Part shown: positions 1 through 36,401 of the stretch, in pieces
Layout: the number at the start of each line of letters is the position of its first letter
Numbering within the stretch: position 1 is the first letter of the stretch
Translations under genes and position numbers: made by a program
The notes under the pieces: model-generated
Database searches by the model: none
Told to the model about the DNA's origin: nothing
The model's input: only the letters and a program-made list of their open reading frames with translations
Assembly (NCBI GenBank): GCA_903828635.1
Contig: CAIKMY010000185.1
Span: 1-36,401 of the forward strand
Direction: 5' to 3'
From: an uncultured Acidobacteriota bacterium
Lineage (GTDB): Bacteria; Acidobacteriota; Blastocatellia; RBC074
Length of the DNA: 36,401 nucleotides

Positions 1-16
1 ACGGCATAGACAATAT

Positions 17-50
17 GGACTATGGACAAATCGACGAACATATTGTCCAT

Positions 51-55
<5 letters not shown>
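17..55. repeat. Inverted repeat, 13-bp perfect arms
   Basis: The arm GGACTATGGACAA (17-29) is the exact reverse complement of TTGTCCATAGTCC (43-55), with a 13-base loop. It uses the same TCCATAG word that forms the tandem array downstream, so it may be part of that array in inverted orientation rather than a terminator. No T-run follows. Confidence 0.7.
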
Positions 56-210
<155 letters not shown>

Positions 211-218
211 CCCTCTCA

Positions 219-227
219 TGCTATACT
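219..227 (+). promoter_or_regulatory. Extended -10 promoter for rnpB
   Basis: TATACT at 222-227 is preceded by TG one base upstream (219-220), giving an extended -10 element. The RNA P1 helix begins at 243, so initiation a few bases after the -10 fits well. The -35 position falls in the ATAATCCCC repeats and has no good match, consistent with an extended -10 promoter. Confidence 0.55.
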
Positions 228-242
228 AACCAACGATCAGGA

Positions 243-660
<418 letters not shown>

Positions 661-729
661 CCTCCTTGATCACCCGAAAGCCGGATATCCGGCCAACAGA
701 CACAAAGTCAGTGACAGGAAGAGCGACGC

Positions 730-1377
730 ATGAAATTTTCATTCCTCGGTTCGAAACCGGCAGTTATCATTGTTGGTCTGATCATTGGTCTCTATGCAGG
801 TTTCAAGATTGCCAACACCCAGTATCGGCTTGAGCTTGAAAAGAGTCTGAAAAGTGAGGTTGCAGGGGCCTCTGCCGCTGGCCGGTCCGACTCTGACAAG
901 GCACTTGATCAGGCAAAGGCTGCTATCGATGCGGCGCGACAGAACCCGCAGGATATCGAAGCACAGCTTGATGCCGCTGATCAGTTTCTGCAGATAAGTC
1001 GCCCGCAGGAGGCGCTGCCATTCCTGCAACAGGCGCAGAAGGTCAATCCCCGTGACGGACGGGTGCTTGCTGCTCTTGGAATGACCAGCTTCATGTCGGG
1101 CAACTATCAGCAGGCAATTGATTTTGCCTCGCAGTCACTGGCAGTGGTACCGGATAATCCCGGCGCTTCCATGCTGCTGATTGCCTCATATATCAGAACC
1201 AACCAGCGGCTGGACGAGGCTGAGCGAATGATCAACAAGCTTGAAGCTAGTGGTGTCGATCGCCAGATGATCTCCGGTGTTCGCGAGGATCTGGCTGCCG
1301 CCCGTGGCAACGGGGGGGCCGGCCGAACCATGCTCGATCACGGCCCCGAGGATAAGCTGCCACAGCGTCAGCCGTGA
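730..1377 (+). CDS. Membrane-anchored TPR protein
   Basis: This 215-residue protein has one N-terminal hydrophobic segment (about residues 10-26) followed by a soluble helical region. Residues about 60-175 show tetratricopeptide-like helix pairs; the clearest falls around LQQAQKVNPRDGRVLAALGM and the next around YQQAIDFASQSLAVVPDNPG. TPRs usually act as protein-protein docking scaffolds. The C-terminal tail is rich in Gly, Asp and Pro and looks unstructured. AGGAAG lies 8 bases before the ATG. A small zinc-finger membrane protein follows 50 bases downstream on the same strand. The specific partner cannot be read from the sequence. Confidence 0.85.
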   Translation: MKFSFLGSKPAVIIVGLIIGLYAGFKIANTQYRLELEKSLKSEVAGASAAGRSDSDKALDQAKAAIDAARQNPQDIEAQLDAADQFLQISRPQEALPFLQQAQKVNPRDGRVLAALGMTSFMSGNYQQAIDFASQSLAVVPDNPGASMLLIASYIRTNQRLDEAERMINKLEASGVDRQMISGVREDLAAARGNGGAGRTMLDHGPEDKLPQRQP

Positions 1378-1427
1378 CCAGTCTGCCTTGCCAATCGGGT
1401 ATGTTATTCGGTTAAATTGGAGGGTGC

Positions 1428-1700
1428 GTGGGGTTTATCTTCCGCGGATTGCTTATAATCTTCATCTTCTCGCTGATTGTCTATTTGTTGAAGGCAGTTG
1501 CGAGGTTGCGGTTTCATCTGAATGGAACGATGCGTGACCTGCGCCATATCAGGGACAGGATCGACCTTCCACAAGGGGGCAGTCGCGAGGCGGTTCGCTG
1601 TGCCACCTGCGGAACTTTTCTTGATCGTCGCGAGGCGCTGATTCTCAGGTCGCGCGGGAGTGAGCAGGCTTTCTGCTCGAAAGAGTGCATCGCCGGGTAG
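1428..1700 (+). CDS. Small membrane protein with C-terminal CxxC / CSxxC zinc finger (PP0621-like)
   Basis: This 90-residue protein has one N-terminal membrane helix (about residues 5-22), a short basic linker, and a C-terminal metal-binding half with CATCGTF near residue 62 and FCSKEC near residue 84. The pair of Cys doublets is typical of the small MYND-like PP0621 family, whose function is unknown. The start is GTG at 1428, with GGAGG ending 4 bases before it. The next gene's longest reading overlaps this one by 16 bases, but a later ATG there is more likely. Confidence 0.8.
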
Positions 1701-1753
1701 TATCACTAATAAAATGCTACAGGGCCTGGTGCCGGCTGTTTCTGTTTAGCTAT

Positions 1754-4420
1754 ATGAGACTCATCAAGATTCTGACAATCATCGGTTTTTTGACCATGGG
1801 TTTTCTCTCGCTGCCATTTGTTGGCAGCGGCGCCTCGACGCCTTCGGTACGTATGTCGGCCGTGGAGGAGACGACCCGTCAGGCATTGGCGATATTGCGT
1901 GACTCCTGCTGGCAATGTCACGGTGAGGACCGGATGGGCGGACTCGACCTGCGTACCCGCGAGAGTGCCCTCAGAGGGGGTAGTCGCGGAGCGGCAATCA
2001 TCCCGGGAAACTCCGGCGAGAGCCTCGTCTACAAGTATGTTGCGGGCAAGGTGAGCCCACGGATGCCGCTTGGCGGGGAGTTGACTGCTGACCAGATAGC
2101 GCTGCTCGGCCGCTGGATCGACTCCGGAGCGGCCTGGGAAGAGGGGGTGGTGGCAACCGTCGCGCCAAAAGCGCCACCCTCCGCCGAGGCTGGTCGCGCG
2201 AAGATCACCGATGCTGATCGCGCCTACTGGTTCTTTCGCTCACCGGTTACTCCCGGGATTCCGAAGGTGAGTGGTAATGGATGGGCGTTCAACCCGATAG
2301 ACAATTTCATCCTTGCCGGGCTTAACGACCGAGGACTTGCTCCGTCGCCCGATGCCGATCGCCGAACCCTGTTGCGACGGGTCACCTTTGACCTCACCGG
2401 GCTGCCACCGACCCCTGAAGAGATCGATGCTTTTCTCGCTGATCGTTCGCCGCAAGCATGGGAGAAGGTGGTCGATCGGCTGCTCGCCTCGTCACGCTAT
2501 GGTGAACGCTGGGCACAGCACTGGCTCGACGTCGTCCGTTTCGGCGAAACCAACGGCTTCGAGCTCGACCAGGATCGCGATCAGGCATGGCGCTATCGTG
2601 ACTATGTGGTTCGCTCTCTCAACGATGACAAGCCGTATGACAGTTTTCTTCGCGAGCAGATCGCCGGAGACGAGATCGATCCGGAGAGCTTCGAGATGCG
2701 CGTCGCCACGGGCTTTCTGCGTGCCGGCCCGCAGCACATCGTTGCTGGTAATCAGGATCCGGCAGTCAACCGGCAGGAATGGCTGACGGAGGTTATGTTT
2801 GGGGTTGGCAACGGGATCATGGGACTGACCGTTGGCTGTGCACGGTGTCACGATCACAAGTTCGATCCAATACTGCAAGCCGATTTCTACCGGCTGCAAT
2901 CTTTTTTTGCCGGCTCTGATAACCTCGACTTTCAGCAAGTGACCAGTGAGCAGGAGGCCGCCTTCAAGGCGGCCCAGGCAGCTCACGAACAGAAGCTCAA
3001 GCCGATAAAGGAGCAGATTGCCGCGATTGAACGTCCATACCGGGAGCGGCTGAAGGCTGAGAAGCAATCACGGCTTGAACCGGCCTACGCTCAGGCTCTG
3101 ACGAAGCCCGCCGAGCAGCGCAGCGAACTGGAGAAGCAGACGGCGAAGGATGCCCAGAGGATGCTCAACATCAGCTGGGAAGAGCTGGTCGCCTCCCTCA
3201 CCCCGGAGGATCGTCAGCGCCGGGCAGCCTTGCGCCAGCAGATGCATCGCCTGAACCTCTTTACGCCGACACCGCTGCCCAGGGCCCTTGCCGTCTCGGA
3301 CAAGATCTGGCCGGTACCAACGATGCACATTCTCAAAGCGGGCGATACCAGTCGTCCGGCTGCCGAGGTGCGGCCAGGATTCCTGACCGCGCTGCTCTCG
3401 CCGACTGCTTCCTGGGATGCGGCAATCACACCGGTCGAGAAGGGCGGGTTCAAGGCGACCGGACGCAAACTGACACTGGCGACGTGGCTGACCTCGCCCG
3501 ATAACCCGCTGACGGCGCGTGTCATGGTCAATCGCCTCTGGCATTACCATTTTGGCCGCGGGATCGTCGCTACACCCAACGATTTCGGGCGCAATGGACA
3601 GCCCCCGACCCACCCGCAATTGCTTGACTGGCTGGCGACCGAATTTGTCAGGTCCGGCTGGTCGATCAAGCAGATGCATCGTCTGATGCTTCTCTCGCAT
3701 ACTTACCGTCAGTCATCCGCCGTCAATCCCGCCAGTGTGGCAATTGATCCGGAGAACAAGCTGCTCTGGAGAATGAATCGGCTCCGACTCGACGCCGAAG
3801 CTCTGCGTGACTCGACGCTGGCTGTCGCCGGCAACCTCACTGAGGAGCTCGGCGGACCATCAATTCGTGTCCCGCTCGAGCCCGAGGTCTACGATACCAT
3901 TTTCACCGAGGCCGAGCCTGACAATCTCTGGCCGGTGCACCCCGATCCGCGCCAGCATTATCGCCGCAGCCTCTATCTCATCCGCAAACGCAACGTTCGA
4001 CTGCCGATGTTTGTCGCCTTCGATTCACCCGATATGATGAGCTCCTGCGGTGCTCGCAGCGTCAGCGTTCACGCTCTTCAATCACTGACACTGATCAATA
4101 GTGCCTTTATGCTCGACCAAAGTCGCCTTCTTGCCGCACGCCTGCTGCGTGAAGCGGGAGGCAATCAGGCTCGGGCAATCGATCGCCTCTACCGGCTGAC
4201 AGTTGGCAGACCGCCGCGACCCGGTGAGGCTCGCCTCGCCGCCAGCTTCATTGCTTCGCAGTCGCTGATCGTCGCGGAGCGTCTGCGCAAGGGAGAGCCG
4301 GTTGCCACACTCCCCGCTTCGACTCCATCTTCTTCCGATATCAGTCCGGCGACTGCTGCCGCCTGGGTTGACCTCTGTCTGGCGACCATGAACCTTAATG
4401 AATTCATCTATCTGAGGTAG
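1754..4420 (+). CDS. Planctomycete cytochrome / DUF1549 / DUF1553 (PSCyt1-PSCyt2-PSD1) protein
   Basis: This 888-residue exported protein starts at ATG 1754, which opens directly on a signal-peptide-like segment ([18 protein letters not shown]). An earlier in-frame start at 1685 would add a charged extension and overlap the previous gene. Near the N-terminus is a PSCyt1 domain with a c-type heme motif CWQCH (DNA about 1905-1919) and the usual MPLGG and LGRWIDSGA elements. DUF1549 follows, with [11 protein letters not shown] and [12 protein letters not shown], then a charged, probably coiled linker, and DUF1553 (PSD1) with [20 protein letters not shown] and [14 protein letters not shown]. These proteins are nearly always encoded beside a DUF1501 protein, as here 5 bases downstream. 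A role in periplasmic polysaccharide or sulfated-glycan handling has been proposed for the pair but is not established. Confidence 0.93.
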
Positions 4421-4425
4421 TCGTT

Positions 4426-5871
4426 ATGAAGCACACCGCCCCTCACTGGTCACTCTTTCCCTCCCGCCGGCAGTTTCTTTCACAGGCCGCTAACGGCTTT
4501 GGTGCCGTCGCGCTTTCGGCTCTCATGGCCGGAGAGAATCGCCTGCTTGCCGGGGAGAAGTCATCCGGCCTGGTCAATCCGCTGGCACCGCGCCAGCCGC
4601 ATTTCAAGGCGAAAGCGAAATCGGTCATCTTCCTCTTCATGGTCGGCGGTCCGAGTCAGATGGAGACCTTCGATCCGAAGCCGGTTCTCGATCGTCTTGA
4701 CGGACAGCCATTGCCACCGAGCTTTGGCGAGGTCAAAAGCCAGTTTGTCAAAGTGGGAACGCCACTGATGGGCAGTGCCTGGAAATTTGCCCGACACGGT
4801 CAGTCCGGCATGGAGATTTCTGAGCTCTTTCCTCATATCGCCACCTGTGCCGACGATCTTGCCGTTATCCGTTCCTGCTACTCCGAGAGCTTCGTCCACG
4901 CGCCGGCAATGTACCAGATGACTAGCGGGCGCGTGCTTGCCGCCCATCCCAGTCTCGGAAGCTGGGTTACTTACGGGCTTGGCAGCGAGAGCGAAAACCT
5001 TCCCGCTTACTGTGTCCTCACTCAACCCGAGGGACTTCCCGAGGGAGGGGCGCCAATGTGGGGAGCCGGTTATCTCCCAACCGTTCACCAGGGAACCGTT
5101 CTGCGCAATGGTGCCACCCCGATTCTTCACCTTGCGCCTCCAAAGGAGATTGGCAAGCGACAGCAGCGAAACCTTCTTGACTACCTCCGCCGGGTAAACG
5201 AGCTTCATAACACTGAACAAGACAACGAACTAAATGCGCGGCTCTCTGCCTATGAACTGGCCTATCGCATGCAGCAGCACGCCCCCGAGGCCGTTGATAT
5301 CAGCCGTGAAACTGTGGCTACCCGCAATCTCTACGGCCTCGACGACAAGGAGACCCGCGAATTTGGCACTCGCTGCCTCCTGGCGCGGCGACTTGTCGAG
5401 CGTGGGGTGCGCTTTGTCCTCCTCTTTTCCGGTGGGGGACCAGTCAGCTCCCAGTGGGATGCCCACGATAATATCAAGTCCAACCACGAACAGATGTGTC
5501 GCTGGACCGATAAGCCGATCGCCGGACTCCTCAAGGATCTCCGCAGCCGCGGCCTTCTCGATGAAACGCTCGTCATCTGGGGCTCTGAGTTCGGACGCAC
5601 CCCGGTCTCCGAGAATGGAAAGGGGCGTGATCATAACCCAACCGCCTTCACTATCTGGATGGCCGGCGGCGGGGTTAAAGGTGGTCAGGTCATTGGGCAG
5701 ACCGATGACCTCGGGTTTAAGACCGTCGGTGAACGCTACCACCCGCGTGACATCCACGCTACCATGCTTCACCTCCTCGGTCGTGACCAGATGAAGCTGA
5801 CCTATCTTCATAATGGTCGTAATGAGCGGCTGACCGACTTTGGCGGGCGCCTCATCGAGCCGATTGTTTAA
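4426..5871 (+). CDS. DUF1501 protein (Tat-exported, sulfatase-like fold)
   Basis: This 481-residue protein is the usual partner of PSD1 proteins. The N-terminus [20 protein letters not shown] is a twin-arginine signal, which implies folding in the cytoplasm before export. Family hallmarks are [18 protein letters not shown] (about 66-83), the [19 protein letters not shown] stretch, [33 protein letters not shown] and a C-terminal HATMLHLLG. The fold is related to alkaline phosphatases and sulfatases, but the enzymatic activity is unproven. It is separated from the PSD1 gene by only 5 bases and is almost certainly in the same operon. Confidence 0.93.
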
Positions 5872-6020
5872 TCCAGAAATCCCCTCACTGGAGCAGCTTC
5901 AGGGTTGTCTCACCCGAAGACGTGGAGGTCTCAGCCGAATTGTGTCTTCAATCTGCTGACCCTGCCAGGCCGGACTCTTCATTATCGCTAAGAGATTTTT
6001 AAATCCGCCTGCCCCAGCCT

Positions 6021-6048
6021 TTGATTCTGATAATCAAGCGTATATACT
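6021..6048 (+). promoter_or_regulatory. Sigma-70-like promoter candidate
   Basis: TTGATT (6021-6026) and TATACT (6043-6048) are separated by 16 bases. The -10 hexamer is the same as the one upstream of rnpB. The next gene begins at 6290, so a transcript from here would carry a leader of about 235 bases that includes the hairpin at 6086-6104. Confidence 0.4.
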
Positions 6049-6085
6049 GCTGATTCACTTCAGCCAGAATTAATCCGTAAATGAC

Positions 6086-6104
6086 CCACTCGTCAGGCGA
6101 GTGG
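6086..6104. other. Small hairpin, 7-bp stem
   Basis: CCACTCG (6086-6092) pairs with CGAGTGG (6098-6104) around the loop TCAGG. There is no T-run, so it is not a classic terminator. It would lie in the leader of a transcript from the promoter candidate just upstream. Confidence 0.45.
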
Positions 6105-6289
6105 CGAGCACCTGGAGGGTATCGCCGCGTTGACCAGGGGGAGCTCAGGGTGGTTGTGTGCTCATCTGCTCAATAGCAGAGAGTACAAAAGCGAGGCAGA
6201 GTCAGCTTATGTGGCTGGCGTATGGACGGGCTTGGCATTGAAAGCAGAAGTATGGCTCGATATGCCTCATATCAGATGAGAAGAGCCAT

Positions 6290-6583
6290 ATGAATTGTCC
6301 GGACTGTGGCCATACAGTACACCGATCACACTCAAAAGGCATGGTGGAGGCCATTCGTCGATATTTGATGAATCACCGAGCCTACCGCTGTTCAAAATGC
6401 GGCTGGCGGGATTTGGTCAGTGCACGGTCATACAAGGGGGCAGTCTCGAACTGGAAGATTCAGGTGCTAAGCTGGGTTGCTGCTGTAATTCTCGGGCTGC
6501 TGATTGCGTTCTGTGTCACCCGGTATTCCAGCGCCCCGGTGGTGCCTGTGCCCCCAAATGGCCAGCTGTTTGTACCACCCTAA
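6290..6583 (+). CDS. Small zinc-ribbon membrane protein
   Basis: This 97-residue protein has an N-terminal zinc ribbon with two Cys doublets, CPDC (3-6) and CSKC (about 34-37), which are typical tetrahedral zinc ligands. A single membrane helix follows (about 58-80), then a short proline-rich tail PVVPVPPNG. A purine-rich GAGAAG lies about 5 bases before ATG. I do not recognise a named family. The overlapping frame starting at 6295 lacks the Cys pairs and was not chosen. The gene stands alone and converges on the minus-strand genes that follow. Confidence 0.7.
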   Translation: MNCPDCGHTVHRSHSKGMVEAIRRYLMNHRAYRCSKCGWRDLVSARSYKGAVSNWKIQVLSWVAAVILGLLIAFCVTRYSSAPVVPVPPNGQLFVPP

Positions 6584-6592
6584 GCACAGCCC

Positions 6593-6639
6593 GCAAGCAA
6601 AGTCTGCAAGCAAAGTCTGCAAGCAAAGTCTGCAAGCAA
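6593..6639. repeat. 13-bp tandem repeat, about 3.7 copies
   Basis: The unit GCAAGCAAAGTCT occurs exactly at 6593-6605, 6606-6618 and 6619-6631, then partially to 6639. It lies between the ends of two convergent genes. An imperfect pair of CTGACATGA words follows near 6665-6681. Confidence 0.92.
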
Positions 6640-6706
6640 GGGGACTTAAGCCTGTCCCGTCAGCCTGACATGACGCTGACATGAGTCTGCTATTCTGCGC
6701 CGCCGG

Positions 6707-6976
6707 TCAATGGATTGTCGCCGGCAGGGAAGACCCATTGCGATCCATGGCGATGCCCCATCCATCCTCAATTTTGCCGATGAATCCATGAAAATGGATA
6801 TCCACACCCGAGAGTACCAGCAGGATATCGCCAGCGCGGGCATCAGGATTCTCAACTTTGAAACGGATGACCGTAGCCATACCGTTCTGTTGTTCGAGAG
6901 TTTCAAACTTGATCTGGTCGGCCTGCTCGACAAGTGTCTGCGACTGAGGCGACTGGCTTTGCTGGTTATTTGGCAT
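6707..6976 (-). CDS. Small conserved-looking protein of unknown function
   Basis: This 89-residue protein has a Gln/Ser-rich N-terminus (MPNNQQSQSPQSQ) and then a compact, probably beta-rich part (VIRFKVENPDARAGDILLVLSGVDIHFHGFIGKIEDGWGIA). AAGGA lies 4 bases before the ATG, which supports translation. It begins 84 bases after the end of the hydrolase gene on the same strand and may be the last cistron of that unit. No family is recognised. Confidence 0.55.
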   Translation of the reverse strand: MPNNQQSQSPQSQTLVEQADQIKFETLEQQNGMATVIRFKVENPDARAGDILLVLSGVDIHFHGFIGKIEDGWGIAMDRNGSSLPATIH

Positions 6977-7060
6977 TTCTTCCTTCTCTCTTCTTCTTTT
7001 GTGCTTCTCAGCCTGCCGGCTGAAGCGATCGCCGGCCTCTCTGCTGTGTTGTCCCGAGTA

Positions 7061-9205
7061 TCAGCGTCCGGTCAGCCAGCCGGCGAGGGTGGCGTGGGAT
7101 GGTCTCTTCTTCTCAACGATGAGGTCGGCAGCCTTACCAAACCGGGAATAGATCTCGCGGATCGATGATACCTCAAATGCATCACCGGTCTGGTAAAGGT
7201 AGAGCGGTGAGAGGGTCGAGAGGGCGATGGCCGTGGTGAAGTCACCGGCGCGTCGCAATCCTGGTATCGGGAGTCTGGAGACGAACTCTTCATCACTCTC
7301 GTTACGGAATCCGGCTGTATCGACGATCATGCGGTCAATTTTTGCGCTGAAGCCGCGAGCGAGCAAGGCTGCCGGGCCAGCCTCACCAGTGGCCACGAGG
7401 TTGACCTCGGTTGCCGGGTACCTGCTTCGAGTGTAGGCCAGCGCAGTGAGGATATCCTGTACCCGCAGTGCCTGGTCGGTCCGATTGTAGGTGGTAAAGA
7501 ATTTGATCTCCTCGGGCACCTGACGACCGCCGGGAAAGGTCTTGACGACCACGACACGATGACCGGCCCGAAGCAGTGAGTCACGCCAGACGGTCGTCTC
7601 GGCATCAATCCGCTCTGGTGCCTGAAGCGGATCAACGATCAGTGAGACCGGAGCATTGGCGGCAGCCTTCTCGCCGGCGCTGATATAGAGGCGCACGATG
7701 TCTCCCTGCTCGCGCCGTGAGGTGACAACGGCTTTGGTCCTGATCCCGCTGGTGGTGGCAAAGGATGCCGGAACCGTAGCGGCTTCAGCCTCGATGAGTT
7801 CACTCTCTTTGGGCGAGGAGGCGGCAACCGCGTGGCGGAATGTCCTGCCAAAGCTCTCGCGGTAGCGGCTGAGACCGGGGGCGTCAGCCGGGAAGGCCGC
7901 GCGAAGCTGCTGCTTTCGGCTCTCGATGAGAGCGTTGATCAGTCGCGGCTCGTCGAGCTCTCCTTCCGGGCGCGGCTTGCCGTAAAAGACCAGCAGATCG
8001 GTTGCCGGCAGGACGCCCCCACCCCTCTCACGCAGCAGGGTGCTCTCGGTTCTGCCAAGCATCCAGCGCGCAAACCAGGTGTAAACAGCCTCACGGCTGT
8101 CGAGATTGTAGTTGTGCGGGGCGTTGATCTGCACTGTCGTCAGTTTGTCTTCAGCGCCAAGCAGCCGGTAGATTGCGCGGGTTGCCGGATATTCCTCGAT
8201 CCAGGTATTTCGTGTCCAGTCGCCGGTCGCCGAGATCATGACCATCGGGCGCGGCGCGGCCAGGGCCCCGATTTCGACATTTTCGGTGTCGATTCGCAGG
8301 TTTGGCGCATTTTCACAGAGACTGCCACCCTGCATGACGTATGAGATCATATTAACCGGGCCGGAGATCTTTATTCGATCCTCGATGGCTGCCAGCAGAA
8401 AGGTCTGAGTCCCGCCCCCGGACTCGCCGGTGACCCCGATCCGCCCGGGATCGACTTCCGGAAGGCTCAACAGCAGGTCGACTGAGCGGATGCTGTTCCA
8501 GAGCTGCAGACCGAGGAGATTGACACTCCAGAGTGTCTCCCGGTCAAAACCCTCACGATGGCCGATGGCGAATCGATGGCTGATCGCCGCACTGTCATTG
8601 TAGCCAACCATGTCGTAGGTGAAGGCGACGTAGCCTTGCATGGCGAAGTTGGCCGCACGCGCCGGGGTCGAGTTGAGATTGGAACTCTCGATGCGACCGT
8701 AAGTCCAATGGCCATGGGGGCAGAGAACCGCCGGAACCTTTGATCCATCGGTAACCTTTGGCCGGTAGAGGTTGCCGGTGACGTAAAAACCCGGCAGGCT
8801 CTCAAAATAGACCTTCTCGACAGTGTAGCTGCCACGATCGATCCGATCGGTCATCCGCGCGTTGAGCGGTGCCTTTGCCGGCATTGGCAGGAGTCCGGAG
8901 GCCGCGAGAATCTGGCCACGCAGATATTCCGCCCGCTCCAGCCACTCCTCTCGAGTTCGATACTCACGCGGGGTGTACTTGAGGTCGAGGTGCCTGATCT
9001 CCTTCAGGCGCCGGTCCGCAGATGGTATGGCCGTACCCTGGGCAAATGATTTCCCGGGTGGCGCCGGTAACAGGGTTATCGGCAGCGGCTGCAGGAATAT
9101 CGTCGTCAGCAGCACTGCCAGGGTGACAATTGGCAGACGATGGAGGCGCCGGATTCTTCCGGCAATGCTTATCACTCTTCCTCTGGTCACAGTTACTTTG
9201 ATCAC
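7061..9205 (-). CDS. Secreted alpha/beta hydrolase, acetyl xylan esterase-like
   Basis: This 714-residue protein has an N-terminal hydrophobic segment (about residues 24-48) that ends in a likely signal cleavage region. The hydrolase domain (about 85-400) carries the oxyanion-loop LCPHGHW, the nucleophile elbow GVTGESGGGTQ (Ser about 262), SATGDW with a candidate Asp about 329, and NAPHNYNLDSRE with His about 364. This arrangement fits the acetyl xylan esterase/dienelactone hydrolase-like family. The C-terminal 300 residues look like a second, degenerate alpha/beta-fold module (RVVVVKTFPGG, ALAYTRSRYP, LVATGEAGPAA). The ATG overlaps the stop of the small upstream gene as ATGA, implying coupled translation. 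The substrate is probably a plant or microbial ester, but this cannot be read directly. Confidence 0.85.
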   Translation of the reverse strand: MIKVTVTRGRVISIAGRIRRLHRLPIVTLAVLLTTIFLQPLPITLLPAPPGKSFAQGTAIPSADRRLKEIRHLDLKYTPREYRTREEWLERAEYLRGQILAASGLLPMPAKAPLNARMTDRIDRGSYTVEKVYFESLPGFYVTGNLYRPKVTDGSKVPAVLCPHGHWTYGRIESSNLNSTPARAANFAMQGYVAFTYDMVGYNDSAAISHRFAIGHREGFDRETLWSVNLLGLQLWNSIRSVDLLLSLPEVDPGRIGVTGESGGGTQTFLLAAIEDRIKISGPVNMISYVMQGGSLCENAPNLRIDTENVEIGALAAPRPMVMISATGDWTRNTWIEEYPATRAIYRLLGAEDKLTTVQINAPHNYNLDSREAVYTWFARWMLGRTESTLLRERGGGVLPATDLLVFYGKPRPEGELDEPRLINALIESRKQQLRAAFPADAPGLSRYRESFGRTFRHAVAASSPKESELIEAEAATVPASFATTSGIRTKAVVTSRREQGDIVRLYISAGEKAAANAPVSLIVDPLQAPERIDAETTVWRDSLLRAGHRVVVVKTFPGGRQVPEEIKFFTTYNRTDQALRVQDILTALAYTRSRYPATEVNLVATGEAGPAALLARGFSAKIDRMIVDTAGFRNESDEEFVSRLPIPGLRRAGDFTTAIALSTLSPLYLYQTGDAFEVSSIREIYSRFGKAADLIVEKKRPSHATLAGWLTGR

Positions 9206-9420
9206 GATACCTCCCGGTCTTTCTCTGCCGGTAAAACAGAGCCACTTTCACTCGCCTGACGTGCCGCATCCTCACCGAGCCGCTCGCGCAGGAAGCGAAT
9301 CGAATTGTGATAGGCCTCTTCGATCTGCTGGTTGCGATAATCTTCGAATGCGACCCAGCTGTCACGGTAGAAAACCTCAAGCCTTCCCGTTTCCGGGTTC
9401 TCTCTCGTCTTCAATGACAT
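9202..9420 (-). CDS. Small hypothetical protein coupled to the hydrolase
   Basis: This 72-residue soluble, charged protein begins with SLKTRENPETGRLEVFYRDSW and continues as a predicted helix (EEAYHNSIRFLRERLGEDAARQ). There is no signal peptide or membrane segment. AGGA lies about 10 bases before the ATG. Its stop overlaps the start of the hydrolase gene by four bases (ATGA), which argues that it is real and co-translated. No family is recognised. Confidence 0.6.
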   Translation of the reverse strand: MSLKTRENPETGRLEVFYRDSWVAFEDYRNQQIEEAYHNSIRFLRERLGEDAARQASESGSVLPAEKDREVS

Positions 9421-9525
9421 GCAAAATTATCCTGGTTGTACCTGCCTCGTCAGGGACTCGGCGGAGACTGCCTCACCCGGAGACCGACTTTTCTTTAACC
9501 GTAAAAGTGTTAAAGCTGTCAGATC

Positions 9526-10581
9526 TCAATTGTTCCAGATCTTCGTTGCGGAGCTGACCTCGAGCATTTGTTGTGCACCAAGGATGACAGCCCTCATCGG
9601 GTCGCTGGCGACCCGGACGTCAATCGATGTCGCGAGCTGCAATCGCTCCGGTATGCCGAGAAGCTTGGCACCGCCGCCAGTGAGCCAGATTCCGCTTTCG
9701 ATGATTTCGCAGGCAATTTCGTCGGGCAGGTTATGAACCACCCGCGTAATCTCGCTGATAATGCGATTGAGTACCGGCTCCATGGCCTGGCTGATCGCCT
9801 CAAGACTGACTCGTGTTCCCACGGAAATGCCGGTAGAGAGCTCGCGCCCCTCAGCGTAAAGCGATTCCTGTGCTGATTCCGGCTCTGTTTGATTGATTTC
9901 GCGGATCGCTCCAACGCGATGGCTCAGCCGTTGAGCCTCGCGCGGGTAAAGGAAGATCCCTTGCTCGCGTGAGACCATCCGCGAAACCGCCCTTTGCAGA
10001 TCGCTGCAGGCACACCTGATCGCTGCGGTCGAGATCAGCTCGGATGAGCGAATGACGGCAATATCGGTGACGCCGTCACCAATATCGACCAGCATCCGGG
10101 CGTGTGGCGCGGAAATATCGAGCCCGGCGCCAACCGCCGCCGCCAGCGGCTCCCTGACCAGCACTACTCTGGAGGCACCTGCCTGCAGTGTTGCTTCGAT
10201 CAGCTTTTCTCTCTCCTCCTCACAGGCATCAGTCGGGATGCAGGCCAGCGCCCTCGGTCTGACGAGGTTACGCGGCAGGGACGGCCGAACACGCCCCATG
10301 AGGTGCCGCAGCAGAATTGAGGCGGCCTCGACATCCGAAACTACCCCGGATTTCAGCGGTGAGCGTGGACCCGGTTGGCAATCCTTGCCGCTGATTCGCT
10401 CTGCTTCAATGCCGACTGCGGTGATCTCACCCGTCTGTGGCTCGGTTGCCACCATCGTGGGCTCCTCGACGTACAGTTTGCCGCCGTTGGAGAAGAGGCG
10501 CGTGTTGGCGGTTCCAAGGTCGATCGCCAGATCAGACCCTCCCAGCAATTTTCGTATTGAATCCTGCTCGAATAATGACAT
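9526..10581 (-). CDS. MreB-like bacterial actin homologue
   Basis: This 351-residue member of the actin/Hsp70 ATPase superfamily is closest in pattern to MreB/Mbl. Phosphate-1 loop is DLAIDLGTANTRLF (about 16-29), the connecting region is VREPLAAAVGAGLDI, phosphate-2 is MLVDIGDGVTDIAVI (MreB usually has DIGGGTT), and the adenosine motif is GIWLTGGGAKLLGIPE. Length matches MreB. MreB polymerises under the membrane to direct cell-wall synthesis, but mreC, mreD and rodA are not adjacent and several loops are divergent, so this may be a paralogue with another role. The start codon lies in a small hairpin (10574-10589) and just downstream of a duplicated 22-base unit. Confidence 0.85.
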   Translation of the reverse strand: MSLFEQDSIRKLLGGSDLAIDLGTANTRLFSNGGKLYVEEPTMVATEPQTGEITAVGIEAERISGKDCQPGPRSPLKSGVVSDVEAASILLRHLMGRVRPSLPRNLVRPRALACIPTDACEEEREKLIEATLQAGASRVVLVREPLAAAVGAGLDISAPHARMLVDIGDGVTDIAVIRSSELISTAAIRCACSDLQRAVSRMVSREQGIFLYPREAQRLSHRVGAIREINQTEPESAQESLYAEGRELSTGISVGTRVSLEAISQAMEPVLNRIISEITRVVHNLPDEIACEIIESGIWLTGGGAKLLGIPERLQLATSIDVRVASDPMRAVILGAQQMLEVSSATKIWNN

Positions 10582-10589
10582 TTGTCATT
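10574..10589 (-). promoter_or_regulatory. Hairpin covering the mreB-like start codon
   Basis: AATGACA (10574-10580) and TGTCATT (10583-10589) form a 7-bp inverted repeat with a 2-base loop. The start codon (10579-10581, minus strand) lies in the stem, so folding could limit initiation. Confidence 0.4.
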
Positions 10590-10629
10590 TCCACTCACAC
10601 AATGCCAACTGTCCACTCACACAATGCCA
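10590..10629. repeat. 22-bp tandem duplication upstream of the mreB-like gene
   Basis: TCCACTCACACAATGCCA occurs at 10590-10607 and again at 10612-10629, a period of 22 bases. The first copy ends 9 bases from the start codon, so on the minus strand the duplication places two copies of the leader directly before the gene. Confidence 0.85.
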
Positions 10630-10659
10630 GGAGATCTCAATCGCCGGCCCGGACGGCTG

Positions 10660-10676
10660 ACTGCCTGTCAGGCAGT
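10660..10676. promoter_or_regulatory. Palindrome, candidate operator
   Basis: ACTGCCTG (10660-10667) and CAGGCAGT (10669-10676) form a perfect 8-bp inverted repeat around one base. It lies 79 bases upstream of the mreB-like start in the shared divergent region. It could be a dimeric regulator site; no T-run makes it a terminator. Confidence 0.4.
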
Positions 10677-10681
10677 TACAT

Positions 10682-10717
10682 ACCGGTACAGAAACCGGCA
10701 GAGAGACCGGCACTGAA
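10682..10717. repeat. Degenerate 12-bp repeat, three copies
   Basis: ACCGGTACAGAA, ACCGGCAGAGAG and ACCGGCACTGAA follow head to tail. Each starts with ACCGG and keeps a 12-base period. Confidence 0.6.
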
Positions 10718-10968
10718 AGATAGTACCATTGTCGTCTCGGGGAGGGGTGTCGATCAATCTTCTATCATACCGATTATCCGTTGTTTCACAAGTCGTCAGG
10801 TGACGATCAGCGCTTGCATCCGGGACATTTACCACGCATCATGACGGCCACGAATCCGCGACCAGGCTCCCCGTGGAATTTCTGTCAGGAATATCTGCCT
10901 GAGGAGCACCTTGGAGGTCAACCTGGCCATGAGGAACCCGGACTGCGAGGCTGACGAGCGTTAATCAG

Positions 10969-12909
10969 ATGATCAGGAATGATAAATACCGAATGTTGGC
11001 AGGGCTGCTGGTGGTTTTCCCGCTGGTCTTGCTGTTTGTCGGGGCGCAGACGACGGAGCAGCCGGAGGTTGCTGCGCGCGTAGTCTCGATCCTGCAGGTC
11101 GATGGAATGCTGTTCAAGGATCTCAACAAGAATGGAAAACTTGACAGATATGAAGACTGGAGGCAGCCGACCGAAGCACGTGTTGCGGATCTGGTTGGGC
11201 AGATGACGATCGAGGAGAAGGCCGGGACAATGGTTGGACCATCCCTGACCGTCGGCCCGAATGGCGGGGTCAGCGAACAACCGACTTTCATGGTCAATCC
11301 ATTCAATCCCGGCCCGCCGACAATGGTCTCACCGGCAACGGCAGACGTGCTCAACAATCGCCACATCATTCAGTTCATCATTCGTGACAACCTGGCACCA
11401 AAGTCGATGGCCAACTGGCTTAACGCGGTGCAGCAGATGGCCGAGGGCACACGCCTCGGCATTCCGGTTCTCTTTGTCACCAATCCGCGCAACATTCAGG
11501 GGGTGGGGGCCGTCTTTGGCATTACTGAGGCGGGGAGCGCCTTTTCTCAGTGGCCGGGAACGCTTGGGTTGGCGGCGACACGCGACCCGGTGCTCGTCGA
11601 GGAGTTTGGCCGCATTGCCGCCCGGGAATATCTCTCTGTCGGGCTGCGTGGCGCCTATCATCCGACCGCCGATGTGGCCACTGAACCACGCTGGGGCCGC
11701 TTTCGCGAGACTTTCGGCGAGGACGCCAACCTGACGGCACAAATGATCACCGCCTACATCCGCGGTTTCCAGGGGAGAAGGCTCGGACCGCGAAGCGTTG
11801 CCCTCGTCACCAAGCACTTTCCCGGAGCCGGCCCGGCGCTGGGTGGCCAGGATGCCCACTTCACATGGGGGAAGAACCAGGTCTATCCGGGCAGGAACCT
11901 TGAGTTCCACCTGCAGCCGTGGAAGGCCGCGATCGCCGAGGGAACCGCGATGATCATGCCCTACTATGCCGTCCCGAAGGGCATGACCAGCGAGGATGTC
12001 GGCATGTCCTACAACAAGGAGATCGTCACCGGGATGCTGCGTACCCGCCTTGGTTATCAGGGGGTGGTCAATTCCGATACCGGTATTACTATTAACATGC
12101 CGTGGGGAGTCGAGTCGCTAAGTCTCAGGGATCGTTACCGCAAGGCTATCGAGGCCGGAGTTGATCGTCTCGGCGGAGATCTGACGCCGGAGATTATTGT
12201 CGATCTCGTCAAGAGTGGCGCCGTTACCGAAGCCCGGATCGATGAATCGGTCAGGCGCATACTTCGCATCCATTTTGGATTGGGGATCTTCGAGAATCCA
12301 TACGCCAATCCCGAAGAGGCGGCGCGCACCGTGCGTCGCAGGGAGTTTCAGGAGAAGGGGGATATTGCCCAGCGCAAGTCGATCGTTCTCCTCAGGAATG
12401 CTGATGAGCTTTTGCCGCTGAAGAGCGGGACGAAGATCTACGTCGAAAATATCGATCCGGCGATTGCCTCGAAGTTCGGCTTTGTCTCGACCACCAATCC
12501 GGAGGAGGCTGATGTCGCCATCGCCCGCGTCTTTTCCAGTCGTGACGCCGGCTACCTTGGAGCCAACAGCAACGCCCCGATCGATCTGACGCTGCCGGCA
12601 GAGCAGGTCGCGAAGTTACAGTCATTGATGAAGAAGAGACCAACCATCCTTGCCGTACAGTTTGAGCGCCCGTTGGTGATCCCTGAACTGGCAGCCGGAT
12701 CGGCAGCTCTCCTCGCCACTTTTGGTGTCACTGACGAGGCGCTTCTCGATGTTATTTTCGGCAAATTCACTCCAACCGGCAAGCTGCCATTCGAGATCCC
12801 CTCGTCGATGGAGGCGGTACGCAACCAGCTCGAGGACATGCCTTACGATTCGAAAGATCCTCTCTTTCGTTTTGGCCATGGGCTTGGCTATCGTCAGGTC
12901 AGTCGCTGA
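10969..12909 (+). CDS. Exported glycoside hydrolase family 3 enzyme
   Basis: This 646-residue protein has an N-terminal membrane/signal segment (about 9-26). Near residue 50 there is a calcium-binding EF-hand-type loop DLNKNGKLDRYE, then the GH3 start RVADLVGQMTIEEKAGTM. The (beta/alpha)8 domain contains KHFPGAG (residues 282-288) and GVVNSDTG, where Asp370 is the expected catalytic nucleophile. The C-terminal domain (about 400-640) carries RRKSIVLLRNA-type and GKLPFEIP motifs of the second GH3 domain. GH3 enzymes remove terminal beta-linked sugars such as glucose or xylose; the exact sugar is not clear. The DUF3810 gene follows after 42 bases. Confidence 0.92.
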   Translation: MIRNDKYRMLAGLLVVFPLVLLFVGAQTTEQPEVAARVVSILQVDGMLFKDLNKNGKLDRYEDWRQPTEARVADLVGQMTIEEKAGTMVGPSLTVGPNGGVSEQPTFMVNPFNPGPPTMVSPATADVLNNRHIIQFIIRDNLAPKSMANWLNAVQQMAEGTRLGIPVLFVTNPRNIQGVGAVFGITEAGSAFSQWPGTLGLAATRDPVLVEEFGRIAAREYLSVGLRGAYHPTADVATEPRWGRFRETFGEDANLTAQMITAYIRGFQGRRLGPRSVALVTKHFPGAGPALGGQDAHFTWGKNQVYPGRNLEFHLQPWKAAIAEGTAMIMPYYAVPKGMTSEDVGMSYNKEIVTGMLRTRLGYQGVVNSDTGITINMPWGVESLSLRDRYRKAIEAGVDRLGGDLTPEIIVDLVKSGAVTEARIDESVRRILRIHFGLGIFENPYANPEEAARTVRRREFQEKGDIAQRKSIVLLRNADELLPLKSGTKIYVENIDPAIASKFGFVSTTNPEEADVAIARVFSSRDAGYLGANSNAPIDLTLPAEQVAKLQSLMKKRPTILAVQFERPLVIPELAAGSAALLATFGVTDEALLDVIFGKFTPTGKLPFEIPSSMEAVRNQLEDMPYDSKDPLFRFGHGLGYRQVSR

Positions 12910-12951
12910 CGGGGAGATCCACGAGCGACAGCAAGGGAAGGGATCGTTTCA

Positions 12952-14130
12952 ATGGGCAAAAACGCACCGCCGGAAATCGATTTTGAAGAGCTGCTCAGTG
13001 AGGCCGATGATGATGGTGGTGGTAGCGGCGGCGGGGCGATCTCCGTTCGCTGGCTCTACTGGAAGGCGCTGCAATGGCTGCTGATCGCGCTGGGCGTCCA
13101 GACTCTCGCCGGGCTGATGCCGCGAGTGGTCGAGTCGGTTTACAGTCGCACGATTTACTACTATCTGACACGACTGCTCTCGCGCCTCAATGGGTTCTTC
13201 TCCGTCTCGCTGGCCGAGGCATTCTTCGGTCTGCTCGTTGCCTGGTTCGTTGTCTGGACATTATGGAATCTCAGACTGGTCTACATCGGCGATCGCCGTT
13301 CGTTTGATCTTGTGAAGGTGCTCTTTCTCCACCTTGTCTGGACCGGAAGCATTCTCTTCGTTCTCTTCAAGCTGATGTGGGGATTCAATTACCAGCGAAT
13401 GCCGCTGGCCGAGGCTGCGGCACTCGAACAGCGACTGGCCAGATCGGATGAGCTGGAGACGATTGGATCTCGCATTATCAGCGGACTGCGCAATAACCAC
13501 GCTGCTATGGCGATGCGGACCGGATCCCCGATCAATCCCGGTGAAATATCCCGCGCCGTTGAACTCTCATTCAACAATAACCACCTCATTGGCCCGGCCG
13601 CAGCCGGTGGATTCTCACAACCCAAGCCACTCTACGCTTCCTCACTCGCCTCACTTCTCGGTGTCCGGTCCTTTTATCTGCCATTTACCGGAGAAGTCTC
13701 ATACAATGCCAGGCTGGAAATGGTTGAGCTTCCTTTTGCCATCGCCCGCGCCAAAGCCTATCAACGTGGCTACGCGCGTGAGGATGAGGCCGGTTTCGTC
13801 GCCTACCTTGTCTGCATCGCCTCTCCCGATCCACTCGTCCGCTACTCCGGTTACCTTCACGGTGCCAGGATTCTCGACTATCTCGATCGCAGCAGAATTG
13901 GCAGATTCAGCGAGATGATCAGCGAGGAGCCCCGGGCCGATCTTCAAAGAATACGGTCTTCCGGCAATTCTCTCACCGCCAGTTACCTCGGCCGGGTTAC
14001 CAATATGATCTTTGATGTCCATCTTCGTGTCAATCAGGTAGTCAATGGCCTCGGCAGCATCGATGATGATATCCCGCTGATTATCGATTATTATCTTTCA
14101 CCTGTCTCCGGCAGTGATCCTGAGAAGTGA
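12952..14130 (+). CDS. DUF3810 membrane protein with degenerate metalloprotease motif
   Basis: This 392-residue protein has two or three N-terminal membrane helices (about 30-55, 80-105, 115-145) and a C-terminal domain with the DUF3810 signatures FYLPFTGEVSYNARL and REDEAGFVAYL. Normal family members read PFT-x-x-HE-x-AHQ at the catalytic helix (a zinc HExxH). Here the aligned segment is PFAIARAKAYQRGY, so HExxH is replaced by RAKAY (residues 266-270). The surrounding residues and the downstream Glu residues are retained, so the fold is probably intact but zinc peptidase activity is not expected. AAGGGA precedes the ATG. Its 42-base spacing from the GH3 gene suggests one transcript. Confidence 0.8.
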   Translation: MGKNAPPEIDFEELLSEADDDGGGSGGGAISVRWLYWKALQWLLIALGVQTLAGLMPRVVESVYSRTIYYYLTRLLSRLNGFFSVSLAEAFFGLLVAWFVVWTLWNLRLVYIGDRRSFDLVKVLFLHLVWTGSILFVLFKLMWGFNYQRMPLAEAAALEQRLARSDELETIGSRIISGLRNNHAAMAMRTGSPINPGEISRAVELSFNNNHLIGPAAAGGFSQPKPLYASSLASLLGVRSFYLPFTGEVSYNARLEMVELPFAIARAKAYQRGYAREDEAGFVAYLVCIASPDPLVRYSGYLHGARILDYLDRSRIGRFSEMISEEPRADLQRIRSSGNSLTASYLGRVTNMIFDVHLRVNQVVNGLGSIDDDIPLIIDYYLSPVSGSDPEK

Positions 14131-14240
14131 CCTGCAAAAAATAGTTTGCGGGCAGGTTGAGAATAACTTGACTTAGGTCTTTGTGGTGTGCAACATTCTC
14201 ATCGTGATCCGTCAAAGAGTTCGTTGATACCAGGTAGTGC

Positions 14241-14270
14241 TCGATAGTATCGAATAGTATCGAATAGTAC
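14241..14270. repeat. 10-bp tandem repeat, three copies
   Basis: TCGATAGTAT, CGAATAGTAT and CGAATAGTAC lie head to tail with a 10-base period. Confidence 0.75.
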
Positions 14271-14422
14271 CAAACACAAGCCATTCTGCGCTTTGGTTGG
14301 TAACAGCATATTCGAACACTTTCAAATACCGTTAAATAATTCAGACCTTCAACTTTTTAACATATTATTGGGTCACACCCACCTTTCAGGCAGTTTGCGG
14401 ATGTAGTAAACGGTTTCAGACC

Positions 14423-14434
14423 GTGACATATCAC
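14423..14434. promoter_or_regulatory. GTGA-N4-TCAC inverted repeat
   Basis: GTGACATATCAC has perfect GTGA/TCAC half-sites four bases apart, resembling CRP/FNR-family operators. The GTGACATA half is repeated at 14527 and 14541. It lies about 460 bases upstream of the rhodopsin start. Confidence 0.35.
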
Positions 14435-14474
14435 AATCAGATTCTCATTGGCTTCTGATCTGAATGTATCTGAT

Positions 14475-14508
14475 CAGGATCTGACTGAACCTGAGCAGGA
14501 TCTGACTG
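14475..14508. repeat. 13-bp direct repeat
   Basis: CAGGATCTGACTG occurs at 14475-14487 and 14496-14508, a period of 21 bases. Confidence 0.75.
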
Positions 14509-14523
14509 GATAGCAAAGACACG

Positions 14524-14551
14524 AATGTGACATAGTTAATGTGACATAGTT
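14524..14551. repeat. 14-bp tandem duplication containing GTGACATA
   Basis: AATGTGACATAGTT is exactly duplicated at 14524-14537 and 14538-14551. Each copy carries the GTGACATA word also seen at 14423. Confidence 0.85.
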
Positions 14552-14855
14552 GTCGATGCTTGTCCGGATACATAACCCGGATACTGTTCAAAGGCTTCAT
14601 CGATTTATCACTGCTGTCTCTCTGTTACTTATTCTTCTTTCTTCATCTTTGCTGATTATCGTTCTGTTCTTCAATTAAGCAGGGATTGTCAGGGTACGGG
14701 TGATACCGTAAGCCCGTTGCCGACCTGTTTGATTTCATAACCCGGCCTTTCAACCTGATGGCGAGATTGGCCGATCGCCCTATTCCTGCGTTACGAAGTG
14801 TAGTAAATGCGGGGTGGCGCAGCTCTGTCTTCGTCATTCTGCATCGGGCTCAACC

Positions 14856-14883
14856 AGTAATATCCTGAGTAATATCCTGGAGG
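14856..14883 (+). promoter_or_regulatory. 12-bp tandem duplication merging into the rhodopsin Shine-Dalgarno
   Basis: AGTAATATCCTG is duplicated at 14856-14867 and 14868-14879, and the second copy runs directly into GGAGG (14879-14883). This GGAGG lies 8 bases before GTG 14892 and decides that start. The next in-frame ATG (14910) would be 26 bases away, too far for initiation from this site. Confidence 0.8.
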
Positions 14884-14891
14884 TTAAGAAA

Positions 14892-15647
14892 GTGGAACCG
14901 ACATTGTCGATGAATCAGTATAGTCTCGTTACTAACCTCATGTCGCTGACCGTAGCGACGATGGGGGCATCAGCCCTGTTCTTTTTCACATCACGGCAAC
15001 TGGTCTCCCAGAAGTACCGTCTGGCTCTGAACGTTTCAGGCCTGGTGGTCGCGATTGCCTGTTATCACTATTTCAAGATTCTTGACAGCTTTACGCATGC
15101 CTATCAACTGGTAGATGGAGTCTACCAGGCGACGGGCATTCCGTTTAACGATGCCTACCGGTATGCAGACTGGCTGCTGACGGTGCCGCTGTTACTGGTA
15201 GAGCTGGTGGCGGTACTGAGTCTGTCGAAGGGAGAGGCTGGCGGCTTGCTGGCAAAGCTGACAATTGCCGCGACATTGATGATTGCTCTGGGATATCCGG
15301 GAGAGATTTCGAGTGACGCCTCGACACGTTGGACCTGGGGTATTCTGAGCACGATTCCTTTCCTTTACATTCTTTATGTTCTCTTCGTTCAGCTCAGCGC
15401 GGCGATCGATCGGCAGGTTGAGGGAGCGAGGGTTCTGATCCGCAATGCGCGGCTGCTGATTTTTGCCACGTGGGGATTCTACCCGATAGCCTATACAATC
15501 GGGACTCTGGGGCTTGGCAGTGGCGCGAGCACCGAGGTGGCGATACAGGTTGGCTACACGCTGGCGGATATCACTGCCAAGGCTGGTCTTGGCGTCTTCA
15601 TCTTTAACATTGCCAGAGTGAAGACGGCAGCGGAAGAGGCGGCATAA
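14892..15647 (+). CDS. Xanthorhodopsin-like light-driven proton pump
   Basis: This 251-residue, seven-helix retinal protein starts at GTG 14892. Helix C reads YRYADWLLTVPLLLVEL, giving proton acceptor Asp93, Thr97 and proton donor Glu104 (the DTE pump motif). His59 in ACYHYF matches the His that partners the acceptor in proteorhodopsins and xanthorhodopsins. Leu101 at the known tuning position predicts green absorption. Helix G carries the Schiff-base Lys230 (ADITAKAGLG) with Asp226. LGYPGEI and DASTRWTWGILSTIPFLYI are xanthorhodopsin-type sequences. Gly150 aligns with Trp138 of bacteriorhodopsin and with the glycine that opens the carotenoid fenestration in xanthorhodopsin. The downstream blh and crtY genes supply the chromophore. 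Ion specificity and antenna binding are predictions. Confidence 0.96.
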   Translation: MEPTLSMNQYSLVTNLMSLTVATMGASALFFFTSRQLVSQKYRLALNVSGLVVAIACYHYFKILDSFTHAYQLVDGVYQATGIPFNDAYRYADWLLTVPLLLVELVAVLSLSKGEAGGLLAKLTIAATLMIALGYPGEISSDASTRWTWGILSTIPFLYILYVLFVQLSAAIDRQVEGARVLIRNARLLIFATWGFYPIAYTIGTLGLGSGASTEVAIQVGYTLADITAKAGLGVFIFNIARVKTAAEEAA

Positions 15648-15659
15648 AGACTGTCGTGG

Positions 15660-15706
15660 GGATGATGGCCGGGCTGGCGCGAGACTTCCCGGTTCGGCCA
15701 TCATCC
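15660..15706. terminator. Long stem-loop between rhodopsin and blh
   Basis: GGATGATGGCCG (15660-15671) and CGGCCATCATCC (15695-15706) form a perfect 12-bp stem with a 23-base loop that can pair further inside. It starts 12 bases after the rhodopsin stop codon. There is no T-run (AAATAAC follows), so it may be a leaky terminator or a 3'-stabilising stem that allows more rhodopsin than Blh from one transcript. Confidence 0.6.
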
Positions 15707-15805
15707 AAATAACATCCGCCGACTACAGAGACACCGCCGATTCTCCTGCAGGGGAGTAGATGGTCAGTCTGAGGTTACTGGTAACAAGTTGGCAGATGAA
15801 CAGGG

Positions 15806-16951
15806 ATGCAAGCGGAACTGCAAGCAGAACTGAAGATGACAATTGAGGGCCGGCATCGTGGTCATCCGGCGGCGGCAACCCGGTGGTCGGTCGATGTGCC
15901 GGCGGTTGGCAGTTTATTGCTGGTACTCTTCGTTTCGCTGGCGTTCCCGCGGCTGATCGATTCCACTGGGGTGCAGTGGGCTCCGTGGGTAGTGGCGTTG
16001 CTCTTTTTCGGGTTGCCACATGGCGGAATCGATCATCGTATACCGGCATTGATGGTCGGGGGTTGGCAGCGAAGGGAGACGGTAATCTTTGTTATTGCCT
16101 ACCTGTTGGCGATCGGGCTCTTCCTTGGGCTATGGGGTGTGTCTCCGGATCTTGGGTTGTCTCTCTTTTTCCTTGTATCGCTTCTCCATTTTGGTCAGGG
16201 GGATGTTTACTGGAGCCGCAGTTACGGGCTGCTGGCGGAAACCGGGGCTGGTGCAGGTGGGGGAAGGTTTGGAGGTCTGTCACGTGCGGCATATAAGGTG
16301 CTGATGTTGCTGACACGCGGATCGCTGCCGGTGTTGCTGCCGTGGCTGGCTCATCCCGGTGAGTTTCAGCAGATCACGAGGGAGCTTGGAGGTTTTCTGC
16401 CGGGCTTGCGCCTCGATGGATGGGACGGGAATGGATGGGTGCGTGAGTGGTTGCTGCTGGCGATTTTACTGCTGTCGGTGTTGCAGATGGCCTGCGGGCT
16501 GTTGCTGGTCATTATTCGGCGGGGCAGGACAGGCGGCCGGCAGGTGTTGATGGCCTCCATCGTAGAAATTGCTGAGACGGCCCTGCTGATCATCGTTTTC
16601 TACCTGACGCCGCCGATTCCGGCCGTTGGCATCTATTTTCTCTGTTGGCATTCGGTGCGGCATATCTTTCGACTGATGGAGATGGCTGAGCCAATGAGCC
16701 GCCACCTTGGTCGTGGAGACTATTGGCGCGCCGTTGGCAGCCTGCACTGGCAGGCGATGCCGATGACCTTGGGGGCCATTCTCATCCTGAGTCTGATTCT
16801 CGTGCTGACCATGCTTGCCGGGATTGATGTGGGCCGGCTGGTCGTTCCGGCATTTCTTTTTGTCAGCGCGGTAACCTTTCCCCATTTTCTGGTTGTCGTC
16901 TGGATGGATTGCCGGCTGACGATTCCCGGGGCCGGACGACAACCAAACTGA
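15806..16951 (+). CDS. blh: Brp/Blh family beta-carotene 15,15'-dioxygenase
   Basis: This 381-residue membrane enzyme cleaves beta-carotene symmetrically into two retinals. Family histidines that bind iron are visible: GLPHGGIDH (His72, His77), SLLHFG (His128), CWHSVRHIF (His282, His286) and FPHFLVV (His360). Eight or so hydrophobic segments fit the family topology. The start is uncertain: ATG 15806 has only a weak CAGGG nearby, and ATG 15836 (residue 11) is an alternative. It lies 158 bases after the rhodopsin gene and 82 bases before crtY. The linkage with a rhodopsin makes the retinal-supply role close to certain. Confidence 0.95.
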   Translation: MQAELQAELKMTIEGRHRGHPAAATRWSVDVPAVGSLLLVLFVSLAFPRLIDSTGVQWAPWVVALLFFGLPHGGIDHRIPALMVGGWQRRETVIFVIAYLLAIGLFLGLWGVSPDLGLSLFFLVSLLHFGQGDVYWSRSYGLLAETGAGAGGGRFGGLSRAAYKVLMLLTRGSLPVLLPWLAHPGEFQQITRELGGFLPGLRLDGWDGNGWVREWLLLAILLLSVLQMACGLLLVIIRRGRTGGRQVLMASIVEIAETALLIIVFYLTPPIPAVGIYFLCWHSVRHIFRLMEMAEPMSRHLGRGDYWRAVGSLHWQAMPMTLGAILILSLILVLTMLAGIDVGRLVVPAFLFVSAVTFPHFLVVVWMDCRLTIPGAGRQPN

Positions 16952-17036
16952 AGAGTCTGACGCGGGAATTAACGCAGTCGTCAGCCGTTGGCTTGAGCAT
17001 CGTTGCTGTCATTAACTGTTTTGATGGAGGCCGGTG

Positions 17037-18314
17037 ATGTCGCCAGTAATCGCTGAGAAGAAAGATTGTCTGGATAATGACTCGACGCCGTCGATCGACT
17101 CCGGTCATCGTTACCTGGTGCTTGGAGCAGGGTGTGCCGGCCTGAGTCTTGTCTGGCACATGCTCGAGGCGGGAATCAACGATCCAATCCTGGTGCTTGA
17201 ACAGCGGCGTGAATATGTCAACGACCGGACATGGTGTTACTGGAATGTTGAACCGACAGCCTTTGATGATCTGGCTGATTTCTCGTGGTGTAAATGGGAA
17301 GTAGTGGCAGAGGGAACGACGGCCAAAGCCGAGGCTGGATCAGCGAGACTGCCCTATATTTTCCTCGCAAGTGACAGATTCTATCAACGGGTGCTTGACC
17401 GGATTGCCGCATCACCGAACGTGACGCTGCTGCTTGGTCAGCAGGTTCTCAGGGTTGAGGAGCGGGCCGATGCGGTCATCGTGCGCACCGCGGCGGCGAC
17501 CTATAGCGGCGAGCGGCTTTTTGACAGCAGCGGCTGGCGACCGGCAGCAGGTGGGCGGCACTCAAAATGGCTGCAGCACTTTCGTGGTCAGCGGATCAGG
17601 ACCGAGCGCCCGGTATTCAACCCGTCGCGTCTGACGCTGATGGATCATCGGGTTTCGCAGAAGGATGGCCCCCACTTCGTTTATCTGCTGCCTTTTTCTC
17701 CAAATGAGGCGTTGGTCGAGAATACCTATCTCTTTGCAGCCAGTATCTCACCAGCTCGCCACCGGGCCGAGATCGCCGACTATCTTGCACAATTCCACGG
17801 TCTTGGTCCGCGCGATTACGAGGTACTGGGTGAGGAGCACGGCACGATTCCGATGGGGGGAGGAGCGGGAGTCGTCAGGACGGATCGGATCGAGCGAATC
17901 GGTCTGGCAGGCGGAGCGGCCAGGTCCGCAACGGGTTATGCTTTTCTCAGAATCCAGCGTCAGTGTTGTGATATCGCCCGGCGGATGGCTGCAGGCAGCT
18001 TGAAGGCCCGGAGTGGCACTGTCCCGGGGGGGAGGAAGTATCGGATCTTTGATGCGATCATGCTCGCGGCGCTGGCTCGCTCGCCGCACCTTGCTCCAGC
18101 CTTCTTCACGACACTCTTTCAGCGATCTCCAGCCGAGAGCGTCGTTCGATTCCTGACCGAGCGCAGCAGTATCAGGGATGATATCTGGATTATCCGTTCG
18201 CTCTTCAAATGGGATTTTGTGCGCATGCTGTTGCGTATCTTCTGGCGGCAGCCGGAGAGTGAGGCACGACAGGTAATTGATTCGGCACCTCTGACAAAAG
18301 CGCTGCCGAGGTAA
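17037..18314 (+). CDS. crtY: Lycopene beta-cyclase CrtY
   Basis: This 425-residue flavoprotein converts lycopene to beta-carotene, the substrate of Blh. The N-terminal dinucleotide fold is YLVLGAGCAGLSLVWHMLEAG with LVLEQR closing the second strand. NDRTWCYW matches the conserved H/R-TWS-W segment of CrtY. Further family features are FDSSGWRP, the MDHRV and FVYLLPFSPNEALVENTY region, HGTIPMGGG and GLAGGAARSATGYAF. GGAGG (17026-17030) lies 6 bases before ATG 17037; a GTG at 17034 directly before it is an alternative start. crtE, crtB and crtI are absent nearby, so only the last step to beta-carotene is linked to the rhodopsin. It converges with the minus-strand gene ending at 18340. Confidence 0.93.
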   Translation: MSPVIAEKKDCLDNDSTPSIDSGHRYLVLGAGCAGLSLVWHMLEAGINDPILVLEQRREYVNDRTWCYWNVEPTAFDDLADFSWCKWEVVAEGTTAKAEAGSARLPYIFLASDRFYQRVLDRIAASPNVTLLLGQQVLRVEERADAVIVRTAAATYSGERLFDSSGWRPAAGGRHSKWLQHFRGQRIRTERPVFNPSRLTLMDHRVSQKDGPHFVYLLPFSPNEALVENTYLFAASISPARHRAEIADYLAQFHGLGPRDYEVLGEEHGTIPMGGGAGVVRTDRIERIGLAGGAARSATGYAFLRIQRQCCDIARRMAAGSLKARSGTVPGGRKYRIFDAIMLAALARSPHLAPAFFTTLFQRSPAESVVRFLTERSSIRDDIWIIRSLFKWDFVRMLLRIFWRQPESEARQVIDSAPLTKALPR

Positions 18315-18339
18315 TGCCGCAGAGGGAGAATGGTACAGG

Positions 18340-18885
18340 CTATCTGACCGGTGACAGCCTCTCAAAGATGAGGGTTATTTGCGAACTCTTGACGCCAATT
18401 TCCCGAGTACGAAGGATTCTCAGTGCCCGGCCACCGTCGATCAATTCCCAGATCTCACTCGTGATCAGCGTCACCGGCTGGCCGCGGTCATCACCTGAGA
18501 TAGTCGATTTGAGCCGGAGGGACCGCCCCTTGTCGAGGACTTTGGCTTCAAGTTCCATGGTCCCGGCAATCGGGCGAACGACCTCGGCGGATGTTTCAGT
18601 ACCATCGAGTCGAAAGGTGAGCGGCTCTGATGGCTGCATTTTGCCGCGAATGCGCGTCTTCTGATCAATGGTCAATTCGTTCTTATCGCGAGTGACAAAG
18701 AGCAACAGGTCGGCATTGCCAAGGCCTCCGGTCAGACCCTCGCTGCGCTCGCGATTGAGCTGCCAATTCCCCTCAAATTCGGCAATTGTTGGCTGGCCTC
18801 CGGCATCCGTGGCGGTGAGGGAGAGCAGTCTGCTGACCAGCAGCAGGCTGACCACCGCAGACCGGGGGATAATCCCCGGCCTCAT
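18340..18885 (-). CDS. Small secreted protein, lipocalin-like
   Basis: The likely mature gene is 181 residues from ATG 18885, giving a signal-peptide N-terminus (MRPGIIPRSAVVSLLLVSRLL). The longer reading from 19182 overlaps the DUF4340 gene and has shadow-like composition. The rest is beta-rich: FEGNWQLNRERSEG, LTIDQKTRIRGK, LRLKSTISGDD and ITSEIWELIDGGRALRI, the pattern of small extracytoplasmic lipocalin-like domains. It follows the DUF4340 gene by 7 bases, so it belongs to the ABC operon. An in-frame ATG at 18912 is a possible alternative start. No specific function is recognised. Confidence 0.7.
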   Translation of the reverse strand: MRPGIIPRSAVVSLLLVSRLLSLTATDAGGQPTIAEFEGNWQLNRERSEGLTGGLGNADLLLFVTRDKNELTIDQKTRIRGKMQPSEPLTFRLDGTETSAEVVRPIAGTMELEAKVLDKGRSLRLKSTISGDDRGQPVTLITSEIWELIDGGRALRILRTREIGVKSSQITLIFERLSPVR

Positions 18886-18892
18886 GGTTTCA

Positions 18893-20230
18893 TTACTCTT
18901 TAACGATCTCATCAATTTTAAAGCTGAGGCTGTCCAGTATCGACTGGGGCACTTTATAAATATCAGGGCGCCCCTCAACGCGCAGATAGGCACTGCCATC
19001 CTTTGCCTTTGAGATCCTGATGGTCGTCGATTTGGCATCCTTGCCGGTGAGGCGCAACTCAACGGCGGGAGCCGCGAGCAGCACTGAGATCGCGGCGTCG
19101 GGTTTTTCAATGATTTCACTGGCTCGCGTTTCGAGCGGGTCGAGGAAGATCGAGGCATTGGCCTCTTTCTCCTTCTTGTCAACCGGCTGGCGGATCAGCC
19201 ATTTGCCATCGGTCGAGTGCTGCGCGACGAGGGTCAGGTTGGGATTTTTAAGGCGTACCTCGGAGAGCTCATCCTCGCTGACCTTGATGAAGGCTTTGCT
19301 CTTCAGACGAAAGAGCTTTGTTTCAAGCTTGTCAAAGAGGGAAGCCGTAACCTTGAATATTTGTGGTTTGTCGGAGACGCGAGCATAGTAATCGTCACCG
19401 ACCCTGGCCCCGATGGAGATCGACTTCTGAGTGCCGGATGTCAGTTTGGTGGTAAAGACCGTCCCCGGCTGATCGAGGCCGAATTTGGCCGCCTCGGCGT
19501 CATTCTCGCTGACGAATTCGCTGGCTTCGGCGGAGGTGATGCCGGAGAGAAGGGTACTGATTTCGCTCTCATCGGCGTCGATGGCTGCAGGTCGGGTAAT
19601 GCGCCAGACATCATTTTCGCGTGTCAGTTCAAAGCTGCCGGAACTGTTGACGAAGGTCGCCTGCGAGAGGTCGGTTTGTGTGCCACCAATCAGCGTCCGG
19701 TCACGGAACTCGCTGAGTGGCTTGTCCGAGCTGGTCAGCAGGGAGAGCCCGATCATCGACACATTGAGGCCACCATTCGACCCCCCACCAAGACGAGCAT
19801 AGGCCGAGTTGCCAATGACATCTTTCGCGCCGATTTCAATGACCTTTGACTGGCCGTTCTTCAGCTTCATTTCCAGCCTGATAGCGGCCGGATCGAGCCC
19901 GAATCCCTTGAGATCCTCGGTCGAAGCGGCAAATTCGCGTTCAACCTGCGGACTGGTCAGGTCATTGACCAGTGAATTGATTGCCGATTCGCCGGCTGCC
20001 GCCTTCAGTGGGGCTTCGATCACCCACTTGTCGCCATCCTGGCGGAAGAGAATCGTCTCGCCATTACGCCTGAGTTCAATCGAGGCGATCTCTTCACGCT
20101 TCACTTCCCAGGCCGGTTTCGAACTCTTCTCCTCTTCATCACGGGGCTTCCCGGGTTTGTACTCAAGAAAGTAGACGGCCAGTCCAAGTCCGAGTGCTAT
20201 CAATAGTAAGATCAGAGTATTGCGTTTCAT
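18893..20230 (-). CDS. DUF4340 membrane-anchored protein
   Basis: This 445-residue protein has an N-terminal membrane anchor (about 5-23, LILLLIALGLGLAVYFL), a charged linker rich in Lys and Glu, and repeated DUF4340 modules. Typical strings are IASIELRRNGETILFRQDGDKWVIEAP (shown in part), a second VWRITRP block, and KWLIRQPVDKKE. DUF4340 proteins are regularly found after GldG-like genes of uncharacterised ABC transporters, as here with an 18-base gap. The repeated beta-rich modules probably sit outside the cytoplasmic membrane; the molecular role is unknown. Confidence 0.88.
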   Translation of the reverse strand: MKRNTLILLLIALGLGLAVYFLEYKPGKPRDEEEKSSKPAWEVKREEIASIELRRNGETILFRQDGDKWVIEAPLKAAAGESAINSLVNDLTSPQVEREFAASTEDLKGFGLDPAAIRLEMKLKNGQSKVIEIGAKDVIGNSAYARLGGGSNGGLNVSMIGLSLLTSSDKPLSEFRDRTLIGGTQTDLSQATFVNSSGSFELTRENDVWRITRPAAIDADESEISTLLSGITSAEASEFVSENDAEAAKFGLDQPGTVFTTKLTSGTQKSISIGARVGDDYYARVSDKPQIFKVTASLFDKLETKLFRLKSKAFIKVSEDELSEVRLKNPNLTLVAQHSTDGKWLIRQPVDKKEKEANASIFLDPLETRASEIIEKPDAAISVLLAAPAVELRLTGKDAKSTTIRISKAKDGSAYLRVEGRPDIYKVPQSILDSLSFKIDEIVKE

Positions 20231-20248
20231 TTTGCGATGACCAGTCTT

Positions 20249-21775
20249 TTATCTCCGCTTCCACCAGACATAGGCGCCACTGCCGAGCACCGCCAGCGGA
20301 AAGATGATGACGATCAGCCAGAAGAAGGTGCGCTGCTGGCTTTCGGTCATGGTGACGCTGCGGTTGGTCGGGCTCTTCGGGCGAATGGAGATCAGGTCCT
20401 CCTCCTGTGCCAGCCAGTTGACGGTGTTGAGAAAGAGGTCGCCATTACCGGCAAGGCGGGCATAATTGTTGTCGGCGAAATCAGAGTCACCAATGACCAC
20501 GAGTCGTGCTTCCTTGTCACCGACCATACGCGTCGCCGTGACACCGAGCGTGACGGGTCCATTGGTATCCTTACCCTCGTCAAATTGAGCTTCGCCACCC
20601 TTGAGCTCGGTTTCGCCCCAGCTCCGCTCGGATGTCTTGAGCAACTCAACGATGGTTGGATCGCTCTTCGATGAGTCGGCCGGTTTGACCGAGCGTGCCA
20701 GCGGGAAGAATGTCGCCGTCCGGCTCATGTCTTTGGTGATTGGATGGGCACCATAAGTGGTGGCCATCGGCACGGCCGGTCCGGTACCAAAGAGTCGCCC
20801 AAGTCCGCTGGCATCGACTACGGTATCGTTCCCGAGGCTGATGTTCCAGGCCTGGAGCAGTTCACCGGTACCGGGATCGATCTCGGGATCGACCATCAGG
20901 AGAGCTTTGCCACCCGCTTCGAGAAACTTTGAGATAATTGCCACTTCAGGGCCGAGCAGGGCCTTCTTCGGGCCGGCAATGACGACTACTGAGCAATCGG
21001 CCGGTACCTGATTCTCGGTGACGAGATTGATTGACCGCGTCTGATAATTCTCATTCTGCAGTGCCTTGTCGATTGAACCATAACCCTCCTGGTCCTGACC
21101 GGCGCGATCCTTTTCGCCATGCCCCTCGACAAAGCAGATATTCTTGAGCTGATCGCGCGTCACCTTGACGATCGCGTTGACGAGGTCAGACTCCGATGTC
21201 GCCGCCGGACGCTCGATCCGCTCGCCGGCAGCGACAATTGTCTCTCCCATCTGCTTGACATTGTATTTTCGGGCAACATCGGGCTTCTGCTGGGGGTCGA
21301 TCCGCTGGTAGCTGATCTGACGGGAGACCGACCTGAACTCCGCCATCTGGTCACTCAGTGTCTGGTCGTCCTGTTTGTCGAAGCGGATGATCTGAACCTC
21401 TTTCTTCAGACCGGTCAGCACCTTTTTGGTCTGATCCGCGAGGGTGTAGAGACCTTCGGATGTCAGATCAAAACGCTTGTGATAGCGGTATCCAAGGTAG
21501 TTGACCGCGACGAGGATGGCGAGAACCGCAAGCAGCAACCCTCCAAGGTTGGTTCCGGCCCTGCCGGATCGTCCGCGCATCCCGCTGGCGATCTTGTCGA
21601 TGTTGAGCGCTATTGACGCGGTGAGGAGCACAAGGCCGGCCGCGACAAGAGTGATGTTCGGCCAGGCCCAGACCTCCTGGATCGTATAGCGCACATAGCC
21701 CGCAATCGCCATTGCCGCGCCGACCAGTCCGGCCACCGGGCCGTATTCACGACTGATTGTATTGAAATTCTTCAT
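20249..21775 (-). CDS. GldG-family ABC transporter auxiliary protein
   Basis: This 508-residue protein has membrane helices near the N-terminus (about 13-30, 40-58 and 80-96) and one at the C-terminus (about 482-503), which bracket an extracytoplasmic domain. Family strings include RFDLTSEGLYTLADQTKKVL, ICFVEGHGEKD, VVVIAGPKKALL, LLMVDPEIDPGTG and VIGDSDFADNNY. This is the GldG/uncharacterised ABC auxiliary domain that accompanies a GldA ATPase and GldF permease, both encoded just upstream. In Bacteroidota this trio supports gliding; outside that group the substrate is unknown, so gliding should not be assumed here. Confidence 0.88.
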   Translation of the reverse strand: MKNFNTISREYGPVAGLVGAAMAIAGYVRYTIQEVWAWPNITLVAAGLVLLTASIALNIDKIASGMRGRSGRAGTNLGGLLLAVLAILVAVNYLGYRYHKRFDLTSEGLYTLADQTKKVLTGLKKEVQIIRFDKQDDQTLSDQMAEFRSVSRQISYQRIDPQQKPDVARKYNVKQMGETIVAAGERIERPAATSESDLVNAIVKVTRDQLKNICFVEGHGEKDRAGQDQEGYGSIDKALQNENYQTRSINLVTENQVPADCSVVVIAGPKKALLGPEVAIISKFLEAGGKALLMVDPEIDPGTGELLQAWNISLGNDTVVDASGLGRLFGTGPAVPMATTYGAHPITKDMSRTATFFPLARSVKPADSSKSDPTIVELLKTSERSWGETELKGGEAQFDEGKDTNGPVTLGVTATRMVGDKEARLVVIGDSDFADNNYARLAGNGDLFLNTVNWLAQEEDLISIRPKSPTNRSVTMTESQQRTFFWLIVIIFPLAVLGSGAYVWWKRR

Positions 21776-21800
21776 CTTCGACCTGTTCCTTCCAGCTTGC

Positions 21801-22597
21801 TTAGGCGCGTCTCCAGCGCATCGATTCGATCGTCCGCAACGTCAGAAAGAGTCCGAGCACCGTCACTGAGAGATAGAAGACGACGCTCGATGTATCGATT
21901 ACCCCCTGCGAGAATGAATCATAATGCTGCAGGATTGAGAGGTACTTGAGAATCTCTCCGGTAGTCGTCGATGCACCGCGCACCCCGAAGTCGAGAACCC
22001 AGAGCAGCAAAAAATGACGAAGGTCACCACTCCGGCAACAATCTGGCTCTCGGTCAGCGAAGAAATGAACGAGCCCAGCGCAATCAGCACGGCACCCAGC
22101 AGAACTATCCCGAGGTATCCTGATCCGACGATGCGCCAGGGCATTGCCGGATCGCTGTAGAGCGATACCATGAGGTGGTAGAAGAGTGTCGGTACGAGCA
22201 TGAGCAGAAAGAGTGCCAGTGATGCGAGGTACTTGCCAATGACAATCTGCAGCTCGGTCAGGGGCGAGGTCATGAGCATCTCCATCGTCCCGCGTTTGCG
22301 CTCTTCGGAATAGACTCCCATGGTCATCATTGGGACGAGGAAGAGCAGCAGTGTCGCGACCAGCCCGATGAAATTGCGGATGACCAGCCCCGGTACGTCC
22401 ATATCCGCCGGCCCTCCCATACGCTGTGCCTGCATCTGGGCCATGAATGAACGTTCGATGAGAATCGAGAGTATGTTCGCGAAAAAATATCCCGAGATCA
22501 CCAGAAAGAAGCCAATGACGATATAGGCGATCGGCGAGACGAAATAGCTCTTCATTTCGCGACGGAAGATTGCAAGGATCCCTTTCATCTGTCTCAC
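21801..22597 (-). pseudogene. ABC-2 permease, GldF-like, frameshifted
   Basis: Reading from 22597, the first frame gives an ABC-2 permease with six-helix character (FFLVISGYFF, GLVATLLLFLVPMMTMGVYSEERKRG, ASLALFLLMLVPTLFY, GIVLLGAVLIALG) and then ends in unrelated residues after VTFVIF. The lost C-terminus continues in another frame from 22010 as LLWVLDFG and SVTVLGLFLTLRTIESMRW. The break is at six T's on the minus strand (plus positions 22009-22014); one more T would restore a 265-residue protein of normal length. It could be an assembly error, a real mutation, or -1 slippage on the T-run. It lies between the ATPase and the GldG-like gene. Confidence 0.85.
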
Positions 22598-22646
22598 TCC
22601 ACGATGATAAACGTTCGCAGTTGGTGACCGCGGCGGATCAGGCCTC

Positions 22647-23600
22647 TCAGGCCGCCTCCTGCGTCGTCAACTGCATGAAAATGTCTTCGAGGCTCAGCGT
22701 GACTGAGCGCAGTTCGAGCAGCTCAAGCCCGCCACTGACCAGCCGTGAGGCAATCTGCCCGCGCAGGTCGAGCCCATGGCTGGTTTCAATATTGGCTGTT
22801 AGCTGCCCCTTCTCCGCGTTGGGCTGCAGCTCGAGGTTATTGATGCCCTCGACCGATCCGAGCGACTCGCTCAGCTTAGTGGCCGTCTCGTCGTCGCCAC
22901 CACGGACAGTGACGATGACGCGCTCTCCCTTGCTGACCTGTGCCGTCAGATTGCCCGGGGTGTCAATCGCCGCAATCTTTCCCTTGTTGATGATCACGAC
23001 CCGGTCGCAGGTCATCTCGACTTCGGGCAGGATATGGGTCGAAAGGATGATCGTATGTTCACCGGCAAGCCCCTTGATCAGATTGCGCACGTCTTTGATC
23101 TGGTTGGGATCGAGGCCCACCGTTGGCTCGTCGAGGATGACGACATCGGGGTTGTGGACGATTGCCTGGGCGATCCCGACACGCTGCTTGTAGCCGCGTG
23201 AGAGCCGCTTGATCAGCTCGCTCCGCCGGTCGGCCAGGTTGGTCATCTTCATTGCCTCTTCAACGCGCTTGGCGACATTGCCTGGCTCAACCCCTTTGAT
23301 CCGTGCGACGAAGCCAAGGTAGTCCTCGATCGACATCTCGGGATAAAGCGGTGGCGTCTCCGGCAGATAGCCAATTCGCCTGCGCACCTCCATCGACTGC
23401 TCGAAAACGTCGAATCCGGCAATTCGTGCCGTGCCGCTGGTTGCCGGCAGATAGCCCGTCAGAATGCGCATGGTCGTCGTCTTGCCCGCTCCGTTGGGAC
23501 CGAGGAATCCAAGAATCTCACCCTTACGGACCGTGAATGAGATGTCGTTGACGGCTCGCGCTATTCCATAGCTTTTGGTCAAATGATCAACTTCGATCAA
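22647..23600 (-). CDS. ABC transporter ATPase, GldA/NatA-like
   Basis: This 317-residue nucleotide-binding subunit has Walker A GPNGAGKTTT (about 34-43), a Q-loop YLPETPPLY, signature LSRGYKQRVGIAQAI, Walker B VVILDEPTVGLDP and H-loop LSTHILPEV. The extra 80-residue C-terminal part fits GldA-type ATPases. The start is TTG at 23600, with GGGAGG five bases upstream; an in-frame TGA at 23625-23627 excludes any start farther upstream. It pairs with the frameshifted permease 49 bases downstream. An eight-copy 10-bp repeat lies just before the gene. Confidence 0.93.
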   Translation of the reverse strand: MIEVDHLTKSYGIARAVNDISFTVRKGEILGFLGPNGAGKTTTMRILTGYLPATSGTARIAGFDVFEQSMEVRRRIGYLPETPPLYPEMSIEDYLGFVARIKGVEPGNVAKRVEEAMKMTNLADRRSELIKRLSRGYKQRVGIAQAIVHNPDVVILDEPTVGLDPNQIKDVRNLIKGLAGEHTIILSTHILPEVEMTCDRVVIINKGKIAAIDTPGNLTAQVSKGERVIVTVRGGDDETATKLSESLGSVEGINNLELQPNAEKGQLTANIETSHGLDLRGQIASRLVSGGLELLELRSVTLSLEDIFMQLTTQEAA

Positions 23601-23625
23601 GCTGGCCTCCCTGTGATCGGCAATT

Positions 23626-23705
23626 CATTGCCTGTCATTGCCTGTCATTGCCCGTCATTACCTGTCATTGCCCGTCATTGCCTGTTATTGCCCGTCATTG
23701 CCTGC
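23626..23705. repeat. 10-bp tandem repeat, eight copies
   Basis: Units of CATTGCCTGT with C/T and G/A variants fill 23626-23705 without spacers. On the minus strand each reads ACAGGCAATG or a close variant. The array begins 26 bases upstream of the TTG start of the ABC ATPase gene. Confidence 0.93.
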
Positions 23706-23799
23706 AGGCTACACCTTGTGAAATTGCAAATTCTATTCATGACAAAGCGCTCAGTCAAATGGGGTAGCATGGACTGCCGGGAGCGTGTCGCTTTTCCAA

Positions 23800-25161
23800 T
23801 CAGCCCCTGATCGCCGCAAGCATCTCCTGATCGGTAGAGTATTTGAAGAATTCGACCCCTTTCTGACTGGCGATGGCCGCCTCGGCAGCTTCGAGTCTGA
23901 CGACATCGGAGTAGTTAACAGCTTCGACGCTGCGATCGGCAAGGATCGTCGCGAGGTGCTCAAGTCGCTTATCGGGATCCTCTGCGGGGCCGGCCGGCCT
24001 GTTGGCAAGATAGCGATTGACGACGGCCATGCCCCGCTCACCATCGAGTTTGGCGCGCCCGACGACTCCATCCGAGGCGGATCTTGACCAGCCGATGACG
24101 AAGAGGCCGTCGCAGACGCTGCCCGCCTCGGGGTCATAGACCTGATAATCCTCGTCACCGGGAAAGTTCGGATCGGGTGTCGGGTTGCGAATGAACTCCG
24201 ATCCGGTGCAGGGCAGTCCGAGCTGTGCATCGACCTTGTCCCCGATAGCAAAGACGACCGTATCGCAGGGGATGTCGGTAAACTGACCGGTTCCCCTTGC
24301 CGAAAGCGAGTCTCCACGCCGGACAAGGATGGTATTCTCGACACGCAGTGCCCGAACCCGGCCGTTATCGTCGGTAAGGATTTCGGTTGGCGAACTGAGG
24401 AAGCGAAAAGTGAGCCGCGTCGGGCTCTCTCCCTCTTTCGATTTGGCACCACAGTGCCTGGTCAGATCCTTTCTGATCTTTTCGATATTCTCTTCGACGG
24501 CTTCGAGGTGGGGCCGGATCCGCTCCAGTTCGGCATCAAGGTCGGCCCGATCGATATTGGCGGCCACCGCCTGAATCTCGACATCCGTGTAGGCACGCTG
24601 AGCCGGCCCGCGGCGCGCCACGGCGATCACCTCGCCGATCTTGCGCTCGTGCACCAGCCAGTGGGCAATATCGACCATAACATTGCCGACGCCGATAATG
24701 GCCACACGGTTGCCGATCAGGAAGTCTTTCCTGCTGAATTCGGGCAGTCCGTTGTAATGGTAGACGAGATCCTTGGCGTGATAGACCGCCTGCGCCGTAT
24801 CTCCCGGAATCCCCAGCGCCTTGGTTCCCTGGGCGCCGGCGGCAACGACGATGGCCGATGGTTGCAGGATTTCCCGTACCTCGTCGATTGTCAGGTCGGC
24901 ACCCTGGCCGATCCTGATGTGGCCGCGATAATGTATTCGCGGGTTGCTCAGAATGGTACGAAACTGCTTCCGCACACCCTCTTTCAATTTGTGCTTGTTA
25001 AAATAAATGCCATACTCGACCAGCCCGCCCGGTTTGATATCGCGATTGAGGACGATGACATCGTGGCCAGCCTCGGCCAGCTTGCGAACGCCATAGATGC
25101 CGGCGGGGCCGGCTCCGATAGTTACGACCAGGTGGCCGCTGCGATTGATCTCTTCTGTCAT
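23800..25161 (-). CDS. NADPH-ferredoxin/adrenodoxin-type reductase (FprA family)
   Basis: This 453-residue flavoprotein should transfer electrons between NADPH and a ferredoxin. FAD is bound by IGAGPAGIYGVRKLAEAGHDV (about 17-37, shown in part), with VEYGIYFNKHKLK after it. The NADPH fold carries IIGVGNVMVDIAHWLV with the basic ARRGPAQ that selects NADPH. The C-terminal FAD element is GWSRSASDGVVGRAKLDGE, matching adrenodoxin reductases. No ferredoxin gene is adjacent. The ATG is preceded at 8 bases by AGGA, which is inside the first unit of an 11-bp tandem repeat. Confidence 0.9.
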   Translation of the reverse strand: MTEEINRSGHLVVTIGAGPAGIYGVRKLAEAGHDVIVLNRDIKPGGLVEYGIYFNKHKLKEGVRKQFRTILSNPRIHYRGHIRIGQGADLTIDEVREILQPSAIVVAAGAQGTKALGIPGDTAQAVYHAKDLVYHYNGLPEFSRKDFLIGNRVAIIGVGNVMVDIAHWLVHERKIGEVIAVARRGPAQRAYTDVEIQAVAANIDRADLDAELERIRPHLEAVEENIEKIRKDLTRHCGAKSKEGESPTRLTFRFLSSPTEILTDDNGRVRALRVENTILVRRGDSLSARGTGQFTDIPCDTVVFAIGDKVDAQLGLPCTGSEFIRNPTPDPNFPGDEDYQVYDPEAGSVCDGLFVIGWSRSASDGVVGRAKLDGERGMAVVNRYLANRPAGPAEDPDKRLEHLATILADRSVEAVNYSDVVRLEAAEAAIASQKGVEFFKYSTDQEMLAAIRG

Positions 25162-25162
25162 A

Positions 25163-25213
25163 TCAATAATCCTTCAATAATCCTTCAATAATCCTTCAGT
25201 AATCCCTCAGTAA
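25163..25213 (-). repeat. 11-bp tandem repeat carrying the Shine-Dalgarno of the reductase gene
   Basis: On the plus strand TCAATAATCCT is repeated at 25163-25173, 25174-25184 and 25185-25195, then a variant to 25206 and a partial copy to 25213. On the minus strand the unit is AGGATTATTGA, so three exact AGGA motifs are lined up before the reductase ATG; the nearest is 8 bases away. Confidence 0.92.
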
Positions 25214-25295
25214 CTCCCGGATGTTCTCCACGTCGCCGGGGGCAGTGTGCGGTGCAGGAACCGTCAATGGCGTGGCGCTATTGACGGTCCGGCGA

Positions 25296-26249
25296 TTATG
25301 AAGCCGTCGCAAAGGCCACCGGCCGGCCTTCCGCCGGGACGCGCTGGCGAACGAAATCGCCAATCTCGCGGATGGCGCGCAGTGATTCCGGAATGCTGAG
25401 ACCAGCGAGGATGGGCCAGGCGTGAAGCTGATCATTCCAGATGCGGAGATCGACCTCGACGCCATAGTAGCCGGCACGCTCGGCGACTCTTCGTGAGTCA
25501 TCGAGCAGTACTTCAGTGTCGCTGGCATAGACGAGCATTGGCGGCAGCGCTGTGAAGTTGGCGTAGACCGGTGAGACCAGTGGATTATAGGCTGACTCCT
25601 CGCCAAAGTAGACGCGGGAGAACCGGTGAACTTCGCTGCTGCAGAGCATGTTGTCGCTCTGGTCATTAAGTTCAAGCGACTCGCCGGTGCAGGCAAGATC
25701 GGTCCAGGGTGAGAGCAGAAAGGCCGCGGATGGCAGCGGCAGCCCGGTATCCCGAATGCGCTGCAGGGTCGCCAGTGTCAAACCGCCACCAGCCGAATCC
25801 CCACCGATCGCAATCCTTTCAGCCGTGATCCCCTGATCGAGCAGCCAGCGGTAACCGGCGAGGGCATCTTCAACCGGAGCAGGGAAGGGGTGCTCCGGAG
25901 CAAGGCGGTAGTCGAGGGCGAAAACCCGTGCTTTCGCCGCCAGTGCCAGGCGGCTGGTCAGATTGCGGTGAGAAGCCGGTGATCCGGCGACATAGCCGCC
26001 ACCGTGGAGATAGTAGATGATTCGATTGTCGGTTTCACTCCCGATCAACCACTCACCGCGAACCGGAGATGCCTCGATCGGGATCCGCCTGACATTTGAT
26101 GGAACCCGGCGCAACTGCAGCCAGTTCGGCTCGATCTTCAACCGCACACGTCGCACCGTCTCGTCGATGTCCCACGCCTGGCGTCGTCCGGCTCGTTTGA
26201 GGGTCATTCGCACAATCAATGAGACTAGTCTGGACTGCCAGCTCGGCAT
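25296..26249 (-). CDS. Alpha/beta hydrolase, HSL (fold-3) family esterase
   Basis: This 317-residue enzyme has the oxyanion-hole motif YYLHGGGYVAGSP and the nucleophile elbow GGDSAGGGL characteristic of hormone-sensitive-lipase-type esterases. ASDTEVLLDDSRR supplies the catalytic Asp and DQLHAWPIL the catalytic His. The N-terminal cap region is present and no signal peptide is evident. It probably hydrolyses short- to medium-chain esters in the cytoplasm. It is followed by the reductase gene and preceded by the short-chain dehydrogenase gene on the same strand, with gaps that allow one transcript. Confidence 0.9.
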   Translation of the reverse strand: MPSWQSRLVSLIVRMTLKRAGRRQAWDIDETVRRVRLKIEPNWLQLRRVPSNVRRIPIEASPVRGEWLIGSETDNRIIYYLHGGGYVAGSPASHRNLTSRLALAAKARVFALDYRLAPEHPFPAPVEDALAGYRWLLDQGITAERIAIGGDSAGGGLTLATLQRIRDTGLPLPSAAFLLSPWTDLACTGESLELNDQSDNMLCSSEVHRFSRVYFGEESAYNPLVSPVYANFTALPPMLVYASDTEVLLDDSRRVAERAGYYGVEVDLRIWNDQLHAWPILAGLSIPESLRAIREIGDFVRQRVPAEGRPVAFATAS

Positions 26250-26286
26250 CGGTCACCTCCGCAATGTGAGATAGAGGATTTGATCG

Positions 26287-27123
26287 TCAGGATTTCGAAT
26301 TTCTGCTCCATAGCAGGATCGGTCTCATCAGCTTCCAGTAACCAACCGGCAGCAGCCTCTGGAGGCGGTCGATCAGCCAGGCATCCGGGCCGATGAGTAT
26401 CCGCTCGCGGCCCGCCTCGATCCCGCGGCGAATGACTTCGGCGGCTTTCTCCGGAGACGTCCGCGCCACCCGGTCGAATGTCTGCTGTTCGGCACGAAGG
26501 ATCGACTCGCTGGCGCCTTCACCAATTCGCGCACGCCGTGCAATGTTGGTTCTGATGCCTCCGGGGTGAACCGTCGAGACGGTGATGGTACTTCCCGCCA
26601 GTTCGTGACGAAGTGCTTCAGTAAAGCCGCGAACCGCAAATTTGCTTGCCGCATAAGCCGACTGACCCGGCGGGGCAATGATCCCGAAGACCGAGGAGAT
26701 GTTGACAATGTGGGCCTGTGGAGATCTGGCAAGCAGCGGCAGGAAGAGCTTAACCCCATGAACGACACCGCGGAAATTGATACCCATCAGCCAGTCGATG
26801 TCGTCGATCGACAATTCACGCACCGTCCCACCCATGGCGACGCCCGCGTTATTGATCAGCAGACTCAACCCGCCATGGACCCTCTCAACCTCGGCGGCAA
26901 AGGCGGTCATCCCCTCACGGTCGGCGACATCGAGGCTGTGAGTCGTCAGCCGGCAGCCCGGAGACGCCGAAGCTACCATCCTTGCCGTCTCAGCCAGTCC
27001 CTCGCTGTCGAGATCAGCCAGCGCCAGCCCGCCACAGGATGACGCAAGGTTGAGCGCCAATGCCCTTCCGATGCCTGATCCCGCACCGGTGATCACCGCG
27101 ATTGTCTTCTGGTCGATCTTCAT
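26287..27123 (-). CDS. Short-chain dehydrogenase/reductase
   Basis: This 278-residue classical SDR starts at ATG 27123. Cofactor motif TGAGSGIG is near residues 12-19, LADLDSEG suggests NAD(H) preference, NNAGVAMGG follows, and the catalytic residues lie in NISSVFG and YAASK. The C-terminal part (about 230-278) is hydrophobic and may associate with membrane, as in SDRs acting on lipids or retinoids. A longer reading from 27234 adds a stretch encoded by the 12-bp repeat (the REPI repeat), so it is not the likely start. The substrate is unknown; the adjacent esterase suggests a shared catabolic role only loosely. Confidence 0.9.
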   Translation of the reverse strand: MKIDQKTIAVITGAGSGIGRALALNLASSCGGLALADLDSEGLAETARMVASASPGCRLTTHSLDVADREGMTAFAAEVERVHGGLSLLINNAGVAMGGTVRELSIDDIDWLMGINFRGVVHGVKLFLPLLARSPQAHIVNISSVFGIIAPPGQSAYAASKFAVRGFTEALRHELAGSTITVSTVHPGGIRTNIARRARIGEGASESILRAEQQTFDRVARTSPEKAAEVIRRGIEAGRERILIGPDAWLIDRLQRLLPVGYWKLMRPILLWSRNSKS

Positions 27124-27125
27124 TG

Positions 27126-27161
27126 ACTCCCTTATTGGCTCCCTTATTGGCTCCCTTTTGC
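27126..27161 (-). repeat. 12-bp tandem repeat carrying the Shine-Dalgarno of the SDR gene
   Basis: On the plus strand ACTCCCTTATTG, GCTCCCTTATTG and GCTCCCTTTTGC follow head to tail. On the minus strand each unit contains AAGGGAG, so three ribosome-site-like motifs are stacked before the ATG at 27123; the closest leaves 3 bases after GGGAG. Confidence 0.88.
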
Positions 27162-27234
27162 CGGCTTGTTTCTGCCCGGTTTCTGGCCGGTTTCTGATTG
27201 CCATTCCGATTCTGGTGAATGGTATACGGTACAT

Positions 27235-27649
27235 CCTGTTGCCGGAAAGGCAAATTTAAACTGACTTCGCGAGGCGTGCAATATGCAAAGCGATCGGTGG
27301 AAAAAACTTCGCCCGTAAGGAAAAGGATTTTCTTTATGCGACGATGATCATAAACTAAAAATCGGATCAGACAATATCGGGACACGGCCCGCTGGAATCG
27401 TCACGAATCAGGTACGTCTTCGAATATTGCGCGTTACTACGCTGGCTGTTTCTATTTGGCTGTTTCTATTTGGCTGTTTCTATATGGCTGTTACTATTTG
27501 GCCATTTCTATTTGGCCGTTTCTGTTTAGTCAGGCATCAGTGGCATAAACAGGAGCAACAGTTGGTGGAAGAGATGGAGCATTCAGGACAAATACAGCTC
27601 CTGCAATCCTGAAAACAATCGAGCCCTGGCCTTCATCGCTCCGGTCATT
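27235..27649. other. 415-base divergent intergenic region
   Basis: This region lies between the SDR gene (-) and the first MacB-like permease (+). It contains a six-copy 14-bp repeat (27446-27529). I see no clear gene. Short frames here are encoded by the repeat and were not accepted. Confidence 0.6.
27446..27529. repeat. 14-bp tandem repeat, six copies
   Basis: The unit CTGTTTCTATTTGG starts at 27446 and 27460 exactly, then diverges gradually in copies starting at 27474, 27488, 27502 and 27516. Divergence increases toward the 3' end. It ends about 120 bases before the first permease gene. Confidence 0.93.
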
Positions 27650-28912
27650 GTGAATTTTATGATGTTAACCTTCTCACGATTTTGGGAATCAGTAAGGGTG
27701 GCAGGCGGTGCGATTCTGTCGCATCGTTTGCGCTCGGGGCTGACGGTGATCGGGATCGTGATCGGGATTGCGGTGGTGACGCTGGTGGCATCGCTGCTCG
27801 AAGGCGCACAAGGATTCATTAACGACACCGCAGCGGGGCTTGGGCCGGGGATCGTGCGGATTGACAAGGCCTCATTTCAGGACTTCATCGGCGATGCGCA
27901 GGCATTTGCCGAGGCGCGTGCGAAGCGCCCGGATATCACCATTGACGAGTTTCGTGGATTGCGTCAGCGGATTGGTGACCGTCTGGAGGTTGGCGCGAGG
28001 CTTGACGCCGTCCTGCCGGTGCAGCGGGGCAATCGCACCCTCAAGGGGATCGGGATTCAGGGAGGAACGGCCAATCTTGCCGAGTTGACAACAGTCAGGG
28101 TCGAGCGTGGCCGGCAACTGACCGATTTCGACGACGAGTATCGGCGTCAGGTTTGCATCATTGGCAAGGATGTCGACGAGTATCTCTTTCCGGATGCCGA
28201 TCCGCTTGGTCGAAAGATCAAGCTTGGTGGCACCGAGTATGAAGTGGTCGGGGTGGCGGCTCCGCTCGGATCGTCGATTGGCGCATCACAGGATGGTTTC
28301 GTGCAGATTCCGCTTGGGGCATTCAGTCGGGTCTTCGGCTCGCGCTCGCGTTCGATCACCATTCTGACGAGGGCAAAGGCCGGGCTGGCGGTGTCGAATG
28401 ACGAGGTCGAGGAACTGACCCGCATCGGAATGAGGCTGGAGCGCGGGTTGCAACCCGGCAACGACGATAATTTCAGCGTGGTGACGGCGAAGAGCATTGC
28501 CGCCTTTGCCGGGCGGATCACGGCAGTCGTCGGGCTGGTGCTCTTTCCGCTGACGGGAATTGCCCTCGTCGTGGCCGGAGTCGTCGTCATGAACATGATG
28601 CTGGCCTCGGTGAGTGAACGCACACGCGAAATCGGCATCAGACTGGCGATTGGCGCACGGCGCAGCGACATTCTTCTGCAGTTTCTGGTCGAATCGACGC
28701 TGCTCACCCTGACGGGCGGGCTGCTTGGGGTGCTGATAGCGGGGGGACTTGTCTGGCTGGCGGGAAGTCTGACCGGCTATCAGCTTTCGGTGCCTCTCTG
28801 GGCGCTGCTGCTGGCAATTGGCGTGTCGAGCCTGATCGGGACAATCTTCGGGGTGGTGCCGGCGCGTCGGGCTTCACGCCTCGATCCGATCGAGGCGCTC
28901 CGGCGCGAGTGA
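27650..28912 (+). CDS. MacB-like ABC permease
   Basis: This 420-residue protein has the MacB/FtsX layout: one N-terminal membrane helix (about 28-48, TVIGIVIGIAVVTLVAS), a large periplasmic domain (about 50-275), then three C-terminal helices. The conserved coupling segment is SERTREIGIRLAIGARRSDIL, which contacts an ATPase, and the end PARRASRLDPIEALRRE is typical. The start is either GTG 27650 or ATG 27659; neither has a strong ribosome site. No ATPase lies next to it, but a second permease follows after 39 bases and a LolD-like ATPase is encoded at 32720. Substrates of such pumps include peptides and macrolides; none can be named here. Confidence 0.9.
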   Translation: MNFMMLTFSRFWESVRVAGGAILSHRLRSGLTVIGIVIGIAVVTLVASLLEGAQGFINDTAAGLGPGIVRIDKASFQDFIGDAQAFAEARAKRPDITIDEFRGLRQRIGDRLEVGARLDAVLPVQRGNRTLKGIGIQGGTANLAELTTVRVERGRQLTDFDDEYRRQVCIIGKDVDEYLFPDADPLGRKIKLGGTEYEVVGVAAPLGSSIGASQDGFVQIPLGAFSRVFGSRSRSITILTRAKAGLAVSNDEVEELTRIGMRLERGLQPGNDDNFSVVTAKSIAAFAGRITAVVGLVLFPLTGIALVVAGVVVMNMMLASVSERTREIGIRLAIGARRSDILLQFLVESTLLTLTGGLLGVLIAGGLVWLAGSLTGYQLSVPLWALLLAIGVSSLIGTIFGVVPARRASRLDPIEALRRE

Positions 28913-28951
28913 CGGACTCTTCTGTCTTCAAACGCAAATCAGGGGATTGTC

Positions 28952-30217
28952 ATGGTTCAAAGACAGCTTCTGCTCGATACGGTGGATACCGTGATCGACT
29001 CATTGCGAACTCACAAGTTGCGATCATTTCTGACGCTGCTCGGGGTGATGATCGGCACAAGTGTGGTGGTGATGGTTGGCGCGGTACTCACCGGACTCTC
29101 CGCACGTGTCGCGGCGATCACGGAGCGCAGTGCTCCCAATGTCATCTATTTCACCAAAGAGGAGAAGATTGGCCCCTCGTTTCGCACCGTCAGCGCCGAG
29201 GAGCGACAGCGCAAGGACCTGACCTATGAGGATGCTCTGGCGGTGGCCGCGCTTGACAAGCCGCTGGCGGTGTCGCCGCAGAAGATACGCGGGAGTTATG
29301 GCCCGACCGGTGACAAGCCAAGCCTGACGGCGAGGGGGCGGGAGGCGATCAATCCGCTGCTGCTCGGTGTCTGGGAGAATTTCCCGGCGATCGTCTCCGT
29401 CCAGGTCGAGCGTGGGCGTTTCTTCACCGAGACTGAACGCCAGACACGCTCAAAAGTCTGCGTCATCGGACATGGCATTGCCGTTCAGCTCTTCGATGAT
29501 AACGATCCGCTCGACCAGGAGGTGCGGATCGACGGCCGGATCTATCGTGTTGTCGGGGTGCTGGAGAGCGGTTCAGGGCAGGGGGTGATTGGCAGTGATG
29601 AGCTTGATGAGCGGATTGTTTATGCCCCATTCGAGACGGTGGCCGGCCAGTATCCGGAGAACGAATCGACGGTTGTCGTCGTCCGTGCGCGGGCGGGCGA
29701 GATCGATGCGGTGATCGAGCAGGCGGCAACGACGCTGCGCATCAGGCGCAATGTGTCACCGGATGCGCCGAACAATTTTGGAGTCAACCGGGCGGAGCAG
29801 GTCTTCGAGGTAGTCCAGCAGATCATCGTCGGACTGGCGGCGGTGATCGTCCCGATTGCGGTTGCCGGGTTGGTGGTCGGTGGTGTCGGGGTGATGAACA
29901 TCATGCTCGTCTCGGTTACCGAGAGGGCGCCGGAGATCGGCATTCGGCGGGCGCTTGGCGCACGCCAACGGGATGTGCTGGCCCAATTCCTGATCGAGGC
30001 GATTGCCCTCACCGGTGTTGGCGGCGTCATCGGCATTATTGTTGGTTTTCTCTTTGCTTTCATTATCAATTTTGTCGTTAATTTCCCTGCGGCAGTACCA
30101 CTCTGGGCGATAGTGCTCGGCTTTCTCACCTCGGCGACAGTCGGGTTGATTGCCGGGATGTGGCCCGCCATCCGCGCCGCCCGGCTCGACCCGGTGGCCG
30201 CCATTCGAGGTGATTAG
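28952..30217 (+). CDS. MacB-like ABC permease (second copy)
   Basis: This 421-residue protein has the same architecture as its upstream neighbour: N-terminal helix (about 22-44, SFLTLLGVMIGTSVVVMVGA), periplasmic domain, and three C-terminal helices, ending in PAIRAARLDPVAAIRGD. The coupling segment reads TERAPEIGIRRALGARQRDVL. AGGGGA precedes the ATG by 5-6 bases. The two permeases are similar in motif and length and probably form a heterodimer. The MFS transporter gene starts 7 bases after this stop codon. Confidence 0.92.
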   Translation: MVQRQLLLDTVDTVIDSLRTHKLRSFLTLLGVMIGTSVVVMVGAVLTGLSARVAAITERSAPNVIYFTKEEKIGPSFRTVSAEERQRKDLTYEDALAVAALDKPLAVSPQKIRGSYGPTGDKPSLTARGREAINPLLLGVWENFPAIVSVQVERGRFFTETERQTRSKVCVIGHGIAVQLFDDNDPLDQEVRIDGRIYRVVGVLESGSGQGVIGSDELDERIVYAPFETVAGQYPENESTVVVVRARAGEIDAVIEQAATTLRIRRNVSPDAPNNFGVNRAEQVFEVVQQIIVGLAAVIVPIAVAGLVVGGVGVMNIMLVSVTERAPEIGIRRALGARQRDVLAQFLIEAIALTGVGGVIGIIVGFLFAFIINFVVNFPAAVPLWAIVLGFLTSATVGLIAGMWPAIRAARLDPVAAIRGD

Positions 30218-30224
30218 TCCCGTT

Positions 30225-31595
30225 ATGAATGAAGACCAGGACCAGAGGAAGCAGGCATTTTTTGCGTTGATGATCCTTTTTGGCATCAACACCATGAATT
30301 TTTTTGACCGCCAAATCACGGCGGCGGTGACTGAGCCGTTACGCATGCAATGGAACCTGAGCGACACGGCGATGGGTGTCATGGGCACGGCCTTCACGCT
30401 GATCTACGCTGCGGTAGGTGTGCCACTTGGTCGCTGGGCCGATCGCGGGACGCGACGAACTATTGTCAGTCTTGGCGTAACCGTCTGGAGTCTCTTCACC
30501 GCTGCCGCTGGCGCTGCCTGGAGCTACTGGTCACTCTTCCTCGCGCGTATGGGCGTCGGTGTCGGGGAGGCGAGCTGTTCACCGGCGGCCAATTCGCTGA
30601 TCGGTGATCTCTATCCGGCGGAGAAGCGCGCACGGGCGATTTCGGTATTCATGCTTGGCCTGCCGGTTGGGATCACGCTCTGCAACCTGCTCTGTGGGGT
30701 GATCGTTGAGGCCTCAGTTCCCTATGTCGGGCGTGAGAATGCCTGGAAGACGCCATTCTTTGTGGCGACCATCCCGGGACTTATTCTCGGGTACCTTGCG
30801 CTGAGGATTCGCGAGCCGCGGCGTGGTGCAAGTGAGGCTTTCCAGGTTCGGCAGAGCGCCTCGGGAGGGGGCACCAATGAAGACGGCTCACCCTACCGGC
30901 GAGTGCTGAGCATCCCAACGATGTGGTGGATCATTGTCTCGGGGGCCCTCCACAATTTCAATGCCTACGCGGTTAATGCCTTTATGCCAGCCTATATGGG
31001 ACGTTATCACGGCCTTGGTCTGATCAAGGCCAATGTCATCTCCGGTCTGGTGCTTGGCGCGGTCGGTATTATCGGGCTGCTGGCCGGCGGAGTTGCTGCC
31101 GACTGGGCACGCCGCAAGAGTCCCAATGGTCGGATGCTGCTCGGATCGATCTGTATCTTCACGTTAACGCCATGCGTCTATCTGGCACTGAGCCAGCCCA
31201 AAGGGCAGCTGCTCAGTTTTGCGCTGCTGATGGGTGGCGGCTGGATGCTGTTTTTTGTCTATTACGTCACGGTCTATCCGACGGTTCAGGACGTGGTTGA
31301 GCCCGGTTTGCGTGGGACGGCGATGGCGCTATACTTCTTTGCGATGTACGTTCTCGGAGGAGCTTTTGGGACGTCGGTTCTCGGGTTTCTGAGTGACCAT
31401 TTTGCAAAGCGTGCGATGGTTGCCGCCGGTGCGACAGCAATGGCTGAACCATTCAAGGCGGCTGGTCTGCACGATGCCTTTATGATGGTGCCGATTGTCT
31501 CGCTGGCGCTGGCGCTGGTTCTCTTTGCCGCTTCGCGCACCGTGGCAAAGGATATGGAGAAGTTGCACCAGTGGATGGTGCGTAATGCGGCTTGA
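30225..31595 (+). CDS. MFS transporter, spinster-like
   Basis: This 456-residue carrier has 12 predicted membrane helices. Near the N-terminus FFDRQITAAV is typical of spinster-like members, followed by the GRWADRGTRR loop 2-3 motif (the MFS signature) and RMGVGVGEASCSPAANSLIGD. The start is ATG 30225 just after the permease stop; a longer reading from 30150 overlaps the permease gene and lacks support. Spinster-type carriers move lipids or small organic acids, but substrate cannot be inferred. Close spacing puts it in the ABC permease operon. Confidence 0.9.
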   Translation: MNEDQDQRKQAFFALMILFGINTMNFFDRQITAAVTEPLRMQWNLSDTAMGVMGTAFTLIYAAVGVPLGRWADRGTRRTIVSLGVTVWSLFTAAAGAAWSYWSLFLARMGVGVGEASCSPAANSLIGDLYPAEKRARAISVFMLGLPVGITLCNLLCGVIVEASVPYVGRENAWKTPFFVATIPGLILGYLALRIREPRRGASEAFQVRQSASGGGTNEDGSPYRRVLSIPTMWWIIVSGALHNFNAYAVNAFMPAYMGRYHGLGLIKANVISGLVLGAVGIIGLLAGGVAADWARRKSPNGRMLLGSICIFTLTPCVYLALSQPKGQLLSFALLMGGGWMLFFVYYVTVYPTVQDVVEPGLRGTAMALYFFAMYVLGGAFGTSVLGFLSDHFAKRAMVAAGATAMAEPFKAAGLHDAFMMVPIVSLALALVLFAASRTVAKDMEKLHQWMVRNAA

Positions 31596-31658
31596 CAGGT
31601 TTCCGGTTTCTCTCCTCCATCGAGCGAGTCGTTGAGTGGAAAGCAGGGAGTAGTCAGC

Positions 31659-32720
31659 ATGATCTGTAACCGGCGTCAATTTGTTTTGCAGTCGCTGGCA
31701 CTGGCGATCTGCCGGTCTTCCGGATCGGCGCAGGATCCGCCGGCAACGGTCGTCTATGTCTGCCCGATGCATCCGGACGTGCAGTCGAAGGTTCCGGGAT
31801 CCTGCCAGAAATGCAATATGAAGCTGGTGGCGACGAAGGGAGGTGCCGATGCCTTCTATGTCTGTCCGATGCATCCGGATGTCATCGCCAGCGAGCCCGG
31901 CGACTGTCCGAAGTGTCGGATGAAGCTGGTGAGGGCCGCCCCGCCGGAGCTGAGCGAATACTTTGTCAGGATCGAGGCCTCGCCCTCACCACCGAGAGCG
32001 GGGCAGAAGGTCCGGCTGCGCTTCACCGTCTTCCATCCGGAGACGGGGAAACAGGTGACCGGCTTCAATATCCTGCACGATATGCCGTTTCACCTTTTTG
32101 TTGTCAGTCAGGATTTCGAGAGCTTTCAGCATATTCATCCGGGATTGCAGAAAGACAAGAGCTTTCTGATTGAGACCGAGCTGCCACGAGCAGGGTATTA
32201 CAAGATATTCTGCGACTTCTTTCCGGCGGGAGGGATGCCACAGGTGACGCATCATCACCTGGTGACGGCGGGCTATCGTGGCGACCTGGTCTCCTCGATG
32301 GCCCGGTTGCGGCCGGAGGTGCCAACTGGTGGCCGGCTGGTGAAGATCGTTGACGGCACCCGTTTCGAGCTGGAATTCGAGCCGGCACCAATCTATTCCG
32401 GTGAGGAGTTCAAGCTGCATTACCGCCTGTTCGACCAGAAGACGGGCCGGCCGATCGACGATCTTCGGCCGTACCTTGCCGCCTGGGGCCATACACTGAT
32501 TCTTAGCGAGGATGGCACCGACTACCTTCACTCGCATCCGACGGAGATGCTGCCGGAGGGGATGAGTGACGAAGAGCGGGCAAAGCTGCAGGGCGGCTCG
32601 GAGGTAGTCTTTGATACCTTCTTTCCGCGGCCCGGCAGGTATCGGATCTGGTCGCAGTTTCAGCGCCGCGAGCGGATCATTACGGTGCCCTTTACGATTG
32701 ACGTACCGAGGCTGAAGTAA
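31659..32720 (+). CDS. Tat-exported double heavy-metal-binding-domain protein
   Basis: This 353-residue protein starts at ATG 31659, with AGGGAG 8-9 bases upstream. CNRRQFVLQSLALAI is a likely twin-arginine signal. Two copies of a short metal-binding module follow: CPMHPDVQSKVPGSCQKC (35-52) and CPMHPDVIASEPGDCPKC (69-86). This is the domain seen at the front of copper P-type ATPases and CusB-type efflux proteins. The rest is beta-sandwich-like, with His-rich segments HDMPFHLFVV, FQHIHPG, VTHHHLVTAG and WGHTLILS...YLHSHP that could be further metal ligands. Its stop overlaps the next ATPase start as TAATG. A periplasmic copper or other soft-metal role is likely but not proven. Confidence 0.85.
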   Translation: MICNRRQFVLQSLALAICRSSGSAQDPPATVVYVCPMHPDVQSKVPGSCQKCNMKLVATKGGADAFYVCPMHPDVIASEPGDCPKCRMKLVRAAPPELSEYFVRIEASPSPPRAGQKVRLRFTVFHPETGKQVTGFNILHDMPFHLFVVSQDFESFQHIHPGLQKDKSFLIETELPRAGYYKIFCDFFPAGGMPQVTHHHLVTAGYRGDLVSSMARLRPEVPTGGRLVKIVDGTRFELEFEPAPIYSGEEFKLHYRLFDQKTGRPIDDLRPYLAAWGHTLILSEDGTDYLHSHPTEMLPEGMSDEERAKLQGGSEVVFDTFFPRPGRYRIWSQFQRRERIITVPFTIDVPRLK

Positions 32721-33409
32721 TGATTGAATTGAAAGGTGTCAACAGGTTGTTCGGGGAGGGTGGCGCGGTGAAGGCGCTGGCTGATGTCAGCCTGCTGATC
32801 GGGCGTGGCGAGCGGGTGGCGGTGATGGGGCCGTCAGGGTCGGGCAAATCGACGCTGCTCAATCTGGTCTGCGGCCTCGATGAGCCGACTTCGGGAGCGA
32901 TTCTCATTGACGGAATCAACCTTGCGGAGCTCAATGACGATGCGCGGACGAGGCTGCGTCGCGAGAAGATTGGCATGATCTTTCAGACCTTTAACCTCTT
33001 GCCGACGCTGACGGCCTGCGAAAATGTGGCCCTCCCGCTGCGGTTGCAGGGGATTGGCAAGGGGCAGGCAGAGCGGAGGGCGACCGCAATGCTCGAGCGC
33101 GTCGGTCTTGCTGATCGTCTGGCACATCGGCCGGATCAGCTTTCGGGAGGAGAGCGACAGCGGATTGCGATTGCCCGGGCGCTGATCTTCGATCCACCGG
33201 TGCTGCTGGCTGATGAACCGACGGGCAATCTCGACTCACAGACCGGCGATGAGATCCTTCGCCTGCTCGACCGGTTGCATGACGAACTCAACACGACGAT
33301 TCTGCTGGTGACCCACAACGAGGACGCGGCCCTTTTCTGTGATCGGATTCTGCGCCTGCGAGACGGTGAGGTGGTGCGCGAGGAGCACCTCCGGAAGGCG
33401 GCCCGATGA
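32720..33409 (+). CDS. ABC ATPase, LolD/YbbA/MacB-type
   Basis: This 229-residue ATPase has Walker A GPSGSGKST (about 35-43), LVCGLDEPTSG, signature LSGGERQRIAIARAL, Walker B VLLADEPTGNLDS and H-loop LLVTHNEDAALF. All are standard for ATPases that drive FtsX/MacB-type permeases. Its ATG overlaps the stop of the metal-binding gene (TAATG), and its stop overlaps the next permease start (ATGA), so the three are translationally coupled. It may also serve the two orphan permeases at 27650-30217. Confidence 0.95.
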   Translation: MIELKGVNRLFGEGGAVKALADVSLLIGRGERVAVMGPSGSGKSTLLNLVCGLDEPTSGAILIDGINLAELNDDARTRLRREKIGMIFQTFNLLPTLTACENVALPLRLQGIGKGQAERRATAMLERVGLADRLAHRPDQLSGGERQRIAIARALIFDPPVLLADEPTGNLDSQTGDEILRLLDRLHDELNTTILLVTHNEDAALFCDRILRLRDGEVVREEHLRKAAR

Positions 33410-35967
33410 TCACGGCTCTTGGCCAGGTAACCTTGCGCCAATGGGGGCAGCATCGTCTGCGTACATTGCTGACGATTCTCGGTATTGCCCTTGGAGTCTC
33501 CGTCTTCTTTGCCGTGCGTACCGCCAACCTGACACTGCTCAGCTCACTGACCATGACGGTTGAGAAACTGGCGGGAAAGGCGACTCTGCAGATCGTCGGC
33601 GACGAGGGGGGCTTTCCCGAGGGTGTCTGGGACGCTGTCAGGGATACGCCGGGAGTCCGCGTTGCCCAGCCGGTGATCGAGGTACTGGCGAGCACCGCCT
33701 TTGCCGATGAGGGCAATCTGCTGATCGTCGGTGTCGATATGCTTGGCGATCGTGAGTTGCGTGAGTACCAGTTTGACGAGCAGGGCAGCGAGATTGCCGA
33801 TCCGCTGATCGCCCTTGCCCAACCGGACTCGATTCTTGTCTCGCGCAAGTTCGCCGAGCGGCATGGTCTTGGCGATGGCGACAAGCTGCCACTATATACT
33901 TCGCAGGGCAAAAAGGATTTCGTTATTCGCGGCATCATTCAGCCGGCGGGCATCGGCGAGATCTTTGACGGCCAGATCGCGGTGATGGACGTCTTCAACG
34001 CGCAGTTCGTCTTTGGCCGCGGGCGTAACATCGACCGCATCGATCTGATCAACGAGCCGGATGTCGATGTCCGTGATCTCACCACGAGGTTACGGGCGGT
34101 TCTGCCCGCCGGCGTCGAGGTGACTCCGCCGTCGGCACGCGGCCAGGGGATTGAGAAAGCGGTCTCGGCAATGCGCATCGGGATGATGATTGCCAGCTTC
34201 ATCGCTTTGCTGGTCGGTGTCTTTATTATCTTCAATACCTTCAATATCGCGGTCAATCAGCGGTGGAAGGAGATCGGTATCCTGCGGGCGATTGGCGTCG
34301 AGCGGCGCAATGTGCAGGCAATGTTTCTTGTCGAGTCCCTGCTGATGGGGGTTATTGGCAGTCTGGTGGGCATCGGGCTTGGCTACCTGCTGGCGATTGG
34401 CGCCGAGCGGCTGATGAGCGAGGTTGCGGCAAAGATCTTCAGCTATGTTGCGACGCAGCAGCCACCGGTCTTTCGCCGCGACTATGCGTTGAGCTCGCTG
34501 GCGATCGGCGTCATCTCGTCACTGGCCGGGGCCTTGCTGCCGGCGCGAGCGGCATCGCTGCTCAATCCGGTGCTCGCCCTGCACAATGTCGAGACGCGGC
34601 AACGGGAGAATGTTCTGGGCCGCGGTCGGATGGTTTGCGGGCTGGTGCTGGCGATTGCCGGACTGTTGCTCGTCAGCTTTGCGCCGGTTCGTGTCGGCCT
34701 CGATTATCAGTTTGTCTATCCGCTGCTGATGATCCTTGGACTGGTTCTGCTGCTGCCGCGCATCTCCGAGCTGACGGCACGAAGCCTGCGGCCATTGATG
34801 GATCGCTGCTTTGGCTCGGAAGGGCTGCTGGCGGTGGAGGCGATAATCCAGTCACCACGGCGCACCTCGGCGACCGTTGGTGCGCTGATGATCGGCCTCT
34901 CGTTTGTCTTCTCGACCAGTGCCTATGTCGGCAGCTACCAGCAAACGGTTTCCGACTGGATGACACGATTCATCAATTCCGACCTGATCATTTCCGCCTC
35001 AGACATGGCCCGCTCGCGCAGCTATCACTTCAGCGAGGATCTGAGTGCAAAGCTGGCCGCGCTCCCCGGTGTCAGGCGCATCGAGAATGTTCGTTTTCTC
35101 TTCATGCCCTACGCCGATGACTCGATTGCTGTTGTCACTTTCGAGATGGACGGCTGGTTTGCCCGGGTCCGTAATGCTCTCGAAGATGCCGACGAGGATG
35201 AAGTACGGCCAAGGCTGATCGCCGGCGAGGGTGTCATTATTTCGCGCAACCTTGCCAACCGCTATGGCCTCAAGGTCGGAGACAAGCTGCGCCTTGCCGC
35301 GCCGACTGCACCATTCGAGATGCCCATTCTCGCCGTGCTTACCGACTATACCTCTGAAAAGGGCTCGGTCTTTTTCGATCGCGCGCTCTACAAGCGCTAC
35401 TGGAACGATGCTGCCGTCGATCTGATCGATGTCAACCTGGTCGACCCGGCGCGAACTGGTGAGACGAAGCAGGCGATTCAGAAGTTGCTGCGCGGCGAGC
35501 ATCGTGCCTTTATTTACACCAATGCCGAATACAAGCGCTGGGTACTGCAACTGATCGATGGATTCTTTCTGATCAATTACATGCAGACAGTGGTGGCGAT
35601 CATCATTGCCGCGCTCGGGATCGTCAACACGCTGATCATTTCGGTTGCCGAGCGCAAGCGCGAATTGGGCGTCTTGCGGGCGATTGGCGGGTTGCGTACC
35701 CAGATCCGCCGGATGATTCTGCTTGAAGCCGCAGTGATTGCCGTCATTGGCGTGCTCAGCGGAGTGATTGCCGGGACGATGAATACCTGGTTTCTGATAA
35801 GAACCGCGGCCTCGATGATTGGCGGGTTCACGATACCTTTTCGCTTTCCCTGGCTGCTGGCACTGCTGGCGCTGCCGCTGACGCTGCTGATTTCGCTGGC
35901 AGCCGCATGGTGGCCGGCAAGGAAAGCGGTCAATCTCAATGTTGTCGAGGCGATTGGTTACGAGTAG
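33406..35967 (+). CDS. Large FtsX/YbbP-like ABC permease
   Basis: This 853-residue permease has two FtsX-type halves. The first has a helix near residues 18-40, a periplasmic domain and three helices (about 262-400) with the coupling segment NQRWKEIGILRAIGVERRNV. Two helices link to the second half, which has its own periplasmic domain and ends in three helices with AERKRELGVLRAIGGLRTQI and PARKAVNLNVVEAIGYE. This ten-helix layout and length match YbbP-type permeases paired with a YbbA ATPase; LolC/E are shorter. The LolA-like gene follows 3 bases later, which suggests handling of lipoproteins or lipids between the membranes. Confidence 0.93.
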   Translation: MITALGQVTLRQWGQHRLRTLLTILGIALGVSVFFAVRTANLTLLSSLTMTVEKLAGKATLQIVGDEGGFPEGVWDAVRDTPGVRVAQPVIEVLASTAFADEGNLLIVGVDMLGDRELREYQFDEQGSEIADPLIALAQPDSILVSRKFAERHGLGDGDKLPLYTSQGKKDFVIRGIIQPAGIGEIFDGQIAVMDVFNAQFVFGRGRNIDRIDLINEPDVDVRDLTTRLRAVLPAGVEVTPPSARGQGIEKAVSAMRIGMMIASFIALLVGVFIIFNTFNIAVNQRWKEIGILRAIGVERRNVQAMFLVESLLMGVIGSLVGIGLGYLLAIGAERLMSEVAAKIFSYVATQQPPVFRRDYALSSLAIGVISSLAGALLPARAASLLNPVLALHNVETRQRENVLGRGRMVCGLVLAIAGLLLVSFAPVRVGLDYQFVYPLLMILGLVLLLPRISELTARSLRPLMDRCFGSEGLLAVEAIIQSPRRTSATVGALMIGLSFVFSTSAYVGSYQQTVSDWMTRFINSDLIISASDMARSRSYHFSEDLSAKLAALPGVRRIENVRFLFMPYADDSIAVVTFEMDGWFARVRNALEDADEDEVRPRLIAGEGVIISRNLANRYGLKVGDKLRLAAPTAPFEMPILAVLTDYTSEKGSVFFDRALYKRYWNDAAVDLIDVNLVDPARTGETKQAIQKLLRGEHRAFIYTNAEYKRWVLQLIDGFFLINYMQTVVAIIIAALGIVNTLIISVAERKRELGVLRAIGGLRTQIRRMILLEAAVIAVIGVLSGVIAGTMNTWFLIRTAASMIGGFTIPFRFPWLLALLALPLTLLISLAAAWWPARKAVNLNVVEAIGYE

Positions 35968-35970
35968 ATT

Positions 35971-36401
35971 ATGACAGTACTCAGCATCATTCTCTGGATT
36001 CTGCTTCCAACCGGTGTGCCGGAGGCGCGCGCGATCATGGAGTCTGTTTACCGGCAGGATAACAGTCGTGACACCAGCTGGCGCGCGGTGATGGATGTCT
36101 ACGATCGCAAGGGCACGATGCGCCGCAAGCGGTTCAATTATCGCAAACTGGGATCGCTCGGCAACAGCCGAACGCTGCTCCGCTTCTTTGATCCGGCAGA
36201 GGTGCGCGGGGTTGGCCTCCTCTCGCTCAACGAGAGTGGGACGGCTGATCGCCAATGGATGTATACACCGGCGATTCAGCGTGTCCGCCGGATCGCGGCG
36301 CAGGAGCGTCGCCAGCGATTCCTCGGAACCGATTTCACCAACGAGGACATGGCCGAGCGCGTGCTTGACGACTTCAATTACCGTTTGCTGAGTGAGGGGG
36401 A
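35971..36401 (+). CDS. Outer-membrane lipoprotein-sorting protein (LolA-like), cut by window end
   Basis: The first 143 codons are present. The N-terminus MTVLSIILWILLPTGVPEARA is a signal peptide. The following strings are diagnostic of the LolA-like sorting family: RFFDPAEVRGVGLLSLNE, QWMYTPAIQRVRRIAAQERR and FLGTDFTNEDM. Members carry lipids or lipoproteins across the periplasm. It begins 3 bases after the permease stop, completing an ATPase-permease-carrier cassette. The C-terminus lies outside the window. Confidence 0.9.
   Translation, partial: MTVLSIILWILLPTGVPEARAIMESVYRQDNSRDTSWRAVMDVYDRKGTMRRKRFNYRKLGSLGNSRTLLRFFDPAEVRGVGLLSLNESGTADRQWMYTPAIQRVRRIAAQERRQRFLGTDFTNEDMAERVLDDFNYRLLSEG

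Follow-up and report, generated by a model that had tools for sequence, protein, structure and literature searches.

A rhodopsin-blh-crtY gene set in an Acidobacteriota genus, a probable retinal-phototrophy module supplied by a separate carotenoid cluster

The window analysed here, the whole 36,401 nt contig CAIKMY010000185.1 of an uncultured Acidobacteriota bacterium, contains three intact genes on the plus strand, in the order rhodopsin, blh and crtY. The first (14892..15647) begins with a GTG codon, has a GGAGG ribosome-binding site upstream of it and specifies a xanthorhodopsin (XR)-type rhodopsin of 251 aa (PF01036, E-value 2.1e-40). It is followed by blh (15806..16951), encoding a Brp/Blh-type beta-carotene 15,15'-dioxygenase of 381 aa (PF15461, 1.6e-52), and by a gene for a CrtY-family FAD-dependent lycopene cyclase of 426 aa (17034..18314, starting at GTG 17034 or ATG 17037; PF05834, 3e-50). 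These family matches bear out the original prediction that a dioxygenase and a cyclase follow the rhodopsin on the same strand. Ahead of the three genes lies an AT-rich region (14131..14891, plus strand) with a GC content of ∼42 %, compared with ∼57 % in its surroundings, and with short tandem repeats at 14457-14498 and 14524-14551; by its composition and repeats, this is the likely promoter of the module. The corresponding contig of the one sister species (genome G001) starts ∼80 bp upstream of its rhodopsin gene. No convincing mobile-element terminal repeats were found around the module.

The genes had also been described as a compact operon, and they share a strand, with intergenic gaps of 158 bp (rhodopsin-blh) and 82 bp (blh-crtY). 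A strong predicted RNA hairpin (15653..15720, plus strand; − 39.5 kcal/mol, z − 4.4), without a U tract, separates rhodopsin and blh, and the same gap in the sister species holds an unrelated hairpin that does possess a U tract (− 36.5 kcal/mol, z − 4.9). Neither structure was listed by a simple terminator scan. As a strong hairpin follows the rhodopsin gene in both species, uniform, simple co-transcription of the three genes is doubtful; the hairpin could possibly act as an attenuator or 3' stabiliser. The module itself is presumably expressed.

Numbered from the GTG at 14892, the rhodopsin carries Asp93, Thr97 and Glu104 (the DTE motif) and the retinal lysine Lys230, each residue exactly as predicted. 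Its closest relatives of solved structure are psXR, Gloeobacter rhodopsin (GR), XR and Kin4B8 (E-values 8e-83 to 3e-80). With XR, GR and Kin4B8 it has in common full-length similarity (2e-81 to 3e-80), the DTE motif, the retinal lysine and the glycine of the open fenestration, differing from them in its host, an Acidobacteriota genus. In a rhodopsin tree, built without misleading long-branch sequences, it likewise sits with XR, GR and Deinococcales on the Gly-type side. Membership of this family suggests that retinal would be bound to Lys230 and that protons would be pumped outward in the light. In this scheme Asp93 would be both the counterion of the Schiff base and the proton acceptor, and Glu104 the donor; such pumping would supplement the proton-motive force in a heterotrophic bacterium. 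Sequence alone gives no certain function, and a retinal protein of this kind might instead be a light sensor or a pump for another ion. This is very unlikely given the DTE motif and a set of nearest relatives made up wholly of XR/GR-group proton pumps; chloride and sodium pumps are far poorer matches, no transducer gene is annotated among the scanned neighbours and no tool result spoke for either role.

The two enzymes differ in how closely they match their named families. Blh scores 171 bits against TIGR03753, above the cut-off of 95, and its His72, His128, His282, His286 and His360 are invariant across nine aligned sequences; these conserved histidines are metal ligands in the family. A PDB search with Blh returned nothing meaningful. 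The cyclase exceeds the PF05834 cut-off, and its FAD GxGxxG and WCxW motifs are invariant in the alignment, but it reaches only 104 of 209.5 bits for TIGR01790 and 67 of 215.2 bits for TIGR01789. Owing to these scores it is best regarded as a divergent protein within the Pfam family, outside the named equivalog, and bicyclic beta-carotene is not certain to be its product. By homology, CrtY would close the ends of lycopene to give beta-carotene, which Blh would cut into two molecules of retinal.

Neither crtB nor crtI is present on the 36.4 kb contig of the module. Lycopene genes unlinked to it had been predicted, and a genome-wide search for crtE, crtB and crtI found them together: crtB, crtI and a crtE-like prenyl synthase gene (PF00348) are adjacent on another contig of the same genome, C436, which holds both the only crtB match (PF00494) and the only full-length crtI match that the genome has. 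In gene content, the pathway to retinal is complete. Whilst the C436 CrtI lies above the TIGR02734 cut-off, CrtB falls below every NCBIfam phytoene-synthase equivalog cut-off and the solved structure nearest to it belongs to a protein named CrtM, a C30 enzyme; for the crtE-like gene, farnesyl synthase models fit slightly better than GGPP synthase models. The crtB/crtI clusters of relatives include cruF and crtD-like genes, a context that favours a C40 pathway, and we infer the same for C436. Clusters of the C436 type also occur in two family members, G004 and G008, both of which lack rhodopsin and a strong crtY match. For this reason rhodopsin, blh and crtY appear to have been added to an older, apparently acyclic pathway, in line with the proposal of an added minimal module; lycopene would then be supplied by crtE-crtB-crtI of C436 as part of the older carotenoid-glycoside pathway of the family.

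This context, together with the fenestration, raises the question of a carotenoid antenna. A glycine at the position of XR Gly156 and Kin4B8 Gly153 opens the antenna fenestration (PMC13093654), and in our alignment this position is Gly150 in the window rhodopsin and the same glycine in that of the sister. The pump could therefore also bind a carotenoid through Gly150, in which case CrtY would have two roles, feeding Blh and making the acyclic carotenoid glycosides of the family monocyclic, to yield a salinixanthin-like or xanthophyll-like antenna. Additional residues are compatible with this, as Thr154, Tyr201 and Thr205 are alike in kind to Kin4B8 Thr157, Tyr204 and Ser208 (PMC13093654), XR and GR having Met at the place of Ser208, and the sister rhodopsin shares the threonine pair as well as the glycine. 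Moreover, the crtB/crtI genes of relatives are accompanied by CruG-like GT2, CrtD-like and CruF-like genes. Nevertheless, some open-fenestration rhodopsins may carry no antenna in nature, and in the window genome cruF would lie past the end of C436. CrtO, CrtW and CrtR, which would serve a 4-keto or hydroxy antenna, were sought without success: there is no CrtO among the crtI-family matches, and the FA_desaturase (PF00487) matches in the window and sister genomes (G000 and G001) are, by their motifs, lipid desaturases rather than CrtW or CrtR. The sequence would allow antenna binding, but we consider an antenna-bearing pump unlikely.

The locus represents a new instance of a known light-energy system, in a slightly unusual layout and host. 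As in the rhodopsin plus crtEBIY-blh clusters known from marine proteorhodopsin bacteria, and represented in this analysis by L022, L024, L026, L027, L017 and L108, CrtY and Blh would feed a rhodopsin; unlike in those clusters, crtE, crtB and crtI lie outside the module, in a separate and older cluster. The original prediction called the layout without these genes less usual. It is indeed less common, but Isosphaeraceae-type Planctomycetota have it too, as does a further genome (G344) of the class to which the window belongs, which rules out a unique layout. Rhodopsins are rare in Acidobacteriota, being found in 8 of 396 genomes, and have been described previously as the proteorhodopsins of Acidiparvus (UBA12189), Holophagaceae (PMC11561045). 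With Acidiparvus the window shares Acidobacteriota rhodopsin phototrophy, the DTE motif and the green-absorbing Leu, whereas Acidiparvus has proteorhodopsins without crtY, crtI, crtB or crtE (PMC11561045) and the window an XR-type rhodopsin with a complete pathway.

The Isosphaeraceae-type modules (L009, L012 and L013) likewise consist of rhodopsin, blh and crtY without crtE, crtB or crtI nearby (in the L009 genome the best crtB match is ∼275 kb away). Outside the genus, the nearest relatives of CrtY are found in them, as are, by tree, those of Blh, but they differ in that blh-crtY is divergent from the rhodopsin gene and that the rhodopsin has Trp at the fenestration. Conceivably, the module combines genes of two sources, with a rhodopsin from the XR/GR group and blh-crtY from the Isosphaeraceae (Planctomycetota) type, a reading of its origin that is compatible with retinal phototrophy as its function. 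CrtY groups with the Isosphaeraceae type with support of 95/96 and Blh, more weakly, with 85/84, whilst the tree places the window rhodopsin among Gly-type sequences such as XR, GR and those of Deinococcales, the Isosphaeraceae rhodopsins being of Trp type (support 96/91); the different gene order points the same way. AU tests, however, reject neither a grouping of the window and Isosphaeraceae rhodopsins (P = 0.112) nor a place for the window rhodopsin on the Trp-type side (P = 0.135), and a single Gly/Trp switch plus rearrangement would explain the data too. Given these two values, a firm claim of mosaic origin is not upheld, and we judge the chance of two sources to be somewhat below even. 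Less likely still, and improbable, is the composite of all of these elements: a three-gene gain on an older acyclic carotenoid-glycoside pathway, with a double-duty cyclase serving both retinal and a docked monocyclic antenna, and a mosaic of antenna-capable rhodopsin and Planctomycetota-type blh-crtY.

In the sister species all three genes are conserved, their products showing identities of 85, 35 and 53 % for rhodopsin, Blh and CrtY, respectively, with key residues retained. As the rhodopsin-blh-crtY order recurs there, a chance arrangement can be excluded. The sister module occupies another genomic site, and the site used in the window is empty in the sister, with the flanking gene order kept. 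Within the family, the two genomes sampled from this genus both have rhodopsin, whereas the nine others have none. A recent exchange of the rhodopsin gene between the two species, which the identities of 85 and 35 % for rhodopsin and Blh might suggest, is ruled out by equal divergence at third codon positions (0.41, against 0.27-0.41 in other genes); the 85 % identity points instead to purifying selection, as third positions have diverged like those elsewhere. The window genome is a draft of 482 contigs, metagenome-assembled in appearance and 92 % complete, so we considered whether the 36.4 kb contig or C436 could derive from another organism through a binning or assembly artefact. This is exceedingly improbable: the genes flanking the module in the window are syntenic with the sister genome and have orthologues in the family, the C436 genes have their closest orthologues in that same genome, GC3 is the same in the module and in its neighbours, the same module is present in an independent genome and contamination is 0.35 %. 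The sister genome is named Acidobacteria, in agreement with the phylum originally guessed for the window.

Taken together, rhodopsin, blh and crtY very probably constitute a retinal-based phototrophy module that draws lycopene from C436 and was gained by the ancestor of the genus; its location now differs between the two species sampled. If so, this would be a route to light-driven life in which only three genes are added to a carotenoid pathway already present. It also adds an Acidobacteriota genus to the hosts of antenna-capable, XR-type rhodopsins that are accompanied by a complete retinal pathway, and two species that carry the module at separate sites, alongside relatives with the older pathway only, offer a compact natural comparison for the spread of retinal phototrophy. 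The module of the sister species is neighboured by a DUF885 gene, of which the window genome has a distant paralogue only.

The three genes of the module were recovered intact and in one direction at the predicted positions on the forward strand, with profile matches to PF01036 for the rhodopsin gene rho (14892–15647; 2.1e-40), PF15461 for blh (15806–16951; 1.6e-52) and PF05834 for crtY (17034–18314; 3e-50). The residues originally noted (Asp93, Thr97, Glu104 and Lys230) are exact when rho starts at GTG 14892, a start supported by the sister species of the same genus (G001, LaPlata_bin-2064), where the same N-terminus (Met-Glu-Pro-Thr-Leu-Ser) is initiated by an ATG behind a GGAGG site. As its nearest solved proteins are psXR, Gloeobacter rhodopsin (GR), xanthorhodopsin (XR) and Kin4B8, we assign the rhodopsin by sequence to the XR type, and not to the classical proteorhodopsins. 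Blh exceeds the Brp/Blh cut-off (171 bits vs 95) and retains five histidines that are invariant across nine aligned sequences. CrtY scores under the cut-offs of the narrow NCBIfam models and retains the FAD-binding and WCxW motifs in the alignment; judged from these matches it belongs, as a divergent member, to the Pfam family of lycopene cyclases, with putative cyclisation of one or both lycopene ends as its role. The genes had been described as an operon, of which the same-strand clustering stands; however, a strong hairpin follows rho in both species (−39.5 kcal/mol, z −4.4 in the window; −36.5 kcal/mol, z −4.9, unrelated and with a U tract, in the sister), and the term is thus to be read as a same-strand cluster. 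Such hairpins would fit rhodopsin being made in excess of the enzymes.

The lycopene genes were expected to be unlinked to the module, and a search of the window's genome (4.3 Mb, 92 % complete) located them on contig C436, where its single PF00494 match lies next to its single full-length match to the crtI family. The order there is photolyase, crtB, crtI, alpha/beta hydrolase, crtE-like prenyl synthase, redoxin-like gene, CruG/HpnB-like glycosyltransferase and a second crtI-like gene, of which only the beginning precedes the contig end. The CrtB falls under every phytoene synthase cut-off tried and its best solved relative bears the name CrtM; we infer a C40 pathway because the surrounding genes fit one and because Blh and CrtY require C40 substrates. 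The sister has this cluster too, followed by a complete crtI2 (CrtD-like) and a CruF-like hydratase gene. The same backbone cluster is present in two other family members, G004 and G008 (the latter also with crtI2 and a CruF-like gene), in which searches returned neither a rhodopsin nor a strong crtY match. Most simply read, an ancestral carotenoid-glycoside pathway lacked a cyclase and later received rho-blh-crtY; this history, of a minimal module joining an existing pathway, is well supported, and both the observation and the main inference of the original prediction were right. Separately, most other family genomes seem to carry a tandem HpnC/HpnD-type synthase pair that is absent from both the window's genome and its sister; the genus may therefore differ in its synthesis of hopanoids or squalene.

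Module order is the same in the sister, with protein identities of 85 % for the rhodopsin, 53 % for CrtY and only 35 % for Blh (15806–16951 vs L030:931–2145), though both species keep the module. Third-position divergence at identical codons is 0.41 for rho and 0.27–0.41 for the other genes compared, and GC3 is similar between these and the module, from which we conclude that the module did not arrive recently and that strong constraint acts on rho. The window's flanks (an esterase-like gene at 7061, MreB, DUF3810, the gene at 18340, DUF4340 and ABC genes) are collinear in sister contig C48, where DUF3810 and the 18340 homologue are a few tens of bases apart with no module between them; the sister's module lies at another site, adjoining a DUF885 gene. 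The module has therefore moved, or has been gained or lost, since these species diverged. A search around it revealed no clear ends of a mobile element. The neighbouring GH3 family gene (10969–12909) is likewise missing from the syntenic sister region, and the stretch has therefore gained or lost two blocks.

The layout without crtE, crtB or crtI nearby had been called less usual, which our census of rhodopsin loci bears out as fair, yet it is not unique. Besides the window and the sister, it occurs at three loci of Isosphaeraceae (Planctomycetota) type (L009, L012 and L013), with a blh-crtY pair divergent from rho, and at L110, from the same class, in the order rho-crtY-blh; the sister and L012 contigs are short. 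In the L009 genome the best crtB match is ∼275 kb from rho. Six loci (L017, L022, L024, L026, L027 and L108) also hold crtB and crtI within the cluster, four (L008, L010, L023 and L106) have blh only, among the genes sought, and rho stands alone at most Deinococcales, Meiothermus and cyanobacterial loci. The L110 triple (L110:5802–8883; genome G344, of another family), a second example with no crtE, crtB or crtI in 17 kb, encodes a rhodopsin with Lys at the donor position (DTK, shared with that of Exiguobacterium) and a fenestration Gly.

In the CrtY tree the sequences of the genus join those of Isosphaeraceae type (support 95/96), and more weakly so in the Blh tree (85/84), whereas the window's rhodopsin sides with XR, GR, Kin4B8 and Deinococcales among the Gly-type sequences, the Isosphaeraceae rhodopsins being Trp-type at the fenestration (96/91). 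A mosaic origin of the module is likely enough to mention, but is not established, as a common grouping survives AU testing (p 0.112 and p 0.135). All three L012 proteins group with Isosphaeraceae; the anammox label of this contig (Candidatus Kuenenia) probably reflects a mistake in naming or binning. The window's Gly150 aligns with Gly156 of XR and with Gly153 of Kin4B8, the residue reported to open the carotenoid fenestration (PMC13093654); only 3 of 11 aligned Acidobacteriota rhodopsins have this Gly (window, sister and L110). The position of Kin4B8 Ser208 is Thr in the window's protein, in contrast to Met in XR and GR, and CrtO and CrtW family searches found no 4-ketolase. Binding of a carotenoid antenna is possible.

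Among 58 relatives, rhodopsin is confined to the window's genus (two genomes), being absent from nine other family genomes and 47 genomes of other families in the class; across the phylum it occurred in 8 of 396 genomes sampled (6 of 211 genera). Rhodopsins have already been published for Acidiparvus, a streamlined Acidobacteriota genus whose genomes, unlike the window's, lack carotenoid genes (PMC11561045), so rhodopsin phototrophy is not new to the phylum. The rho-blh-crtY system itself belongs to an already known type. Elsewhere, the window carries a class A RNase P RNA (246–661, 272 bits) and, at 1685–5871, genes for a PSCyt1/DUF1549/DUF1553 protein and then a DUF1501 protein, a pair best known from Planctomycetota and here in an Acidobacteriota contig.
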